Shown here: positions 1-64,000 of the stretch, piece after piece
Layout: each line of letters opens with the position of its first letter
How positions within the stretch are numbered: the first letter of the stretch is position 1
Origin: Acidimicrobiales bacterium mtb01
GTDB taxonomy: Bacteria > Actinomycetota > Acidimicrobiia > Acidimicrobiales > Ilumatobacteraceae
Assembly: GCA_004379135.1 (NCBI GenBank)
Contig: NBNI01000004.1
Coordinates: 124,001-188,000 of the forward strand
Direction: 5' to 3'
Length of the DNA stretch: 64,000 nt
The notes under the pieces: generated by a model
Seen by the model: the letters and a program-made list of their open reading frames with translations, nothing else
Told to the model about the DNA's origin: nothing
Databases searched by the model: none
Position numbers and translations under genes: made by a program

Positions 1-1
1 G

Positions 2-766
2 GGTCTGGCTCATCTGCACACTCCCGACGACGGCGAACCGCCGATCCTGCGCGGCGGCGTGGGCGACCATTCCACCGGTGTCGCGTTCGCCGGCGCGATC
101 GCCGCGGCGCTCTTCCACCGTGAGCGAACCGGCGAGGGCCAGATGGTCTCCACGTCGCTCTTCCGCCAGGGCGTGTACACGCTCGGCTACGACTTGAGCC
201 TCGCGTTGAGTTGGGGTCGGTATCCGCCGGTGACGCGACGGGCCGATGCGCCCAGCCCCACCGCCAACAACTATCGCACCGCCGACGGGCGCCGCTTCTG
301 GGTGGTGGGAGTGGAGGCCGATCGGCACTGGCCGCCGCTGGCGCGGGTGGCTGGTCACCCCGAATGGATCGACGATCCGCGTTTCGCGACCGCGCGCGAC
401 CGAACCGTGAACGCGCGCGAATTGATCGGCCTGCTCGACGCCGTGTTCGCGTCGAGGACGTTCGACGAATGGGCGGAGATCTTCGCGACCGAACCCGACA
501 TGTTCTGGGCGCCGTTGGCCACGCCCGAGGAAGTGCTGGCCGATCCGCAGACCCGGGCCGCCGGCGGAATCGTCGACGTACCCCACGGTGAGGGTGCGGT
601 GCCCATGATCGCGTCACCGGCCGACTTCCACGGCACGCCGGGCGAGCAACGTTCGATCGCGCCTCGCATCGGACAGCACACGCGCGACATCCTGCGTTCG
701 CTCGGACGCTCCGACGCCGACATCGACGTCCTGGCCGCGGCCGGCGTCATCGTCGTCGACGGCTGA
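2..766 (+). CDS. CaiB/BaiF (family III) CoA-transferase, C-terminal part
   Basis: Open reading frame already running at the window edge, so the N-terminal part is missing. Family III CoA-transferases move CoA between acyl-CoA thioesters and free acids in the cytosol. The visible C-terminal two thirds has the family pattern: a glycine/alanine helix after GDHSTG (residues about 20-25 of this fragment), an ERTGEGQ turn followed by VSTSL, and later the substrate-side segment with FAxxTFDEW and a D-P-Q-x-R-A hinge. The next genes are on the other strand, so it ends its own transcription unit. Substrate cannot be told; the neighbouring SDR and enoyl-CoA hydratase suggest acyl-CoA catabolism. Confidence 0.9.
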   Translation, partial: GLAHLHTPDDGEPPILRGGVGDHSTGVAFAGAIAAALFHRERTGEGQMVSTSLFRQGVYTLGYDLSLALSWGRYPPVTRRADAPSPTANNYRTADGRRFWVVGVEADRHWPPLARVAGHPEWIDDPRFATARDRTVNARELIGLLDAVFASRTFDEWAEIFATEPDMFWAPLATPEEVLADPQTRAAGGIVDVPHGEGAVPMIASPADFHGTPGEQRSIAPRIGQHTRDILRSLGRSDADIDVLAAAGVIVVDG

Positions 767-769
767 CCG

Positions 770-1270
770 TCAACGCAGTCGATCGACGATTCGATCGACC
801 AGGTCGACCACTTCGTGCGCGCAGGCGATGAAGTCCTCGACTTCGCCGCCACCGGGATCGACGATCTCTTCCCACGGTTCGAGATCGACCGCGTGGAGTG
901 CGAGAGCCTCGAGGCGCTCGCCGATCGGGCCGTCGGCGGACAGATCGCGAACGAGCCGCTTCAGCGTGGCGGTGCGGGGCGCGGCGTGCGGATGTTCCCT
1001 TCGGATCCACGCGACGTGTTCGGGAGCCATGGCCAGAACGAGATCGGCCGCGGCCACGTGTTCGGGAGCGATCTGCTGGCTGCGATGGTGGCGCGCACTC
1101 AGGTCAACGCGTTGAAGCGCTTCGCGCGTGCGCCAACTGATGGGCTGGCCGTCGACGCTGAAGGTTCCGGCCGTGACGATCGTGAGCGACGGTTCACGGT
1201 CGGCGAGCGCGGCTCCGGCCATCACCGAACGCGCGGCGTTGCCAGTGCAGATGACCAAGAGCGACGTCAC
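770..1270 (-). CDS. Low-molecular-weight protein-tyrosine phosphatase family protein
   Basis: 166 aa, the usual size for the family, GTG start. The N-terminus carries the phosphate-binding loop C8-T-G-N-A-A-R14-S (CX5R), and a Asp-Pro at about residue 138 matches the general-acid DP loop near the C-terminus. Family members are cytosolic and remove phosphate from tyrosine residues or small substrates such as arsenate. The loop CTGNAARS differs slightly from the classical CxGNxCRS, the second Cys being Ala. It sits 7 bp downstream of an SDR gene on the same strand and is the last gene of that run. Confidence 0.88.
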   Translation of the reverse strand: MTSLLVICTGNAARSVMAGAALADREPSLTIVTAGTFSVDGQPISWRTREALQRVDLSARHHRSQQIAPEHVAAADLVLAMAPEHVAWIRREHPHAAPRTATLKRLVRDLSADGPIGERLEALALHAVDLEPWEEIVDPGGGEVEDFIACAHEVVDLVDRIVDRLR

Positions 1271-1277
1271 GGGCGAA

Positions 1278-2057
1278 TCAGGTGGGAACGCCGCCGTCGA
1301 CGGTGAACACCGCGCCGGTGGTGTAGCTGCCGGCGTCGCTCGCGAGGAACAAGGCGGCGCCGACGATCTCGTGCGGTTCGCCCACGCGACGCAAGGCGAC
1401 GCGCTTCATCTGCTGGTCGACCATCTTCCAGTCCCATGCCTTCGAGATGTCGGTGCGGAACGAGCCCGGCATGATGCAATTCACGCGCACGTGCGGGCCG
1501 AACGTCTGGGCGAAACCGATGGTGATGGCGTTCAGACCGGCCTTGGCCGCGGTGTACGGGATCACGTCGGGCGTGGGGTGAATGGCGGCGATGCTCGAGA
1601 TGTTGATGATCGAACCGGAGCGCCCGGTTTCCTTGGCCCGTTCGATCATGCGCGTGCCGAGGAGGGCCGAGAGACGGAACGGCCCTTTCAGATTGAGTCC
1701 GAGGACCGAGTCCCACAATTGCTCGTTCACGTTCACGACGCTGTCGTACAGAGGCGACTTGCCGGCGTTGTTCACGAGGATGTCGACGCCGCCCAGTTGC
1801 GACCAGGCCGCGTCGGCGAGCCCGTCGAGTTCGTTCCAGCGACCGATGTGGCACGCGTAGGGGATGGCGCGACGGCCCGTGACCGCCTCGACCTCGCGCG
1901 CGGTTTCCTCGCACGATTCGAGCGAACGACTGGCGATCATCACGTCGGCACCGGCGGCGGCGAAGGCCAACGCCATCTCGCGACCGAGGCCGCGACTGCC
2001 GCCGGTGATGAGTGCCGTGCGACCGGTGAGGTCGAACAGCGCGGGAACGTCGGTCAT
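1278..2057 (-). CDS. SDR family oxidoreductase
   Basis: 259 aa classical short-chain dehydrogenase. Seen: nucleotide-binding TGGSRGLG at residues 18-25, NNAG in the middle, a Ser-Ser loop (NISSIAA) and the catalytic YTAAK (YxxxK), followed by the PG hinge and C-terminal GGAVFTVDGG-type ending. It should be an NAD(P)-dependent alcohol/ketone oxidoreductase; gluconate 5-dehydrogenase-like enzymes look similar, so the substrate is open. The start lies 1 bp from the stop of the upstream enoyl-CoA hydratase, so the two are probably co-transcribed. Confidence 0.9.
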   Translation of the reverse strand: MTDVPALFDLTGRTALITGGSRGLGREMALAFAAAGADVMIASRSLESCEETAREVEAVTGRRAIPYACHIGRWNELDGLADAAWSQLGGVDILVNNAGKSPLYDSVVNVNEQLWDSVLGLNLKGPFRLSALLGTRMIERAKETGRSGSIINISSIAAIHPTPDVIPYTAAKAGLNAITIGFAQTFGPHVRVNCIMPGSFRTDISKAWDWKMVDQQMKRVALRRVGEPHEIVGAALFLASDAGSYTTGAVFTVDGGVPT

Positions 2058-2058
2058 G

Positions 2059-2871
2059 TCAGTCTCCTGCCGGTCCGGTGAAGCGCGGTGCGCGCTTCTC
2101 GCGATGGGATGCCACTCCTTCGGCGGCGTCGGGTCCGCCGAAGCCGAAGAACTCGTACGCCAACGACGCGTCGAACGCGGGGATCATGGCGCGATACCAA
2201 TGATTGAGCGTGTGCTTCGTGAATCGCAGTGCGGCTTGTGCGCCGCCGGCGAGTTCGGTGGCCACGTCGAGAGCCGTCGCGTACACCTCGGCATCGTCGA
2301 CGCACAGCGACACCAATCCGATTCGCTCGGCCTCCTCGCCCGTGAGCGTTCGGCACGTGAGGAGGTAGTACTTCGCCTTGGCCATTCCGGCGAGCAGCGG
2401 CCAGCACACCGCGGCGTGGTCGCCGGCGGCCACGCCGAGTCGGGTGTGGCCATCGATGATGCGCGCGGTGCGTCCGGCCACCGACACATCGGCGAGAACG
2501 GCGGCCACCAGACCGGCGCCGACCGCCGGACCGTGGATGGCCGACACGATGGGCTTGGAGCATTCGATGACGTTGCGCACGAGATCGCGGGCTTCCTTGA
2601 GCACGCGGCTGCGGAACGCGTAGTCGCCGATGATGCCGTCGATGAGGTCGAAACTTCCGCCGGCAGAGAAGGCCTTGCCGGCACCGGTGAGCAGGGCCAC
2701 GTTGGTGGCCGGGTCGCGATCGACGGCGACCCATACGTCGGCAAGTTCGCGGTGCGCCTCGGGGCCGACCGCATTCAGGTTGGGGCCGTCGAGGGTGATC
2801 TGCAGGACACCGGCGGCCGGACGTGTGAACGTGAGGTGAGGAAACGCTCGGTAGGGCTCGAGATCGGACAT
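2059..2871 (-). CDS. Enoyl-CoA hydratase/isomerase family protein
   Basis: 270 aa crotonase-fold protein. It shows the CoA-binding/oxyanion segments [14 protein letters not shown] and a later HGPAVGAG helix start, both diagnostic for the crotonase superfamily, which hydrates 2-enoyl-CoA or rearranges related thioesters. A ribosome site (AAGGGGA) lies a few bases before the ATG and a TACGGT -10 box (minus strand, 2914-2919) would give a leader of about 36 nt. First gene of the run hydratase-SDR-phosphatase. Whether it keeps both catalytic glutamates of true hydratases I did not establish. Confidence 0.9.
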
Positions 2872-2932
2872 GGTTCCCCTTCGTCACACAGTGCTTCGGC
2901 GGCGACGGGCTCGACCGTAGCCGAGCGATCGC

Positions 2933-3469
2933 TCAGGATCCGAGGGCGCGCCGGTCGTCGGTCGCGATCACGACGTCGACCAAGTGCATTCGGGCACGGG
3001 CCACGCGCGAACGGATGGTTCCGATCGCGCAATTCATGACGCCAGCCGCCTCCTCGTAGGACAGGCCCAAGACTTGCGTGAGAACGAAGGCGTCTCGTCG
3101 ATCGTCATCGAGGGACTCGAGCAGTTCGGCGAGTTCGAGGCGCTCGGAGGGTGCCACGGGCGTCGGGTCGTGCTGGCCGCGAAGTCGATCGAACAGTGAG
3201 CGACGGCGGACCTGCGAACGGATGATGTCGGCGCAGGTGCGCCGGGCGATGGTGAGCAACCACACCTTGGCGTCGCCTTCGCCCCGAAAACCGTGCAACG
3301 AGCCGATCGCTCGGATGAGAGTTTCCTGCGCGGCGTCGTCGGCGGTCTGCGCATCGGTGAGGTACGCGCAGTAGCGCCAGACGTCGGCCTGGGCCAGCTC
3401 GACGAATCGGGCCAGGGCGGCGCGGTCTCCGTCGCGAGCGGCCAGGGCGACGGTCGTCAGGGAATCCAC
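2933..3469 (-). CDS. sigC: SigC-like ECF RNA polymerase sigma factor
   Basis: 178 aa with sigma-70 region 2 (ADDAAQETLIRAI, then WLLTIARRTCADIIRS) and region 4 (LTQVLGLSYEEAAGVMN, then GTIRSRVARAR helix-turn-helix). Wording of region 4 and the start (TxxALAARxGxRxAL...F...QxDVWRYxAYL) is close to what I remember of mycobacterial SigC. GTG start chosen because region 1.1-like extra sequence is absent in the family. It is divergent from a membrane zinc-finger protein with a shared 68-bp spacer holding a GGAAC/GTTCC palindrome, which suggests a sigma/anti-sigma pair. The name sigC is by resemblance only. Confidence 0.85.
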   Translation of the reverse strand: MDSLTTVALAARDGDRAALARFVELAQADVWRYCAYLTDAQTADDAAQETLIRAIGSLHGFRGEGDAKVWLLTIARRTCADIIRSQVRRRSLFDRLRGQHDPTPVAPSERLELAELLESLDDDRRDAFVLTQVLGLSYEEAAGVMNCAIGTIRSRVARARMHLVDVVIATDDRRALGS

Positions 3470-3480
3470 GGGCCCATTCT

Positions 3481-3507
3481 GGAACTTCCGGGTGGTTCCG
3501 TGCGACT
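3481..3507 (+). promoter_or_regulatory. Candidate ECF promoter and GGAAC palindrome
   Basis: GGAAC at 3481-3485, 17 bp, then CGACT at 3503-3507, about 30 bp before the GTG of the zinc-finger gene: the layout of an ECF sigma promoter (GGAAC -35). GTTCC at 3495-3499 places a second GGAAC on the opposite strand towards the sigma gene. This fits autoregulation of the divergent pair but is inferred from sequence alone. Confidence 0.4.
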
Positions 3508-3537
3508 CTTGTACGTGGAGAGATCCAGGAGATCGAT

Positions 3538-4194
3538 GTGAGCCGGTCGGAGGACGACTGCCTCGCGGTGCGCGAGATTCTGTCGGCCGAATTCGACGGT
3601 CGGGCCGAGGGGTCGGAGGTCGCCCGCGCGCGTCACCATCTGTCGTCGTGTCGAGGGTGCGGTGAATGGCTCGCTACCGCCGAATCGATTCAGCGCATGG
3701 TGAGGGTGAGGCCGGCCGAGTCCATTCCCGATCTGTCGTCGATCGTTCTCGAGCGTGCTCATCCGCCCCGTCCGGGACGTGGCGAGTGGGTTCGCTCTTC
3801 ATTGGTCGTGGTCGCTCTCACTCAGTTCGTGGTGGCGTTGCCGCATCTCTTCTCGATGGGCTCGTTGCACGACTCGCGGCACCTCGGCGCGATGGCGGTC
3901 GCGTTGTCGCTCGGACTCCTGTACACAGCGCATCGGCCCACCCGGGCTTACGGAATACTTCCGATCGTGAGCGCCCTCGCCGTCACAATGGTGGGTGCGG
4001 CCTTGGTGGACGTGATTCGAGGCAGCACGCCGTTGATCGGCGAAGCGGTGCACGTGTTCGAATTGATCGGCTTCCTTCTGGTCTGGATGCTGGCCGGGCG
4101 GCCGGGTTGGCCGCGTCGACGTCGTCCGACGAGGCGACGGACCCTTCGTTCGGTTGCACCGCTCGAAGAGGACGCGCGTCGCTCGGTGGCCTGA
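3538..4194 (+). CDS. Zinc-finger (zf-HC2) anti-sigma-like membrane protein
   Basis: 218 aa, GTG start. The N-terminus has the zinc-binding anti-sigma signature H34-x3-C38-x2-C41, as in ZAS-domain anti-sigma factors that bind ECF sigma factors in the cytosol. After about residue 85 come four hydrophobic segments (roughly 87-107, 114-130, 139-159, 173-188) and a short very basic tail, so the protein should be an inner-membrane protein with its zinc domain inside. Divergently transcribed from the SigC-like gene. Function as its regulator is inferred from gene order and motif; it could also be an unrelated zf-HC2 membrane protein. Confidence 0.7.
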   Translation: MSRSEDDCLAVREILSAEFDGRAEGSEVARARHHLSSCRGCGEWLATAESIQRMVRVRPAESIPDLSSIVLERAHPPRPGRGEWVRSSLVVVALTQFVVALPHLFSMGSLHDSRHLGAMAVALSLGLLYTAHRPTRAYGILPIVSALAVTMVGAALVDVIRGSTPLIGEAVHVFELIGFLLVWMLAGRPGWPRRRRPTRRRTLRSVAPLEEDARRSVA

Positions 4195-4202
4195 GCAATT
4201 GC

Positions 4203-6770
4203 TCAGGATCCGAGGGCGCGGGAGAGAGGGTCTTCTTCGCGCCGGCGCAACGCGACGTTGACGCGCTGACGCTCGAGAACCTGCTCGAGCGTCTTCACGG
4301 CCTGCGGAATGGGGTGCTCGGCGAAGAACGACTGCACATCGGCTTCCAGTTGCGGCGTGTTGAGCATCTTCACCGGATCGATCATGCGGACGATCGTGTT
4401 GGTGGGGAAGTCGTCGTTGGCCCGTTGCCAATGGCGGCGGACGAACTCCCAGGCGACCGTTCCGTGGTTGCGGTTGGCGATGCAGCGGGCCAGGAGGAAC
4501 GGAGCGTTCTGGGTCTTGACCCGGCCGCTGAGCGCGAATTCGCAGGTGCGGGCGACGAGTTCGGCCGAGTCAAAATCGGCGAGCGCGTAGAGGTAACGCA
4601 GTTGCTCCTGCGGAGTGTCGGCGGAAAGGAAGCGTTCCTGCATGTCGAGGTACTCGGCTTCGCCACCGGTGGCGGCGACGACGGTTGTTGCGGCGGCCGT
4701 GAGTTCGGGATCGACCGACGTGGCGTCGCGTTGCGCGGTGGCAAGGAGTTCGCGGCAGCGCCGCTGGGCTTCGGTGTCACCGCCCGTCACGGCCACGAGT
4801 GCGACGAGCAGGCCGCGCAGTTTGGCGCGCAACTCGGTCTCGCCGGCCGCCGGTTGCCAACCCAGATCGGCGAGGACCGGACTCGCTAACGCGGCGACGC
4901 GACGACGGAACGACGCATAGGCATCGTCGGCCACCAGGCGGCCCATCGCGCGCAAACCGTTGGAGATGGCCTGCCAGACCGCGAGGTCGCGCTCGTCGAC
5001 GAAACCCTCCACGAACGCGAGGTAGTCGGCGGCGGCCAGTCGGCCGGCCACGACCGCGTTCCACGCATCATCCACGAGGTTGTAGCGCTCGATGGTGGTG
5101 AGAGAGCGGAGAACGGAGCGATCGATCCGGGCGAGCAGTTCGGCCGAGTAGGCGACTCGATAGAAGCCCGAACCGCCGGCGTTCACCACGATGGGCGCGG
5201 ACGCATCGTCGACGTCGACGTCGACGGACGACTCGGTGAGGAGCACGACCTGCTCGCTGGCTCCGACCCGCACGTGCACCGGGACGTACCAGGTCTGCGG
5301 ATCGGCGACCGTCTCGACGTCGAACGAGAACCGCTGCTGCGTGAGATGGAGCCTGCCGGTGCGCAGAGCGGCCGTCACGAGCGGGTAGCCGGGCTGCCAG
5401 ATCCACGAATCCATCAGGGCCCGCACGGGTTCGCCGCCGTCGGCCGATACGGCGGCTTCGATGGAATCCCACAGATCGGACGTCTCGGTGTTCTTGTAGG
5501 CGTGGGCCGCGAGATAGTGGCGCACTCCGGCGCGGAAGCGGGGAGTGGTGAGGTACTGCTCGAGCATGCGGAGCAGCGACCCACCCTTCTGATACGTGAG
5601 GACGTCGAACATGCCTTCGCAGTCCTGCGGTGAGCGCACCTCGTACTCGACCGAACGCGTCGACTCGAGCGAGTCGGTCTCGAAGGCGACCGATCGTTCG
5701 AGCGAGAAACTCGTCCACCGATCCCAGTCGGGGCGGTAGGCGTCGACCGCGGCGATCTCCATGAACGTGGCGAAGGCCTCGTTGAGCCAGATGCCATTCC
5801 ACCACTTCATCGTCACGAGGTCGCCGAACCACATGTGGGCGAGTTCGTGGCTCACGACATCGGCCACGAGCTCCTTCTCGATCTGCGTGCTGGTCTCGGG
5901 ATCGACGAGAAGAAGGTTCTCGCGATAGGTGATGCAGCCCACGTTTTCCATCGCACCGGCCGCGAAGTCGGGGAGCGCGATCATGTCGATCTTGGCGTCG
6001 GCGTAGGGAATGCCGTAGTAGTCGGTGAACCAAGCCAAGCTCTTCGCGCCCACATCGAGACCGAAGCCGGTGAGGTGGCCCTTGCCGGGCACGTGCACGA
6101 TGCGCAGGGGCACACCGCGAACATCGACGGCTGCGGTCGCCTCGAGTCGACCCACCACGAAGGCGACGAGGTAGGTGCTCATGATCATGGTGTCGGCGAA
6201 TCGAACGACGTCCTTGGCCGATGCTTCGTCGCGCGTGCGCGAGACCTCGGGACCGTTGCTCACCGCCATGATTCCGTCGTCGACCATGAGAGTCACCCCG
6301 AACACGGCCTTGAAGTCGGGTTCGTCGAAGCACGGGAATGCACGGCGGCAGTCGGTCGACTGCATCTGCGAGCACGCGATCACGTGCTCGGTGTCGTTCT
6401 CATCGCGGTAGGTGCTGCGATAGAAGCCGCGCAACTTGTCGTTGAGGGTCCCGCGGAACGTGATGTCGATCGTGGTGGAGCCGGGTCCGACATCGGACAA
6501 TGCGCCGATGAGCAGTCGTTCGCGCTCGTCATCGAGAGTGAACGGCGCGGGCTGTCCGTCCACGAAAACCGCATCGATGTCGAGTTCGGCCGCGTTCAAC
6601 GCGATGAGGCGGGTGGTGGCGACGACGTCGGCGGTGATGACCACGTTTCCGGCGAACGTCGCGGCGGCCAGATCGGGTGTGAGCGCCAGGTCGTAACGGC
6701 GGGGGAGAACGTGCCGGGGGAGGCGGTGCGGATCGAGTTCGGAGGCGTCACGAGGGGCAAGAACGGTCAC
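4203..6770 (-). CDS. pepN: Aminopeptidase N (M1 family metallopeptidase)
   Basis: 855 aa, typical for the family. Exopeptidase motif GAMEN at residues 272-276, zinc site H308-E309-L-A-H312 and third ligand E331 in NEAFATF, exactly HExxH-x18-E. C-terminal ERAP1-like helical half is present. It cleaves N-terminal residues from peptides in the cytosol. The GTG at 6770 is preferred to an upstream possible start at 6821 because TACGCT (-10) lies 6 nt before it and because the longer form would run into the divergent kinase gene. The tail C-terminus ends REEDPLSRALGS. Confidence 0.95.
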   Translation of the reverse strand: MTVLAPRDASELDPHRLPRHVLPRRYDLALTPDLAAATFAGNVVITADVVATTRLIALNAAELDIDAVFVDGQPAPFTLDDERERLLIGALSDVGPGSTTIDITFRGTLNDKLRGFYRSTYRDENDTEHVIACSQMQSTDCRRAFPCFDEPDFKAVFGVTLMVDDGIMAVSNGPEVSRTRDEASAKDVVRFADTMIMSTYLVAFVVGRLEATAAVDVRGVPLRIVHVPGKGHLTGFGLDVGAKSLAWFTDYYGIPYADAKIDMIALPDFAAGAMENVGCITYRENLLLVDPETSTQIEKELVADVVSHELAHMWFGDLVTMKWWNGIWLNEAFATFMEIAAVDAYRPDWDRWTSFSLERSVAFETDSLESTRSVEYEVRSPQDCEGMFDVLTYQKGGSLLRMLEQYLTTPRFRAGVRHYLAAHAYKNTETSDLWDSIEAAVSADGGEPVRALMDSWIWQPGYPLVTAALRTGRLHLTQQRFSFDVETVADPQTWYVPVHVRVGASEQVVLLTESSVDVDVDDASAPIVVNAGGSGFYRVAYSAELLARIDRSVLRSLTTIERYNLVDDAWNAVVAGRLAAADYLAFVEGFVDERDLAVWQAISNGLRAMGRLVADDAYASFRRRVAALASPVLADLGWQPAAGETELRAKLRGLLVALVAVTGGDTEAQRRCRELLATAQRDATSVDPELTAAATTVVAATGGEAEYLDMQERFLSADTPQEQLRYLYALADFDSAELVARTCEFALSGRVKTQNAPFLLARCIANRNHGTVAWEFVRRHWQRANDDFPTNTIVRMIDPVKMLNTPQLEADVQSFFAEHPIPQAVKTLEQVLERQRVNVALRRREEDPLSRALGS

Positions 6771-6776
6771 GGGCCG

Positions 6777-6797
6777 AGCGTACTTGCGAACTAGCGT
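6777..6797. promoter_or_regulatory. Divergent -10 boxes for pepN and the kinase gene
   Basis: Minus-strand TACGCT (6777-6782) is 6 nt before the pepN GTG; plus-strand TAGCGT (6792-6797) is 8 nt before the kinase GTG. The two promoters overlap so that each -10 lies in the other's upstream region. Confidence 0.5.
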
Positions 6798-6805
6798 GGG
6801 AGGCC

Positions 6806-7825
6806 GTGCCCACCACCGCACCTTCGCGAGCGACTCGTTCCGACGGAACCCGTTACGACGTCGTCGGAATCGGCAACTCGCTCGTCGACGTGATCGCGCA
6901 GGCCGATGACGCGTTCATCCATCGCGAGGCGCTCACGAAGGGTTCGATGACCCTCATCGACACCGATCGCGCCCTGCACTTGTACAAGGCGTTGGGTTCG
7001 GCGGTCGAGATGAGCGGTGGATCGGCCGCGAACACGGTGTGCGGCGTCTCCAGTTTCGGAGGCAGCGCCGCGTACATCGGGAAGGTGAGCGCCGACGATC
7101 TGGGCGACGTGTTCGGCCACGACCTGCGCGCGGTGGGCGTGCACTTCGCGCCGGGCGAACACATGGACGGCATGCCGACGGGACGATGCATCATCGTCGT
7201 CACGCCCGACGCTCAGCGCACCATGAACACGTATCTCGGCGTGTCTTCGTACCTGTGCCCGACCGACATCGACGAGCGCGTGGTGGCGGCGGGCCGTGTT
7301 CTGTACATGGAGGGCTATCTCTTCGACCGCGACGACGCCAAACAGGCGTTCCGGCACGCGGCGCAGGTGGCCCACCGAGCTAGCCGTCAGGTGTCGCTCA
7401 CGTTGTCCGACAGTTTCTGCGTCGATCGCCACCGTGATGACTTCCGCGCGCTGGTGGAGGACGAGGTCGACATCCTGTTCGGCAACGAACACGAACTCAT
7501 GTCGTTGTACGAACTCGACAGCTTCGAGGCGGCCGTGGCGGCGGTGCGTCGCGACAGCGCACTGGCCGTGATCACGCGCGGCCCGCAGGGCGCTGCCGTC
7601 ATCACCAACGACGAGATCGTCGACGTGACCGCCGAGGAAGTGGGGCACGTCCTCGACACCACGGGTGCCGGCGATCTGTTCGCGGCCGGATTCCTGTTCG
7701 GCCTCACGAACGGATACTCGTTGGCCGAGTGCGGCCGACTCGGTTCGATCGCCGCGGCCGAGGTGATCTCGCACGTCGGGCCGCGACCGCTGGTCGAGTT
7801 GCGCACGCTCATCCCGTGGGGCTGA
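6806..7825 (+). CDS. PfkB-family sugar/nucleoside kinase, adenosine kinase-like
   Basis: 339 aa, GTG start. PfkB signatures: N-terminal GIGNSLVD, GGSAANT substrate loop, and the C-terminal signature DTTGAGDLFAAGFL containing the catalytic Asp and the anion hole. The G-N-S-L-V-D start and the SADDLGDVF segment recall the adenosine kinase/ribokinase subgroup, which phosphorylates a hydroxymethyl group of a sugar or nucleoside with ATP. The start is set by the TAGCGT box 8 nt upstream and a GGGAGG ribosome site. Followed after 2 bp by the phosphohexomutase gene, so probably one operon. Exact substrate not determined. Confidence 0.88.
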   Translation: MPTTAPSRATRSDGTRYDVVGIGNSLVDVIAQADDAFIHREALTKGSMTLIDTDRALHLYKALGSAVEMSGGSAANTVCGVSSFGGSAAYIGKVSADDLGDVFGHDLRAVGVHFAPGEHMDGMPTGRCIIVVTPDAQRTMNTYLGVSSYLCPTDIDERVVAAGRVLYMEGYLFDRDDAKQAFRHAAQVAHRASRQVSLTLSDSFCVDRHRDDFRALVEDEVDILFGNEHELMSLYELDSFEAAVAAVRRDSALAVITRGPQGAAVITNDEIVDVTAEEVGHVLDTTGAGDLFAAGFLFGLTNGYSLAECGRLGSIAAAEVISHVGPRPLVELRTLIPWG

Positions 7826-7827
7826 GC

Positions 7828-9429
7828 GTGTCGGGTGATGTGCGGTCAGTGGCCCGCGCCTGGCTCGCGGCCGAACCCGACGCCGATCTGCGCGACGAGC
7901 TGCAGGCGTTGATCGACGGCGACGACGCGACTCTGGCCGAACGATTCGACGGCCGACTCGCGTTCGGTACGGCGGGTCTTCGTGCGGCCGTCGGGGCCGG
8001 ACCGTTGCGCATGAATCGGCTGGTCGTTCGACAGGCGGCGGCCGGATTGATCGATCATCTCCTGGCGACTGTTCCCGACGCTGCCGAGCGCGGCGTTCTG
8101 ATCGGCTGGGATGCGCGGCGCAAGAGCGACGCGTTCGCCCTCGACACCGCGCGGGTGGCGGCGGCCCGCGGCGTCAGGGCCTTCGTGATGCCGCGGCTCG
8201 TGCCCACGCCCGTGCTCGCATGGAACATCACGCGCCTCGGATGCGCGGCGGGCGTGATGGTGACTGCGAGCCACAACCCGCCGGCCGACAACGGATACAA
8301 GGTGTACCTGGGCTCGGGCGCGCAGATCGTTCCGCCGCACGATTCGCTCATCGCCGAAGCGATCGATCGCGTCGATCCGACGACCGTGCCATTGAGCGAC
8401 ACCGATCATCCGCTGATCGTGACCCTTGGTGACGACGTGATCGATTCGTACGTCGAGTGGGCGCCGTCGGTGCGGCTCGTGCGTGATGCGCCGGCGGTGC
8501 GGTTCGCGTACACGGCGCTCCACGGTGTGGGTGGGGCCGTCGCCGCGCGTGTGTTCGAGCGGGCCGGGATGGGTGCGCCGATCGCGGTGGCCGCTCAGCA
8601 CGAGCCGGACGGTTCGTTTCCCACGGTGTCGTTCCCGAATCCGGAGGAGCCGGGGGCGATGGATCTCGTGGTGGACGCGGCCCGAACATCGGGGGCTTCG
8701 ATCGCGATCGCCAACGATCCCGATGCCGATCGACTCGGCGTGGCGATTCCGACGCGCGATGAAGGTTGGCGGCTCTTGCGCGGTGACGAGATCGGATGGC
8801 TGCTCGCCGATCACGTTCTGCGGTTCACGTCGGGGAGCGATCGCCTGATGGTGAGCACGCTGGTGTCGTCGTCGCTCGTGGGCAAGATGGCGGCGGCGAA
8901 TGGTGTCGCGTACGCCGAGACCTTCACCGGTTTCAAGTGGATCGCCGACGCGGTGATGAGGAATCCCGACAAGCGATTGGTATTCGCCTACGAACAGGCG
9001 CTCGGTTATCTGGTCGCCGATCGCCCGCTCGACAAGGACGGAATCACGGCCGCGGTGCTGATGCTCGAAGTCGCGAGCGTGGCGGCGGGCGAGGGAAGGA
9101 CCATCGAGGATCGACTCGACGACATCGCCGGGCGTTTCGGCCGTCACGTGACGGCGGAGACGAGTGTGCGGCGGGCGCCGGCCGATGGGGTGGCGGCGGT
9201 GGAGCGGTTGAGGGCGAATCCGCCGAACGCGATCGGGGGGCGGCGCGTGGTGGAGGTCGTGGATTATCCGGAGGCGACGCTGTTGCGCCTGTGGTTGGAG
9301 GGTGTGGGCGGGGCGCGCGTGCGGTTGCAGGTGAGGCCGAGTGGGACCGAGCCGAAGGTGAAGTTGTACGGGGAGGCGGTGGGCGAGGATCCCGCGCCCT
9401 TCCTCGCCGCCCTCGCCACCCTCCTCTGA
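7828..9429 (+). CDS. Phospho-sugar mutase (PmmB/phosphoglucomutase-like)
   Basis: 533 aa alpha-D-phosphohexomutase, the length of the PmmB-like actinobacterial enzymes. Active-site phosphoserine loop T146-A-S148-H-N-P, magnesium loop DPDADR starting at residue 297, sugar loop EQALGYLV, and the phosphate-binding RPSGTEPK near the C-terminus. It interconverts 1- and 6-phosphates of glucose, mannose or ribose. The GTG at 7828 follows the kinase stop by 2 bp; a later in-frame GTG at 7840 is also possible. The sugar loop starts E-Q where many relatives have E-E, so substrate choice is not clear. Confidence 0.92.
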   Translation: MSGDVRSVARAWLAAEPDADLRDELQALIDGDDATLAERFDGRLAFGTAGLRAAVGAGPLRMNRLVVRQAAAGLIDHLLATVPDAAERGVLIGWDARRKSDAFALDTARVAAARGVRAFVMPRLVPTPVLAWNITRLGCAAGVMVTASHNPPADNGYKVYLGSGAQIVPPHDSLIAEAIDRVDPTTVPLSDTDHPLIVTLGDDVIDSYVEWAPSVRLVRDAPAVRFAYTALHGVGGAVAARVFERAGMGAPIAVAAQHEPDGSFPTVSFPNPEEPGAMDLVVDAARTSGASIAIANDPDADRLGVAIPTRDEGWRLLRGDEIGWLLADHVLRFTSGSDRLMVSTLVSSSLVGKMAAANGVAYAETFTGFKWIADAVMRNPDKRLVFAYEQALGYLVADRPLDKDGITAAVLMLEVASVAAGEGRTIEDRLDDIAGRFGRHVTAETSVRRAPADGVAAVERLRANPPNAIGGRRVVEVVDYPEATLLRLWLEGVGGARVRLQVRPSGTEPKVKLYGEAVGEDPAPFLAALATLL

Positions 9430-9440
9430 CCTTTCCCCCA

Positions 9441-9482
9441 TTGGGCGCGAAACCGTGCCACTTTTGGCATGTCCTACGCCCA
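9441..9482 (+). repeat. 42-bp palindromic repeat, left copy
   Basis: Matches the reverse complement of 10444-10485 at 39 of 42 positions. Each copy is itself a nested palindrome: outer TGGGCG / CGCCCA and inner TGCCA-CTTT-TGGCA. Lies between the mutase stop and the AbiEi/DUF559-type gene. It could form a hairpin at the end of the mutase transcript, but no T-tract follows. Confidence 0.85.
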
Positions 9483-9495
9483 TGACTAATTCCCA

Positions 9496-9516
9496 CCTTC
9501 CTGCTCGGCAGGAAGG
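9496..9516 (+). promoter_or_regulatory. Hairpin covering the ribosome binding site
   Basis: Perfect 9-bp stem CCTTCCTGC / GCAGGAAGG with a TCG loop. The 3' arm contains AAGG of the AAGGAG ribosome site (9513-9518) of the gene starting at 9525, so a transcript entering from upstream would hide that site. Role in lowering translation is an inference from the geometry. Confidence 0.65.
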
Positions 9517-9524
9517 AGAGTCGG

Positions 9525-10442
9525 ATGTGGCGACCGGAAGTCCACGAATTGTTCTCGCGTCAGCACGGGGTGGTGTCACTGTCGCAATTGCGGACCGTCG
9601 GAGTGAGTGAGCGGTCGATTCGCCGCATGATTTCCCGGAGTGAAGTTCAGATACTCCTGCCGGGGGTGTTCCGATCGGCGGCCTGGCCCACGAGCCGCGA
9701 GCAACTCATGCACGCAGCCTGTCTGCGGAACCCACGTGTCGCCGTCGGCTTCACCACGGCGGGCCAGATTCACGGACTGCGCAAGATGACCGATCCGCGC
9801 GTCCACGTCCTCGTCCCTCATGGGTCGAGTCCCGAACTCGAAGGAGTGATCGTGCATCGTTGTCGGAGGATCGACGATGACGATCTTGTGGTAGGCGCCG
9901 ATGGACTGCAGATCACCTCGGTCGCCCGAACTCTCTTCGACGTGGGCGGGGTGATCGGATACCACCGAGTTTCGTCAGCACTCGAGAACGCGCTCGACAA
10001 GGGCGTTGTGTCGCTCGCCGAGATCGCCGGAACCACCGCCCGCCTCTACCACCGGCGCCGACCGGGTTCTCGCGAGATCCGGGCGGTGCTGTCTCAGCGT
10101 GGCGAGTGGGAGGCTGCGGTCCAGTCCGATCTCGAACTTCGTGTTCTCGAAGCGATCCGGGGTGGGGGTATTCGAGCTCCGATACTCCAACACGAGATGG
10201 AATGCCCCGATGGACGAATGGTGCGGCTCGACTTTGCGTGGCTAACCGAACGAGTTGCGCTCGAAGTCGATCACTCGTTCTGGCACGCGGGATCGGCTGA
10301 ATCGCGAAAGGACAAATCTCGCGACCGTCAGTTGGCGCTCATGGGCTGGCTGACAGTGCGCCTCACGGAAGACGATGTGCGGGACGGTCTGACGAAGGTG
10401 ATCGGCGAACTACGGGGAATCCTCGAGACGCGAACGAGTTAG
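9525..10442 (+). CDS. AbiEi-like winged-helix plus DUF559 nuclease-fold protein
   Basis: 305 aa. Residues 1-55 look like the AbiEi antitoxin winged helix common in actinobacteria (VSLSQLRTVGVSERSIRRMI, then L-x-P-G-V-F-R). The middle has the usual companion region with TSVARTLFDV. The C-terminal third is DUF559/Vsr-like: E204, D236 in RLDFAW and E247-V-D249, the reduced PD-(D/E)xK pattern, followed by a Trp-His. No toxin partner (AbiEii) is next to it. Strong AAGGAG site 7 nt before ATG, hidden in a hairpin. Bracketed by 42-bp inverted repeats, which suggests it moved in as a one-gene unit. Nuclease activity is not shown. Confidence 0.8.
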   Translation: MWRPEVHELFSRQHGVVSLSQLRTVGVSERSIRRMISRSEVQILLPGVFRSAAWPTSREQLMHAACLRNPRVAVGFTTAGQIHGLRKMTDPRVHVLVPHGSSPELEGVIVHRCRRIDDDDLVVGADGLQITSVARTLFDVGGVIGYHRVSSALENALDKGVVSLAEIAGTTARLYHRRRPGSREIRAVLSQRGEWEAAVQSDLELRVLEAIRGGGIRAPILQHEMECPDGRMVRLDFAWLTERVALEVDHSFWHAGSAESRKDKSRDRQLALMGWLTVRLTEDDVRDGLTKVIGELRGILETRTS

Positions 10443-10443
10443 T

Positions 10444-10485
10444 TGGGCGTCAGACATGCCAAAAGTGGCATGGTTTCGCGCCCAA
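10444..10485 (-). repeat. 42-bp palindromic repeat, right copy
   Basis: Inverted partner of 9441-9482 (39/42 identical); begins directly after the stop codon of the DUF559-type gene and ends 4 bp before the stop of the convergent gene. It has the same nested hairpin. A run of C (left side) and G (right side) extends the inverted match by four bases with one gap. May act as a two-way transcription stop. Confidence 0.85.
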
Positions 10486-10489
10486 GGGG

Positions 10490-11515
10490 TTATTCGGCGG
10501 TGCCGACGGGTTGGCCGTCGATGATCTGATCCAGATACTCGCTCAGGCCGTATCCCACCTTGCCCTCGTGCTCCTCCGACTGCATCTCCCACCGGGTCAT
10601 GCCCTCGCTGATGCGGGTCGTCAACCACTCACCGTCAGGCGACTGACGTCGATTGCGCAGCGGAATGAGGCTCATCACGTCGCCCGTGAACTTCCACTCG
10701 CGACCACTGCGCGACGACTTCAGCACGGCCTCGATCTTCTGGTGGTACGTGTCTTCGCCGCGGAACTCCGTGGAGATCTCGGCCTGATCGCACAGGTGGA
10801 TCTGGCCGTTCTCCCACACGAACCCGCCCCGCGTGCCTGGACCGTCCTTCTTGGCCACGCGCGACAGCATGAATCCGAGGTCGCGATCGAAGTTGGCCGT
10901 CAGCCAGCGGTAGTACCACGGAGCCTGCCAATAGCGCGGACCCCACGAGTGATCGCGCAATCCGAATCCGTTGATCTCCCACTCGCGATCGCCGACGCGG
11001 ATCGAACCGCGCGCTTCCACCAACTGCTCGTAGTGGCCCTTGGCGAACTCCTCGCCCGGCGCCTCGTGCGGAGTGTCGGGCTCGCCGCCGAACATGCTCG
11101 AACGACCCTGACCCGAGAATGTGATGTGCACCTCGCACTCGCTGTACGGATTGTCGGTGAACGCCTTCTTCGGATCGACCATCTGCTCGGGCTCGGCCAG
11201 CACCACGACCTTGCCCACGTAGTCGATGCGCAGTTCTTCGAACGGCTTCACCATCGTCCACGTGAGTCCGGCGGCATCGAGCCTGTCGTTGTTCTCGATC
11301 GTGGGCCGCTTGAACATGAAGCCCACCGACCCATCGGGCAGGTACAGGCACACGGTCATCTCGGCGTAGCCCTCGTTGGCGCGGTTGCCCATGCGGAACC
11401 AACCACCCACCTTGTGCTGCGGGTCGAAGCAATTGATGTACATGCTCTCGTTGAAATTCGACTCGGGGCCGAGTTCGTGCATGTATTCGTCGGACGGTTC
11501 GAGGCGTACTCCCAT
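10490..11515 (-). CDS. Conserved uncharacterised protein (DUF7064-like)
   Basis: 341 aa, no signal peptide or membrane segment. Central features: a long beta-rich body, conserved GFGLRDHSWGPRYW and a WYYRWLTANF stretch. I associate this with the DUF7064/AttH-like group, lipocalin-like proteins common in mycobacteria and related lipid-degrading actinobacteria, but this is from memory. TACGGT (minus strand, 11523-11528) lies 7 nt before the ATG with no leader, so it has its own leaderless promoter. Surrounded by SDR and acyl-lipid genes, which hints at handling a hydrophobic substrate. No function can be assigned. Confidence 0.75.
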   Translation of the reverse strand: MGVRLEPSDEYMHELGPESNFNESMYINCFDPQHKVGGWFRMGNRANEGYAEMTVCLYLPDGSVGFMFKRPTIENNDRLDAAGLTWTMVKPFEELRIDYVGKVVVLAEPEQMVDPKKAFTDNPYSECEVHITFSGQGRSSMFGGEPDTPHEAPGEEFAKGHYEQLVEARGSIRVGDREWEINGFGLRDHSWGPRYWQAPWYYRWLTANFDRDLGFMLSRVAKKDGPGTRGGFVWENGQIHLCDQAEISTEFRGEDTYHQKIEAVLKSSRSGREWKFTGDVMSLIPLRNRRQSPDGEWLTTRISEGMTRWEMQSEEHEGKVGYGLSEYLDQIIDGQPVGTAE

Positions 11516-11533
11516 GCGGGCGACCGTAGCCGC

Positions 11534-11818
11534 TCAGAACAGCGTGAGTTGCTCCCAGGTGACCGCCACGTCGGTGACGGGCTGCCAGACGAGGCGACCG
11601 CGCCGACCGGGCCTCTTCACCTCGAGCTTCTCGGGCCGCAGCGAGCGGGCCGCACCGTGCGAATCGTGAACCGTGATGCTCCCGTCGCGCTCGACCCACG
11701 AGATACGTCCTTCCTGCCAACGGCCGCGATCGGCCCGGCGGAAGCGAACCTCCTCGCCCGCGCGCAAACCGATCTGGCGCAGGACCTCGATCTGCTCGGC
11801 GGAGGGTTTGGGAGCCAC
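11534..11818 (-). CDS. Small protein ending in a clamp-binding-like QLTLF
   Basis: 94 aa, not recognised. Residues about 15-70 are basic and beta-rich (GEEVRFRRADRGRWQEGRI, then SITVHD), resembling a small SH3/KOW-type nucleic-acid-binding barrel. The last five residues are QLTLF, the consensus pentapeptide (QLxLF) by which bacterial proteins bind the DNA polymerase sliding clamp; the codons lie at 11537-11551. It sits between the SDR gene (start 10 bp from the SDR stop) and the DUF7064-like gene on the same strand. A role at the replication fork is an inference from the tail alone. Confidence 0.7.
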   Translation of the reverse strand: MAPKPSAEQIEVLRQIGLRAGEEVRFRRADRGRWQEGRISWVERDGSITVHDSHGAARSLRPEKLEVKRPGRRGRLVWQPVTDVAVTWEQLTLF

Positions 11819-11827
11819 GGCGTCGGA

Positions 11828-12655
11828 TCAGAGATCGCCGAAGACGCGATGTTGCAGCTTGCGCATCCCGGCCAACCAGCGATCGCGGTCGGCGGTCTTC
11901 TTGATCTCGAAGTCGTGGACCTCGGGATGGGGGAGGATCAAGAAACGCTCGGCGATGATCGCCTCAGCAACGACATGCGCCACCTGTTCGGGCTCGAGCA
12001 CAACGCCCGCCGAACGAACGACATCACCCGCGCGCGAATCGCCGATGTCGCCGCCACTGAGCATGCGCGTGTTGACTCCTTGCGGACACAGACAACTCAC
12101 GCGCACACCGCGGTCGCCGTAGGTGAGCGACATCCACTCGGCGAACGCGACGGCCGCATGCTTGGTGACCGAATACGGAGCCGAACCGATCTGCGCCAGC
12201 AAACCGGCGGCCGAAGCGGTGGAGCAGAAGTAACCACTCCCGCGTTCGAGCCACCGGGGCAGCAAGTACTTCGCGGCCCAGCGATGGGCGTGAACGTTCA
12301 CGTCGAAGGCGAGATCCCAATCGGCTTCGGGAGTGCTCTCCACGAACGTGCCGGTGCCGACGCCCGCGTTGGCGAAGAAGAGATCGATTCCCGATCTCGA
12401 ACCGAATTGAGACAGATGCTCCTGGGCCGTCTCAACCAGACGGCGATTTCCGTCTTCGGAGCGCAGATCGGCCACGACGGCAAGCGCCGAATCGGGACGA
12501 ATGGTGTTGAGCGCGTCGGCCACGCCCCACACACCTTTTTCCAGCACATCGGCCAGGACGACGGTGGATCCGAGCGCATGGAAACGCCGGGCCAGCGCTT
12601 CGCCGATGCCGCCGGCTGCTCCCGTGACCACGACGCCGGTGCCCGCAAATTCCAC
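11828..12655 (-). CDS. SDR family oxidoreductase
   Basis: 275 aa. N-terminal VVVTGAAGGIGEA nucleotide-binding motif, FANAGV (variant of NNAG), STASAA loop and catalytic YSVTK. After it comes LCPQGVNTRM, typical for the class. NAD(P)-dependent oxidoreductase with unknown substrate, cytosolic. The GTG at 12655 is chosen because TACGAT (minus strand, 12662-12667) is exactly 6 nt before it, the leaderless pattern seen at many genes here. First gene of the run SDR, clamp-motif protein, DUF7064-like. Confidence 0.9.
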   Translation of the reverse strand: MEFAGTGVVVTGAAGGIGEALARRFHALGSTVVLADVLEKGVWGVADALNTIRPDSALAVVADLRSEDGNRRLVETAQEHLSQFGSRSGIDLFFANAGVGTGTFVESTPEADWDLAFDVNVHAHRWAAKYLLPRWLERGSGYFCSTASAAGLLAQIGSAPYSVTKHAAVAFAEWMSLTYGDRGVRVSCLCPQGVNTRMLSGGDIGDSRAGDVVRSAGVVLEPEQVAHVVAEAIIAERFLILPHPEVHDFEIKKTADRDRWLAGMRKLQHRVFGDL

Positions 12656-12825
12656 GTCCGAATCGTAGTTCGGGTGTGGCGCACGGCTCTCGTCCCGCCT
12701 GAGATTCGGCGACCAGTGGGCCTACCATGCACACCACCGACGACATCGTGCGTTACCGTCGGAGAAACGACCGGGGGTCGGGTCCGCGAGGGCCGGGTCG
12801 CCGGGAGAGCCAACAGGAGAAGTGA

Positions 12826-13011
12826 ATGCCCACCACGCAGATTGCCGAGCCGATGACCACCAACGTTGTCGATGCAACCGTGGTCGCCGAGGCAATCGAG
12901 GTCATCGATCGCGCCCTGTCGCAGATGATCAAGCGCGAGTTGGTGTCGGCCGGTGAGGTCAGCGATCTGCTGCTCGACGTCCGGAACCTCTTGACTTCGG
13001 CGCGCCAGTAA
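12826..13011 (+). CDS. Small helical protein, unknown
   Basis: 61 aa, not recognised. A good ribosome site (CAGGAGAA) lies 6 nt before the ATG and the codon use is like that of its neighbours, which supports it as a gene. The sequence reads as two amphipathic helices (VVAEAIEVIDRALSQMIKRE and VSDLLLDVRNLLTSA) with no Cys and no membrane part, so it may dimerise or bind a partner. The 3' end overlaps the end of the convergent acyltransferase by 53 bp. The 170 bp before it (12656-12825) hold nothing else that I can name. Confidence 0.6.
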   Translation: MPTTQIAEPMTTNVVDATVVAEAIEVIDRALSQMIKRELVSAGEVSDLLLDVRNLLTSARQ

Positions 13012-14398
13012 CTTTCACGAATTCATCGAACGACTCGCGCAAGCAGTCGCGCATGAGTTCGGTTTCGGCGATGGCTCCGGCGTCCATGTGCAGCCCCATG
13101 TCGAGGCTTCCGACGTGCGACAGCAAGGTGAGGTTGAAGGCCACGCCACCCAACGGCCCGAGGGGATAGTTGGCCACGATCTCCGAGCCGGCCACGTACA
13201 CCGGAATCGGCGTGCCCTTCACGTTCGAGGTGGCGAAGTCGACGGTCTGCGACTGCAGACGAGCGATCCGGGTCACGACCCCGGTGGGCAGCGAGGCGGC
13301 CAGGCTGGCCGTGGCACCCACCAACGCGGCGGCACCCGAGTCGGCCGCCTCCCGGGTGATGCGGAGAACGTGGGCGAAACGGTCGGCCGCCTTCATCTCG
13401 CCGGTCGGAACGAGCATGCGCGCCAGTGAGAACGCGTTGGCGTGCGATCCATCGGCCGGGTTGACCTTGCGCGTGCTGATGGCCATCGACGCCCGGAGCT
13501 CGTCGATGGGCGATCCGAGTCGGCGGTGATAACGGCCGGCGGCGTCGCTCGCGACGGTGAGCAGCGCGGTATTGAGCGTGCCGTCGAGACGACGAGCCGC
13601 ATCGCGCACCTCGAAGAACGGTGCTCGCAGAATCTCCACGCGGCGACGCAACGATCGCGTGGTCCACAACGGCGACTTGGCCGGGTCGACATCGGACAGT
13701 TGACCGACCACATTGCGCACCATGTCGACCGTGCTCGCGCCGTGAGCAGGGATCGACGCCGGATCGGCGATCAAGTCGCGCACCTGCTTGACGAGCGACA
13801 ACGGAATCTTCAGCGATCCCGTGAGCAGATCGCGCAACAAATCGCCGTTGAGGAGAGCCGATGCGGCGGCCTCCTCGGCGTCGTACACGAGCGGTTCGGG
13901 CTCGGGTGCGTCACGTTCGAAGTCGAAGAATTGCAGCGACAACTGCACACTGCCCTCGCCGTCGGCGATGGTGTGGTGCAACTTCTCCACCAGCACGGCG
14001 CGGCCGTCCTCGAGGCCCTCGATCACGACGAACTGCCAGAGCGGCCGGGTGCGATCGAACGGGTCGACGAGGATGAGCGTGGCCAGATCGAGCATCTGTC
14101 GCATGGTTCCCGGGGACGGCAAGGCGATGCGCCGGACGTGGTAGTCGATGTCGAAATCGGGATCGTCGACCCACATGGGCGGTGTGATGTTGGCCGGCGA
14201 TGATTGCACGCGCTGGCGCAGGCGCGGGATGACCACGGTGGCCCGCTCCATACGGCGCCGCAAGCGGTCGAAGTCGGGAGCGCGGTCGAGGACCGACAAA
14301 TTGGCGAACGTCGACGAGAGGTACGGGTCCTTCTCGAGGCGCCACATCATTCCTTCGGCATCCGACATCTTGCGGTCGAATCTGATCTCCTGGCTCAC
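12959..14398 (-). CDS. Wax ester synthase/diacylglycerol acyltransferase (WS/DGAT)
   Basis: 479 aa, normal for the family. Catalytic HHxxxDG is H141-H-T-I-A-D-G147. N-terminal MSDAEGMMWRLEKD and the FDRTRPLWQ segment are also characteristic. These enzymes join acyl-CoA to diacylglycerol or long-chain alcohols, making storage triacylglycerol or wax at the membrane. GTG start at 14398 with TAGCCT (minus strand, 14405-14410) 6 nt upstream. It belongs to the group where HHTIADG replaces the more common HHAxxDG. Fits the other lipid genes nearby. Confidence 0.92.
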   Translation of the reverse strand: MSQEIRFDRKMSDAEGMMWRLEKDPYLSSTFANLSVLDRAPDFDRLRRRMERATVVIPRLRQRVQSSPANITPPMWVDDPDFDIDYHVRRIALPSPGTMRQMLDLATLILVDPFDRTRPLWQFVVIEGLEDGRAVLVEKLHHTIADGEGSVQLSLQFFDFERDAPEPEPLVYDAEEAAASALLNGDLLRDLLTGSLKIPLSLVKQVRDLIADPASIPAHGASTVDMVRNVVGQLSDVDPAKSPLWTTRSLRRRVEILRAPFFEVRDAARRLDGTLNTALLTVASDAAGRYHRRLGSPIDELRASMAISTRKVNPADGSHANAFSLARMLVPTGEMKAADRFAHVLRITREAADSGAAALVGATASLAASLPTGVVTRIARLQSQTVDFATSNVKGTPIPVYVAGSEIVANYPLGPLGGVAFNLTLLSHVGSLDMGLHMDAGAIAETELMRDCLRESFDEFVKVTGAPKSRGSGRRAADR

Positions 14399-14404
14399 GG
14401 GGTA

Positions 14405-14414
14405 AGGCTACGGT
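14405..14414. promoter_or_regulatory. Symmetric divergent -10 box
   Basis: AGGCTACGGT reads TAGCCT on the minus strand (for WS/DGAT, 6 nt before its GTG) and TACGGT on the plus strand (for the metzincin lipoprotein, 9 nt before its ATG). The two hexamers share the TA at 14409-14410, so one melted region can start transcription both ways. Confidence 0.6.
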
Positions 14415-14423
14415 CTCGTTCAT

Positions 14424-15593
14424 ATGTGGCGGAAGTTCGTGGTCGCGTCGGCGCTCCTCGTCGGCTGTGCGCCTTCCCCCGGTGGTGAGGTGTCCACCGA
14501 CGACTTCGACGCCTTGCTGCGTATGCGGACCCCGCCGTCGATCGATCGGTGGGAGGTCGCGTTGTGCCGGGTTCCCTCCGGCGTGGAGGCGGGCCTGTTT
14601 GCACCCTTGGCGGAACGCCTTGCGATCGATGCGGCCGAGATCGTCGATCGGCTCGGCCCGGTGTCGGACTACTTCGCCCGTTGGTCGCAGGGCTCGTACT
14701 CGCTCGAGTGGCGGGCCGCCCCGCCGGTGGATCTCGACTCATCCGGCGATCCGATGTCGTGCGTCGACCGAGCACTCGACGCGAGCGACGACGACACGAC
14801 CGGCGTTCTGGTAGTGGCCGACGCGCAGCACGACAGCGACCAGATCGGTGGGTGGGGTCGGCCGGGCTCGGATTGCGAGCAACCGTGTGCGGCCCGAACG
14901 TCGCGCCGCGCTGTCTATGTCGGCGCGTCCGACTTCATGCCGCAGTGGGAGGACGACTCGCCGCTCGATCTCCTGCAGCACGAACTCGGTCACGCCCTCG
15001 ATTGGCCGCACAGTGCGACGGCCGCTGGTTTCGCCGACACAGCCGCCGATGAGCACGGGGTGTACGACAGCCCGTTCGACGTGATGAGCGACTCGGTGGC
15101 TCCGCGCGCCATCGATTCGCGACGACGCGGAGCACCGGGAATCCTCGCGGTGAATCTCCATTCGGTGGGTTGGCTCGATCGGAGCGGGATCGAGTTCGTC
15201 GATCCGGATCGTCATCCCGAAGGCGAATGGCACGATGCCACGCGCCTTGTGTCGACCGACTCGGTGGGCGACGACGATGCGAAGCGCCTCATGGTGGTTC
15301 AAGTCGGCGATGGTCGATTCCTCACCGTCGAGCTGGTGGCCGCGCGATCGGACAACGATCATGTCCGTTCGTCGGGTGTTCTGATCCACCTGGTCGAGCC
15401 GACCGAAAACAACGAGGGTCGTCGAAACGTGCTCCTGACCGAGGCGATCATCGGCGAAGAACGCACGTGGACATGGAACGACGGTCGACTCGAATTCGCG
15501 GTCGGGATCATCGCCGCGGAAGGCGATCGAGTGACGACCGATGTGCGATTCCGCCGCTTGGGCGCCGAACGCGTCGCCCGCAGCGACGGTTGA
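14424..15593 (+). CDS. Secreted lipoprotein metalloprotease (metzincin-like)
   Basis: 389 aa. Lipobox LLVGC15 after a short signal peptide, so a membrane-anchored outer-side lipoprotein. Zinc site H186-E-L-G-H190-x5-H196 (HELGHALDWPH) with a Met-turn at FDVM221, the metzincin pattern seen in M6, M43 and similar peptidases. The region after residue 240 is beta-rich and may be a separate domain. Cys pairs at 113/151/155 could form disulfides. Function: hydrolysis of protein outside the cell. No close family assigned. Its stop is 8 bp from the convergent DsbA-like gene. Confidence 0.8.
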   Translation: MWRKFVVASALLVGCAPSPGGEVSTDDFDALLRMRTPPSIDRWEVALCRVPSGVEAGLFAPLAERLAIDAAEIVDRLGPVSDYFARWSQGSYSLEWRAAPPVDLDSSGDPMSCVDRALDASDDDTTGVLVVADAQHDSDQIGGWGRPGSDCEQPCAARTSRRAVYVGASDFMPQWEDDSPLDLLQHELGHALDWPHSATAAGFADTAADEHGVYDSPFDVMSDSVAPRAIDSRRRGAPGILAVNLHSVGWLDRSGIEFVDPDRHPEGEWHDATRLVSTDSVGDDDAKRLMVVQVGDGRFLTVELVAARSDNDHVRSSGVLIHLVEPTENNEGRRNVLLTEAIIGEERTWTWNDGRLEFAVGIIAAEGDRVTTDVRFRRLGAERVARSDG

Positions 15594-15600
15594 TTCCGCG

Positions 15601-16200
15601 TCAGCGCGGAACCGACGTGTGCTTGAACTCGTTGAGGATGGGCCAATCGATGTCGTCGAGGATCCGCTCGATCGTGTGGATGGCGAGCGCCTCGTCACCC
15701 TCGGCGCGATCGAGCAGGCGGACGAACACCGCCTTGTCGTCGACCACGAACACCGGCACGCCCCACACGTGGTGCGACTCTGCGTACTGCGTGTGCTCGC
15801 GCGCGATGGTGGCGAGCGGACGTCCCGAATCGACCTCGGCGAACACGGCGTCGGCGTCGAGGCCGCATCCCTTGATCACGTTTCCGATCGCCTCGCGGCT
15901 CCGGATGTTGCCGCCGAGTGCGTGTTTGAACTCGTAGAGCGCGTGGTGCAGGTCGACGAACGCGTGCGGCTGGTTGTCGCGCACGGCGATGCCCACTTGT
16001 AGAGCCAGGATTCCCGAATCGGTCTCGGGTGCGTCCCACACCGCCGGCATGCCCGGCTCGACGTGCGACTGGCCGAGGCAGAAGGGAAGGAAGGTCACGT
16101 CCCAGTCGGCGCCGCCGCGCAGACCGGTGACAACGTGGTCGTGGGCGATGCGGCCGTACGGGCAGCGGTAGTCCCACGTAAGGGCGAAACGACGGGTCAT
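15601..16200 (-). CDS. DsbA-family thioredoxin-like protein with single-Cys active site
   Basis: 199 aa with the DsbA fold pattern: N-terminal strand then C13-P-Y-G16, long helical insert, and the cis-Pro loop VWGVPVFVVDD. The second Cys of the CxxC is Gly, so it cannot form the usual disulfide; many such proteins are glutathione or mycothiol transferases or isomerases (2-hydroxychromene-2-carboxylate isomerase-like). ATG at 16200 chosen because AAAGGA lies just upstream and the preceding in-frame sequence is the end of the PAP2 gene. Starts 17 bp after the PAP2 stop, so same operon. Confidence 0.82.
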   Translation of the reverse strand: MTRRFALTWDYRCPYGRIAHDHVVTGLRGGADWDVTFLPFCLGQSHVEPGMPAVWDAPETDSGILALQVGIAVRDNQPHAFVDLHHALYEFKHALGGNIRSREAIGNVIKGCGLDADAVFAEVDSGRPLATIAREHTQYAESHHVWGVPVFVVDDKAVFVRLLDRAEGDEALAIHTIERILDDIDWPILNEFKHTSVPR

Positions 16201-16217
16201 GGAGATCCTTTCAGTTC

Positions 16218-16772
16218 TCAGCGCAGGCGCTTCACGAGAGGACGGACGAGGAGACCGAGTCCGACACCGACCGCGGCTCCACCGATCACATCGGAGGCGT
16301 GATGGATGCGCACGAACGCACGACTGGTTCCGACGATGCCGGCCAGACCGAACCACAGCGGCGCCGACTTCTTGCCGTCGAGAGTGGTGAGAACGGTGGC
16401 AGCGAACGCGGCTGCACTGGCGTGACCGCTCGGGAAGCTGCTGGTGGACGGCGTGCGCACCTCGAAGCGATCGTCACCCGAGTCGGTGGGGCGCTCGCGC
16501 TTGAACAGTCGCTTCACGCCTTGATTGACGATGAGCGATTCGGCACCCAGAAGGGCCGACAGAACGACGGCCTGATCGGCTCGCTTCGAGCTGGTGAGAC
16601 CGCGCGCGACGCCCACGAGATGCCAGATGAGGCTCCAGTCGCCGAGGTGGCTCGCGGCCGTGAACACGCGCGCCGCCCGAGGATCGTGACGAAGAGGTTC
16701 GAGTCGCTCGTCGATCAGCGCGTCGAACGCGGCCACGCGGGGTCCGAAGTCAGCGGCGCCGCGGGCGTTCAT
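16218..16772 (-). CDS. PAP2-family phosphatase
   Basis: 184 aa. The three PAP2 motifs are in order: KRLFKRERP (KX6RP), PSGH, and SRAFVRIHHASDV (SRX5HX3D). Such enzymes remove phosphate from lipid phosphates such as phosphatidate or undecaprenyl diphosphate. Hydrophobic segments around residues 75-90, 115-130 and 140-175 suggest a membrane protein, shorter than the six-helix forms. Between the alpha/beta hydrolase and the DsbA-like gene in one run (3 bp and 17 bp gaps). Confidence 0.88.
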   Translation of the reverse strand: MNARGAADFGPRVAAFDALIDERLEPLRHDPRAARVFTAASHLGDWSLIWHLVGVARGLTSSKRADQAVVLSALLGAESLIVNQGVKRLFKRERPTDSGDDRFEVRTPSTSSFPSGHASAAAFAATVLTTLDGKKSAPLWFGLAGIVGTSRAFVRIHHASDVIGGAAVGVGLGLLVRPLVKRLR

Positions 16773-16775
16773 CGA

Positions 16776-17618
16776 TCAGGGCTCGAGGGTGTCGGCGAAG
16801 GTGTCGATGATGCGGGCGATACGCGCCGGATCGACGAACGGGCCGAAGTGATCGAGGTCGCTGTACTCGATGTGGTTTCCCTTCGGAATTCGATCGGCCA
16901 CGGCCTCGGCCCAACCCGACGGCTGGAACGGTTCGGGATGGCCGCTGAGCACCCACACCGGAATGGTGATGTCAGTGAGCTTCTTCCAGAGGTTGGGAAT
17001 GTTCGGGTTGCGGAAGTTCTCGGCCTCGAGAGCGGGCGAGCACTTGAGGTGCACCTGTCCGTCGTCGCCCTTGCGGAAGCCGCCGTGCACATAGGCCTCG
17101 AGCGCCTCGGGGGCGAACGATGACATCGGCATCTTCGAGCCGAAATTTTTTATTGCATCGTCGAAACTCTTGAACGACGCCCTGCGTCGCGCCGCGCCGT
17201 CGGCGAGGTTGTTGGGTCGATTGGCCGGCATCTTCATGTCAGCCGGCGGAACGATCGGCTCGTACAGCAGCAGACCGCGGAAGAGCGACGGGTCCTTCAG
17301 CGCGGCGAGCAGCAGCGTCGCGCCGCCCATCGAATGGCCGACACCGATGATGCCGCCCTTCTCGTGGACGGCCTTGGCCGCGGCCTGGGCGTCGGCGCCG
17401 TACCCGGCCCAGGCGACCTTCCAGTCCTTGGGCAGTGCGGTGTCGCCGTGTCCGCGATGATCGAACGAATAGCAATGGAACCGACGGGTGAGATGCGAGG
17501 CCACCGGAGACCAGCACAGGCCATGGAATCCGTTGGCGTGCGACAGGAGCATGTTGGGCCCGATGCCGCCCAGATCGTGCAGTTCGACCTTGACGCCGTT
17601 GGTGGATGCGACTTTCAC
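16776..17618 (-). CDS. Alpha/beta hydrolase
   Basis: 280 aa, GTG start. Oxyanion segment LLSHANGFHG, DHRGHGDT, nucleophile elbow GHSMGG and a final histidine in DHFGP match the family; the acid is probably the Asp in the late SDLD. It should hydrolyse an ester or similar bond in the cytosol. The family is too broad to give a substrate. Probably first gene of the run with PAP2 and the DsbA-like protein. The 102 bp upstream separate it from the acyl-CoA dehydrogenase gene on the same strand and show no clear promoter to me. Confidence 0.85.
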   Translation of the reverse strand: MKVASTNGVKVELHDLGGIGPNMLLSHANGFHGLCWSPVASHLTRRFHCYSFDHRGHGDTALPKDWKVAWAGYGADAQAAAKAVHEKGGIIGVGHSMGGATLLLAALKDPSLFRGLLLYEPIVPPADMKMPANRPNNLADGAARRRASFKSFDDAIKNFGSKMPMSSFAPEALEAYVHGGFRKGDDGQVHLKCSPALEAENFRNPNIPNLWKKLTDITIPVWVLSGHPEPFQPSGWAEAVADRIPKGNHIEYSDLDHFGPFVDPARIARIIDTFADTLEP

Positions 17619-17720
17619 GGTTGGTGTCTCACTCGGAAGATTGCGAAGCCGTCAGTGTACGGCCGGGTTCGACGAGTTCTGCGGGGAACGCCGTGATGGC
17701 GACCCTCACCAGGTGTGACG

Positions 17721-18830
17721 TCAGCCCTTCGGTTCGCGCGGCAAGCCCAGCAAACGCTCGCCGATGATGTTGCGCTGAACCTGACTTGTTCCTCCGGCGA
17801 TGCGACCACCCGGTGCGGCCAGGAGTCCGAAAGCATCGGGGCCGTCGAGCGTGGCCGAAGCACCCGAGAAGTCGGCGCGCAGCATCGCCACGTCGAACAT
17901 CATCTCGGTGATACCGAGTTTCATGAGCGAGGCGGCGGTGGAAGCCACCGGACCCTGACGCTGCGCCATCGCCTTGTACGCCATGCCCTGGGAGAGAAGG
18001 CCGGCGAGTTCTTGACGTTCGAGTGCCGACAATTCGCGTCCCTCTGCGAGGCGGGCGATCGAATCGAGTCGGCGTTCGAGCGAGATGATGCTCGTGCCGA
18101 TGTGTCCGCGCTCGGACGTGAGCACGGCCATGCCGACGCCCCAGCCTCCGTGCAACGGGCCGATGAGCGCATCGGCCGGCACCTGGACGTCGGTGAAGAA
18201 CACCTCGTCGAATTCGGCTTCACCGGTCATCTGCTTGAGAGGACGGATCTCGATGCCGGGCAGGCTCATGTCGAGGAGGAAGAACGAGATGCCCTCGTGC
18301 TTGGGCGCCTCGGGATTGGTGCGCGCCATGAGGATGCCCCAGTTGCTGTAGCGGCCACCGGAGCACCACACCTTCTGCCCGTTCACGATGTAGCGATCGC
18401 CGTCGCGCTCGGCCTTGGTGCTGAGCGAACCCAGATCGCTACCGGCACCGGGTTCGCTGAACAACTGGCACCACACGTGCTCGCCGCGCAAGGTGGCGTT
18501 CAGATGTTGCGTCTTCTGCTCGTCGGAACCGAACTTCTGGATCGCTCCACCGGCCAGGACCAGACCGACCATGTTGAACACTCCCGGAACCCCGGCCAAT
18601 GCGCATTCGAGGAGCCACTGCGATTGGTGAGCCGGGGTGAGGCCTTGTCCGCCCACCTCGACCGGCCAGTGGATGCCGGCCTTGCCCGAGGCGTAGAGGT
18701 GCTTCTGCCAGGCGAGTCCCTGCTCGACGAGATCGGGTGGACAGATCGCGCCGTAGTCGCGGGGCGCGTGGTGCTTGTTGGCGGCCAGCCATTGGGCCGC
18801 CTGCTGCCCGAACTCTTCGACGCTGATCAT
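17721..18830 (-). CDS. Acyl-CoA dehydrogenase
   Basis: 369 aa. FAD-enzyme signatures: WCQLFSEPGAGSDL, then GQKVWCSGG, FDEVFFTDVQVP, and C-terminal GGTSQVQRNIIGERLLGLP. It oxidises an acyl-CoA to the 2-enoyl-CoA, passing electrons to ETF. About 30 residues shorter than the paralogue at 21443; mycobacterial steroid and fatty acid enzymes of this kind often work as pairs, so the two may form a heteromer, which is an inference. Stop at 17721, start 18830; same strand run with SDR and acyl-CoA ligase upstream (25 bp gap to the SDR). Confidence 0.92.
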   Translation of the reverse strand: MISVEEFGQQAAQWLAANKHHAPRDYGAICPPDLVEQGLAWQKHLYASGKAGIHWPVEVGGQGLTPAHQSQWLLECALAGVPGVFNMVGLVLAGGAIQKFGSDEQKTQHLNATLRGEHVWCQLFSEPGAGSDLGSLSTKAERDGDRYIVNGQKVWCSGGRYSNWGILMARTNPEAPKHEGISFFLLDMSLPGIEIRPLKQMTGEAEFDEVFFTDVQVPADALIGPLHGGWGVGMAVLTSERGHIGTSIISLERRLDSIARLAEGRELSALERQELAGLLSQGMAYKAMAQRQGPVASTAASLMKLGITEMMFDVAMLRADFSGASATLDGPDAFGLLAAPGGRIAGGTSQVQRNIIGERLLGLPREPKG

Positions 18831-18855
18831 GAGAGTTGTCTAGTTGACGCTTCGT

Positions 18856-19749
18856 CTACTTGAAGAAGGGGAGGAACATGGCGGTTTCCTCGCCGAGATT
18901 GTTCGGAACCGCGTAGCCCTTCTGATCGGTGATGGTGCCCCAATTGGCCTGCACGTCCTCGAGAGTGAGATTCGGGTTGAAGTAACCCTGTGTCTCGCCG
19001 ATGAACACGTGGGCCACACGGCCGCCGCCCACCGAGAATGTCTGACCCGACACGGGGCAGTCCTCGTGGGCCAGGTACGCGACGAGCGGCGACACCAGAC
19101 CCGGATCGAGCTTGTCGGCGAGACCACCCATGATGTTCTCGGTCATGCGCGTGAGGGCCAGCGGTGCGATGGCGTTGGCCTTGATGTTGTTACGCGCACC
19201 CTCGACGGCGAGCACACGCGTGAAGCCGACCAGGCCCATCTTGGCCGCGCCGTAGTTGGTCTGGCCGAAGTTGCCGAACACACCGGCCGCCGACGACGTG
19301 GAGATGATGCGGCCGTAACCCTGCTCGCGCATCTTCACGAACGCCGGCTTGGTCACGTAGAACGCGCCCTTCAAGTGGACGTCGAGAACCGGATTGAGCA
19401 GATCGGGTTCCATGTTGTGAAAGGCCTTGTCGCGCAGGATGCCGGCGTTGTTCACCACGATGTCGACGCGTCCGAACGTGTCGATCGCGGTCTTGACGAT
19501 GGCCTCGCCGCCCTCGGGCGTGGCGACCGAGTTGGTGTCGGCCACGGCTTCACCGCCGAGCGCCTTGATCTCGTCGACCACCTTCTGGGCGGCCGTCGTG
19601 CTCGCACCGGTGCCGTCGACCGAACCGCCGAGATCGTTCACCACGATCAGCGCGCCGCGGCTGGCCATGAGGAGCGCGTGCTGGCGACCGAGTCCGCCGC
19701 CGGCTCCGGTGATGATCGCTACTTTGCCGTCGTAACCGAGTTGGGACAT
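18856..19749 (-). CDS. MFE-2-type 3-hydroxyacyl-CoA dehydrogenase (SDR)
   Basis: 297 aa. ITGAGGGLGRQHAL, VNNAGILRDK and YGAAK place it in the SDR branch of the dehydrogenase half of peroxisomal multifunctional enzyme 2. The phrase VVNDLGGxxDGxG is the hallmark of that branch. It would oxidise (3R)-hydroxyacyl-CoA with NAD. ATG at 19749 has AGGAAG just upstream; a longer reading is the acyl-CoA ligase in another frame. A close paralogue is at 38275, where it is followed by the hydratase half. Here the partner hydratase is absent, but a ligase and dehydrogenase flank it. Confidence 0.9.
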   Translation of the reverse strand: MSQLGYDGKVAIITGAGGGLGRQHALLMASRGALIVVNDLGGSVDGTGASTTAAQKVVDEIKALGGEAVADTNSVATPEGGEAIVKTAIDTFGRVDIVVNNAGILRDKAFHNMEPDLLNPVLDVHLKGAFYVTKPAFVKMREQGYGRIISTSSAAGVFGNFGQTNYGAAKMGLVGFTRVLAVEGARNNIKANAIAPLALTRMTENIMGGLADKLDPGLVSPLVAYLAHEDCPVSGQTFSVGGGRVAHVFIGETQGYFNPNLTLEDVQANWGTITDQKGYAVPNNLGEETAMFLPFFK

Positions 19750-19802
19750 GTGAGTACTTCCTGACTGACGTGGGGATGGGGGATCGAGAACGAGCGCTGA
19801 AA

Positions 19803-21410
19803 CTAGCCCAGCACCTGGCGGGCATGAGCAGTCAGCGACTTGTAATCGAGTTTGCCGTTGCCGGCGCGGCCCACGGTGTCGATGCGCAGAACGCGCTTGG
19901 GGGCCTTGTAACTGGCCAGGTGCGACTTCACGTGGGCGATCAAGGTCGCTTCGTCGACGGTCTGGCCGGGTAGAGGTTCGACGAGAGCGGTGATGGCTTG
20001 GCCGAAACGCTCGTCGGGAACACCGACCACGGCGGCGTCGGCCACGGACGGATGCAACTTGAGGACTTCCTCGACCTCTTCGGGGTACACCTTCTCGCCA
20101 CCGGTGTTGATGCACTGGCTTCCGCGGCCGAGAAGACGCACCGTGCCGTCGGCTTCGACGGAGGCCCAGTCGCCCGGGATCGACCAGCGCGTTCCGTCGA
20201 TCACCTGGAACGTGGCGGCCGACTTCGCTTCGTCCTTGTAGTAGCCGATGGGCGTGTGGCCGCGCAGCGCCACGCGTCCGAGTTCGCCCGAACCCGGCAC
20301 GACTTCGCGTCCTTCCTCGGTGAGGACTTTCGTGTTGGGTCCGAGGGCGAACTTGGCGGTGTCGGCCGCCCCGTCGGCGGTGGTGGTGCTGGTGGCCATG
20401 CCGATCGCCTCGGACGAACCGAGTGAATCGACCATGATGAGCCGCGAGTTGTAGCGGAGCAGACCGGCCTTCGTCTCGGCCGAGAACATCACGCCGCTCG
20501 AGATGATGACGCGCAGACTCGAGATGTCCCATTTGCCGATGTCGGCTTCGAGGGCGCGCAGAATGGGTTTGGCGAAAGCGTCGCCGACGATCGACATCGA
20601 GTTGATGCGCTTCTCCTCGATGGTGTCGAGTAGAAGTTCGGCTTCGAAGCGCCGCGACGGCATCGTGATCACGCTGCCGCCGATCATCAGGTTGCTCATC
20701 GCGTTGAAGAGGCCGGTGCCGTGCATGAGGGGAGCCGCGGGCAGATTGCGCGGACCGGGCTTGCCGAGTCGTTGGGCCATGGCGTCCCAGTCGGGTCGTT
20801 CGGGCAGACGGTTCTTGTTCGAACTGTCGAGCGCGAGGAAGAGGTCCTCCTGTCGCCACATCACGCCCTTGGGGAAGCCGGTGGTTCCACCGGTGTAGAG
20901 GAGTAGGAGATCGTCGCCCGATCGCGCCCACGGCGCGGTGGACTCACGCGTGTCGGCCGCGGCCTTTTCGTAGTCGACCGCCCACGTCGGGCAGGGCCCG
21001 CTGCCATCGTCGACCCACAACCACGTGGTGACCCGCGGAACCCGCGAGCGAACCGAATCGACCAGATCGCTGAAGCACCCGTGGAAGACGACTGCGACGA
21101 CGTCGGCGTTGTCCCAGATGTAGACCAGCTCGTCGGCGGTGTAGCGATAGTTGGTGTTGACCGGAGCGAGGCCGATCTTGAAGGCGGCGAAGATGCTCTC
21201 GAGATACTGCGGGCAGTTGTAGAGGTACTGCGCGATCTTGTCCTGGCGCTTCACGCCGGCCGCCAGCAGCGTGGCCGCCACACCCGACGCGCGTCGATCG
21301 AAGTCTCGCCAGGTGTGGAGCGTGTCCTCGAACTCCTGGGCCGGAGCATCGGGCAGGCGCTGGGCCACGAATTCCCAGATGTCGGCGAAGTTCCACTCGG
21401 CGCTCGTCAT
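19803..21410 (-). CDS. Acyl-CoA synthetase (AMP-dependent ligase)
   Basis: 535 aa. P-loop of adenylating enzymes LLYTGGTTGFPKGVMW, motif SLGSSEAIG, hinge LLGRGSQCINTGGEKVYPEEVEE and the C-terminal GNGKLDYK lysine motif. It activates a fatty or steroid-side-chain acid with ATP and CoA. ATG at 21410 fits TACGCT (minus strand, 21418-21423) 7 nt upstream; longer readings have no matching family sequence. First gene of the run ligase-SDR-acyl-CoA dehydrogenase, a compact beta-oxidation operon. Confidence 0.93.
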   Translation of the reverse strand: MTSAEWNFADIWEFVAQRLPDAPAQEFEDTLHTWRDFDRRASGVAATLLAAGVKRQDKIAQYLYNCPQYLESIFAAFKIGLAPVNTNYRYTADELVYIWDNADVVAVVFHGCFSDLVDSVRSRVPRVTTWLWVDDGSGPCPTWAVDYEKAAADTRESTAPWARSGDDLLLLYTGGTTGFPKGVMWRQEDLFLALDSSNKNRLPERPDWDAMAQRLGKPGPRNLPAAPLMHGTGLFNAMSNLMIGGSVITMPSRRFEAELLLDTIEEKRINSMSIVGDAFAKPILRALEADIGKWDISSLRVIISSGVMFSAETKAGLLRYNSRLIMVDSLGSSEAIGMATSTTTADGAADTAKFALGPNTKVLTEEGREVVPGSGELGRVALRGHTPIGYYKDEAKSAATFQVIDGTRWSIPGDWASVEADGTVRLLGRGSQCINTGGEKVYPEEVEEVLKLHPSVADAAVVGVPDERFGQAITALVEPLPGQTVDEATLIAHVKSHLASYKAPKRVLRIDTVGRAGNGKLDYKSLTAHARQVLG

Positions 21411-21417
21411 TCGATGG

Positions 21418-21433
21418 AGCGTACGCCTAGCGT
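21418..21433. promoter_or_regulatory. Divergent -10 boxes for ligase and acyl-CoA dehydrogenase
   Basis: TACGCT on the minus strand (21418-21423, 7 nt before the ligase ATG) and TAGCGT on the plus strand (21428-21433, 9 nt before the dehydrogenase ATG) stand 4 bp apart in a 32-bp spacer. Confidence 0.5.
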
Positions 21434-21442
21434 GTTCTTTCG

Positions 21443-22660
21443 ATGGAATTCGAAGTTCCCGGTGCCGACGATCCGCGACGACAAGCCGTTCGCGATTGGC
21501 TCGCGGCTCATCCGCAACCCACGGGTCGCCAATTGGCCGAGGCCGGATACGTCGCTCCGCACTGGCCGGCTCCATACGGATTGGGCGCCGATCCCATTCA
21601 CCAGATCGTGATCGACGACGAGTTGTCGAAGGCCGGCGTGCGTCGACCGGCCAATCCGATCGGCATCGGCTGGGCCGGTCCCACGATCGTGTACGCCGGA
21701 ACCGACGAGCAGAAGAAGCGCTATCTCCTGCCACTGCTGTCGGGCGAGGAGTTCTGGTGCCAGTTGTTCAGCGAGCCGGGCAGCGGAAGCGATCTGGCCA
21801 ATCTCGGAACGCGCGCGGTGCGCGACGGTGACGAGTACGTGGTGAACGGCCAGAAGATCTGGACCAGCGGAGCGCAGCACGCCGAGTTCGGCATCCTCAT
21901 CGCGCGCACCGATCCCGAATCGCCCAAGCACAAGGGTGTCTCGTACTTCATCTGCCCGATGGACACGCCGGGCATCGAGATCCGCCCCATTCGCGAGATG
22001 ACCGGAGCTCAAACCTTCAACGAGGTGTTCTTCACCGACGTGCGTCTGCCGGCCGCCAACCTCGTGGGCGCCGAAGGCGACGGATGGCGACTCGCCAAGG
22101 TCACGCTCGGCAACGAGCGGGTGTCGCTCTCGAGCGGCGGCGTGCTGTGGGGAAGCGGCCCCACGGCGCTCGAGATGCTCGACGCGGTTCGTGAGCGGGG
22201 GCCGGTGACCGACCCGATCATGCGCCAACGTCTCGCCGAGATCTACATCGAGCACACTCTGCTCGACCTCATTCGCCTCCGTACGCTCTCGGCACGCTTG
22301 CGCGGCGAGCAGCCCGGACCGGAAGCGAGCATCCGGAAGGTTCTCGCCGACGAACACGGACAGCACGTGATGGAAGTGGCGCGCGACATCCTCGGTGCGC
22401 ACGGAATGCTGCACCAGACGCTCGACGGTTCGCAGCGCGGGCAGCACAACGGACTTGGCGGCGGTGGCGGCGTGGGTCTGCGCTCGCTCGACCATCCCGG
22501 TTGGTTCGACGGTTACATGTTCGCCCGGGCACTCACGATCGGCGGAGGCACCGGCGAAGTACAGCGAAACATCGTGGCCGAACGAGTTCTCGGTCTGCCG
22601 CACGACGTCGACGTACTGCAGGGCATGTCGTGGGCCGAGACGCAACGCGTCCGCGGCTGA
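21443..22660 (+). CDS. Acyl-CoA dehydrogenase
   Basis: 405 aa. EFWCQLFSEPGSGSDLA, GQKIWTSGAQ, FNEVFFTDVRLP and a C-terminal GGGTGEVQRNIVAERVLGLP identify the family, with the FAD-binding loops in the expected order. Divergent from the ligase operon through a shared 32-bp promoter region, so co-expression is likely. It probably does the first oxidation of an acyl-CoA with ETF as acceptor. Longer than the enzyme at 17721; the last 30 residues carry an extra tail after the conserved end. Confidence 0.93.
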   Translation: MEFEVPGADDPRRQAVRDWLAAHPQPTGRQLAEAGYVAPHWPAPYGLGADPIHQIVIDDELSKAGVRRPANPIGIGWAGPTIVYAGTDEQKKRYLLPLLSGEEFWCQLFSEPGSGSDLANLGTRAVRDGDEYVVNGQKIWTSGAQHAEFGILIARTDPESPKHKGVSYFICPMDTPGIEIRPIREMTGAQTFNEVFFTDVRLPAANLVGAEGDGWRLAKVTLGNERVSLSSGGVLWGSGPTALEMLDAVRERGPVTDPIMRQRLAEIYIEHTLLDLIRLRTLSARLRGEQPGPEASIRKVLADEHGQHVMEVARDILGAHGMLHQTLDGSQRGQHNGLGGGGGVGLRSLDHPGWFDGYMFARALTIGGGTGEVQRNIVAERVLGLPHDVDVLQGMSWAETQRVRG

Positions 22661-22663
22661 ACC

Positions 22664-23350
22664 TCAGGCGAGTGCGCTCACTCCGAGCACGTCGGGAAGT
22701 TCGTCGAACGACGTGATACGTCGCACGTGGTTCGGTCGATCGGGCCACGGGTCGTTCCAGCGGTCGATCCAGATCGGCGCGAGTCCGGCCGCCGCGGCAC
22801 CGAGCACGTCGGCGCGCACCGAATCGCCCACGTAGGCCACCCGGGCCGGGTCGAGCCCGAGCCGCTCGCACCCGGCGAGGAACGCCGCCGGGTCGGGCTT
22901 CAGCGGCTCACCAGGGAAGAGCGCAAACTCGAACCAGTCGTGCAGACGGAGTCGCTGGATCTCGCGTTCGACGAATTCGTTGTTGGTGAGCACGGCGATG
23001 CGAATCTCGTGCACGAGGTGGTCGAGGACCGGAACCACGTCGGGGAAGAAGCCGACCCACAGGTTCTCCTCGAAGCGATCGAGCATGATGCGGCGATCGT
23101 CCTCGTGCCGGTGGGCGAACACCTCGTGCCACAGATGGCGGCGGGCCTCCCACAGCTTCCAGGTGTTGCGGTGCCATACGAAATCGTGCTCGGGGTGCGA
23201 CTCCCAGAAGTGCCGCCGGATGTACGAATGGGCGGCCGCGACATCATCGTCGTCGGCGAACGATTCGAGGCAGCGGGTGAGCGATCCCCACCAGTCGATG
23301 AGCGTGTCGTCGAGGTCGAACATCACTGCATCGAACGCGCGTCCCGCCAT
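22664..23350 (-). CDS. HAD family hydrolase
   Basis: 228 aa. N-terminal DxD motif F-D12-L-D14-D-T, second motif VLTNN, third and fourth region PDPAAFLAGC and VAYVGDSVRADVLGA. Helical cap between residues 20 and 100 as in subfamily IA phosphatases. Cytosolic phosphatase for a small phosphorylated compound. TAGGCT (minus strand, 23358-23363) 7 nt before the ATG indicates leaderless transcription. Convergent with the acyl-CoA dehydrogenase, the stops 3 bp apart. Confidence 0.88.
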   Translation of the reverse strand: MAGRAFDAVMFDLDDTLIDWWGSLTRCLESFADDDDVAAAHSYIRRHFWESHPEHDFVWHRNTWKLWEARRHLWHEVFAHRHEDDRRIMLDRFEENLWVGFFPDVVPVLDHLVHEIRIAVLTNNEFVEREIQRLRLHDWFEFALFPGEPLKPDPAAFLAGCERLGLDPARVAYVGDSVRADVLGAAAAGLAPIWIDRWNDPWPDRPNHVRRITSFDELPDVLGVSALA

Positions 23351-23357
23351 GACGTCG

Positions 23358-23378
23358 AGCCTAGGTGACCCCTACGAT
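23358..23378. promoter_or_regulatory. Divergent leaderless promoters
   Basis: TAGGCT on the minus strand (23358-23363) is 7 nt from the HAD ATG; TACGAT on the plus strand (23373-23378) is 6 nt from the ligase ATG. The 34-bp spacer thus carries two leaderless starts. Confidence 0.55.
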
Positions 23379-23384
23379 TCGGCC

Positions 23385-24950
23385 ATGTCCGCCATCACCA
23401 CCACCGCCGGAATCGTCCGTGTCCATGGCACCGAGCGTGCCGACCGCGTGTCGCTCATCGAAGGAGAGCGAACGCTCACGTGGGGCCAGTTGTACGAACG
23501 GGCGCAACGAGTGGCCAACGGGTTCGCCGCACTCGGTGTGGGCAACCAGGATCGCGTGGCGTTCCTCGACAAGAACGGCATCGCCCACTTCGACGTCTTC
23601 TTCGGGGCCGCTCTCCTCAATGCGGTGAGCGTCGACGTCAACTGGCGTCTGGCCGCCCCCGAGGTCGAGTACATCGTCAACGACGCGCAGGCCAAGGTGC
23701 TCGTGGTCGGCCCCGACTTCGTGCCGATCCTCGAGGCCATCGCGTCGTCGCTGAGCACCGTCACCAAGATCTTCGTGATCGGCGGTCACGCCAAGTACGA
23801 CGACTTCGAAGCCTGGTTGTCGAAACAGTCCACCGGCGATCCGGGTGTCGAGGCCAAGGCCGACGACGTGGCCTTCCAGCTGTACTCCAGCGGAACCACG
23901 GGTCGTCCGAAGGGCGTCATGCTGTCGAACGACAACTTCTTCGCCCTGCTGCCGGTGGCCAAGGACATCTGGGAGTTGTCGGAGAACTCGGTGAACATGG
24001 TGGCGATGCCGCTCTTCCACGTGGGCGGTGGCGGCTGGGCGACGGCCGGGATGTACGAGGGCAGCGCGAGCGTGATCGTGCGCGAACTCGATCCGTCTGC
24101 GGTGGTGCGTCTCATCGGCGAGAAGCGCATCACGCACGGCTTCCTCGTACCGGCCGCGCTGCAGTTCATGCTCATGGTTCCCGGTGCGGAGGACGCCGAC
24201 TTCTCGAGCCTCCAAGTGATCGTCTACGGCGCCGCGCCGATTTCGGAAGAAGTGCTGCGCAACTGCGTGCGCGTCTTCAAGTGCAAGTTCTGGCAGGCGT
24301 ACGGTCTCACCGAGACCACGGGAGCCGTCGTCAACCTTCCTCCGGCCGACCACGATCCGAACGGTCCCAACAAGCACCGTCTGCGCAGTTGCGGACTCCC
24401 CGGCCCGGGAGTTGAAGTGCGCATCGTCGACACCGACACGATGACCGACTGCCCGCAAGGTGCCGTGGGTGAGATCTGGATCCGCTCGCCGCAGGTGATG
24501 CTGGGGTACTGGAACATGCCGGAGGAAACGGCCAAGTCGATCACGAAGGACGGCTGGTTCCGGTCGGGCGACGCCGGCTACCTCGACGCCGACGGCTACC
24601 TCTACATCCACGATCGCGTGAAGGACATGATCGTGTCGGGCGGGGAGAACGTGTATCCCGCCGAGGTGGAGAACGTCCTCATGTCGCATCCAGGAATCGC
24701 CGACGTGGCCGTGATCGGTGTGCCCGATGAGAAGTGGGGCGAGACACCCAAGGCCATCGTTGTGCGCAAGCCCGGGGTCGAGGTGGCCGAGCAGGAGATC
24801 ATCGATTTCGCCCGCGAGCGCCTGGCCAAGTTCAAATGCCCCACCAGTGTGACCTGGATCGACATGCTTCCGCGCAACCCCAGCGGCAAGATCCTGAAGA
24901 AGGATCTGCGCGAGCCCTACTGGGCCGGTCGCGAACGTCGGGTGAACTGA
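23385..24950 (+). CDS. Long-chain acyl-CoA ligase (FadD-like)
   Basis: 521 aa AMP-dependent ligase. LYSSGTTGRPKGVMLS P-loop, YGLTETTG, then YIHDRVKDMIVSGGENVYPAEVE and the catalytic lysine motif PRNPSGKILKKDLR. FadD-type enzymes load fatty acids onto CoA. The ATG at 23385 has TACGAT 6 nt before it; sequence further upstream is the antisense of the HAD gene. Resembles mycobacterial FadD13/FadD3-like enzymes in general layout. No neighbour on its strand until the metal transporter 70 bp later. Confidence 0.93.
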   Translation: MSAITTTAGIVRVHGTERADRVSLIEGERTLTWGQLYERAQRVANGFAALGVGNQDRVAFLDKNGIAHFDVFFGAALLNAVSVDVNWRLAAPEVEYIVNDAQAKVLVVGPDFVPILEAIASSLSTVTKIFVIGGHAKYDDFEAWLSKQSTGDPGVEAKADDVAFQLYSSGTTGRPKGVMLSNDNFFALLPVAKDIWELSENSVNMVAMPLFHVGGGGWATAGMYEGSASVIVRELDPSAVVRLIGEKRITHGFLVPAALQFMLMVPGAEDADFSSLQVIVYGAAPISEEVLRNCVRVFKCKFWQAYGLTETTGAVVNLPPADHDPNGPNKHRLRSCGLPGPGVEVRIVDTDTMTDCPQGAVGEIWIRSPQVMLGYWNMPEETAKSITKDGWFRSGDAGYLDADGYLYIHDRVKDMIVSGGENVYPAEVENVLMSHPGIADVAVIGVPDEKWGETPKAIVVRKPGVEVAEQEIIDFARERLAKFKCPTSVTWIDMLPRNPSGKILKKDLREPYWAGRERRVN

Positions 24951-25019
24951 ATTCCGACCGATCGAATCAACAAATACACCGATCTAGCAGGTCCTTTTCG
25001 TCCCCGGTAGGGTGTCGGA

Positions 25020-26075
25020 ATGGCCCCTCGTCGCACTCAGTCCGTCCTCGGCTACTCCCTGGCATTTTTACTGCTATTTACGTCGTGTGGTGGTGACGAT
25101 GGGTCGTCGACGTTCTCGCCCGATGTGAGCGAGGCCTGTCCGTTGCCGGCTCCGGTGTCGGGTCGCGCGGTGCGCGTGGCCACCACCGTCGCGCCCATCA
25201 CGAGCATCGCGGCCAACATCGCGGCCGGTACGCCCACCGAGATCGTCGGCATCGTTCCGGAAGGGACCAATAGCCACACGTATGAGCCGCCGCCGAGTGT
25301 CGCGGCCACGCTCGAGTCGGCCGATGTGGTGTTCATCAACGGTCTCGTGCTCGAAGAGCCCACCAAGGAATTGGCCGAGGCGAACCAGCGCGAAGGCAGT
25401 GTGATCTGCGAACTCGGAACCGTGATCCTCCCCGAGTCCGAGTACGTGTACGACTTCTCGTTCCCGAAGGAGGGCGGCAAGCCCAACCCGCACCTCTGGA
25501 CCAACCCGCCCATGGCCCTCGAGTACGCGGCCATCATCCGGGACACTCTCACGGCAGCCGACGGCGCCAATGCGGCCACGTATCAGGCCAACTACGAAGC
25601 CTTCGCGGTGAAGGTCGAAGCACTGAGCGATGCGGTGCGCACCGCCTCCGAAACCATTCCCTCCGAGAAGCGGCAATTGCTCACCTATCACGACGCCTAC
25701 GCGTACTTCGCCAAGGAGTACGGCTGGACCGTCATCGGCGCGATTCAGCCCTCGTCGTTCGACGAGCCCACCGCCAAGGAAGTCGCCGATCTCATCGATC
25801 AGGTGAAGCAGACCGGCGTTTCCGCGGTGTTCGGCAGCGAGGTGTTCCCGTCGACGGTCCTCGAGCAGATCGGCAACGAGACCGGAGTCCGCTACGTCGA
25901 CGTGTTGCGCGACGACGATCTCCTCGGAGCACCCGGTGATTCCGAGCACTCGTGGCTCGGTCTCATGCGCTTCAACTACGTGACGATGGTCGAAGCCCTC
26001 GGGGGCGACGCCAGCGCCCTGAAGTCCATCGACGTGAGCGACGTTGGTCCCGACACCGCGGTGTATCCGCAGTAA
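25020..26075 (+). CDS. znuA: Zinc/manganese ABC transporter substrate-binding lipoprotein
   Basis: 351 aa. Signal peptide with lipobox LLFTSC, so anchored outside the membrane. Cluster A-I metal-binding sites are visible: histidine in NSHTYEP, NPHLW, and YHDAYAYF, plus an acidic C-terminal site. It has no His-rich loop, so manganese or zinc both remain possible. TAGGGT (25008-25013) is 6 nt before the ATG, a leaderless start. First gene of a three-gene importer operon with the ATPase (12 bp later) and permease. No Zur or MntR box could be recognised in the short upstream region. Confidence 0.92.
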   Translation: MAPRRTQSVLGYSLAFLLLFTSCGGDDGSSTFSPDVSEACPLPAPVSGRAVRVATTVAPITSIAANIAAGTPTEIVGIVPEGTNSHTYEPPPSVAATLESADVVFINGLVLEEPTKELAEANQREGSVICELGTVILPESEYVYDFSFPKEGGKPNPHLWTNPPMALEYAAIIRDTLTAADGANAATYQANYEAFAVKVEALSDAVRTASETIPSEKRQLLTYHDAYAYFAKEYGWTVIGAIQPSSFDEPTAKEVADLIDQVKQTGVSAVFGSEVFPSTVLEQIGNETGVRYVDVLRDDDLLGAPGDSEHSWLGLMRFNYVTMVEALGGDASALKSIDVSDVGPDTAVYPQ

Positions 26076-26087
26076 CGAGTCACATTC

Positions 26088-26915
26088 ATGGTCAAAGTCG
26101 ACGTCACCCCGGCTCGCCTGGCCGGCGAACCCCTCGTGGCCTTCGAACACGTGTCGTGCGCCTACGGGTCGAGCACGGTCATCGATGCCGTCGACTTCGC
26201 CATCATCCCCGGTGAATTCGTCGGGATCGTCGGTCCGTCAGGTTCTGGCAAGACCACGGTGCTTCGGGCTCTTCTCGGTGCACTTGCGCCCGTTCACGGC
26301 AAGGTCCACCGCAAGGCCGGCCTTCGTCTCGCGTACGTGCCGCAGCTCGAGACGGTCGACTGGAACTTCCCCGTCACCGTGCGCGAAGTGGTCTCGATGA
26401 GCCGTCCGTCGCGGTCGTGGTGGCCGCGCACCACGCCGGCCGAGATTCGCGAGATCGACGACGTGCTGGAACGATTGGGACTCGGTGGGTTGGCGAATCG
26501 CCACATCCGCGAGTTGTCGGGTGGTCAGCAGCAGCGCGTGTTCCTCGCGCGCGCCCTCGTTCAGAAACCCGATCTGCTCGTGCTCGACGAACCCACCGCG
26601 GGTGTGGATGTACGCACGCGTCACGAGGTGCTCCACGTGCTGGCTGATCTGAACGAGTCGACGCCCGACGGTGACGGTGTGGCGATCGTCCTCACCACGC
26701 ACGATCTCAATGGCTTGGCCGCCCACCTGCCGCGCGTCATCTGCTTCAACCGCACGGTCATCGCCGATGGGTCGCCCAATGAAGTTCTGCGGCCCTACTT
26801 CCTCGAACGCACCTACGGTGCGCCGATGGAGGTGCTCCAGCACGGAGGCATGCCGGTGGTCGTCGAGCATGGTGCCGACGACCTCCGCGAGCGCCTTAGT
26901 CGCCGGGGTGCCTGA
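26088..26915 (+). CDS. znuC: Metal ABC transporter ATP-binding protein
   Basis: 275 aa. Walker A GPSGSGKTT, signature LSGGQQQR, Walker B LLVLDEPTAGVD and the switch histidine in TTHDL. The adjacent substrate-binding and permease genes define it as the ATPase of a zinc/manganese importer. ATG at 26088, stop 26915 overlapping nothing but 1 bp from the permease start. C-terminal 40 residues beyond the conserved core are specific to this protein. Confidence 0.93.
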   Translation: MVKVDVTPARLAGEPLVAFEHVSCAYGSSTVIDAVDFAIIPGEFVGIVGPSGSGKTTVLRALLGALAPVHGKVHRKAGLRLAYVPQLETVDWNFPVTVREVVSMSRPSRSWWPRTTPAEIREIDDVLERLGLGGLANRHIRELSGGQQQRVFLARALVQKPDLLVLDEPTAGVDVRTRHEVLHVLADLNESTPDGDGVAIVLTTHDLNGLAAHLPRVICFNRTVIADGSPNEVLRPYFLERTYGAPMEVLQHGGMPVVVEHGADDLRERLSRRGA

Positions 26916-26916
26916 C

Positions 26917-27789
26917 GTGCTCGCGGTCGATCTCTCCGAACCCTTCCAGTACGAGTTCTTCCGCAACGGCTTGGTGATCGCCACTTTGGCCGGTGCCTTG
27001 TGTGGACTCATCGGTGTGTTCGTCGTCCTGCGCAACATGAGTTACATCGGCCATGGCTTGAGTCACGCGATCTTCGGTGGAGCGGCGCTCGCGGCCGTGC
27101 TCGAACTGAACTACTTCATCGGAGCTGGCCTTTGGGGTCTGGCTTCCGGTCTGATGATCGGTCGAGTGGCGCGTCGTCGCATCATCGGTGCCGATGCCGC
27201 CATCGGTGTGATCACCACCGCCTCGTTCGCCATGGGTCTCGCACTGCAGGCTCGTTACGGTCAGGCCAGCCGGAGCATCGACGCGGTGCTGTTCGGCAAT
27301 GTGCTCGGAGTGTTCCCCGGCGACATCGCCGCGGTGGCCGGGGTCGGAATCTTCAGCGCGGCCGTGGTCGTCCTGCTGTACCGCAAGTTGCTCTTCACCA
27401 CGTTCGACCCCGAGGTGGCGGCCGTGAGCGGTGTGCGGGTTCCGGCCATGGAAGCAACACTCATGTTCCTCTTGTCGGCAACCATTCTCGTGACGGTGCG
27501 CGTGATCGGTGTGCTGCTCATCTCGGCTCTGCTCGTACTTCCCGCCGTCACGTCGCGGCTCCTCACCAACTCGTTCGGCCGCATGCTCTGGCTCTCACCC
27601 GTGTTGGGGGCGTTGTTCGGCGGTGTGGGCATGTACGCCAGTTGGTACGCCGACGTTCCGAGTGGTGCCGTGATCATCCTGTGCGGCACCGCGGCCTTCA
27701 TCGTCGCGTACGTCAGTGTCGGTGTGCGACGCCGCGCGCGAGTGGCCGGCCTCGATCACCACTCGGGCCCGGCCCTCACCACCGGCTGA
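26917..27789 (+). CDS. znuB: Metal ABC transporter permease
   Basis: 290 aa, about eight hydrophobic segments, with the ABC-3 family hallmarks GIHLSHAIFG-like (GHGLSHAIFGGAA) and DPEVAAVSGV. It forms the membrane channel of the importer with ZnuC. GTG at 26917 has GGGG eight bases upstream and starts 1 bp after the ATPase stop; a GTG at 26908 is an alternative. Ends with a soluble tail containing paired histidines (LDHHSG), possibly metal-binding. A perfect nested palindrome follows. Confidence 0.92.
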   Translation: MLAVDLSEPFQYEFFRNGLVIATLAGALCGLIGVFVVLRNMSYIGHGLSHAIFGGAALAAVLELNYFIGAGLWGLASGLMIGRVARRRIIGADAAIGVITTASFAMGLALQARYGQASRSIDAVLFGNVLGVFPGDIAAVAGVGIFSAAVVVLLYRKLLFTTFDPEVAAVSGVRVPAMEATLMFLLSATILVTVRVIGVLLISALLVLPAVTSRLLTNSFGRMLWLSPVLGALFGGVGMYASWYADVPSGAVIILCGTAAFIVAYVSVGVRRRARVAGLDHHSGPALTTG

Positions 27790-27800
27790 ACAGTGAGGAT

Positions 27801-27843
27801 CTGGTGACTGAAAGTCACCGGAACGGTGACTTTCAGTCACCAG
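27801..27843. repeat. Perfect 20-bp inverted repeat with nested palindromes
   Basis: Arms 27801-27820 and 27824-27843 are exact reverse complements around a GAA loop. Each arm is itself a hairpin, GGTGACT-GAA-AGTCACC, so a cross-shaped structure is possible. It lies between convergent genes, 11 bp after the permease stop, and is followed by two copies of CTCCTACAA. Could be a transcription stop or a chromosome-wide palindromic repeat. Confidence 0.85.
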
Positions 27844-27876
27844 AACACCAACTCCTACAACTCCTACAACTCCCAC

Positions 27877-27909
27877 GACCCCCACACCATCTCGTCGGGG
27901 GTGGGGGTC
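27877..27909 (-). terminator. Candidate terminator of the amidotransferase-like gene
   Basis: GACCCCCAC (27877-27885) and GTGGGGGTC (27901-27909) pair perfectly around a 15-nt loop; the right arm overlaps the first two bases of the stop codon. No T-tract is present, so the strength is uncertain. Confidence 0.4.
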
Positions 27910-29173
27910 AGAGAACCCAGACCGGACCGTCGGGCGTGTCGCGCACTTCGATGCCGACGGCACCGAGACGGTCGCGAATCAGATCGGAGAGGTCGTAGCG
28001 CTTGTCGGCGCGAACCGCGCCACGGAGTTCGATCAGCACGTTCATCACCGGGGCGATGGCGTCGCGCGGATCGGCCAAGCCCTTCACGGCGGCGTCGCCG
28101 AGACGAACGATCATCGAACGCAGGGCGGCGTGAGCCCGGTCCATGGCGTCGCTCTGAAGGGTGTCGGCCGACCAGTTGCGGATGGAAGTTTCCAAATCGA
28201 GCGTGGCGCGCACGGCCCGAGCCGAGTCTCCGGCGGCGAGAGCGGCGTCGAATTCGCTCTCGGCCCGCGTGATGTCGTCGGCGAGCGAGAGTGATCCGGA
28301 ACTCCCCGTCGTCGCCGACGGGTCCGCACCAGCTGACGGTACGACCGATGACGTCGCCGGAACGGCGACCGAACCGCGAGCCGGATCGCGCAGAGCGTCG
28401 ACGGGGAGCGTTCGCCCCGACTCGTACACCGTGGACGCGCCGCGAATGCGCACGGTCACGGTTCCGTTGCCGATGACGGTGGCCGTCCCCGCGTCGATGT
28501 CGATGATGAGCCCGGTGTGCTCGTCGACGCCGATCACGTGCGCCGAGGACGGAAGCTCGGCTTCGAGCATGGCCAGGCGGCGTTCGCCCAAGTAGCAGAA
28601 GCGAGTGTCGTGATGACCGCCCTCGGAGTTGTCGTAGTGCGGGATCACGGCGACTTCGAGATCGATCACCGACAGCACATCGAGGCCGTCGAGCCAACGC
28701 GGTTCCTCGCCCACTTTGTAGATCTCGTAGACCGGAACCGTGTATCGACCGAGCGTGAGCGCGGCCGCCGACGCGAACGTGACCGCGCCACCGCTGCGCA
28801 ACTTCGAGCGAACGACGTCAGGAACCGCGGTGTCGGCCCACTGGCGCAACGCATATGTGGGCGAACCCGGTCCGGCGAACAGATAATCGGCCTGACGAAT
28901 GCGGCTGAGTCCCTGCTCGACGTCGAGCAGATCGGCGCCCTTCACGCGCGTGAGTCCGGCGATCTCGATCGGGTGCCCCACGCTCTGGCGGAAGTACTCG
29001 ACCGCGCGCGAGGCGAGCTCGGGAGCGTTCTCCTGGAAACCGTACGGCGTGTCGAGAACCACCGCGCGGGCACCTTCGGGCAGGCGGGCGATCAGTTCGC
29101 GGTGGTGCTTCATCATCGTCGGGGCGGTCTCGCCTGAACCCATGATGGTGAGAATGCGGGGGAGTGCGGTCAT
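27908..29173 (-). CDS. Peptidase E-like class I GAT domain fused to a CysS C-terminal domain
   Basis: 421 aa. Residues 1-235 look like the peptidase E/cyanophycinase (S51) or type-1 glutamine amidotransferase-like fold: FAGPGSPTYAL and a nucleophile-elbow-like F-A-S135-A-A-A. Residues 300-421 are helical and end with ALRSMIVRLGD, IELRGAVRADKRYDLSDLIR and IEVRDTPDGPVW, which is the C-terminal anticodon-side end of cysteinyl-tRNA synthetase. The linker 265-300 is Ser/Ala/Pro rich. The start overlaps the upstream hydrolase stop (ATGA), so the two are translated together. The reaction is unknown; the CysS-like tail suggests binding of tRNA or amino acyl partners. Confidence 0.78.
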   Translation of the reverse strand: MTALPRILTIMGSGETAPTMMKHHRELIARLPEGARAVVLDTPYGFQENAPELASRAVEYFRQSVGHPIEIAGLTRVKGADLLDVEQGLSRIRQADYLFAGPGSPTYALRQWADTAVPDVVRSKLRSGGAVTFASAAALTLGRYTVPVYEIYKVGEEPRWLDGLDVLSVIDLEVAVIPHYDNSEGGHHDTRFCYLGERRLAMLEAELPSSAHVIGVDEHTGLIIDIDAGTATVIGNGTVTVRIRGASTVYESGRTLPVDALRDPARGSVAVPATSSVVPSAGADPSATTGSSGSLSLADDITRAESEFDAALAAGDSARAVRATLDLETSIRNWSADTLQSDAMDRAHAALRSMIVRLGDAAVKGLADPRDAIAPVMNVLIELRGAVRADKRYDLSDLIRDRLGAVGIEVRDTPDGPVWVL

Positions 29174-30084
29174 GCGAGAAAACCGTTCTTCATGTTCGAG
29201 ACGATCACTTCGGCCAGCCGCTCCGGATGCTGCGCGTGGACATCGTGGTGAGCCGGACGGAACCAGTGCACGCGCGACTTCGCCAGCGCCTTGGTGGCCG
29301 CTTCGATCGACCGATCCTTGTTGGCGGTCCAGGCCACGTCGCCCGAGTCGGCCGGAATCCAGAGAATGGGGCGCTCGATCCGCGGATACAGATCGGACGG
29401 CCGGTGCTCCCACAACTGGCGAAGGATCGCGAGATGGCGGTCGAGAGTGAGCCACGGTCGGATGGTCCCGTCGGCGAGCACCTCGAAGTTCGACAATGCG
29501 CCGATGAGCCCGGACTCGGGCCAGTCGGAGTGCATCGAGCGGATGGCCGCATCCATGCGGCCACTGCGCGTCCCGAGAAGGTTGGGCGGACGCAGAGCCT
29601 GCGCGCACTGGTCCCATTCGGGGAACACGCGACCGAGTTCGATCATGCCTCCGTCCACCGGTACCGCGCCGACGACGCGGTCGCCGTGTCGGTGGGCCGA
29701 GTGCACGACGACGTTGCCACCCCACGATTGGCCGACGAAGATCGCCCGCGGCCAGTCGAAGTGGTCGAGCACCTTCACGAGATCATCGCTCACGGTGTCG
29801 AAGTCGTAACCGTCGTCGGGTTTGTCGGAGAGTCCGTGGCCGCGCAGATCGACGGCCACCGAAGCGATGCCCTGGCGGCCGAGGGCGGCCGCGACGCCGT
29901 CCCACATGCGCGCGTTGGAGGCCAGGCCGTGGATCAAGAGGACCGGCGGCAGCGACGGATCGACCGTGGTGGGTCGGCGCTCGATGGTGCGGAGAACCAC
30001 ACCACCCGAGCCGGGCGCGCCCACGATTCGGCCGTCGTCGACCGGGAAACGGTCGCGGCTTCGAAGAGCGAGATCGTCGGACAT
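29170..30084 (-). CDS. Alpha/beta hydrolase
   Basis: 304 aa. LLIHGLASNARMW oxyanion region, DLRGHGLSD, nucleophile GQSWGG with Ser, and HHDVHAQHPERLAEV giving the His. A Trp after the Ser instead of Met makes it epoxide hydrolase/haloalkane dehalogenase-like in appearance, but the nucleophile is Ser, so esterase or lactonase fits. Co-translated with the amidotransferase-like protein (4-bp overlap), divergent from larE with a 59-bp spacer. Confidence 0.86.
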   Translation of the reverse strand: MSDDLALRSRDRFPVDDGRIVGAPGSGGVVLRTIERRPTTVDPSLPPVLLIHGLASNARMWDGVAAALGRQGIASVAVDLRGHGLSDKPDDGYDFDTVSDDLVKVLDHFDWPRAIFVGQSWGGNVVVHSAHRHGDRVVGAVPVDGGMIELGRVFPEWDQCAQALRPPNLLGTRSGRMDAAIRSMHSDWPESGLIGALSNFEVLADGTIRPWLTLDRHLAILRQLWEHRPSDLYPRIERPILWIPADSGDVAWTANKDRSIEAATKALAKSRVHWFRPAHHDVHAQHPERLAEVIVSNMKNGFLA

Positions 30085-30143
30085 GCCCGATGAGTCTGCC
30101 CGTGCCCGGGGGCCGACCCACTCTCGCGTGGCACGATGGGGGT

Positions 30144-30998
30144 GTGACTCTCCCGGCCACCGATGAACTGAGCGCGAAGATGGCCGCTCTCGAGGGTGTG
30201 TTGGCCGATCTCGGATCGGTCGTCGTGGCGTTCAGCGGCGGTGCCGACTCGGCGTTCCTCGCCGCCATCGCCCATCGAGTCCTCGGGCGCGATCAGGTCC
30301 ACGCCGTCACGGCGGTCTCGCCGAGTCTGGCCGGCGAAGAAGAACGCGAGTGCCGTCAGTTGGCCGTCGAGTGGAACCTGCGCTGGACTCCGGTCGACAC
30401 CGCCGAGATGGAACGGGCCGCGTATCGCGCCAACGATCTCGATCGCTGCTATCACTGCAAAGCCGAACTCATGGATGTGGTCGCACCCATCGCCGAACGC
30501 GACCGAGCCACGGTGGTGCTCGGAGTCAACGTCGACGACCTCGCCGACCATCGTCCGGGTCAGCGCGCCGCCATCGAACGTGGCGCGGTGTTCCCGCTCG
30601 TGTTGGCCGGCTTCACCAAGGCCGATGTGCGCGAAGCATCGCGCCGACTCGATCTGCGCACCTGGGACAAACCGGCCGCCGCCTGTCTGGCCAGCCGCGT
30701 TCCGTACGGAACTCCGGTGTCGGTGGAGATCTTGTCCCGCGTCGACCGTGCCGAGGCGGCGCTGCATCAACTGGGCTTCCGCCAGGTGCGGGTACGCCAT
30801 TACGGCGAGATCGCCCGTCTCGAGGTCGACGAGGCCGAATTGGCCCGTGCGGTATCGGCGCGCCACGCGGTGATCGAGGCCGTGAAGAGCGCGGGTTATC
30901 GCTACGTCACCCTCGACCTCGAGGGATTCCGCAGCGGAAATCTCAATCCCGGCTCGGTTGCCGAGCACGGCTCGACCTTCGACTCCCGCCGCCCGTAG
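30144..30998 (+). CDS. larE: ATP-dependent sacrificial sulfur transferase LarE
   Basis: 284 aa. PP-loop S31-G-G-A-D-S36, then LDRCYHCKAEL and the sulfur donor region PAAACLASRVPYGT with the conserved Cys. LarE gives its own cysteine sulfur to make the thiocarboxylates of the nickel-pincer nucleotide cofactor. The partners larB and larC are not in the window, so here it is an orphan or belongs to another sulfur-transfer route. GTG at 30144 preferred to upstream 30090 because conserved sequence begins there and GGGG precedes it. Confidence 0.88.
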   Translation: MTLPATDELSAKMAALEGVLADLGSVVVAFSGGADSAFLAAIAHRVLGRDQVHAVTAVSPSLAGEEERECRQLAVEWNLRWTPVDTAEMERAAYRANDLDRCYHCKAELMDVVAPIAERDRATVVLGVNVDDLADHRPGQRAAIERGAVFPLVLAGFTKADVREASRRLDLRTWDKPAAACLASRVPYGTPVSVEILSRVDRAEAALHQLGFRQVRVRHYGEIARLEVDEAELARAVSARHAVIEAVKSAGYRYVTLDLEGFRSGNLNPGSVAEHGSTFDSRRP

Positions 30999-31059
30999 CT
31001 CCGGGCCTAGGGTTCGCGGGAGGGTTCGGCGGGTTGCCGGCCCGTCGAAAGGGGTTCTC

Positions 31060-32115
31060 GTGAAACTGTCGATGATGCTCAACTACGCCGGAGGCTTCCA
31101 TGCCGCCGTCGATCGCGTGGTCGAACTCGAGAAGGCCGGACTCGACGTGGTCTGGATCGCCGAGGCCTACAGCGCCGACGCCATCAGCCAGGTTGGCTAC
31201 CTCGCCGCCAAGACGTCGCGCGTGGAGATCGGCACCGGAATCGTCAACGTGTACAGCCGCACCGCCGCACTCATGGCCATGACCGCCGCCGGTTGCGACT
31301 ACGTGAGCAACGGCCGGTTCATCCTCGGTCTGGGTGCTTCGGGCCCGCAGGTGATCGAAGGCTTCCACGGCGTGCCGTACGAGAAGCCGATGCAGCGCAT
31401 CAAGGAGTACATCGACGCCTGTCGCATGATCTGGAAGCGCGAGCAGCCGTTCCAGATGGACGGCCAGACCGTGAAGGTTCCGTTGCCCGCGGGTCAGGGA
31501 ACGGGCCTCGGCAAGCCGTTGAAGATCATCAAGCCCGGTCAGGAGATCCGCACCGACATCCCGATCTGGTGGGCGAGCCTCATGGGATTGAGCGTTCAGG
31601 CCACGGCCGAAGTCGCCGACGGCTGGTTGCCGATCTTCTTCGACCCCGAGAAGTTCCACAACGTGTGGGGCGACGATCTGAAGAAGGGTCTCGCCAAGCG
31701 CGACCCGAGCCTCGGCAAGTTGCAGATCTCGGCCGGCGGCATGGTTGCCATCGACGAGTCGCTCACCGGCGACGCGCAGAAGAAGATCCTCGACTTCGCC
31801 CGTCCCAACGCCGCTCTCTACATCGGCGGCATGGGTGCGCGCGACAAGAACTTCTACAACACCATCTGCAAGAAGTACGGCTACGAAAAGGAAGCGATCG
31901 AAGTCCAGGACCTCTACCTCTCGGGGGAGAAGGACAAGGCCGCCGCGGCCGTTCCGGGCGAGATGATCGAGAAGAGCAACCTGGTGGGTCCGAAGGGATA
32001 CATCAAGGAGCGCCTGGCCGCCTACAAGGAGGCCGGCGTCACCGTGTTGTCGGTCAATCCGGTGGGCCCCGACGCGGTCAAGACCATCGAGACGCTGAAG
32101 GAAATGATCGGCTGA
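31060..32115 (+). CDS. LLM class (F420-dependent-like) oxidoreductase
   Basis: 351 aa luciferase-like monooxygenase fold: MLNYAGGF start, DVVWIAEAYSADAIS strand-helix, RVEIGTGIVNVYSRTA and GRFILGLGASG segments, as in F420-dependent enzymes of mycobacteria and other actinobacteria. It probably reduces or oxidises a small ketone/alcohol-type substrate with F420 or FMN. GTG start at 31060 is favoured by AAAGGGG upstream. Its stop overlaps the next gene (TGATG), so it is translated together with the serine hydrolase. Confidence 0.87.
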   Translation: MKLSMMLNYAGGFHAAVDRVVELEKAGLDVVWIAEAYSADAISQVGYLAAKTSRVEIGTGIVNVYSRTAALMAMTAAGCDYVSNGRFILGLGASGPQVIEGFHGVPYEKPMQRIKEYIDACRMIWKREQPFQMDGQTVKVPLPAGQGTGLGKPLKIIKPGQEIRTDIPIWWASLMGLSVQATAEVADGWLPIFFDPEKFHNVWGDDLKKGLAKRDPSLGKLQISAGGMVAIDESLTGDAQKKILDFARPNAALYIGGMGARDKNFYNTICKKYGYEKEAIEVQDLYLSGEKDKAAAAVPGEMIEKSNLVGPKGYIKERLAAYKEAGVTVLSVNPVGPDAVKTIETLKEMIG

Positions 32116-33308
32116 TGTCGGCGACCGTGGGGGGATCGGTCGAGGCGGGCTGGGAGCCCGTTCGCGACGCTTTCGTCGGCAATCTCGACAGCGGCGAGGA
32201 GACGGGTTGCGCGGTGTCGGTGTACCACCGCGGCCGCAAAGTGGTCGACCTGTGGGGCGGCCACTTCGACAAGGAGTGCACCACTCCGTACACCGACGAC
32301 ACGTTGCAGTTGGTGTTCTCGACCACCAAGGGCATCACCGCCATCGCGGTGGCCATCTGCGTCCAGCGCGGACTCCTGTCGTATTCCGAGAAGGTGTCGA
32401 CCTACTGGCCCGAGTTCGCCCAGCACGGCAAGGCCGACGCGACCGTCGCCCAATTGCTGTCGCATCAGTGCGGTCTCTACACCGTCGACGGCGACATCAC
32501 GCTCGCCGAAGCGCTCGACTGGAGCACCGTCACTGCTCGTCTGGCCGACACCAAGCCGCGCTGGGACATCGGAACCAAGCACGGCTATCACGCCCTCACC
32601 TACGGCTGGTTGGCTGGCGAACTCGTGCGCCGCGTCGACCCGAAGAAGCGCGGCATCGGCGCGTTCGTGCACGACGAGATCGTGCGTCCGCTCGGCGCCG
32701 AGTTCTGGATCGGCCTTCCCGAAGCGCAGGAGTCGCGAGTGTCGCCGATGATCGGCGGCATCAACCCGGCGCCGGGTGAAGACGTCGACCCGGCCATCAA
32801 GGCCATGCTCGAACAATTCATGGGCCCCAACTCACCCGGCGGTCAGGCCTTGTCGCTCAACGGCGCGTTCGGCGGCGAGGGAACGTTCAATCGTCGCGAC
32901 GTGCACGCCGCCGAGATCCCGGCCGCCAACGGCATCACCAACGCGCGTTCGCTCGCTCGCATCTACGCGGCAACCATCGGCGAGGTCGACGGTGTTCGTC
33001 TGCTCGATTCGTCCACGGTCGACGTGGCTCGCGCCACGGTCACTCCGGCCGGCGAGCCCGATACGTGCCTCATCATGCCCACCACGTTCGGAATGGGTTT
33101 CACGACCCACGGGCAGTTCACCCCGTACGCCGGTCCGGGTTCGTTCGGTCATCCCGGTGCGGGCGGATCGGTCGCGTTCGCGCTGCCGGAGAAGCAGCTG
33201 GGTTTCGCCTACGTCATGAACCGCATGGCGCAGAACCTGGCGAACGATCTACGCGCGCAGGTGCTCACTGACGCAGCAGTTGCTTGCGCAGACTCCGCGT
33301 CGCGCTGA
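32115..33308 (+). CDS. Serine hydrolase, beta-lactamase/esterase family
   Basis: 397 aa. SxxK motif S69-T-T-K72, then YHALTYGW as the YxN-like region and HPGAGGS as the KTG-equivalent, the pattern of class C beta-lactamase-related esterases such as LipE-like proteins. No signal peptide, so likely cytosolic esterase rather than a penicillin-binding protein. Starts in a TGATG overlap with the LLM gene. Last 44 bp overlap the end of the convergent MFS gene. Confidence 0.88.
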   Translation: MSATVGGSVEAGWEPVRDAFVGNLDSGEETGCAVSVYHRGRKVVDLWGGHFDKECTTPYTDDTLQLVFSTTKGITAIAVAICVQRGLLSYSEKVSTYWPEFAQHGKADATVAQLLSHQCGLYTVDGDITLAEALDWSTVTARLADTKPRWDIGTKHGYHALTYGWLAGELVRRVDPKKRGIGAFVHDEIVRPLGAEFWIGLPEAQESRVSPMIGGINPAPGEDVDPAIKAMLEQFMGPNSPGGQALSLNGAFGGEGTFNRRDVHAAEIPAANGITNARSLARIYAATIGEVDGVRLLDSSTVDVARATVTPAGEPDTCLIMPTTFGMGFTTHGQFTPYAGPGSFGHPGAGGSVAFALPEKQLGFAYVMNRMAQNLANDLRAQVLTDAAVACADSASR

Positions 33309-34482
33309 TGTAGACGAGGCTGGCCACGGCCGCCGCGGCGGCGAACGCGGTGATCGCCGTGCGAACACTGGTGGCTTCGGAGAGCGCGCCGGCGGACAGG
33401 CTCGTGATGGAGAGAACCAACGTCATGAGCGCGAAGTCGCCGGCGAGGATGCGTCCGCGGATCTGATCGGGCGAGCGCATCTGCAGGCCGTAGGTACTGA
33501 GCGTCCATTGCGCACCGCCGCCGAGATGCGCGGCCGTGATGAAGATGACGCACAGCCACAGCGCCGGCATCCAGGCACCGGTGAGATAGAAGACGCTGAA
33601 CGCGAGGCTCGCGTAGCCGCACACCGTGAGAACCTTGCCGACGTCGCCGCCGGTGAAACGCGTGGCGATGATGGGGCCGAGTCCGACTCCGGCGCCGCGG
33701 GCGGCGATGAGCACACCGCGCGCCCCGTCCCCGCCGCCGTACACGTCGCTGGCGAGCACGGCCAATTGGCTCACGACGCCCGAGCCGATGGCGAAGGTTG
33801 TCTTCGAGAGCATGAGGGCGAGGAGCACCGAGTCGCGGCGGGCGTGCCCGAGGGCCTCGCGCATGTCGGCGATCGGTCGCATGCGACTTCGGGACTGTTG
33901 GCGCTCCTCCTGAAGCGGTTTGGTGATGAGGAAGATGAACCAGGCCGACACCACGAACGATGCGGCGTTGATGATGAACGCGGTGTCGCGTCCGAGCGCG
34001 GCCGCGAAGAATCCACCGACGGCCGCGCCGACCGCCAGCATCACTCCCCAGGTGGAGCCGAAAAGTGCTTGAGCCTTGCCGAGCTCCTCGGCGTCGCGGG
34101 CGAGGTTGGGTGTGCCGGCTTCCGACGCCGGCTTCACGATGGCGGCCAGACCCGAGATGATGCTCTGGCACACGAACGCGAGCCAGATGGTGTCGGCACC
34201 CACCAGCACGAGTCCGAGCGCCGCCACGGATTGCACGAGGGACACGATGATGAGGATGCGGCGCCGGTCGAAGCGATCGACGATCACGCCGGCGATCGGT
34301 GAAGCGACGAACGAAGGCAGCGAGAACGACACCACGATCATCGAGACGAGGAAACTCGAGTCGGTTAGGTCGTCGACGAGGCCGACGAGAGCCACGAAAC
34401 TGAACCAGTCGCCGAGGTACGAGATGACCTGCGCGACGAACAGACGCCGCATGTCGGCGTTCGTGCGCAGCATCTTCCACAT
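33265..34482 (-). CDS. MFS transporter
   Basis: 405 aa, 12 hydrophobic segments. N-terminal RLFVAQVISYLGDWFSFVAL and the intracellular loop DRFDRRRIL fit the EntS/tetracycline-macrolide efflux branch (MFS_3). Transport direction probably export of a small organic compound. It ends within the convergent serine hydrolase end (44-bp overlap). Preceded by an M20 peptidase gene in the same direction (9-bp gap), so operon reading with it is possible. Confidence 0.87.
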   Translation of the reverse strand: MWKMLRTNADMRRLFVAQVISYLGDWFSFVALVGLVDDLTDSSFLVSMIVVSFSLPSFVASPIAGVIVDRFDRRRILIIVSLVQSVAALGLVLVGADTIWLAFVCQSIISGLAAIVKPASEAGTPNLARDAEELGKAQALFGSTWGVMLAVGAAVGGFFAAALGRDTAFIINAASFVVSAWFIFLITKPLQEERQQSRSRMRPIADMREALGHARRDSVLLALMLSKTTFAIGSGVVSQLAVLASDVYGGGDGARGVLIAARGAGVGLGPIIATRFTGGDVGKVLTVCGYASLAFSVFYLTGAWMPALWLCVIFITAAHLGGGAQWTLSTYGLQMRSPDQIRGRILAGDFALMTLVLSITSLSAGALSEATSVRTAITAFAAAAAVASLVYISATRSLRKQLLRQ

Positions 34483-34491
34483 GGCGAACCG

Positions 34492-35931
34492 TCAGCGGGA
34501 CGCGTGCGAGCGCAGGATGCAGGCGATGGCGGTGGTGATCTTCTTGCTGGTGGGGATGTCGAGGAACTCGTTCGGCCCATGGGCGTTCGATCCGGGTCCG
34601 AGCACACCGGTGATCACGAACTGGGCCTCGGGGAACTTCTCGCCGAGCATGCCCATGAAGGGGATGGTTCCGCCTTCACCGAACGCGCGCCACGAGTTGC
34701 CGAACGCATTCATGGATGCGACCTCGAGGGCATCGGCGAGCCATGGTGCGAACGACGGCGCGTTCCAACCCGGGGCCGCATTGCGGTCGCCGAACGACAC
34801 GGTGGCGTCGGACGGCGGATTCGCTTCGAGGGTGTGCGCGATGGCGGCGATGGCGCGTTCGTGATCGCACGTGGGCGGGAGACGGAACGACAGCGACATC
34901 GCGGTGTACGGACGGAGGACGTTGCCGCCGCGCGCGACCGACGGAACTCCGTCGATGCCGACATAACTGAGCGTGGGCCGCCAGGTGTGGGCCAGCATCT
35001 GCTCGACCGGATCGTCGACCATGGGGCGCGTGTTCCCGGCGAAGGGATAGTGGCTGGCCGGAGGCTCCGGGAACTCGGCACTCGTGTCGGCGGCCTCGCG
35101 CCGACGGTCGGTCGGAATCTCCACGTGCAACTCGTCGAGCAGCACACGTCCGGTGCTGGAGTCCTCCACGCGTTCGAGCAACTGGCGAATGATCCGGAAC
35201 GAACTCGGAACGATGCCGCTGGCCTCACCGCTGTGAATGCCTTCCGTGAGCACGTCGACGCGCAATGTTCCCGAGGCGAGTCCGCGCAGCGACGTGGTGA
35301 CCCAGAGACGCTGGTCGTCGAGGCAGCCCGAATCGAGGCACACCACGAGCGATGGCGAACCGACGCGCGGAGCGAGATGATCGAGATACGCCGGAAGGTC
35401 GGGGCTGCCGCTCTCTTCGCTCGCCTCGATCAGAATCACGAGCCGGGCGTGCGACCAACCGGCCGCCTGGGCGGCTTCGATCGCGGCCAAGGTGGCGTAA
35501 GCCGAGTAACCGTCGTCGGCGCCGCCTCGTCCGTACAAACGGTCGTTCTCGATGACGGGAGTCCACGGTCCGAATCCCTCGCGCCATCCCTCCATCTCGG
35601 GCTGCTTGTCGAGATGCCCGTACAGCAGCACCACGTCGTCGGCTCCGCGCGTGGACCCTTCGCCGAACGCGGGCACCTCCATCACGATCATGGGCGTGAG
35701 TCCGGGCAGGCTCACGACTTCGACCGTGAGGCCGGCGATCGCGCGGGCCGCGCACCAGCGGCGAATGTGCTCGACGGCGCGATCCATGTGGCCCAGTTCG
35801 CGCCAGTCGGGCTCGTACGCCTTCGAGACGTTGGGAATCCGGATGTAGTCGGTGAGTTCCGGGATGATGTCGTCGTCCCACACGCGATCGATGCGCGACT
35901 GCATCGAGTCGACCGGTTCGGTGGTGGTCAC
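34492..35931 (-). CDS. M20 family dipeptidase
   Basis: 479 aa. Two-zinc peptidase motifs: VLLYGHLDKQP, RLYGRGGADDGYSAY (bridging Asp region), LIEASEESGS (catalytic Glu pair) and a late GPGSNAHGPNEF His. The dimerisation insert at residues 215-380 is present. The family (CNDP-like carboxypeptidases) cleaves dipeptides or N-blocked amino acids. GTG start at 35931 overlaps the nitronate monooxygenase stop by GTGA, so translation is coupled. Confidence 0.9.
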   Translation of the reverse strand: MTTTEPVDSMQSRIDRVWDDDIIPELTDYIRIPNVSKAYEPDWRELGHMDRAVEHIRRWCAARAIAGLTVEVVSLPGLTPMIVMEVPAFGEGSTRGADDVVLLYGHLDKQPEMEGWREGFGPWTPVIENDRLYGRGGADDGYSAYATLAAIEAAQAAGWSHARLVILIEASEESGSPDLPAYLDHLAPRVGSPSLVVCLDSGCLDDQRLWVTTSLRGLASGTLRVDVLTEGIHSGEASGIVPSSFRIIRQLLERVEDSSTGRVLLDELHVEIPTDRRREAADTSAEFPEPPASHYPFAGNTRPMVDDPVEQMLAHTWRPTLSYVGIDGVPSVARGGNVLRPYTAMSLSFRLPPTCDHERAIAAIAHTLEANPPSDATVSFGDRNAAPGWNAPSFAPWLADALEVASMNAFGNSWRAFGEGGTIPFMGMLGEKFPEAQFVITGVLGPGSNAHGPNEFLDIPTSKKITTAIACILRSHASR

Positions 35932-36893
35932 CGGCGCACCTTCTGCAGCGCGTCGATGATGCGCTCGGCCTCCTTCACCACCGAACGCACGATGTCGCCG
36001 GCCGGTTCGAGCGAGCGAATGGCGCCGACTCCTTGGCCGCACGGCATGAACTCGGTGTTGGGATCGACATCCTGATCCATGGGCCAACCCATGTGGTTCA
36101 CGCCGGCCTGGGCCGAGGCCAGAGCCTGTTCGGGGAACTTCTTCAGGAGTTCGGGATGCTCCTCGAACTTCTGCGTCCATTCGGTGCGCACCACGCGACA
36201 GGTCTTGCCGGTGTACGCGCGCGAGATGACGGTTCCGTCCTCGGAAAGGGCCAGGAGCGTGCTCTTGTACGACTTCTGCGCGTGGGCCTCCGGAGTGGCG
36301 ATGAAGCGGGTTCCCATCCACACGCCGTCGGCACCGAGGGCGATGGAGGCGGCGAGTCCGCGACCATCGAACAACCCGCCCGCGGCCACGACGGGCACTC
36401 GCGCGCCCACGGCATCGACGACCTGGGGGACCAGCGCCATGGTGGCCACCGTTCCGGTGTGGCCACCGCCTTCGGTGCCCTGCGCGATCACGAAGTCGCA
36501 TCCGCTCGCCACGGCGGCTTCGGCGTGGCGAACCTTTCCGCACATCGAGCCGACGAGGATGTTGTTCTTGTGGAGCACGTCGATGATCTCGCGCGGCACG
36601 CCGAGGCCCGCGACGAAGATGCGCGCGCCGCCCTTGATGACCGATTCGACATCGCGTTCGAGTTGGCCCGGGACCGCGGTGAGCAAGTCGACGCCGAACG
36701 GCTTCGTCGTGGCCTTCCTGACCGCATCGATCTCCTCGTCGAGCTGACCCGGACGCATGGCGGCGGCGCCGAACGTTCCGATTCCACCCGCTTCGCTCAC
36801 GGCGGCAACCAACGCCGAGTACGACACTCCTCCCATGCCGGCCAGCATCACCGGATGCTCGATGTCGAGGAGTTCGGTCAGACGAGTCTTCAT
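35928..36893 (-). CDS. Nitronate monooxygenase / 2-nitropropane dioxygenase-like
   Basis: 321 aa TIM barrel FMN enzyme. PVMLAGMGGVSYSALVAAVSEAGGIG start, HTGTVATMALVPQVVDAV and GGLFDGRGLAASIALGADGVWMGTRF segments are diagnostic. It oxidises nitronates or works as an enoyl reductase-like flavoprotein. TACCGT (minus strand, 36900-36905) 6 nt before the ATG shows a leaderless start. First of the run NMO, M20 peptidase, MFS. Confidence 0.9.
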   Translation of the reverse strand: MKTRLTELLDIEHPVMLAGMGGVSYSALVAAVSEAGGIGTFGAAAMRPGQLDEEIDAVRKATTKPFGVDLLTAVPGQLERDVESVIKGGARIFVAGLGVPREIIDVLHKNNILVGSMCGKVRHAEAAVASGCDFVIAQGTEGGGHTGTVATMALVPQVVDAVGARVPVVAAGGLFDGRGLAASIALGADGVWMGTRFIATPEAHAQKSYKSTLLALSEDGTVISRAYTGKTCRVVRTEWTQKFEEHPELLKKFPEQALASAQAGVNHMGWPMDQDVDPNTEFMPCGQGVGAIRSLEPAGDIVRSVVKEAERIIDALQKVRR

Positions 36894-36939
36894 GAGGCCA
36901 CGGTAGCCGTGACCGCGTGGTTCCAGAATCTCCAGGACG

Positions 36940-38160
36940 TCAGAACGCTCCGCGTTGACGCAGGAGTCGGCGGTGCCAGCGCGACGGCGTCAGCAGAATC
37001 GCGCGCGGTTCGTCCTCGAACATCCAGCGGGCGAACATGCGCCGGCTCCACGAACCGGCGTGATCGAGCAGGGCGATCGCTCCGCGGGCCCCGCGTCGAC
37101 GCGCGAGAACCTTGCCGAGGCGTATCGACATGCGATGGTCGGCCAGGAGATGGTGATGGACCGCTCGGCGATACGCGCGACGGACATCGAGCGGTGTTCC
37201 GCCGGCGACCACGGCCGCCGCGGCTTCGGCGCCGGTGAGCAGAGCCTGACCGATTCCTTCTCCGGTGAGGGCGTCGGTCGCCATGGCCGCATCGCCGACG
37301 AACAGCACGCGACCCACTCCGGTGACGGCTTCGTCGATGCGGGCCGGAATGGGCCACGCGGTGTGTCGCCCTTCGAGCACCGCATCGGGTCCGAGTGCCT
37401 CGCGCACGTGCGGTCGTTGCAGCAGGTCGGTCCAGGTGTCCTTCATGTCCTGGATGCGACGTTCGCCGTCGCGCAGCACACCGAAACCGATGTTCACGCG
37501 ATTGCCGGGCAACGGAAAACTCCACGCGTAACCGGGCAGCAGGTCGTCGTCGAACCACACGATCAGACGCTCCTTGGCGACACCGGTGACGTTGGACGCG
37601 TACTGACGGAAGGCGTGCCACTCGCCGAGGTAGCCGCTGGCGGCGACACCGAGCGCTTTGCGCACCGGGCTCCACATTCCGTCGGCCGCCACCACCCAGG
37701 TGGCGCGCAGCTCGAACGACTCGCCCGCGTGCTCGAGCGTGACGTCCACATGGTCGGCGGTGGATTCGATGGCGACGAACGACGTGTTCTCGCGGACGAT
37801 CGCTCCGTGCCGACGAGCCAGGTCGACGAGAGCGGCGTCGAGTTCGATGCGCGGCGCCACGGCCGCGAAGGTTCCGTCGCTCGGCAAGGGGAGTTCGACC
37901 TCGCGACCCGAGGGCGACCGCAACCAGGCCGCATCCACCTTCTGCCACGACCGCACGACACCCGGGTCGAATCCGAGCCCGTCCAGTTGACGCAGGGCGA
38001 GCGACGTGAGGCCGTCTCCGCAGCACTTGTCGCGCGGGAACTCGGCCTTGTCGATCACGGTCACCGACAGGCCGGCGCGCCGAGCGGTGATCGCGGCCGC
38101 CGTTCCGGCCGGACCGGCACCGACGACGAGGAGATCGACCTGGTCAACCGGTGCGGACAC
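36940..38160 (-). CDS. Geranylgeranyl reductase-family FAD oxidoreductase
   Basis: 406 aa. N-terminal FAD dinucleotide motif VVGAGPAGTAAAI, the family loop KCCGDGLT, and the second FAD motif RVLFVGDAAMATDALTGEGIGQAL. Members reduce isoprenoid double bonds of menaquinone or lipid tails, or hydroxylate aromatic compounds. GTG at 38160 has TAGCCT (minus strand, 38167-38172) 6 nt upstream. Ends 46 bp before the nitronate monooxygenase gene on the same strand. Basic C-terminus. Confidence 0.88.
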   Translation of the reverse strand: MSAPVDQVDLLVVGAGPAGTAAAITARRAGLSVTVIDKAEFPRDKCCGDGLTSLALRQLDGLGFDPGVVRSWQKVDAAWLRSPSGREVELPLPSDGTFAAVAPRIELDAALVDLARRHGAIVRENTSFVAIESTADHVDVTLEHAGESFELRATWVVAADGMWSPVRKALGVAASGYLGEWHAFRQYASNVTGVAKERLIVWFDDDLLPGYAWSFPLPGNRVNIGFGVLRDGERRIQDMKDTWTDLLQRPHVREALGPDAVLEGRHTAWPIPARIDEAVTGVGRVLFVGDAAMATDALTGEGIGQALLTGAEAAAAVVAGGTPLDVRRAYRRAVHHHLLADHRMSIRLGKVLARRRGARGAIALLDHAGSWSRRMFARWMFEDEPRAILLTPSRWHRRLLRQRGAF

Positions 38161-38212
38161 GCCGTCAGGCTACGAGTCGGGTTCGGCTGGTGCCCGATCC
38201 GACGCCCATTCC

Positions 38213-38258
38213 TATGATCGTGAACGTCATCGCACACGTCACAGAGAGAACGTCTCTC
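38213..38258 (+). promoter_or_regulatory. Candidate promoter and palindromic operator of the MFE-2 pair
   Basis: TATGAT (38213-38218) is a good -10 box. Downstream, GAGAGA-ACG-TCTCTC (38244-38258) is a perfect palindrome in the leader, just before the AAAGGA ribosome site and the ATG at 38275. It may bind a dimeric repressor; no matching regulator gene is beside it. Confidence 0.4.
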
Positions 38259-38274
38259 GAACGAAAGGAATCCC

Positions 38275-39192
38275 ATGGCCCGCTTGTGTGAAGGTCGAAT
38301 CGCCATCGTCACCGGAGCCGGCCGAGGCATCGGCCGCGAACACGCGTTGAGCCTGGCGGCTCAGGGTGCCAAGGTCGTCGTGAACGATCTCGGTGGCAAC
38401 GTCGACGGATCGGGCGGCGATCTCAGTCCGGCCGAGCAAGTGGTGGCCGAGATCAAGGCCATGGGTGGCGAAGCCGTCGCCAACGGCGACAGCGTGAGCG
38501 ACTGGAACGGTGCGCAGCGTCTCATCAAGACCGCCATCGACACGTTCGGCGATCTGCACGTGGTGGTCAACAACGCCGGCATCCTGCGCGACCGCATGCT
38601 CTTCTCGATGGCCGAAGAGGAGTGGGACGCCGTCATCAACGTGCACCTCAAGGGAACCTTCGCTCCGAGCCGCTTCGCCTGCTCGTACTGGCGCGAGCGC
38701 TCGAAGGAGGGCAAGCCGGTGGACGGCCGCATCATCAACACCACCTCGGTGTCGGGCATCTACGGCAACCCCGGCCAGACCAATTACGGAGCGGCCAAGG
38801 CCGGCATCGCCGCGTTCACCAACATCGCCGCGCTCGAGATGGCGCGCTACGGAGTGACCGTGAACGCCGTGGCTCCGGTCGCCCTCACTCGCATGACCGA
38901 GGGTCTCGGACCAGCGCCCGAAACCGATGAGGACCGTGAGCGTCGTTCGCCGCGCTGGATCGCGCCGATCATCACCTGGCTCGCATCGGAGGAATCGAAG
39001 GCCGTGTCGGGTCGCGTGTTCGAGGCCAGCGGCGACGTCCTCGCGATCGCCGAGGGTTGGGTGCGCGGTCCGCGCGTCGCTCCCGTCGACGATCCGACGA
39101 AGTTGGGCCCCATCGTGGCCGATCTCATGGCCAAGGCCCGCAAGAACTCGGGAATGAACGGCGACCCCGGTGGCTGGCCGCAACCCAAGTGA
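38275..39192 (+). CDS. MFE-2-type 3-hydroxyacyl-CoA dehydrogenase (SDR)
   Basis: 305 aa. VTGAGRGIGREHAL, VVNNAGILRDRM and YGAAK, plus VVNDLGGNVDGSG that marks the MFE-2 dehydrogenase branch. Closely similar in wording to the protein at 18856. Oxidises (3R)-hydroxyacyl-CoA. Forms a pair with the hydratase gene 42 bp later, so together they equal the fused eukaryotic MFE-2. Ribosome site AAAGGA 7 nt before ATG. A late tail of about 60 residues lies past the SDR core. Confidence 0.92.
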   Translation: MARLCEGRIAIVTGAGRGIGREHALSLAAQGAKVVVNDLGGNVDGSGGDLSPAEQVVAEIKAMGGEAVANGDSVSDWNGAQRLIKTAIDTFGDLHVVVNNAGILRDRMLFSMAEEEWDAVINVHLKGTFAPSRFACSYWRERSKEGKPVDGRIINTTSVSGIYGNPGQTNYGAAKAGIAAFTNIAALEMARYGVTVNAVAPVALTRMTEGLGPAPETDEDRERRSPRWIAPIITWLASEESKAVSGRVFEASGDVLAIAEGWVRGPRVAPVDDPTKLGPIVADLMAKARKNSGMNGDPGGWPQPK

Positions 39193-39234
39193 CGAAACGA
39201 CAGTTCGACCAATACTTCTGAAAGGGAACTCACC

Positions 39235-40086
39235 ATGCCGTTGAATCCGAATGCCGTCGGTGCCGTGGGCGACAAGCGCACCATGTCGTGGACCTCGAAG
39301 GACGCGTTGCTGTACGCGGTCGGAATCGGTGCCGGTTCGGCCGATCTGCCCTTCACCACCGAGAACACCCAGAACGTCCAGCAGGTCGTGTACCCCACCT
39401 TCGCGGTGGTGGCCGGTTCGGGCACCGCGTCGCCGGGGAAGAGTGCGATGGCCGAGATCGGCTCGTTCAACTGGGCCATGCTCGTGCATGGTTCGCAGGC
39501 CATCACGCTGCATCGCCCGATTCCGGTGGAAGCCGTCGCGACCACGCAGGACAAGGTCGTCGCCATGTACGACAAGGGCAAGGCGGCCGTCGTCGTCACC
39601 GAAGCCGAAGTGAAACTCGAGTCGGGCGAGCCGCTCTGGACCACGAGGTCGTCGGTGTTCATCCGCGGCGAAGGCGGCTGGGACGGTGATCGCGGTCCGT
39701 CGGGTCCGCAGAACGTGCCGCCCGACAGCAAGCCCGATCACGAGATCACCCTGCAGACCTCACCCGATCAGGCGTTCGTGTACCGACTCTCGGGCGACCG
39801 CAACCCCTTGCACACCGACCCGTCGTTCGCCGCTCTCGGCGGATTCGATCGACCGATCCTCCACGGTCTGTGCACCTACGGGTTCACCGGCCGAGCCCTG
39901 CTCGGCGCGCTGTGCGACAACGACGTCACCAAGTTCAAGCACGTCGAGGGCCGCTTCTCGTCACCGGTGCTGCCGGGCGACGCGCTCACGGTGCGCATCT
40001 GGAAGACGGGCGCAGGCGAGGCCGTGTTCACCACGTCGGTGGGCGATCGCGTCGTGATCGATCAGGGACTGGTGAAGTTCGGCTGA
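39235..40086 (+). CDS. MFE-2-type (R)-enoyl-CoA hydratase 2, MaoC-like
   Basis: 283 aa double hot-dog protein. The C-terminal half carries the hydratase 2 active site YRLSGDRNPLHTDP with Asp and His, then GFDRPILHGLCTYG. The N-terminal half is a degenerate MaoC domain. It hydrates trans-2-enoyl-CoA to the (3R)-hydroxy product used by the SDR before it. AAAGGGA ribosome site. Ends 16 bp from the convergent nucS gene. Confidence 0.92.
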   Translation: MPLNPNAVGAVGDKRTMSWTSKDALLYAVGIGAGSADLPFTTENTQNVQQVVYPTFAVVAGSGTASPGKSAMAEIGSFNWAMLVHGSQAITLHRPIPVEAVATTQDKVVAMYDKGKAAVVVTEAEVKLESGEPLWTTRSSVFIRGEGGWDGDRGPSGPQNVPPDSKPDHEITLQTSPDQAFVYRLSGDRNPLHTDPSFAALGGFDRPILHGLCTYGFTGRALLGALCDNDVTKFKHVEGRFSSPVLPGDALTVRIWKTGAGEAVFTTSVGDRVVIDQGLVKFG

Positions 40087-40102
40087 TCGGCCGAACGACG
40101 CA

Positions 40103-40762
40103 TCAGAACAGCCTGAGTTCCTCGGGGCGACGCCCGCGCAGGTCGTCGTAGTTGACTTCGACGCAAACGATGCCGCGAGCCTCGGCCATGGTCTTGGCCT
40201 GCGGCTTGATCAGTTGGGCCACGAACACTCCGCGCAGGTTGGTGAGAGTGGTGTCGGGCGCGAGCACCTCGAGGTAGCGCGCGAGTTGCTCGACGCCGTC
40301 GATCTCTCCGCGCCGTTTGATCTCGACGGCCACGTAGTGACCGTTCTCGTCGCGGCACATCAGATCGACCGGTCCGATCGACGTCGGCCATTCGCGCCGC
40401 ACCAGCGTGAGTCCTGGCGCGATCGCCTCGGGCACCGCGGCCAGGAGTTCTTGGAGGTGGGCCTCGACGCCGTCCTTCTGCAGTCCCGGGTCGTCGCCGA
40501 ACTCGTGGGCCGAGTCGGAGATGACCTCGTGGAACGTGATGGTGAGGGTCTCGCCCTTCGGGTTGCTCACGATCCATTGCGTCTCTTCCTCGCGGATCGT
40601 GTTGGGCGCGTTCATCCAGTTGAGCGGCTTGTACGCGCCGCCGTCGCTGTGGATCGCCACGCAGCCGTCAGCCTTCACCATCACGAGTCGCACGGCCTCG
40701 GGAAGCTGGGCGTCGAGTCGACCTTCGTACTGCACGCTGCAACGCGCGACCACCAAACGCAT
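40103..40762 (-). CDS. nucS: Mismatch endonuclease NucS (EndoMS)
   Basis: 219 aa, family size. N-terminal dimerisation/DNA half ([15 protein letters not shown]) and a RecB-like nuclease half with D133 in GPVDLM, E147-x-K149 in [12 protein letters not shown], the same spacing as archaeal NucS. It cuts both strands at mismatches and replaces MutS-MutL in most actinobacteria. The C-terminus ELRLF resembles the sliding-clamp-binding tail known for the family. ATG at 40762 chosen since conserved sequence starts there. Third gene of the kup operon, starting 4 bp after the CIA30 stop. Confidence 0.95.
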
Positions 40763-40766
40763 GAGG

Positions 40767-41450
40767 TCACACGACGCCGAAGGAGCGGATGGCCAGGCGG
40801 AAAGCACCCTCTTGCTTGTCGAGGATGTACACGGCGATCTGCAGGATCGACGCCGGATCGAGCGGTTCGAGCGGCGTGATGGCGTCGAGCATGAAGTCGG
40901 TGGCCGTGAAGTCGGCGAACGGAAGAACGTAGGTGTCCTCGGCCCCGGATGCGATCGTGACGCGCGAAACGAACAGATCGCGGTCGGTGCGCACCTGGAT
41001 CACGTACGTCTGGTCGTCACCGGTGGCGGTGAGAGTGAGGGCGGTGGCGCCCTCGGCGATCGCCCCGTAGTCGGTCGACACGGGGCTGCGCATCGAGCAG
41101 AAGCCGCCATTGTTGTCGAGCGAGACGTCGCCGGCGAAGATCAAACGACCGTCGAGCCATTCGGTGCGGCTGTTCGAGACGCCGCCCATCACCGTGTCGT
41201 TCTGAATGGACCACCCGTCGACCGAGTCGGCATCGGGGAAGTCGACGAGGACGGTCGGCTCGCTTGCGAGCACGGTCGAAGCAGTCGTTTGGGTGACCTG
41301 AGTGGTGGCGACCGCTGTCGTGGTCACCGGCACGCTGGTTGTCGGACTCGTGGAAGGAGCCGGGTTCGTGATCTCGTCGTTCGAGCCGCAGGCCGACAGC
41401 ACGAGAGCGGCGGCCACGCCGGTGAGGGAGTAGGTCGCCGTGCGCGCCAT
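40767..41450 (-). CDS. CIA30-family lipoprotein
   Basis: 227 aa. Signal peptide with lipobox LVLSAC (Cys 21), then a Thr/Ser/Pro-rich linker of about 45 residues, then a galactose-binding-like CIA30 domain beginning with [14 protein letters not shown], the family signature. Anchored on the outside of the membrane. CIA30 was named from complex I assembly in eukaryotes, but bacterial members have no settled role. One bp after the kup stop, so co-transcribed with kup and nucS. Confidence 0.85.
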
Positions 41451-41451
41451 G

Positions 41452-43338
41452 TCAGATCTCGACGTGCGAGCCGACCTCGAACACTTTCTCGGTTGGCAGG
41501 TTGAAGAAACGGCTGGCGCTGTCGGCGCCGCGGTTGAGCAACACGAACAGGTGCTCGGCGAGTGGGTTCATCCCGGGGGCCTTGCCGGCCACGATCGACT
41601 CGTGGCCGAGGAAGTACGTCACGTCGTCGGGGTCGAACTCGAGTCCGCGATGGTCGATGTCGGCCAGCGCCGCCGGCACGTCGGGGTCCTCCATGAAGCC
41701 GTACGTGAGTTGCACTTGGAACACGCCCGGTGCGACCTTCACGAGTTCGCACCGCTCGGACGGATCGACACGGGGCAGATCGCTCGTCTCGACCGACACG
41801 ATGAGCGTGGTCTGGTGGAGGACCTTGTTGTGCCGCAGGTTGTTCACGAGCGCGGGCGGGGCCTTGCCGAGGTCCTTGAACATGAACACGGCGGTGCCGG
41901 CCACGCGCTTGATGTCCTCGGCCTCGTCGAGCACGTGTTCGATGGGACGCTCGCCGCGATGGATACGGGCGGCCACCAGGGCGCGGCCTCGGCGCCACGT
42001 CTGCATCTGGACCATCAGCACCACGGCGACGGTGAGAGCGAACCAGCCGCCGTGCGGGATCTTGATGATGTTGGCTCCGAGGAATCCGCACTCGATCACG
42101 AAGAGCGGAACGCACACGAGAAGTGCGCGGAACCTGCCCCAGTTCCAGCGGTCGGTGAGCACGCGGAAGAAGATGAGTGTGGTGATGGCCATCGTCATGG
42201 TGACGGCGATTCCGTAGGCGGCGGCGAGCCGGCTCGACGTCTGGAAGCCGATCACGAGGCCGACGCAGCCGGCCATGAGCAGCCAGTTCACGAGCGGGAC
42301 GTAGATCTGTCCGAAGTGCTGCTGCGACGTGTGGCGGATCTCGATGCGCGGCAAGTAGTCGAGCTGTACCGCTTGGGCCGTCAGGGAGTACACGCCCGAG
42401 ATGAGCGCCTGCGACGCGATGATCGTGGCCATGGTGGCGAGGATCACGATCGGCAGCGTGAGTCCCTCGGGAACCATGCGGAAGAAGATGTTCTCGACGT
42501 CCTCGGGGTGCTTGAACAGATACGCGCCCTGACCCCAATAGTTGAGGACGAGCGACGGTAGAACCATGCCGTACCAGCCGAGCGCGATGGGCTTGCGTCC
42601 GAAGTGCCCCATGTCGGCGTACAGCGCTTCGCCGCCGGTGACGACGAGGAAGATGGAGCCGAGAGACAGGAACGCCTTGCCCGACTCGTGGGTGAAGTAG
42701 TCGATGGCGTACTTGGGATTGACCGAGTTGATGATGTCGGGGTTGTCGATCACGTGACTCAGGCCGAGCAGGGCCAGCGTCGCGAACCAGATCATCATGA
42801 TTGGCCCGAACACCTTGCCGACCGCACCGGTTCCCTTGCGCTGCACGAGGAAGAGGCCGACGAGGATGACGATCGCGATGGGGACGACCCAGTCGGCGAA
42901 CGACGTGGAAACCTCTTCGAGGCCCTCGACGGCCGAGAGAACCGAGATGGCTGGTGTGATGATGCCGTCTCCGTAGAGAAGGGCCGTGCCGAACACGCCG
43001 AGAATCACGAGGGCGCTGGCCCGTTTGACCGCCTCGCCCTTCTTGGGCATCACGAGGGCAGTGAGCGCCAGGATGCCGCCCTCTCCGCGGTTGTCGGCGC
43101 GCATCACGAACATCAGATACTTGATCGAGATGATGATGACGAGCGCCCAGAACGCCAACGAGCAGATTCCGTACACGTTGATCTTGTCGACCGTCATCAC
43201 GTGTGACTTCTCGTTGAAGGCCTCCTTCAACGCGTAGAGCGGGCTCGTGCCGATGTCGCCGTACACCACGCCGAGGGCGCCGAGGGCCAGGGCGACGGTG
43301 CCGACCTTGGTGTGGTGGTGGGTCTCGGGGGAGGACAC
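41452..43338 (-). CDS. kup: Potassium uptake protein Kup
   Basis: 628 aa, like E. coli Kup (622). Twelve hydrophobic segments after a short N-terminus, beginning with LGVVYGDIGTSPLYALKEAF, then GDGIITPAISVLSAVEGL, both family signatures. C-terminal cytosolic domain of about 150 residues. It brings potassium in with protons. GTG at 43338 is chosen because upstream sequence is the antisense of the methyltransferase region and has no homology. First gene of kup-CIA30-nucS. Confidence 0.94.
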   Translation of the reverse strand: MSSPETHHHTKVGTVALALGALGVVYGDIGTSPLYALKEAFNEKSHVMTVDKINVYGICSLAFWALVIIISIKYLMFVMRADNRGEGGILALTALVMPKKGEAVKRASALVILGVFGTALLYGDGIITPAISVLSAVEGLEEVSTSFADWVVPIAIVILVGLFLVQRKGTGAVGKVFGPIMMIWFATLALLGLSHVIDNPDIINSVNPKYAIDYFTHESGKAFLSLGSIFLVVTGGEALYADMGHFGRKPIALGWYGMVLPSLVLNYWGQGAYLFKHPEDVENIFFRMVPEGLTLPIVILATMATIIASQALISGVYSLTAQAVQLDYLPRIEIRHTSQQHFGQIYVPLVNWLLMAGCVGLVIGFQTSSRLAAAYGIAVTMTMAITTLIFFRVLTDRWNWGRFRALLVCVPLFVIECGFLGANIIKIPHGGWFALTVAVVLMVQMQTWRRGRALVAARIHRGERPIEHVLDEAEDIKRVAGTAVFMFKDLGKAPPALVNNLRHNKVLHQTTLIVSVETSDLPRVDPSERCELVKVAPGVFQVQLTYGFMEDPDVPAALADIDHRGLEFDPDDVTYFLGHESIVAGKAPGMNPLAEHLFVLLNRGADSASRFFNLPTEKVFEVGSHVEI

Positions 43339-43449
43339 GGGAGTGGGATTCGGGGAGTTCGGACCCGAGCGGGGCCGGTATCGCGACCGTTTCGACGGCC
43401 TCTGGCAGGGTACTCCTTCGACCTCGGGCTCCGCTGTACCGTCCTGGCG

Positions 43450-44409
43450 ATGGGTCTGCGCGGGAACCGGGTGTTGCGGGCGGTGGCCCGGCGGCTTCCT
43501 CTGATCAGCGCGTACGAGCGGCGCATCGCCGATCTCACCCGGCAGGTGGCGGCCCAGTCGACGGGTGAGATCGGTCTGTGGGTTCCCCCCGACCACTTCT
43601 ATTCCCCGGTCGTCGACGTGGCGGAGATCCGTCGGCGACCGCACCTGTTCGCCGACATGACACGCGCGTTGCCTGGAGTCGATCTTGGGGTCGACCGCCA
43701 ATGGGCGTTGTACGACCAACTCCGGCCCTTGCTTCGCACCATCGAGTTCGTGGGTGATCGGGCCGCGGCCGAGTCGGCCGGCCGCCGTTACTTCTCCGAC
43801 AATCCGGCTTTCGGCGACGGTGACGGTTCGACTCTCGAAGCCATGTTGCGCCACACACGGCCGCGACGAGTGGTGGAGTTGGGTTGCGGCTACTCGTCGG
43901 CGTGCCTCCTCGACACCCGTGAACGTCACCTCGGACTCGACGTTCGCGTCACCTTCGTCGATCCTTTTCCGCAACTGCTCGAGAGTCTCATTCGAGATGC
44001 CGATCGGGCGACGGTCGACATCATGGCAGTGGGCACTCAGGACGTTCCGCTCGATCTGATCGCCACTCTCGAATCGGGTGATGTCCTCTTCATCGACTCC
44101 ACTCATGTGGCCAAGACGGGCAGCGACGTGGTGCGGATCTTCCACGAGATCCTCCCGGCCGTACGGCCCGGGGTGTGGATCCACCTGCACGATCATTTCG
44201 CCGGATTCGAGTACCCCGTTTCATGGATCGAAGAAGGTCGCAGTTGGAACGAGCAGTACCTCACACGGTCGTTCCTGCAGTACAACCGCGAATTCGAAAT
44301 CGCTCTGTGGCCGACGTTCCTCGCGAGTCTCGACGTCGAGCGATTCCGTTGCGACGTGCCCATCCGGGTGAACGGTGGGGGATCGCTGTGGCTCCGCCGC
44401 GTGGCCTGA
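43450..44409 (+). CDS. Class I SAM-dependent methyltransferase
   Basis: 319 aa. Rossmann motif I VVELGCGYSSACLL, followed by VTFVDPFPQLLE and a late DVLFIDSTHVAKTGSDV (motif post I/II). Preceding region of 130 residues is helical with no membrane part. Resembles cephalosporin hydroxylase-type/family 24 methyltransferases that sit with glycosyltransferases. TACCGT (43437-43442) 7 nt before ATG gives a leaderless start. Divergent from kup with a 111-bp spacer. Confidence 0.82.
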   Translation: MGLRGNRVLRAVARRLPLISAYERRIADLTRQVAAQSTGEIGLWVPPDHFYSPVVDVAEIRRRPHLFADMTRALPGVDLGVDRQWALYDQLRPLLRTIEFVGDRAAAESAGRRYFSDNPAFGDGDGSTLEAMLRHTRPRRVVELGCGYSSACLLDTRERHLGLDVRVTFVDPFPQLLESLIRDADRATVDIMAVGTQDVPLDLIATLESGDVLFIDSTHVAKTGSDVVRIFHEILPAVRPGVWIHLHDHFAGFEYPVSWIEEGRSWNEQYLTRSFLQYNREFEIALWPTFLASLDVERFRCDVPIRVNGGGSLWLRRVA

Positions 44410-44452
44410 GACGATTGACCATCGCCGCCGAGCGCTGACGGGCCGACCGACG

Positions 44453-44500
44453 TTGTCGCGTCCGGGGCATGTCGCTACGGTTTCTCGAGGCTTTCTCGAG
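44453..44500 (+). promoter_or_regulatory. Promoter and direct-repeat operator of the efflux MFS gene
   Basis: TTGTCG (44453-44458), 17-bp spacer, TACGGT (44476-44481). TTTCTCGAG is repeated at 44481-44489 and 44492-44500, 11 bp apart, one helical turn, right over the expected start site. This would suit a repressor. The palindromic CTCGAG core is inside each copy. Confidence 0.5.
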
Positions 44501-44520
44501 CCTGTCACCCCAGGAGTGCA

Positions 44521-46074
44521 ATGACCCTCGCCCCCCAGGCGCCCGAACTCGTCGAGAGCGATTCCTTCGTTCACGACCCGCGCCGACTTCGTTCCATCCT
44601 GTTCTCGATGATCACCGCGCTGGTCGCCGTGATCGCTGCAATGTCGGGTCTGAACGTCGCCCAACAGCAACTCGCGGTCGACCTCGGCGCGTCGCAGGGT
44701 TCGGTGCTCTGGATCATCAACGCGTACACGTTGGCGTTGGCCGCCCTGTTGATGCCGGTCGGCGCGATCGGCGACCGGTACGGGCGCAAACCGGTGCTTC
44801 TCGCGGGTTTGGTGATCTTCGGTTTGTCGAGCGTGGCGGCGGTGTTCGCGTCGAGTGCGGTCGCGATGATCGTGGCTCGTTCGTTCGCCGGCGTGGGCGC
44901 GGCGATGATCATGCCGGTCACGCTCTCGATCATCACATCGAGCTTCCCGCCCGACGAACGGGCCAAGGCGATCGGTGTATGGGCTGGTTTCGCCGGCGCG
45001 GGTGGGATGATCGGACTGTTCTTCTCGTCGTTCATGATCGACGTGCTGTCGTGGCGTTGGGTGTTCGCGCTTCCCATCGCTCTGGTGGTCGTGGCTCTGT
45101 TCCTCTCCACGCGTTTCGCCCCCAACTCTCGTGAGTCGAGCCACCATTCGTTCGATCTCGTCGGTTCGATCCTGTCGGCTCTCGGACTCGGCGGAATCGT
45201 CCTCGGTATCCACGAAGGACCGGAAAAGGGGTGGACCCATCCGCTCACGGCGGTGGGTCTGATCGTCGGAGTCGCCGCGATCCTCGCGTTCGTGGCCTGG
45301 GAACGCCGCCACCGCGAGCCCCTCATCGACGTCGCTCTGTTCGCCGATCGCGGTCTGTCGACCGGCGCGGTCACGCTCATCGTGATGTTCGGCGTGATGT
45401 TCGGAATCTTCCTCGTGCTCTTCCCGTTCTTCCAAGCAGTGCTCGGCTGGTCGGCCCTGCACTCCGCGTCGGCGATGCTCCCGATGGCGGGCGGCATGAT
45501 GCCTTTGTCCACCGTTGCCCCGCGCATCGCGGCGCGATTCGGCAAGCGCAACACGATGTTCGCCGGCGTGGTCGTGTTCGGGCTCGGTCTGATGTCGATG
45601 GCACTCTTCACCTCGGTCGATCGCGGTTACGTGTCGGTGCTTCCGGGCTTGCTCCTGATCGGTGTGGGCATGGGTCTCACCATGACACCTTCGACCGAAG
45701 CAATCACCGAAAACCTGCCGGCCGAGAAACAGGGCGTGGCCTCGGCCATCAACGACACCTCGCGCGAACTCGGCGGAGCGGTCGGTGTCGCGTTGCTCGG
45801 CTCCATTTTCTCGGCGGGTTATCGCGCCGCTGTCGAGCCCAAGTTGGAAGGCCTCGATCCGGTGCTCGTCGACAAGGCGAGTGAAGGAATCGGCCAGGCG
45901 TACGCGGTGGCCCAGCAGGCGGGCGAATCGGCCCCGCGCATCATCGATGCGGCGCAGCGGGCCCTCGTCGACGGTTGGACCGGGTCGATGTGGATCGGCG
46001 TCGGCATCGCCGCCATCACCGCTCTGTTCGTGTTCGTCCGCGGACCCGGTCGCGCAACCAGTTCATCGAAGTAG
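44521..46074 (+). CDS. DHA2-family drug efflux MFS transporter
   Basis: 517 aa, 14 hydrophobic segments. N-terminal ALVAVIAAMSGLNVAQQQLAVDLGAS, WIINAYTLALAALLMPVGAIGDRYGRKPV (motif A) and a later ERAKAIGVWAGFAGAGGMIG place it in the EmrB/QacA group. Exports lipophilic cations or drugs with protons. AGGAG ribosome site. Strong candidate promoter and operator precede it, so its expression is likely controlled by a ligand-sensing repressor outside the window. Confidence 0.92.
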   Translation: MTLAPQAPELVESDSFVHDPRRLRSILFSMITALVAVIAAMSGLNVAQQQLAVDLGASQGSVLWIINAYTLALAALLMPVGAIGDRYGRKPVLLAGLVIFGLSSVAAVFASSAVAMIVARSFAGVGAAMIMPVTLSIITSSFPPDERAKAIGVWAGFAGAGGMIGLFFSSFMIDVLSWRWVFALPIALVVVALFLSTRFAPNSRESSHHSFDLVGSILSALGLGGIVLGIHEGPEKGWTHPLTAVGLIVGVAAILAFVAWERRHREPLIDVALFADRGLSTGAVTLIVMFGVMFGIFLVLFPFFQAVLGWSALHSASAMLPMAGGMMPLSTVAPRIAARFGKRNTMFAGVVVFGLGLMSMALFTSVDRGYVSVLPGLLLIGVGMGLTMTPSTEAITENLPAEKQGVASAINDTSRELGGAVGVALLGSIFSAGYRAAVEPKLEGLDPVLVDKASEGIGQAYAVAQQAGESAPRIIDAAQRALVDGWTGSMWIGVGIAAITALFVFVRGPGRATSSSK

Positions 46075-46079
46075 TCGTC

Positions 46080-46736
46080 ATGGTCTCGCCGCTCCTCGGT
46101 GCCATCGACACGTCGAGCGGTGCGTTCCTGATCGTGGCGATCATCGGGACGATCGCGTTCGCGACATCGGGTGTGATGGCGGCGGCCGAGGCCGGGATGG
46201 ACTGGCTCGGCGCCGCGGTGCTCGCGGTGGTCGTGGCCATCGGTGGTGGAACCCTGCGCGATCTCCTGATCGGCAACACACCGGTCGCCTGGATCGACGA
46301 CCAGTGGCCGGTGTGGGTGAGTCTGATCACCGCCGCCGTCGGAATCGGCGTGTTGCGGGTGCGCCCCGACGCCAATCCCACTCGTCACGCTCCGTACTTG
46401 CTGGCCGATGCGATCGGCCTCGGATCGTTCGCCGTACTCGGAACGTCGATCGCGCTCGAGTCGGGCACGTCCGCTTTCATCGCCATTCTCATGGGGGTCA
46501 TCACCGGGGTGGGCGGGGGCGTGATCCGCGACATCCTTACCAACACGCGGCCGATGGTGCTGGTGGGTCAGGTATATGCGGTGGCGGCGCTCATCGGCAC
46601 ACTCGCCTATGTCGCCCTCGATGCGGCGACGAGTCGCGAAGAGATCATCGTGTGGCTCCCCATGGCGGTCGTGGTCGCGGTGCGAGGGTTGGCCATCCGC
46701 TTCGACCTGCACCTGCCGCGCACGTCGGAGAACTGA
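46080..46736 (+). CDS. TRIC cation channel family protein
   Basis: 218 aa membrane protein, seven hydrophobic segments. Two internal repeats each with the glycine motif: AIGGGTLRDLLIG and GVGGGVIRDIL, the signature of the TRIC (UPF0126) family, prokaryotic trimeric potassium channels. ATG at 46080, five bp after the MFS stop, so it may be co-transcribed with it. C-terminus is acidic/basic mix with no extra domain. Confidence 0.9.
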   Translation: MVSPLLGAIDTSSGAFLIVAIIGTIAFATSGVMAAAEAGMDWLGAAVLAVVVAIGGGTLRDLLIGNTPVAWIDDQWPVWVSLITAAVGIGVLRVRPDANPTRHAPYLLADAIGLGSFAVLGTSIALESGTSAFIAILMGVITGVGGGVIRDILTNTRPMVLVGQVYAVAALIGTLAYVALDAATSREEIIVWLPMAVVVAVRGLAIRFDLHLPRTSEN

Positions 46737-46763
46737 CTTCGGGGCGTCGAAGCCCGACGGCGA

Positions 46764-47885
46764 TCAGCCGAGACGGAGCAGGTGGTTGCCGGGTGTGGTG
46801 AACGCGCCGCCGACCACGATTCGGCCGTCGCCGTCGAGCATGACGCTGAGAACCGCGGCGTCGAGACGTTCATTCCACTTCGCCGATGTCTTGTCATCGA
46901 TCGTCCCGTCGTCGTTCACGGCCATGAGCCAACTGTGAGGTTTCGTGAACCAACCGCCGACGACGATGCGCCCCACTTTCTCAACCGCCAGTTTCTCCAC
47001 GTAGCCGTCGAGGGTGTCGCCGACTGCGGTAGCGAACGCTCGATTGAACTCGTCGTCAGGGGTGCCGTCGGCGTCGAAACGCGCCAACGAGTTGGCCGGG
47101 GAGGTGAACTGACCGCCAATGAGGATCTGGCCCTTCGCGTCGATCTCGACCGTCGACACGTAACCGGCGACGGCACCACCGACTTGCCCGGTGAACGCGC
47201 CATCGAGCGTTCCGTCGCCATTGAATCGAACGAGCGACGGTGCTGGTGTCGTGAAGGCGCCTCCGACGACGAAGCCTCCGTCGGCGTCGACGGCCACCGA
47301 CCCGATCGGGAGGTTGACCGCGTCGCCGACGTTCGCATTGAACGCGTCATCGGGGCTGCCATCGGCCGAGAAGCGCGCGAGCGAACGACTCGGGGTGGTG
47401 AACTGGCCGCCGATCACGATGTCACCGTCGCCCAGCACATCGATGGAAACCACACCGCCGTCGATCGCGGTACCGATGGTGTCGTTGAACTCCGTATCGA
47501 GTGTGCCATCGGGGTTGAAACGGGCCAATCGGCTGCTCGGCGCGGTGAAGTAGCCGCCCACCAGGATCTTTCCGTCCGACTGCACGGCCACCGAATACAC
47601 GGCCTTGTCGATCACGGCGGCCACGTTGGCGTTGAAATCGGCATCGGGCGTTCCGTCGGATTCGAAGCGCGCGAGTGACCGACTGGGTGTCGTGAACCCG
47701 CCACCGACCAGGATCTTGCCGTCGGCTTGGATCGCGATGGCCCCCACGGTGTCGTCCAGTGCTACGCCGGCCGAGAACTCGTCATCGACGTCGAGGGAGG
47801 CGGGCGAATCACTCGATCCCGAGCAGGCAGCGAGCGTCAACAGGACCGCGGACAGAGCGAAGAATCGGCGGTGAGTTCGTTGCAT
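46764..47885 (-). CDS. Delta-60 repeat beta-propeller lipoprotein
   Basis: 373 aa. Lipobox LLTLAAC. Then seven repeats of about 49 residues with the pattern GKILVGGxFTxPxxxLARFxxDGTxDxxF, the delta-60/DUF5122 repeat, giving a seven-bladed propeller. Secreted, membrane-anchored. Role probably binding or structural; no enzyme residues can be picked. Starts at 47885 with GGGGGGAACC upstream and a TAGAGT -10 further up; divergent from the dioxygenase gene. Confidence 0.88.
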   Translation of the reverse strand: MQRTHRRFFALSAVLLTLAACSGSSDSPASLDVDDEFSAGVALDDTVGAIAIQADGKILVGGGFTTPSRSLARFESDGTPDADFNANVAAVIDKAVYSVAVQSDGKILVGGYFTAPSSRLARFNPDGTLDTEFNDTIGTAIDGGVVSIDVLGDGDIVIGGQFTTPSRSLARFSADGSPDDAFNANVGDAVNLPIGSVAVDADGGFVVGGAFTTPAPSLVRFNGDGTLDGAFTGQVGGAVAGYVSTVEIDAKGQILIGGQFTSPANSLARFDADGTPDDEFNRAFATAVGDTLDGYVEKLAVEKVGRIVVGGWFTKPHSWLMAVNDDGTIDDKTSAKWNERLDAAVLSVMLDGDGRIVVGGAFTTPGNHLLRLG

Positions 47886-47956
47886 TGGTTCCCCCCTGAA
47901 TGCTGGGCGAACTCTAACCAGGTGGCGCACGTCCTTCGTCGTGAGAGAATGCCCGA

Positions 47957-48907
47957 ATGGAGCTCGTCCCCACCGTCGACATCTCGCGCCCTTCGGCCAC
48001 CTCGCTCGCCGCACTCGACGCCGCCTGCCGCGACCACGGCTTCTTCCTGTTGGCGGGACACGGCCTCGATTCGCTGATCGAGAGGGCTTGGGACGAGACG
48101 CGACGCTTCTTCGCGGCCGATCGGTCGATCAAGACCGCGATCGTTCGCGATCAGGAGAACCCGATGGGTTACTTCGACCGCGAGCTCACCAAGCGCAAGC
48201 GCGATCACAAAGAAGTGTTCGACTTCGGCGACCCGACGCACGCGTCGATCGACCAGCGCAATCGGTGGCCCCAGGGGTTGCCCGGTTTCCGCGAGACGAT
48301 GACCGAGCTGTTCGACGAGTTGTCGGTGCTCACCGATCGAACGATGGGGCTCATCCATGATGCCTTGGGTTTGGGTGACCAATCGCGTCGCGAGGTCGCG
48401 TGCAACCGTCACGGCAGTTCCATTCGTCTGAATCACTATCCCGTCGGCGATCCGGTGCCGGAAGGCGAGCGCGATGGTCTGGCCGATCTGGGAGAGACCG
48501 CTCTCGGCTACCACACCGATCCGGGCGTGGTCACTTTGCTCCTGCAGGACGACACCGGCGGATTGCAGGCCGAGTCGCTCGATCACGGCTGGATCGACGT
48601 GCCGCCCACACCGGGCACGATCGTGGTCAACCTGGGCGACTGCATGCAGGCCTGGACCAACGATCGCTATCGCGCCGCGGTGCACCGGGTCGTGCCGATG
48701 ACCAAGCGCAGTCGCTACTCCATTCCGTACTTCTCGAATCCGGCTCGCGAAGCGATGGTGTCGCCGGTGTCCGAGTTGTGCGCCGATGGCGTGCGCTACC
48801 GACCCTTCGCGTGGCGCGAGTTCATGGCGGCGCGGGCCTACGACAACTTCACCGACCTCGGTCTGGACGACACGCAGGTGACCGACTTCCGAGTCAGTGT
48901 CTTCTGA
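47957..48907 (+). CDS. Isopenicillin N synthase-like 2OG-Fe(II) oxygenase
   Basis: 316 aa. N-terminal PTVDISRP and ACRDHGFFLLAGHG, iron site GYHTDPG (HxD) with the distal His in AAVHRVV, and the 2OG-binding R-x-S in SRYSIPYF. Cytosolic oxygenase for a small substrate, group of flavonoid/gibberellin-like and ethylene-forming enzymes. Substrate unknown. Not next to a biosynthetic cluster except the glycosyltransferase 24 bp later. Confidence 0.88.
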   Translation: MELVPTVDISRPSATSLAALDAACRDHGFFLLAGHGLDSLIERAWDETRRFFAADRSIKTAIVRDQENPMGYFDRELTKRKRDHKEVFDFGDPTHASIDQRNRWPQGLPGFRETMTELFDELSVLTDRTMGLIHDALGLGDQSRREVACNRHGSSIRLNHYPVGDPVPEGERDGLADLGETALGYHTDPGVVTLLLQDDTGGLQAESLDHGWIDVPPTPGTIVVNLGDCMQAWTNDRYRAAVHRVVPMTKRSRYSIPYFSNPAREAMVSPVSELCADGVRYRPFAWREFMAARAYDNFTDLGLDDTQVTDFRVSVF

Positions 48908-48931
48908 GCCATCCTCGTACACTCCAGACTG

Positions 48932-49987
48932 ATGATCGTCTCGACGACACTGACCGGTAGTAATGAGAACATCATTGGTGACGCCATTCGTTCGGTTGTC
49001 GATCATGTCGACAGGTGTCTCGTCATCGATACGGGTGCCACGGATCGTTCGATCGATGTCGCGCGTGAAGTCGCCGGGGACAAACTGGTGGTGCGGGAGT
49101 TCACCTGGGTCGACGACTTCGCGGCCGCAAGGAATTTCGCGCTCGATTGTGCCCTCGAGATGGGTGGAGTGTGGGCGATCACGGTCGACACGGACGAGAG
49201 AATGCAGTTCTCTCGGGGGACCGATCTTCGGGCCCTCCTCGCGGCGAGCGACGTCGATGTCTTGAACGTCGAGTACTTCGACGGTCTCTACTCGAAAGAG
49301 CGGATCTTCCGTCTGCCGAGGTACGTTCGATGGGACGGCCCGATTCATGAGGGCGTCCTCGACATGAAGGTCGACCGACGGTCGGTTCTTCGGGAAGTTC
49401 GCTTCTTCGAACTGGCCAAGTCGGCCGAACAGATGCAGTCGAAGTTCGAGAGGGATCTCAAAATCCTCCTGAAGCACACCCAGAAGAACCCGACCGTTGC
49501 GCGGTGGTTCTACTACCTCGGTGCGACCTACGAGAGTTTGGGCCGACACAAAGAAGCGATCCGCGCTTACGAGAAATGTTCGAGGCTCCCAGGCTGGGCG
49601 GAGGAGGCAGCCTTCGCCTCCTTCAGGGCGGCGAATTGCTGGTGCGTGTTGCAGGACTGGCGCGCAGCCGTGAAGGCTTGCGTCGAAGGACTTGCTCATC
49701 GGCCGGCGACAGCGGAGTTGGCCTGGCTGGCCGGATGGGCGTGCTACCAGGCCGGCCGTCACGAGGACGCCATTGCGTGGTCGCACATGGCGATCGCGAA
49801 CGGTCGTTACGCGGGTTCCTCAGCGGACGACGGACGGGTCGGTTTCAGGGAGTTGAGGGGTTTGTTCGAGGGTCCGTACGACGTCTTGCGATTCGCCTAC
49901 CGCGCGATCGGTGACATCGCAGCGGCCGAGCGAGCTGAGGGCGACTTCCAGGTTGCCCTCGAAGCCAGGTCGTCCGCTGGTCGCTGA
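48932..49987 (+). CDS. Family 2 glycosyltransferase with TPR domain
   Basis: 351 aa. GT-A start LTGSNENIIGDAIRSV (a short version of the family opening) and the DTDERMQF region as the DxD motif, then a helical TPR-like region from about residue 170 (FYYLGATYESLGRHKEAIRAYEKC, AWLAGWACYQAGRHEDAIAWS). Known members add sugars to proteins or to surface glycans. TACACT (48918-48923) 8 nt before the ATG. A strong two-way terminator follows. Next to the giant PGRS-like gene, but on the other strand, so a direct role is only a guess. Confidence 0.85.
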   Translation: MIVSTTLTGSNENIIGDAIRSVVDHVDRCLVIDTGATDRSIDVAREVAGDKLVVREFTWVDDFAAARNFALDCALEMGGVWAITVDTDERMQFSRGTDLRALLAASDVDVLNVEYFDGLYSKERIFRLPRYVRWDGPIHEGVLDMKVDRRSVLREVRFFELAKSAEQMQSKFERDLKILLKHTQKNPTVARWFYYLGATYESLGRHKEAIRAYEKCSRLPGWAEEAAFASFRAANCWCVLQDWRAAVKACVEGLAHRPATAELAWLAGWACYQAGRHEDAIAWSHMAIANGRYAGSSADDGRVGFRELRGLFEGPYDVLRFAYRAIGDIAAAERAEGDFQVALEARSSAGR

Positions 49988-50019
49988 CGTGATGCCCAGG
50001 GAACGCCAGGTCGAATGAC

Positions 50020-50057
50020 GAACGCGAGCGCTGACCTTCGGGCCAGCGCTCGCGTTC
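50020..50057. terminator. Bidirectional hairpin terminator
   Basis: Perfect 14-bp stem GAACGCGAGCGCTG (50020-50033) / CAGCGCTCGCGTTC (50044-50057), 10-nt loop, between convergent genes. On the plus strand a T-rich stretch (TTTTGTTCGTTGTT) follows about 13 bases later. Confidence 0.85.
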
Positions 50058-50104
50058 CTCACGGCGCCAATTTTGTTCGTTGTTGGGTTGTGAGAGCGCG
50101 CGGA

Positions 50105-53100
50105 TCAGTTGTCTCCACCAGAGCCACCAGAGCCACCAGAGCCACCAGAACATCCGCTACCGGCGAGTCCGAGCGGACCGTCGTTCGCGCCGTTCGGGAG
50201 GCCCTTCGTGCCTCCGTTGCCTCCCGAGCCGCAGGCACTACCGTTGTACGAGTCACCTCCGGTACCACCGCGACCGCCGTCGCCTGCGACTGACGGGGCA
50301 CTCGCCGTGGCCGGAATGGAACCGCCGTTGCCGCCGTTGCCGCCGGCACCGCTCGCCGACGACGCTCCGTCGCCGAGGCCACCCGCACCACCGTTGCCAC
50401 CAAAACCACCAAAGGTCTGACAAGAGATGCAACTGCCGATCACGTCTCCGCCGTTGCCGCCGTTGCCGCCGACCCCCGCAGTCCCTCCGGGCCCGCTGCT
50501 TCCGCCGGGACCGCCCAAACCGCCGTCTCCGGCGTAGGACAAGGTCGTGGCAGCCGAATCGCCGCCGTCGCCGCCGTTGCCACCATCGCCCCCATTAGCG
50601 CCGAAGCCGCCGAAGCCGCCGAAGCCGCCGTCGCCGCCGTACACCTTTCCATCGACAGCCGCGTATCCAGTGGCGTCTGCGTCGCCGCCGTTTCCGCCGT
50701 CGCCGCCTCGACCGCCGTCGGTGCCGAAGCCGCCAAAGCCGCCGTTTCCGCCGTTTCCGCCGTCTCCAGCGAAGGCTTCTTGTGAGCCGCCAACAGAAGC
50801 CGTCGCGTTGCCGCCGTTTCCGCCGGCACCGCCGTCACCGATCGATCCGCCGTCTCCACCGGCACCGCCGTCGCCTGCAAAGCCGTCTTCGCTGTTTCCT
50901 CCTTGACCGCCACGTCCGCCATTTCCGTATGAGCCGGTGGGCATGGCTCCCGCGGTCCCGGTACTACCGGGACTGACGCCGGCGCCCCCCGCTCCGCCCG
51001 CACCTGGCGATCCGAGGTTTCCGCCGTTTCCGCCGTTTCCGCCGTCGCCTGCATACTGGGAAACAAATCCGTTGCCGCCGTTTCCGCCGTCGCCACCATC
51101 GCCGGGTAGGCCGGGTAGGCCGCCGTTCCCGCCATCCCCTCCAGCCAGGGCCGAGATGTGTCCTCCGCCGACTCCGCCCACTCCGCCGTTGCCACCATCT
51201 CCGCCGTCGCCGCCGAAGCCGCCTGGTGAGAGATCTACAGAAGCGTTCTGTCCGTTCGCGCCGAGACCGCCCGCGCCGCCGTTGCCCCCGGCGCCGCCGT
51301 GTCCACTGAGTCCGCTGGTTCCATTGGGTCCCGCAGCGCCTCCGACACCGCCGGTTCCGGCCAGACCGCCGTCCCCGGCAAGGCCAGGTTGGCCACCGTC
51401 GCCACCGGCGCCGCCGTCGCCACCCGATTGTCCGTCGACCCCGGCGGTCGGGCCGTCCGCGCCAGCGGCGCCATGGCCACCGTCTCCACCGTTTGCGCCA
51501 TCGCCGCCATTTCCACCGGCTCCACCACCACCGTTCGAACCGGTGCCGAGAACTGCGCCGCCGTCGCCTCCAGGTCCACCGTTGCCACCATCTCCGCCGG
51601 AACTACCCGCAGATCCAGCCGCACCTGGGAGGACTCCATCGGCACCAGAGAATCCGGCAAGGCCGTCGCCACCATTTCCGCCGTCGCCGCCGGTTCCCCC
51701 GTTGCCAGAAGTCGATCCGCCGCTGCCACCGGCGCCGCCTGCGCCGCCGCTGCCGCCGGACCTGTATGTCAGGTTGCCGTCGCCACCGTCGCCGCCTGCG
51801 CCGCCGTTGCCGCCGGAACCGGTCTCTCCACCAGCACCGCCGTTTCCACCGAACCCGCCGTATCGGCCGTTTCCACCGTCTCCGCCATCTCCGCCATCGC
51901 CAGTGCCGAGCCCCGACCCGCCCGGGCCCCCATCACCGCCGTATGACTGGAACCCTGTCGAGGTCGCATCGCCGCCGTGGCCACCGTTTCCTCCAGTGCC
52001 GGAACCACTGACAACGACTGTGCCACCGACGCCACCAGTGCCACCGAATGCCTGGGACGCTGTCGCAGTCGCATCGCCGCCGTTTCCACCGTTTCCGCCG
52101 TCGGCCCCGATTGCGGTTCCGCCAGTCCCGCCGCTTCCACCAAACGCGGTGTCGGCGGCGGCGTCGCCGCCGTGGCCGCCGTCTCCGGCCAGGCCAGACG
52201 ATGTATTGGTGAGACCGCCTGACCCGCCGTAACCGCCCTTCGCAGAGCCTCCGCCCGTGGCGTGACCCCCGTTGCCGCCGTCACCGGCCTGGCCCAAAGT
52301 CGTGGTTCCGCCGCCGCCACCCCCGCCACCGAATGCCGAAAGACCGTCAGGTGGTGCAGGGGAGAGAGTCGAGGTCGCGTCACCGCCGTCGCCGCCGTCG
52401 CCGGCCTGGCCCGAGAACGAGTAGCCGCCAGTAGCGCCCAATCCGCCGTCCGCCTCGCCATTTCCAGACGTTGCGTTGCCGCCTCGGCCACCTTGGCCAC
52501 CTTGGCCACCGTCGGCGCTTGTGTTGCCACCCACACCGCCGGGGCCTCCGGTGCTGCTGCCGTCCTGGCTGGTCGCGTTTCCGCCGTCACCGCCATCGCC
52601 GCCATTGCCCAGTGATCCACCATTGCCACCGTCGCCTCCGGGGCCACCCGTCGTGTTCGTCGATCCAGACGCCGTGTGGTTCCCGCCGTCACCGCCATCG
52701 CCTCCGTTGCCGACGGTTCCAGAGACACTGCTGCCTGCGGACCCGGCACTTCCGCTATTCGCCCCCGTTCCGGCAACGCCAGCCGCTCCAGCAAGGCCAG
52801 GATTACCGCCATCCCCACCGGCACCGCCTGGTCCACCCGGTTGTTCTCCTACGCCCGCTGAGCCGTTGCCGCCGTCGCCACCATCTCCCGGCGATCCGGC
52901 GTCTCCACCGTTGCCGGCGTCTCCACCGTCACCCTGGGTTCCGGTAGTGCCACCCAACCCACCGCTCCCGCCGACGCCGCCATCTCCGCCATCTCCGCCG
53001 TCTTGACCCATTCCGCCCGGGCCGGTGATCATGAAGCCGTCGGCTCCGTTGGCGCCGTTGCCACCGTTGCCTGCGTCTCCACCCGCGCCGCCGTCGCCCG

Positions 53101-56086
53101 ACGCGCCCGACGGACCGCCGTTGCCACCGAAGCCACCGTTGCCACCCTTGCCACCGTCTTGGCCATCCCCACCGACGCCGTTGGCTCCGTTGGCGCCGTT
53201 GCCGCCGTCGCCGCCATCTCCGCCATCTCCGTCGATACCTGACGCGCCCGAGGGACCGCCGAGACCGCCGACGCCGCCGTTGCCACCGTTCCCACCGTTG
53301 CCACCGTCTTGACCGGGGCTGACGCCGTTGGCTCCGTTGGCGCCATTGCCGCCGTCGCCGCCGTCGCCGCCATCTCCGTCGATACCTGACGCGCCCGAGG
53401 GACCGCCGAGGCCGCCGACGCCGCCGAAGCCACCGAGGCCGCCGTCGCCGCCGTCGCCGCCAGGGCTGACGCCGTTGGCTCCGTTGGCGCCGTCTCCGCC
53501 GTCGCCTGCGTTGCCACCATCGCCATCGGGGGAGTTGCCTCCGTTGCCTCCGAAGCCGCCGTCGGCACCGGGAAGCGTCGCATTGAAGCCATTGCCTCCG
53601 TTGCCGCCATCGGCAGCGGAGGCCTCCGCCCCAAGAATTCCATCCGAACCGAAGGTGGGGCCGACCCCGCCGATGCCGTTCAGGCCCGGAGTTCCCACCT
53701 CTCCGGCATCGCCGCCATCACCGCCGTCGGGAGTGACAGCACTGCCTGCCGTACCATGGCCACCACTGCCGGGCGCGCCGGCGTTGCCACCATCGCCTCC
53801 ATTTCCACCGATGCCGTCGGAGGCCGCCACTCCGGCGGCGCCGAACTGGCTTCCTCCGGTTCCCGAGGTGCCCTTGGCTCCGCCGGAACCACCGAAGCCG
53901 CCGTCGCCGCCATCACCGCCGTGGCCGCCGTCGCCGCCATTCGGAGTTGTCGATATGCCGTCGCCTCCGTTGGCGCCGTCACCACCGTTGCCACCGTTGC
54001 CACCGTTGCCACCGTTGCCACCGTTGCCACCGTTGCCGCCGGCTCCTCCGTTGCCGATCAGAGAGCCGCCGCTTCCGCCATTGCCGCCATCACCACCGCT
54101 TTGGCCGTCGGTGCCCGACTGACCACTGCCGCCGTTGGTGCCCGCGCCACCCGGTGTCACTGCGTCGTTACCGCTCGAACCCGGATAACCATCGACTCCA
54201 TTCAGGCCGACGTAACCGCTCCCGCCGGCCCCTCCGTCGCCGATCAGACCTGCGCTTCCCCCACTACCCCCATCGGGGACCGCGGCATCTCCCGCCGCGC
54301 CGTCGCCTCCGTTTCCGTACAACGTGCCGCCGTTCGTGCCGCTTGCACCCGGAGTTGCCGCATCCGTGCCGTTACCGATCACGAGAGTTGGTCCCGAGTA
54401 CAACGTGGTTAGGTTGCTCAGGCCATCCGGACCGTTGAATCCGGCACGACCAGGCTGACCGGCCTGCCCCGGAGAACCGGCGTTGGCTGTTGCCCCGGGG
54501 ACTCCCGCGGTGCCCTTGGCCCCACCGAGGCCGGCTGCGCCGGCAACGCCCGGCTGTCCGCCCGCGCCGCCCGCACCACCCGTGCCACCGAATCCGGCTG
54601 GGCCTCCCTTGCCACCGACCGCATCGAAGTACCCGTTCGCGCCCGGCCCACCGTTTCCGCCGTCGCCACCCTTGGTGCCATTTCCGCCCAGGCCACCCGA
54701 GCCAGCATCCCCGCCATTGCCGCCAAGACCGCTCCGCTTCCCACCGGCTCCGCCGACTCCACCCGATCCACCGTTTCCTCCGGGAAGGCCCGAGGCTCCC
54801 GGCCCGCCCGATCCTCCGGCGCCGCCGTTGCCAGCGGCACCGAGAACCGGGGGCAGTGTCAGATCGCCATCGAGTCCACCGTGAACCGCCAATCCACCTG
54901 GGCCGCCGTTGCCGCCGCGCTTGCCAGGAAGACCCGTACCTCCGTTGCCGCCGGCGCCACCGAAGGCGAGTCCGGTGTAGGTGGCCGCCTGGCCGCCCGA
55001 TCCACCACTTCCGCCGAACATCCCGTCGCCACCCCGAGGGGCAACCGTGGGTCCGAATGCTTGGTACGACGGAGAGCCCTGCCCTCCGTTGACCTCCCAC
55101 CACACAACAGTGGATGGAAGATCGACGGCCGTGGGTACGACGCCGGTGCCGCCTGCGCCGCCGGCGCCGCCATCACCACCGTCGCCGCCTGCGCCAGCCC
55201 ACTCGCCGCCTGCGCCTCCGGCACCGCCCTGCCCGCCGTCGCCGCCGGCTTGACCGACCGTTGACGCTGCGCCGTCGCCACCGTCACCACCGTCACCACC
55301 CGAATTCGTGCGTGCACTCGTGCCAACGTTGCCGCCGTTGCCACCATCACCAGCGTCACCACCGTTCAGATCGGCGACGCCGTCACCGCCATCACCGCCA
55401 TCACCGCCATCACCCGAAACCTCGCCGCCGTTGCCACCGTGACCACCGTCGCCGCCCTTGGCTCCGTTCCCACCGTCACCGCCATGACCATGGCGGGAGG
55501 TGCGACCACCGTCGCCGCCACGACAGGATTCGCCCGAGCATGAGGACGACGCATCGCCACCATCGCCTCCATCACCGCCGAAGAGGCCGCCATTGCCTCC
55601 ACGACCGCTGTTGAAACCGTCGCCACCGTCACCGAGGAGAAGACCTCCGTTTCCTCCGTTGCACACCGTGCCTTGAGGGCAATTCTCAGTCGAATAAGAG
55701 AAGCCCGTTCCGAAGTACAGGCCGGCGTGGGGATCGGTCGCGGTGCCGTTCTTCACCAGCTGGATGCCGTCGCAGGCTCTGACCTGTCGACGAATCTTCT
55801 TCACCACTGCATCGATGTCGATGTCTTCATCGGTGTACACCCCGGTGCCAGGGCGATGATTGCTGTGCGGTTCGAGGAACGAGATGAGTCGAATGAGGCA
55901 TCGCGCGTCCCGCGGCGAGAAGAAACTGCCCGCGGAGTTGGAACCTGAGGACGGTGAATTCGGTGTCGCGGGTGTGGCCGAGGAGTGGGACGCTCCGAGA
56001 GTCGCGGCTGCGACCAACACGGTGAAAATGAACGCCAAGGAACGAACTGCAACTCGAAGACGAGAAACGACCACCACTACCCCCAT
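50105..56086 (-). CDS. Giant secreted glycine-rich PGRS-like repeat protein
   Basis: 1993 aa. Residues about 10-37 form a Sec signal peptide (basic N-part, FIFTVLVAAATLGA core). A unique segment to residue 142 follows with Cys 63, 105, 136 and 142 and an acidic YTDEDIDID. From there to the end it is almost entirely GGN, GGD, GGA triplets, as in mycobacterial PGRS domains, and there is no PE domain, membrane anchor or sorting signal. A few Cys pairs interrupt the repeats (SSCSGESC, SCISC). The fold is probably polyglycine-II-like. Likely outside the cell, possibly an adhesin or matrix protein. The ATG lacks an evident ribosome site. Closing part ends GGSGGSGGDN. Confidence 0.85.
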   Translation of the reverse strand: MGVVVVVSRLRVAVRSLAFIFTVLVAAATLGASHSSATPATPNSPSSGSNSAGSFFSPRDARCLIRLISFLEPHSNHRPGTGVYTDEDIDIDAVVKKIRRQVRACDGIQLVKNGTATDPHAGLYFGTGFSYSTENCPQGTVCNGGNGGLLLGDGGDGFNSGRGGNGGLFGGDGGDGGDASSSCSGESCRGGDGGRTSRHGHGGDGGNGAKGGDGGHGGNGGEVSGDGGDGGDGGDGVADLNGGDAGDGGNGGNVGTSARTNSGGDGGDGGDGAASTVGQAGGDGGQGGAGGAGGEWAGAGGDGGDGGAGGAGGTGVVPTAVDLPSTVVWWEVNGGQGSPSYQAFGPTVAPRGGDGMFGGSGGSGGQAATYTGLAFGGAGGNGGTGLPGKRGGNGGPGGLAVHGGLDGDLTLPPVLGAAGNGGAGGSGGPGASGLPGGNGGSGGVGGAGGKRSGLGGNGGDAGSGGLGGNGTKGGDGGNGGPGANGYFDAVGGKGGPAGFGGTGGAGGAGGQPGVAGAAGLGGAKGTAGVPGATANAGSPGQAGQPGRAGFNGPDGLSNLTTLYSGPTLVIGNGTDAATPGASGTNGGTLYGNGGDGAAGDAAVPDGGSGGSAGLIGDGGAGGSGYVGLNGVDGYPGSSGNDAVTPGGAGTNGGSGQSGTDGQSGGDGGNGGSGGSLIGNGGAGGNGGNGGNGGNGGNGGNGGDGANGGDGISTTPNGGDGGHGGDGGDGGFGGSGGAKGTSGTGGSQFGAAGVAASDGIGGNGGDGGNAGAPGSGGHGTAGSAVTPDGGDGGDAGEVGTPGLNGIGGVGPTFGSDGILGAEASAADGGNGGNGFNATLPGADGGFGGNGGNSPDGDGGNAGDGGDGANGANGVSPGGDGGDGGLGGFGGVGGLGGPSGASGIDGDGGDGGDGGNGANGANGVSPGQDGGNGGNGGNGGVGGLGGPSGASGIDGDGGDGGDGGNGANGANGVGGDGQDGGKGGNGGFGGNGGPSGASGDGGAGGDAGNGGNGANGADGFMITGPGGMGQDGGDGGDGGVGGSGGLGGTTGTQGDGGDAGNGGDAGSPGDGGDGGNGSAGVGEQPGGPGGAGGDGGNPGLAGAAGVAGTGANSGSAGSAGSSVSGTVGNGGDGGDGGNHTASGSTNTTGGPGGDGGNGGSLGNGGDGGDGGNATSQDGSSTGGPGGVGGNTSADGGQGGQGGRGGNATSGNGEADGGLGATGGYSFSGQAGDGGDGGDATSTLSPAPPDGLSAFGGGGGGGGTTTLGQAGDGGNGGHATGGGSAKGGYGGSGGLTNTSSGLAGDGGHGGDAAADTAFGGSGGTGGTAIGADGGNGGNGGDATATASQAFGGTGGVGGTVVVSGSGTGGNGGHGGDATSTGFQSYGGDGGPGGSGLGTGDGGDGGDGGNGRYGGFGGNGGAGGETGSGGNGGAGGDGGDGNLTYRSGGSGGAGGAGGSGGSTSGNGGTGGDGGNGGDGLAGFSGADGVLPGAAGSAGSSGGDGGNGGPGGDGGAVLGTGSNGGGGAGGNGGDGANGGDGGHGAAGADGPTAGVDGQSGGDGGAGGDGGQPGLAGDGGLAGTGGVGGAAGPNGTSGLSGHGGAGGNGGAGGLGANGQNASVDLSPGGFGGDGGDGGNGGVGGVGGGHISALAGGDGGNGGLPGLPGDGGDGGNGGNGFVSQYAGDGGNGGNGGNLGSPGAGGAGGAGVSPGSTGTAGAMPTGSYGNGGRGGQGGNSEDGFAGDGGAGGDGGSIGDGGAGGNGGNATASVGGSQEAFAGDGGNGGNGGFGGFGTDGGRGGDGGNGGDADATGYAAVDGKVYGGDGGFGGFGGFGANGGDGGNGGDGGDSAATTLSYAGDGGLGGPGGSSGPGGTAGVGGNGGNGGDVIGSCISCQTFGGFGGNGGAGGLGDGASSASGAGGNGGNGGSIPATASAPSVAGDGGRGGTGGDSYNGSACGSGGNGGTKGLPNGANDGPLGLAGSGCSGGSGGSGGSGGDN
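53042..53540 (-). repeat. Tandem 49-residue blocks in the PGRS-like gene
   Basis: The sequence GGCTCCGTTGGCG recurs at 53042, 53183, 53330 and 53477: periods of 141, 147 and 147 bp (47, 49 and 49 codons). Each block reads on the minus strand NGANG, a GGxGG run, then GGPSGASG and DGGDGG. Recent in-frame duplication is the likely origin. Confidence 0.8.
53982..54035 (-). repeat. 9-bp microrepeat, six perfect copies
   Basis: CCACCGTTG repeated six times without change, coding Asn-Gly-Gly on the minus strand inside the giant gene. Slippage here changes length by whole triplets and leaves the frame intact. Confidence 0.85.
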
Positions 56087-56220
56087 AGACGTCGGCCTTG
56101 GCCGCTGGTTTCAGCGTAGACCAACGTCTCTCGGCTCGGAAAACGTTCGCCTCGGGGGCATTTGGGTAGTTGGCAAGCCCTCTGCCCCGTAGGTGGGCGA
56201 GGGTCGGAAGAATTCGAGGG

Positions 56221-56607
56221 TCAGGCCTTCTCGGCGAAACCGTTGGCGATGGTCGCGAAGTCGAAGTAATCGCGCCACTCGGTGATCTTCCCGTCGCGCA
56301 CGCGGAAGAGTCCGGTGACCGGCAGTTCCACCCAGCCCTTCGCGAGTTCGTGGCGATCGAGCCGTTCGAGGCACACGACATCGCCGGCCACGACTTCGGT
56401 GCGGATGACGAACTCGTTGCGGATCACGGGTGCGAAGAATGGTTCGAGAACCGCGCGCACTCCCTCGGGGCCGAGGGAAGGGGCCGGTCCGAGCGGGGAG
56501 TTGATGTACTCGCAGTCGGGTGCCACATGGGTGACGGCGGTGTCGTAGTCGAGCGACTCCATCGCTTTCATGAATGCCCGAACGACGTCGATGGGTTGGG
56601 TGGTCAT
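56221..56607 (-). CDS. Limonene-1,2-epoxide hydrolase/NTF2-like protein
   Basis: 128 aa, NTF2-like fold. CLERLDRHEL supplies an Arg/Asp pair and FRVRDGKITEWRDYFD the late Asp, the arrangement of the limonene-epoxide hydrolase catalytic triad (Asp-Arg-Asp). May open a small epoxide or have a related hydrolytic or isomerase role. Starts 1 bp after the stop of the membrane-protein gene, so second gene of an operon probably under the divergent TetR. Confidence 0.82.
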   Translation of the reverse strand: MTTQPIDVVRAFMKAMESLDYDTAVTHVAPDCEYINSPLGPAPSLGPEGVRAVLEPFFAPVIRNEFVIRTEVVAGDVVCLERLDRHELAKGWVELPVTGLFRVRDGKITEWRDYFDFATIANGFAEKA

Positions 56608-56608
56608 A

Positions 56609-57004
56609 TCAGCCTTTCGTGTCGTGGGGTTCGTGGTTCTTGTCGGGGATCAGCAAGTCGCATGTGACGATGCCGACGCCGCCGAAGACGATGGACGCCA
56701 GAACGATCACGGCCCCCGGTCCCTGATGGCCGTACAACTGCGGGGCGAATCCGGATGCGATCGAGTCGAAGGTGAGGGCGCCAAGAGTCGCGATGGACGC
56801 GGCATATCGATGGCCGATCGAAAGGAGGCGAGTGATCGGTCGAATCGAGAAGACGAAGACGGGTGCGGTGATCGCCGCGACGAGGAAGAGGACGATCCGT
56901 CCACCGTTTTCGAGCGGGAAGTCGTCGGGCACGAGGCGGAACACCAGAGCCACGGCGAACGCCAGGAAGGCTCCGATCAACAAGACGGGCAGATGTCGTT
57001 TCAT
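56609..57004 (-). CDS. Small four-helix membrane protein, unknown
   Basis: 131 aa, four hydrophobic segments at roughly 5-25, 37-55, 68-80 and 95-115, and a hydrophilic tail with HEPHD. No family that I can name firmly. GGGAG ribosome site before the ATG and a TACATT -10 (minus strand, 57047-57052) in the shared spacer. Partner of the epoxide-hydrolase-like gene; likely repressed by the divergent TetR. Confidence 0.7.
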   Translation of the reverse strand: MKRHLPVLLIGAFLAFAVALVFRLVPDDFPLENGGRIVLFLVAAITAPVFVFSIRPITRLLSIGHRYAASIATLGALTFDSIASGFAPQLYGHQGPGAVIVLASIVFGGVGIVTCDLLIPDKNHEPHDTKG

Positions 57005-57048
57005 GGGAACTCCCTACGGATCTCAGGCGGGTTCGGCTTGGAGTAGAA

Positions 57049-57064
57049 TGTAGTCATCACTACA
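57049..57064. promoter_or_regulatory. TetR-type operator candidate
   Basis: TGTAGT-CATC-ACTACA is a perfect palindrome in the spacer between the membrane-protein operon and the TetR gene. It overlaps the minus-strand -10 (57047-57052) of the operon and lies just upstream of the TetR gene -10 (57089-57094), the normal place for a TetR operator. Confidence 0.6.
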
Positions 57065-57100
57065 AACGCTGTCAAGACCGATCGTCGCTACAGTCGAATC

Positions 57101-57640
57101 GTGGGCTACCGCCATTCCTCCGCCGAGATCCTCGACGCGGCCATCGAGGTGTCGGTCGAGAATGGATTGAGCTCACTGACCTTCGCCCGGGTGGCCGAAG
57201 CGCTCGGAATCAGCGATCGCATGGTGGTCTATTACTTCCCGACCAAGGTCGACCTCGTCGTGGGCGTTGCCGAACGACTCGGTTCGGAACTGCAGGACCT
57301 GTTGGCCCGAGCGTTCGGCGACGAACGCCGGTCGCCGGAGGAGCTGCTGTCGTTTGCCTGGCCGGTGCTCGCCACGCGCCGCGGAGATCGCGTCTTCGCC
57401 CTCTTCTTCGAGATGATCGGATTCGCCAGTTCGGGCCAAGAGCCGTATCCGGCGATGGTGCGCGCGCTGATGGAGGGGTGGCGCGACTGGTTGGCCGAGC
57501 GAGTGGAGGGTGATCGCATCGACCTGCGACGTCGGGGCGCACTGTCCGTGATGGCGAGGATCGACGGTTTGCTTCTGATGCGACGCACCATGGGCAACGA
57601 CGCGGCCCAATTGGCCGCCCGCGAACTCGGGATCACGTGA
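57101..57640 (+). CDS. TetR/AcrR family regulator
   Basis: 179 aa. N-terminal helix-turn-helix: AEILDAAIEVSVENGLSSLTFARVAEALGISDRMVVYYFPTK split across the usual positions (residues 8-49), then a variable ligand domain with GYPAM-like helices. Represses a neighbouring operon until it binds a small ligand. GTG start at 57101 with TACAGT (57089-57094) exactly 6 nt upstream. Divergent from the membrane-protein and epoxide-hydrolase-like genes. Convergent with the winged-helix gene. Confidence 0.9.
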   Translation: MGYRHSSAEILDAAIEVSVENGLSSLTFARVAEALGISDRMVVYYFPTKVDLVVGVAERLGSELQDLLARAFGDERRSPEELLSFAWPVLATRRGDRVFALFFEMIGFASSGQEPYPAMVRALMEGWRDWLAERVEGDRIDLRRRGALSVMARIDGLLLMRRTMGNDAAQLAARELGIT

Positions 57641-57653
57641 GTGTCGATTCGCG

Positions 57654-57968
57654 CTAACGCGCGCGTTTTGTGAGTGGTCGGAAGATCTCGGCGATCTTGT
57701 GATCGGACTCGAGTGGATGGCGAAGCGGGCGATCGAGGTTCACGGAGTACACGTTGTTGCGACCCTGCTTGTTGCGTTCCACGTAACCGGCGTTCACGAG
57801 ATCGGTCACGATGCTGTGCACCGCGCGTTCTCCGATGCCCACGCGGCGAGCGATCTCGGCCAGCCGAACCTCGGAGTCCTGGGCGATGCACAGCAACACG
57901 TGGGCGTGATTGGAGAGGAAAGTCCAGGTGGGAACCTCGGCGGGGGCAGGGGGAAGCCGTCCGGTCAT
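57654..57968 (-). CDS. Small winged-helix transcription regulator
   Basis: 104 aa, one domain. VLLCIAQDSEVRLAEIARRVGIGERAVHSIVTDL is a helix-turn-helix, then a wing with GYVERNKQGRNNVYSVN, as in MarR/ArsR-like regulators. A short tail ends KRAR. Leaderless start: TAATCT (minus strand, 57975-57980) 6 nt before the ATG. Divergent from icd with a 106-bp spacer containing a palindrome, so it may control icd or itself. Confidence 0.82.
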   Translation of the reverse strand: MTGRLPPAPAEVPTWTFLSNHAHVLLCIAQDSEVRLAEIARRVGIGERAVHSIVTDLVNAGYVERNKQGRNNVYSVNLDRPLRHPLESDHKIAEIFRPLTKRAR

Positions 57969-58007
57969 GGCCCCAGATTAGTGACCGAAGACGCATCACT
58001 GTCGGAC

Positions 58008-58044
58008 TTGACTTCCTTCTAGAAACCTGGTTTAGAATACAGGT
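58008..58044 (+). promoter_or_regulatory. icd promoter region with palindromes
   Basis: TTGACT (58008-58013) and TAGAAT (58033-58038), 19-bp spacer. AAACC-T-GGTTT (58023-58033) is a perfect palindrome between them, and ACCTG (58025-58029) pairs with CAGGT (58040-58044) across the -10. A regulator bound here would block the promoter; the winged-helix protein next door is a candidate. Confidence 0.5.
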
Positions 58045-58074
58045 ATTAGATAACGCCTGTTGAAGGAGGCCAGA

Positions 58075-59517
58075 GTGAGTCAGACCCCCACCCCGATCAC
58101 AGTCGCCCGCGGCGATGGCATCGGCCCCGAGATCATGGACGCCACGCTCCGTGTGCTTGACGCCGCCGGCGCGCGCATCTCCATCGAGGAGATCGAGATC
58201 GGCGAGGCCGTGTACAAGCGCGGCAACTCGGCTGGTATCGAGCCCGAGTCGCTCGAATCGCTGCGGCGCACTGGCGTGTTCCTGAAGGCGCCGATCACCA
58301 CGCCGCAGGGCGGTGGGTTCAAGAGCCTCAACGTGACCGTGCGCAAGACCCTCGGTCTGTACGCGAACGTCCGGCCCTGCCCGGCCTACGCGCCGTTCAT
58401 CGCGACCAAGCATCCGGGCATGGACGTGGTGATCATCCGCGAGAACGAAGAGGATCTCTACGCCGGCATCGAACATCGTCAGAGCGACGAGGTGTACCAG
58501 TGCCTCAAGCTCATCAGCCGGCCGGGCTGCGAGCGCATCGCGCGCTACGCCTTCGAGTACGCCAAGGCGTACGGCCGCCAGAAGGTCACCGCCTTCACCA
58601 AGGACAACATCATGAAGATGACCGACGGTCTCTTCCATCGCGTCGCCGAAGAGGTGGCGGCCGAGTACCCGGAGATCGAGTTCGAGCACTGGATCGTCGA
58701 CATCGGAGCGGCCAAACTCGCCGACAAGCCGGGTCAGTTCGACGTGGTTCTCCTGCCCAATCTGTACGGCGACATCCTCTCCGACGTCGCCGCCGAGATC
58801 GCCGGTTCGGTCGGCTTGGCCGGTAGCGCCAACATCGGTCCGAAGAGCGCGATGTTCGAGGCGATCCACGGTTCGGCGCCGCGGCGCGCCGGCCAGGACG
58901 TGGCCAATCCCTCGGGTCTCATGCTCGGAGCGGTGCAGATGCTCGTGCACATCGGTCAGGGCGACGTGGCCACCAAGTTCCACAACGCATGGCTGCGGAC
59001 CATCGAGGACGGCATCCACACGTACGACATCTTCGATCCGGCCGTGAGCAAGCAGAAGGTCAGCACATCCGCCTTCGCCAGCGCGGTGATCGAGCGTCTC
59101 GGCAGCGCGCCTGAGGTCCTGAAGCCGGCCAAGTACGCCGACTCGCCGTCGATCGAAGTGAAGGTTCCGACCCGTGCGCGCCAGAAGAAGGAGCAGATCG
59201 GCATCGACATCTTCGTCGACGCGCCGAATCTGACGCCCGACCAACTCGGCCAGGCGCTCGAGAAGGTCGCCGGCCCCGACTTCCGCCTCGACATGCTGTC
59301 GAACCGCGGCCAGAAGGTCTACCCGGACGGTGCTCCCGAGACGCTCTGTGTCGACGCGTTCCGCTGCCGCTTCATCTCCAACGGCGGTCCGGTGAAGGTG
59401 GGGCAGACGATCGCACTACTGACTCGCGTCGCCGACGCCGGACATCCGTTCATCAAGAGCGAAGGACTCTTCACGTTCGATGGAGAGCCCGGATTCACGA
59501 AAGGACAGGGACAATGA
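58075..59517 (+). CDS. icd: NADP-type isocitrate dehydrogenase, Thermus-like with C-terminal domain
   Basis: 480 aa. GDGIGPEI start, substrate loop FKSLNVTVRKTLGLYANVRP with Ser and Arg residues for isocitrate, metal Asp in VVLLPNLYGDILSDVA and HGSAPRRAGQDVANPSG. The final 140 residues (IGIDIFVDAPNL, FRLDMLSNRGQKVYP, FDGEPGFTK) match what I remember of the extra domain of Thermus thermophilus ICDH. Oxidative decarboxylation of isocitrate to 2-oxoglutarate, cytosol. GTG at 58075 follows AAGGAGG by 5-6 nt. ATGA overlap links the next gene. Confidence 0.93.
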   Translation: MSQTPTPITVARGDGIGPEIMDATLRVLDAAGARISIEEIEIGEAVYKRGNSAGIEPESLESLRRTGVFLKAPITTPQGGGFKSLNVTVRKTLGLYANVRPCPAYAPFIATKHPGMDVVIIRENEEDLYAGIEHRQSDEVYQCLKLISRPGCERIARYAFEYAKAYGRQKVTAFTKDNIMKMTDGLFHRVAEEVAAEYPEIEFEHWIVDIGAAKLADKPGQFDVVLLPNLYGDILSDVAAEIAGSVGLAGSANIGPKSAMFEAIHGSAPRRAGQDVANPSGLMLGAVQMLVHIGQGDVATKFHNAWLRTIEDGIHTYDIFDPAVSKQKVSTSAFASAVIERLGSAPEVLKPAKYADSPSIEVKVPTRARQKKEQIGIDIFVDAPNLTPDQLGQALEKVAGPDFRLDMLSNRGQKVYPDGAPETLCVDAFRCRFISNGGPVKVGQTIALLTRVADAGHPFIKSEGLFTFDGEPGFTKGQGQ

Positions 59518-59861
59518 GCATTGAACCCAAGGGACTCGTGGTGTCGATCCTCTGTGTGGAGGACGATCTGCAGAGGTTCTGCCGTCGGCTGGTGTCGATC
59601 GTGAATCACGGTCCGATGCATCTGGCGCGGGTGGTGGCGACGGGGTCGCAGATCTACCCGACTCGCTCCGACACGATTCGCGACACGGCCACCTTGTTGC
59701 GCTGCGAGTTTCGGATGCGCAACTCGGGGGTGACCGTCAACGACGACGAGGCTCGCAAACTTCTCGAACGGATCTCGGTGTACCAGGTTCTCGACTCGCA
59801 CCTGATCGACGAGTCGGGTGTCAACATCGGCCCGGTCGACAGGTTCGCCGCCGCCAGTTGA
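59514..59861 (+). CDS. Uncharacterised protein coupled to icd
   Basis: 115 aa, not recognised. Start ATG is inside the icd stop (ATGA), so ribosomes should pass from icd. The sequence is alpha/beta, no Cys motif, no membrane part, with VSILCVEDDLQRFCRRLVSIVN and a late SHLIDESGVNIGP. Possibly a small partner or regulatory subunit of the dehydrogenase, which is a guess. Its stop overlaps the start of the DUF6671-like gene (TTGA). Confidence 0.65.
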   Translation: MSIEPKGLVVSILCVEDDLQRFCRRLVSIVNHGPMHLARVVATGSQIYPTRSDTIRDTATLLRCEFRMRNSGVTVNDDEARKLLERISVYQVLDSHLIDESGVNIGPVDRFAAAS

Positions 59862-60724
59862 CGGCTCCTCGGCATCCGTATTCCGGTCTCGTCGCCGGAC
59901 TCGCCACTCGGCACGACAAGCTGCCGCTGGTGGGTCCGGCGATGAGTCGTTTCTTGGACCTCGACGTCGTGACGGTGGACGTCGACACCGATTCCCTCGG
60001 AACCTTCGCCGGCGAAGTCGAGCGAGTGGGAACGCCATGGGAGACGGCGGTTGCCAAGGCCCGTCTCGGGATGGAGGCCTCGGGGCGTACTCTCGGACTG
60101 GCCACCGAGGGGTCGATCGGCCCCGATGACACCATGCCGTTTCTCGTCGCCGATCTCGAACTCGTGGTGCTGGTGGACGACGAGCGAGGAATCGTGATCG
60201 GTGAGGGTGAGGTCGACTACGGAATTCCGACCGCGGCGGCCGATGTCGATATCTCGGCGACCTCGGGCCTCGGGGTCGACTCCGGTCTCCTCGAACGGGC
60301 CGGGTTCCCCGCTCATGGTCTGATCGTTCGGCCCCTTTCGGGAATCGTCGGAATCACCAAGGGGATCCACGACGCCGACGAGTTGAGAAGAGCGATGGAG
60401 CGGTGCATGCGTGAATCGGGGAGCAATGTCGTTCGGATCGAATCGGACTTGCGCGCCCACCATCATCCGACCAGACGAGTGGTGATCGCGCGCGCCGCCG
60501 AGCGTTTGGCCGAACGTCTGGCCCGGCTCTGTCCGAGTTGCCGGTGTCCGGGTTGGGGAGTGGGTCGGCGAAGTCGCGGTGCCCCGTGTTCGGTGTGCCG
60601 GTCCGCCACTCGGATCGTGAGGTCCGAGCAATTCGTGTGCGCATCGTGTCCGCACGAGGAAGAGGTGCCGACCGATGCGGCCGCGGGTGTCGACCCGCAG
60701 TACTGCCCGCGTTGCAATCCGTGA
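59858..60724 (+). CDS. DUF6671-like protein with zinc ribbon
   Basis: 288 aa, TTG start in a TTGA overlap. The first 200 residues recall DUF6671 (GLATRHDKLPLVGPAMSRFL and LATEGSIGPDD, conserved in the family). The C-terminus has four CxxC-like pairs: CPSCRC, CSVC, CASC, CPRC, making a double zinc ribbon. Function unknown; third gene of the icd operon. A role in nucleic acid binding or metal-dependent hydrolysis would be speculation. Confidence 0.68.
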   Translation: MTAPRHPYSGLVAGLATRHDKLPLVGPAMSRFLDLDVVTVDVDTDSLGTFAGEVERVGTPWETAVAKARLGMEASGRTLGLATEGSIGPDDTMPFLVADLELVVLVDDERGIVIGEGEVDYGIPTAAADVDISATSGLGVDSGLLERAGFPAHGLIVRPLSGIVGITKGIHDADELRRAMERCMRESGSNVVRIESDLRAHHHPTRRVVIARAAERLAERLARLCPSCRCPGWGVGRRSRGAPCSVCRSATRIVRSEQFVCASCPHEEEVPTDAAAGVDPQYCPRCNP

Positions 60725-60761
60725 GGATCGGCCCAGGCAACTCGTTGACTACGGTGTGGCG

Positions 60762-61148
60762 ATGGCCGACTACCGCTACACGAAGGACGAGCGTCGCACT
60801 ATCGAGGTGCTCGTCTTCACGATGGATCCGGCCCATGTGGAGGAGTACTTGGCCGTCGACCACGAGGTGTGGACTCTCGGCGAGGCCATGCTCCCCGGCT
60901 TCGACCGGATTCCGTTCATTTCGAAAGAGGTGTGGCTCGACGATTCGCGGCCGGGTGTCGTCACGCTGGTCTTCGTCTGGGAGTCGCTCGACGCGTGGAT
61001 GGCGGTCGGTAGCGAGGAGATCCAGAAGCGGTTACAGGCCGAGTTCGACTCGAAGTTCCCCCATCCGATCGAGCTGACCGAGGCCTGGCACGAGGACAAC
61101 AACTTCGGTCTCCACCGCTGGAGCCGATTCGAGCGCATCGACGAGTGA
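60762..61148 (+). CDS. Small TIGR03792-like protein
   Basis: 128 aa, alpha/beta, ABM-like. EVLVFTMDPAHVEEYLAVDHEVWTLGEAMLPGF and SKEVWL, then VTLVFVWESLDAW, match what I remember of the TIGR03792 family, uncharacterised, first seen in cyanobacteria. ATG at 60762 with TACGGT (60750-60755) 6 nt before, so leaderless. Separated from the DUF6671-like gene by 37 bp, so it may have its own promoter. Confidence 0.72.
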   Translation: MADYRYTKDERRTIEVLVFTMDPAHVEEYLAVDHEVWTLGEAMLPGFDRIPFISKEVWLDDSRPGVVTLVFVWESLDAWMAVGSEEIQKRLQAEFDSKFPHPIELTEAWHEDNNFGLHRWSRFERIDE

Positions 61149-61159
61149 CGGCGCCGGCC

Positions 61160-61780
61160 TCAGACCAAGGCGTTGTCGTTGACGTAGAGGACCACGGTGT
61201 CGACGTCGCGCAGCGGATCGTCGAGGGCGAAGAACTGCCCGTTGCGATAGGCGGCCACGTAGCACGAGGCTTTGCCGAGGAAGAACGAGCACAGTCCTCG
61301 CTCGGTCGACGTTCCGGTCCAGACCTCGAGGAAGTCGGCGATGGTGGGCACCTCGGGATTGTTCGTGTCGTTCTCGATGTGCAGGATGCCGGTGAGGTCG
61401 TGGGTGTGGATTGGTGCGGCAGTGAGGGTGTCGAAGTCGACACCGGTTTGCGGGATCACCTGGGTGACTCCGTTCACCTGCACGTAGAACTGCACATGGA
61501 TGTGGACGTCGATGTTGTCGACATCGAGGACGTAGAGCCCGGCGCGTTCGATTTGTTCGAGCACCTGATCCTTGGTGGTCGGATCGATCGCTTCGGCACT
61601 GGCCTCGTCGGACTCAGTCGTCGCATCCGTCGTCGCATCGGGCATGACGGGCATGCCGTGGCCCATGGCCGCGTGCGGGTCGGAATCCGACGACGAACCG
61701 GTGGTCACGGTGGCGATCGCCAGGGATGCGATGAGAAACGCCGTCGCCGCGATCGGTGTGCGGGAACGGCGCGTGGTCAC
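61160..61780 (-). CDS. Secreted protein with HIH / IHTHD motifs
   Basis: 206 aa. N-terminal signal sequence (basic start, hydrophobic residues 9-26), then a Met/His/Thr/Asp-rich linker (MGHGMPVMP) and a beta-rich domain with VHIHVQFYVQVNG and PIHTHDLTGILHIE, in which histidines are regularly placed, and SFFLGKASC. I recall similar domains in archaea and in other bacteria without a known role. Metal (copper) binding is plausible from the His and Met but not shown. GTG start. Confidence 0.7.
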   Translation of the reverse strand: MTTRRSRTPIAATAFLIASLAIATVTTGSSSDSDPHAAMGHGMPVMPDATTDATTESDEASAEAIDPTTKDQVLEQIERAGLYVLDVDNIDVHIHVQFYVQVNGVTQVIPQTGVDFDTLTAAPIHTHDLTGILHIENDTNNPEVPTIADFLEVWTGTSTERGLCSFFLGKASCYVAAYRNGQFFALDDPLRDVDTVVLYVNDNALV

Positions 61781-61789
61781 GCCTCGTGC

Positions 61790-63157
61790 TTATCGCTTCT
61801 TGCGACCGCGTGCGGAGTCGTGCCGACTGCCGTTCGCCGACGGCCCGCCGGAGCGGGGACGAGACGCCGAGTTGCGAGCGGCTACTGCCCGTTGCGGTTT
61901 GCGTCGACTCTGGTTGGGTCCACCCGACTTCGGACTCGCGTTCTCGGCTGACGGCGGCTGGATGGGGCGCGCACTCCGGCGGCGTTCACCCGGTGCGATC
62001 TCACGGAGGACGGGAGACGACACCGTGGCGGTCGTGATGGTGGGGCGGATGCCGGCCTTGCGCATGAGATTCATGACCTCGCCACGCTGCGTGTCGAGAG
62101 CGAGCGTGACCACCACACCTTCGTTGCCGGCGCGCGCGGTGCGGCCACTGCGGTGGAGGTAGGCCTTGTGCTCGATCGGCGGGTCGGCGTGCACCACGAG
62201 GGCCACGTCGTCGACGTGGATGCCACGGGCGGCGATGTCGGTGGCCACCAACGCGGTGACGCTGCCGTCGGAGAAGGCACTGAGATTGCGGGTGCGGGCC
62301 GACTGCGAGAGGTTGCCGTGCATCTCGACCGCCGCCACACCGTTGGTGTTGAGGGTGCGCGTCAACTGCTTGGCGCGGTGCTTCGTGCGGGTGAAGAAGA
62401 TCGTGCGACCGGGGGCCGACGCCAAGTCGATGATGACGGGAAGACGATCGCCGTCGCCGAGGTGGAGCACGTGGTGGGTCATGGTCGACACGGGCGACTG
62501 CTCGGAATCGACCGAGTGGGTGACAGGGTCGTGGAGGTAGCGCTTCACGAGCACGGCGACTCCGTTGTCGAGCGTGGCCGAGAAGAGCATGTGCTGGGCT
62601 TCGGAGGGAACCTGATCGAGGAGGCGCTTCACGCCCGGAAGGAATCCGAGGTCGGCCATGTGATCGGCTTCGTCGAGAACGCTCACCTGCACGCGGTCGA
62701 GGCGGCAGTGGCGCTGCTCGATCAGGTCCTCGAGGCGGCCGGGACAGGCGATCACGATGTCGACGCCGCGACGAAGTGCGTCGACCTGCGGACCTTGGCC
62801 GACTCCACCGAAGACGGTGGTGGTGTACATCCGCATGGCCTTGGCCAATGGCGCGATTGTGCGATCGATCTGGAGCGCGAGTTCGCGAGTGGGGGCGAGG
62901 ATGAGCGCGCGCGGGCGACCGGGAACGCGCTTCTGCGGATTCGCGGCCAGTCGGCCGATCACGGCCAAGCCGAACGCGAGCGTCTTGCCCGATCCGGTGC
63001 GGCCGCGCCCGAGGACGTCACGGCCGGCGAGTGTGTCGGGAAGCGTCGACGACTGGATGGGGAACGGTTCGGTGATGCCGTCGGCGGCGAGAAGCTGGCA
63101 CAGCTCTCGGGGCACGCCGAGGGCGGCGAAGGACAAGGAAGTGGTGGCGGGGGCCAA
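61790..63157 (-). CDS. DEAD/DEAH-box RNA helicase
   Basis: 455 aa from the TTG at 63157. All helicase motifs: Q-motif FPIQ, Walker A GRTGSGKT, PTREL, SVLDEADHM (DEAD), SATL, TDIAARGIHVDDV and HRSGRTARAG. The last 90 residues are basic and low complexity (RRKPQRAVAARN, GRKKR), an RNA-binding tail. Unwinds RNA, role in ribosome assembly or cold growth. The start is uncertain: an in-frame TTG at 63223 is possible; I saw no good ribosome site for either. Divergent from the MrpA-like gene. Confidence 0.88.
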   Translation of the reverse strand: MAPATTSLSFAALGVPRELCQLLAADGITEPFPIQSSTLPDTLAGRDVLGRGRTGSGKTLAFGLAVIGRLAANPQKRVPGRPRALILAPTRELALQIDRTIAPLAKAMRMYTTTVFGGVGQGPQVDALRRGVDIVIACPGRLEDLIEQRHCRLDRVQVSVLDEADHMADLGFLPGVKRLLDQVPSEAQHMLFSATLDNGVAVLVKRYLHDPVTHSVDSEQSPVSTMTHHVLHLGDGDRLPVIIDLASAPGRTIFFTRTKHRAKQLTRTLNTNGVAAVEMHGNLSQSARTRNLSAFSDGSVTALVATDIAARGIHVDDVALVVHADPPIEHKAYLHRSGRTARAGNEGVVVTLALDTQRGEVMNLMRKAGIRPTITTATVSSPVLREIAPGERRRSARPIQPPSAENASPKSGGPNQSRRKPQRAVAARNSASRPRSGGPSANGSRHDSARGRKKR

Positions 63158-63393
63158 GGGAGGATCTCTCTGTGAAGTCCGCTGTGCAGACAGCGACCCA
63201 GAGGGACGTGGCCAGCGGTGCAACGCCCGAAATGGCGCAACGGTTAGAGGCTACCGACGAATTGCCGTGAATGTCGCCGATGTTCGAATTTTCGTCAGTC
63301 GACTCGTTGAAGGTGCTCAGTTGCCGTACTCGTATGACCTCTCTCCCGCGGGTCCTGGGGCAGGAAGTGATTGCTGGTATTTTTCCCCCGACG

Positions 63394-64000
63394 ATGATTC
63401 TGTTCCCCGCAGTAGTCGCGCAGTTCTTGACCGGAGCTCTCTTCCTGGTCGGATTTCGCCGTCGCCCGAACGTGGGGGCCGCTCTCGGACTGCTCGTTCT
63501 CGCGGCGTCGGCGGCCGTGGTGGTGTCGCGTGGTGTCGGTGCCGATGAACCCCTGACCGAAACCATCGGGTGGTTGTCGACGCTTGGTTTCGACTTGGCC
63601 TTTCGGCTCGATGGTTTCGCCGTGCTCATGGCCCTCATCGTCCTGGTCGTCGGCTTCGCGGTGCTGCTGTACTCGCTCGGTTACTTCGAGCACGACTCGA
63701 CGTATGCGCGGTTCGTCGGACTGTTCATGGCCTTCGCCGGCTCGATGACGGGCCTGGTGCTCGCCGCCGACCTCTTCACGATGTTCGTCTTCTGGGAACT
63801 CACGTCGATCTGTTCCTTCCTGCTCATCGGTCTGAACGACAAATCGGAGTCCGCGCGGCAGTCGGCTGTGCGTGCGCTGCTCACCACGGGAGCGGGTGGA
63901 TTGTGCTTGTTGGGCGCCGTCGGAATCCTGCAAGTGGAACTCGGTACGACCGCATTCGCCGATCTGGTGAAGTTGCAGCCCGTCGGGGGAGTGATCGACG
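63394..64000 (+). CDS. mrpA: MrpA-type Na+/H+ antiporter subunit A, N-terminal part
   Basis: Runs off the right end; 202 residues visible. Membrane segments with LLYSLGYFEHDSTYARFVG, LTMFVFWELTSICSFLLIGL and SARQSAVRALLTTGAGG, matching the N-terminus of the MrpA/NuoL proton-channel family. Subunit A of the Mrp sodium/proton antiporter; the companion genes would lie to the right. ATG at 63394 has TATTTT (63378-63383) 10 nt upstream; in-frame GTG 63367 and ATG 63334 are alternatives. The roughly 230 bp between the helicase start and here hold only these promoter elements. Confidence 0.85.
   Translation, partial: MILFPAVVAQFLTGALFLVGFRRRPNVGAALGLLVLAASAAVVVSRGVGADEPLTETIGWLSTLGFDLAFRLDGFAVLMALIVLVVGFAVLLYSLGYFEHDSTYARFVGLFMAFAGSMTGLVLAADLFTMFVFWELTSICSFLLIGLNDKSESARQSAVRALLTTGAGGLCLLGAVGILQVELGTTAFADLVKLQPVGGVID

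What the first reader, a model, noticed from the sequence alone, without database searches (positions are those of the whole stretch)
50105..56086. PGRS-like giant protein outside the PE family
A single 1993-aa gene built of GGN/GGD triplets, as in mycobacterial PE_PGRS proteins, but with a Sec signal peptide and a different Cys-containing N-terminal segment (residues 38-142) in place of the PE domain. This points to PGRS-type repeats arising or spreading independently of type VII secretion in another actinobacterial lineage. It stands alone between a TPR glycosyltransferase and a TetR operon.
Basis: partly seen in the sequence, partly recalled or inferred. Interest (0 to 1): 0.82.

Follow-up and report, generated by a model that had tools for sequence, protein, structure and literature searches.

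The report
PGRS protein without a PE domain
A bacterium outside the mycobacteria carries a giant glycine-rich protein that contains the same short "cap" stretches as mycobacterial PGRS proteins but has an ordinary secretion signal instead of the PE domain, which suggests that this protein type is a portable module not tied to mycobacteria or to type VII secretion.

Summary
The ORF is real: 1993 aa, minus strand, no stop, 45% Gly after residue 140, Sec-type leader, no PE domain. The repeats are probably not an independent invention. Two non-repetitive "cap" cassettes tie it to mycobacterial PGRS proteins. Cap 1 (residues ~109-175; GTAxxPxAG..GxG[YF]..C..C.GG) opens PE-less PGRS proteins in 34 of 148 genomes of the mycobacterial genus, and in other Acidimicrobiales, Williamsia and further actinobacterial MAGs. 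Cap 2 (563-633) is a PE_PGRS-type linker (PF21526; only hit in 296 class genomes). PE was found in 0 of 114 cap-1 N-termini and 0 of 24 genus genomes; 13 of 27 mycobacterial PF21526-type pieces also gave no PE match. AlphaFold2 predicts a polyglycine-II bundle for residues ~159-294 (VIA-align Z 14.8 and 11.9 to antifreeze proteins; Foldseek TM low). Most likely it is a Sec-exported protein of two PGII "sails", each started by a cap; relatives seem to use Sec, lipobox, TM-hairpin or PE heads. PGRS domains without a clear PE are in print for M. smegmatis/Mycolicibacterium; my searches found none reported outside the genus. Surface role, age and direction of transfer are inferred.

The parts
50105..56086 (-). 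Whole gene, 1993 aa, PGRS-type protein with Sec-type leader and no PE domain
55973..56086 (-). Residues 1-38: Sec-type signal peptide (read by eye; start codon could be a nearby GTG)
55763..55921 (-). Residues 56-108: helical module between C63 and C105 (two helices in the AF2 model, low-confidence loop); a C..C pair of this spacing occurs in 14 of 116 distinct cap-1 proteins, the window's included, none of them titled Mycobacterium
55562..55762 (-). Residues 109-175: cap 1 (LVKNGTATDPHAG...GTGFSY..C136..C142.GGNGGLLLGDGGDG...), the junction shared with mycobacterial PE-less PGRS proteins
54452..55669 (-). Residues ~140-545: first glycine-rich block; residues ~159-294 of it match PGII antifreeze bundles in the AF2 model
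54188..54400 (-). Residues 563-633: cap 2, PE_PGRS-type linker (PF21526 at 54188-54379)
50105..54298 (-). Residues ~597-1993: second glycine-rich block, no C-terminal anchor seen
   Evidence: structure model of its start was poor
53113..53528 (-). 147-nt (49-aa) unit in 2.8 tandem copies, 84% matches, inside the second block

Best explanation
The gene encodes a Sec-exported PGRS protein. Its leader is removed. A disulfide-clamped helical module (C63-C105) and a disulfide-clamped cap (C136-C142) lead into a first polyglycine-II (PGII) 'sail'; an internal PE_PGRS-type cap near residue 563 starts a second, longer sail. The caps work as start modules for the PGII stack, the role proposed in print for the GRPLI linker of PE_PGRS proteins, some of which (PE_PGRS3, Wag22) are said to have two GRPLI motifs and two sails. 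The cap-plus-sail cassette is portable: relatives appear to put it behind a Sec leader, a lipobox, a TM hairpin or, in mycobacteria, a PE domain. The mature protein most likely lies on or outside the cell wall as a large flat spacer or contact surface. Shown here: ORF, no PE, conserved caps. Predicted: PGII fold of part of block 1. Read by eye: the alternative heads other than PE. Inferred: disulfides, surface location, spacer/contact role, common descent of the two cap types.
For: Junction conservation in the genus and in mycobacteria. Named organisms. PE found in 0 of 114 cap-1 N-termini, while the same scan finds PE in 14 of 27 PF21526-type pieces. Cap 2 is the only PF21526 hit at E<=1e-4 in 296 class genomes (31 bits, cut-off 27); an HMM of PE_PGRS-style linkers scores it 22.2 bits, reached by 0 of 500 and 1 of 500 shuffles. 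Profile-profile comparison with Gly columns held fixed in the controls: PE_PGRS-style caps vs PE-less mycobacterial caps 96.4 over 72 columns (best of 40 shuffles 58.7); PE_PGRS-style vs cap 1 43.5 over 40 columns (best 32.5); PE-less vs cap 1 52.8 over 39 columns (best 34.8). Intermediates such as L115 carry both the LIGNGADG opener and a Cys pair. AF2 pLDDT 86-96 by ten-residue block over window residues 96-215; VIA-align 7jjv_B Z 14.8, rmsd 1.7, 111 aligned; 2pne Z 11.9, rmsd 1.5, 78 aligned. Published PGII model and GRPLI role (PMC9436101, PMC10216338).
Against: Foldseek gave low TM scores to the same targets (0.16/0.25, rmsd 13.2). The model of the second block is poor (mean pLDDT 45.7). 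In the whole-protein Pfam scan PF21526 stays under its cut-off (23.2 vs 27). The cap-1 HMM does not pick the PE_PGRS junctions in direct scans. The profile-profile matches of cap 1 with the PE_PGRS-style and PE-less caps cover only the second half of the caps (40 and 39 columns, the GG.GG.L.GNGG part), not the GTA/Cys opener, so the link between the openers rests on intermediates aligned by eye and MAFFT. The tree of caps is largely unresolved and the window row is long. No expression, localisation or disulfide data.
Confidence: 0.66

Rival explanations
1. Convergence: low-complexity Gly-rich sequence arose on its own in this lineage, and the resemblance to PGRS is compositional, as was argued in 2006 for Nocardia and Streptomyces hits to PE/PPE proteins (PMC1660551, passages).
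For: PGII bundles exist in unrelated proteins (springtail and snow flea antifreeze proteins). Repeats align to anything Gly-rich. Cap 1 is rare: 3 of 396 phylum genomes, the window's included. One block shuffle of 500 outscored cap 2. The link of cap 1 to PE_PGRS caps covers only the GG-rich half.
Against: The part shared with mycobacterial PE-less proteins is a non-repetitive junction with two cysteines and GTAxxPxAG. Shuffles that keep every glycine lose the cap-2 signal and the profile-profile signal. PF21526 is hit only in this genome of 296 in the class.
Confidence: 0.14
2. Horizontal transfer: the cassette was made in mycobacteria and moved into a few other actinobacteria, where the PE head was never present.
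For: Very patchy distribution. Many copies in some mycobacterial genomes (up to 13), one here. Cap 2 scores about equally against PE_PGRS and PE-less mycobacterial caps.
Against: The Acidimicrobiales caps other than the window form their own group (96/92), and the C..C helical module of these and six MAG proteins is in no protein titled Mycobacterium or Mycolicibacterium. No relative among viral contigs, no plasmid match.
Confidence: 0.4
3. Membrane 'sail' as proposed for PE_PGRS: a hydrophobic edge inserts in an outer membrane.
For: Some foot-type loops are hydrophobic in the window protein (6 of 20 by my rule), about the share of mycobacterial-type Sec PGRS (120 of 372).
Against: By the same rule PE_PGRS has 30 of 56 and the non-mycobacterial relatives 12 of 126 pooled. 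No mycomembrane is expected in this family (recalled, not tested).
Confidence: 0.12
4. Ice-binding or antifreeze protein, because the fold matches springtail and snow flea antifreeze proteins.
For: Top structural matches are antifreeze proteins.
Against: Apart from these the hit lists hold only weak matches, so the match shows fold only. The protein is far larger. Ice-binding surface not tested.
Confidence: 0.05

Closest known systems
PE_PGRS proteins of slow-growing mycobacteria
   Same: PGRS block of GGX triplets; PE_PGRS-type linker (here at 563-633); two-cap layout like that printed for PE_PGRS3 and Wag22 (PMC9436101)
   Different: No PE domain, Sec-type leader, Cys-bearing first cap, no literal GRPLI, no PE match in the genus
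PGRS proteins without a clear PE in M. smegmatis and Mycolicibacterium (noted in PMC11939664, N-terminus 'questionable')
   Same: Same cap 1 and PGRS blocks in PE-less proteins of named Mycolicibacterium
   Different: Window protein has the C63..C105 helical module and lies outside the genus; I did not examine the two M. smegmatis genes themselves
Cap-1 PGRS proteins of Acidimicrobiales (L022-L025, L045, L153, L154)
   Same: C..C helical module + cap 1 + PGRS block
   Different: Heads differ, by eye: Sec-type (L023, L045), lipobox (L153, L154), N-terminal LPxTGG plus two hydrophobic segments (L022, L024, L025). In the class sample PF21526 was hit only in the window gene; I did not check that the sample holds all of these genomes
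Snow flea and springtail antifreeze proteins (2PNE, 7JJV)
   Same: Predicted PGII bundle fold
   Different: Eukaryotic, small; fold match only

Membership tests
PE_PGRS | N-terminal PE domain (PF00934) | tested here: not met
   No match at E<=0.1; 0 of 24 genus genomes; positive control 14 of 27
PE_PGRS | GRPLI-type linker opening the PGRS block | tested here: inconclusive
   PE_PGRS-type linker present inside the protein at 563-633 but without the letters GRPLI and not at the N-terminal junction; whole-protein PF21526 score 23.2 is under the cut-off of 27 while the genome search gives 31
PE_PGRS | Gly-rich PGRS block folding as PGII sandwich | tested here: met
   Composition and AF2 model of residues 56-300 with PGII matches; prediction only, for part of block 1, with low Foldseek TM
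PE_PGRS | Export by ESX-5 type VII secretion | tested here: inconclusive
   EccCa model over cut-off in 0 of 24 genus genomes; lone FHA-FtsK ATPase in this genome with no EccB/EccD/mycosin match among nine neighbouring ORFs scanned; export itself not testable
PE_PGRS | Mycomembrane location | not testable with these tools
   No localisation data
Cap-1 PE-less PGRS proteins (defined here) | GTAxxPxAG..GxG[YF] followed by two Cys and GG-rich block | tested here: met
Cap-1 PE-less PGRS proteins (defined here) | No PE domain upstream | tested here: met
   0 of 114 N-termini, up to 200 aa upstream each; 2 of 116 left out because truncated
PGII antifreeze proteins | Ice binding | not testable with these tools
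   Only fold compared

The most novel reading that the evidence does not exclude
The cap-plus-PGII-sail cassette is an old, portable actinobacterial surface module, and PE_PGRS proteins arose when a PE head was put in place of a Sec leader on a pre-existing cassette. The GRPLI linker is then a PE-specific form of a general start cap, and sails did not evolve for the mycomembrane.
Probability: 0.4. Interest if true: 0.78.

Novelty: new variant of a known kind. Interest (0 to 1): 0.62.

Why it matters
PE_PGRS proteins are described as present only in pathogenic mycobacteria (PMC10216338, abstract passage) or as having emerged in slow-growing mycobacteria (PMC7550000, abstract passage), and a 2025 review calls the N-termini of M. 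smegmatis PGRS genes questionable (PMC11939664). A PGRS protein with matching caps in a non-mycobacterial lineage, plus PE-less caps in many environmental mycobacteria, turns the origin of PGRS into a question that sequence data can answer. It also allows PGRS folding and surface behaviour to be studied in harmless bacteria and without type VII secretion.

Tried and rejected
Plasmid search with the N-terminus: no match. Viral contigs with A3: 8 pattern matches, none confirmed. NCBIfam: nothing over cut-off. PDB by sequence at 1e-10: none. The second AF2 job (window residues 550-800) gave a poor model and was not used beyond its cap, pLDDT about 70-81 by block. The direct scan of PE_PGRS proteins with the cap-1 HMM did not find their junctions; this counts against a simple homology claim and led to the profile-profile test, in which the cap-1 matches cover only the GG-rich half of the caps. 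The PE_PGRS-style set of that test holds one PE-less protein (L169), and the PE-less set holds 9 of the 12 loci L170-L181. The PF00934 search rings in the E. coli control genome over the cut-off, so single PE hits need care. G337/L029 was a match but has no recognisable cap; it is not among the matches. Genome searches score only part of the first candidates (for example 18 of 69), so counts k of n are lower bounds; each includes the window's own genome where it was in the group. Row losses: 133 loci (L022-L154) were read, 124 gave a motif-bearing ORF (128 ORFs), 116 distinct caps remained, 115 went into the tree and 114 into the PE scan (L077 and L079 left out as truncated). Of the 27 pieces, one search does not name the 14 with PE; I take them to be L155-L168 by their sequence, and L180 is a doubtful or partial frame. 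Foot-loop counts use a rule that I made after seeing sequences, on partly truncated proteins; no significance test was run. The expression misplaced the caps of L177 and L178. Foldseek TM scores are low; I weigh VIA-align more, which is a judgement.

Full report
WHAT IS THERE. Window 50105-56086 is one open frame of 1993 aa on the minus strand; the plus-strand reading of the same stretch has stops. The genome has 2,555,180 bases in 7 contigs, 97.7% complete, 0.2% contamination, and the window is G000:C5:124001-188000. The gene is 70% GC against 63-65% next to it. The leader is Sec-type by eye. The region after residue 140 is 45% Gly. It includes a 49-aa unit in 2.8 tandem copies.

WHOSE IT IS. 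The contigs G023:C42, G004:C29 and G021:C45 of the same genus have the same lengths as public contigs JAJTEQ010000056.1 (Ilumatobacteraceae bacterium), CANGIP010000029.1 (Actinobacteria bacterium) and CALPPJ020000045.1. I infer an Ilumatobacteraceae genus of Acidimicrobiales. That the large genus g80 of family f52 is Mycobacterium in the broad sense is an inference from the named Mycobacterium and Mycolicibacterium loci that carry the same kind of protein and from its PE_PGRS genes.

THE N-TERMINAL MODULE AND CAP 1. Five genus proteins share C..(about 42 aa)..C followed by LVxNGTAxxPxAGxxFGxGYxY..C....C(D/N)GGxGG; 5 of 24 genus genomes have it, the window's included. In 396 phylum genomes the only other matches were three f52 genomes, in the clear cases over the second half only (the weakest, L029, had no recognisable cap). 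Eleven of the twelve f52 ORFs printed have an N-terminal region without an obvious PE domain and then the same junction; L029 is the exception. With a 45-column junction profile, 34 of 148 genomes of that genus match, three of them with 10 or more copies, against 3 of 296 in the class and 3 of 396 in the phylum, the window's genome counted in both. The searches score only part of the first candidates, so these are lower bounds. The named-genome scan adds Acidimicrobiaceae, Williamsia, and MAGs titled Actinomycetales or Actinomycetes. All 116 distinct caps hold two or more Cys in the cap stretch, although my search expression did not ask for Cys; the seed profiles did contain them. A C..C pair at the spacing of the helical module occurs in 14 of 116: Acidimicrobiales, and MAGs titled Actinomycetales, Actinomycetes or uncultured bacterium.

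CAP 2 IS A PE_PGRS-TYPE LINKER. Pfam PF21526 touches residues 570-633 at 23.2 bits, under its cut-off. In the genome search the same stretch scores 31 bits, over the cut-off, and it is the only hit at E<=1e-4 in 296 class genomes. An HMM made from 15 RPL[IV]G[ND]G linkers (14 PE_PGRS, 1 PE-less) puts its best hit in the window protein at 569-630, 22.2 bits. When every glycine is held in place and the other residues are shuffled, 0 of 500 reach that; when GG blocks are shuffled, 1 of 500 does (25.1); the reversed protein gives 0.9. The published remark that PE_PGRS3 and Wag22 have two GRPLI motifs and two parallel sails (PMC9436101, parts 1 and 2 of 3 read) fits a second start inside this protein.

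ARE THE CAPS ONE FAMILY? Profile-profile comparison, with glycine columns fixed in the controls: PE_PGRS-style caps against PE-less mycobacterial caps 96.4 over 72 columns (40 shuffles, best 58.7); PE_PGRS-style caps against cap 1 43.5 over 40 columns (best 32.5); PE-less caps against cap 1 52.8 over 39 columns (best 34.8). The two cap-1 matches cover the GG.GG.L.GNGG...GG.GG.AG.xGNGG half, not the GTA/Cys opener. The link between the openers rests on intermediates: L115 has YLIGNGADGTAASPNGQPGGFLFGNGGKGFSWDATTCPSGSCTGGNGG, that is the PE_PGRS-style opener, a GTA-like motif and a Cys pair together, and L176 has VIGNGADGTADNPDGG. Against: the cap-1 HMM run directly on PE_PGRS proteins does not choose the junction. 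I take common descent as likely, not shown.

HEADS ARE SWAPPED. PE is found in 0 of 114 cap-1 N-termini, and in 14 of 27 mycobacterial PF21526-type pieces scanned in the same way. Of the other 13, L169 has a PE_PGRS-style GRPLVGNG linker behind a Sec-type leader; the rest were read by eye, and L180 is a doubtful or partial frame. Among the closest relatives, L023 and L045 have Sec-type leaders, L153 and L154 a lipobox-like SAC, and L022, L024, L025 an N-terminal LPxTGG followed by two hydrophobic segments (by eye). So I describe the PGRS cassette as portable and the head as variable.

FOLD. AlphaFold2 on residues 56-300 with 10 rows: mean pLDDT 78.3, pTM 0.75, 86-96 by ten-residue block for window residues 96-215, low in the module's loop and at the end. 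VIA-align puts model 104-239 on the springtail antifreeze protein (Z 14.8, rmsd 1.7, 111 aligned, 33% identity) and 145-235 on the snow flea protein (Z 11.9, rmsd 1.5, 78 aligned). Foldseek ranks the same chains first but with low TM scores. The alignment columns in the repeat were placed by MAFFT and are not reliable. The second job was poor. In print, PGRS domains are modelled as PGII sandwiches and the GRPLI residues stabilise the sail (PMC10216338, passages; PMC7550000, passages and the Evolution section).

WHAT IT DOES. A secreted, very large PGII protein with no C-terminal anchor in sight suggests a surface spacer or contact layer; the lipobox and TM-hairpin heads in relatives point to the outside of the cell. 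The 'hydrophobic foot' of the sail model is weaker outside mycobacteria by my post hoc rule: PE_PGRS 30 of 56 loops, mycobacterial-type Sec PGRS 120 of 372 (uncultured MAG proteins included), window 6 of 20, other genus members 3 of 26, Acidimicrobiaceae-type (L045, L153, L154) 2 of 31, Actinomycetales/Actinomycetes/uncultured MAGs 7 of 69. The window itself is no lower than the mycobacterial Sec set. This is in line with cells that have no mycomembrane, but it is not a test.

TYPE VII. No genus genome passes the EccCa cut-off; all 24 have partial matches, as do 8 of 14 control genomes. In this genome one is a 1312-aa FHA-FtsK protein; among nine neighbouring ORFs scanned none is EccB, EccD or a mycosin. 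Independence from type VII secretion is therefore likely, not proven.

WHAT IS IN PRINT. The listings of searches of the held library showed no report of PGRS caps outside the genus. PMC11939664 (passages and section 2.2) reports clear PGRS domains in M. smegmatis and Mycolicibacterium with a questionable N-terminus. PMC1660551 (passages) says that earlier Nocardia and Streptomyces resemblances are unspecific repeat alignments. The library lacks most subscription journals.

VERDICT. A real and well-supported PE-less PGRS protein outside the mycobacteria, a new variant of a known kind. Age and direction of spread remain open.

Noticed in passing
L022:7565-8089, L024:5972-6541, L025:12349-12903: Three genus relatives start with C.LPxTGG, a hydrophobic stretch, basic residues and a second hydrophobic stretch (by eye): a sortase-like sorting signal at the N terminus instead of the C terminus. 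Sortase (PF04203) is in 23 of 24 genus genomes.
   Followed up: partly
L043 (CALPPJ020000045.1) and L079 (CAMCWJ010000344.1): Records titled Bifidobacterium breve carry cap proteins; L043 has the length of a contig of the window's own genus and L079 groups with a mycobacterial-genus row in the tree, so the titles look wrong.
   Followed up: no
L027, L046, L054, L063, L092: Cap-1 proteins in which a short PGRS block is followed by a long part poor in Gly (15-22% Gly after the cap where printed; Big_9 in L092), like PE_PGRS proteins with enzyme tails.
   Followed up: partly
window 46764-48014 minus: Strong DUF5122 beta-propeller match (E 7.6e-48) on the strand opposite to overlapping plus-strand ORFs, close to the finding.
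   Followed up: no
window 53113-53528: 49-aa tandem unit; PMC10216338 describes a 49-residue deletion equal to three PGII helices in a PE_PGRS33 allele.
   Followed up: no
L190:6897-10835 minus (G000 contig C2): Lone FHA-FtsK ATPase of 1312 aa, near a metal P-type ATPase and an enoyl-CoA hydratase gene.
   Followed up: partly
L170-L172, L176: PE-less mycobacterial-genus PGRS proteins with a Sec-type leader followed by 'AD(F/L/V)DD' and a shared region before the cap (by eye).
   Followed up: no
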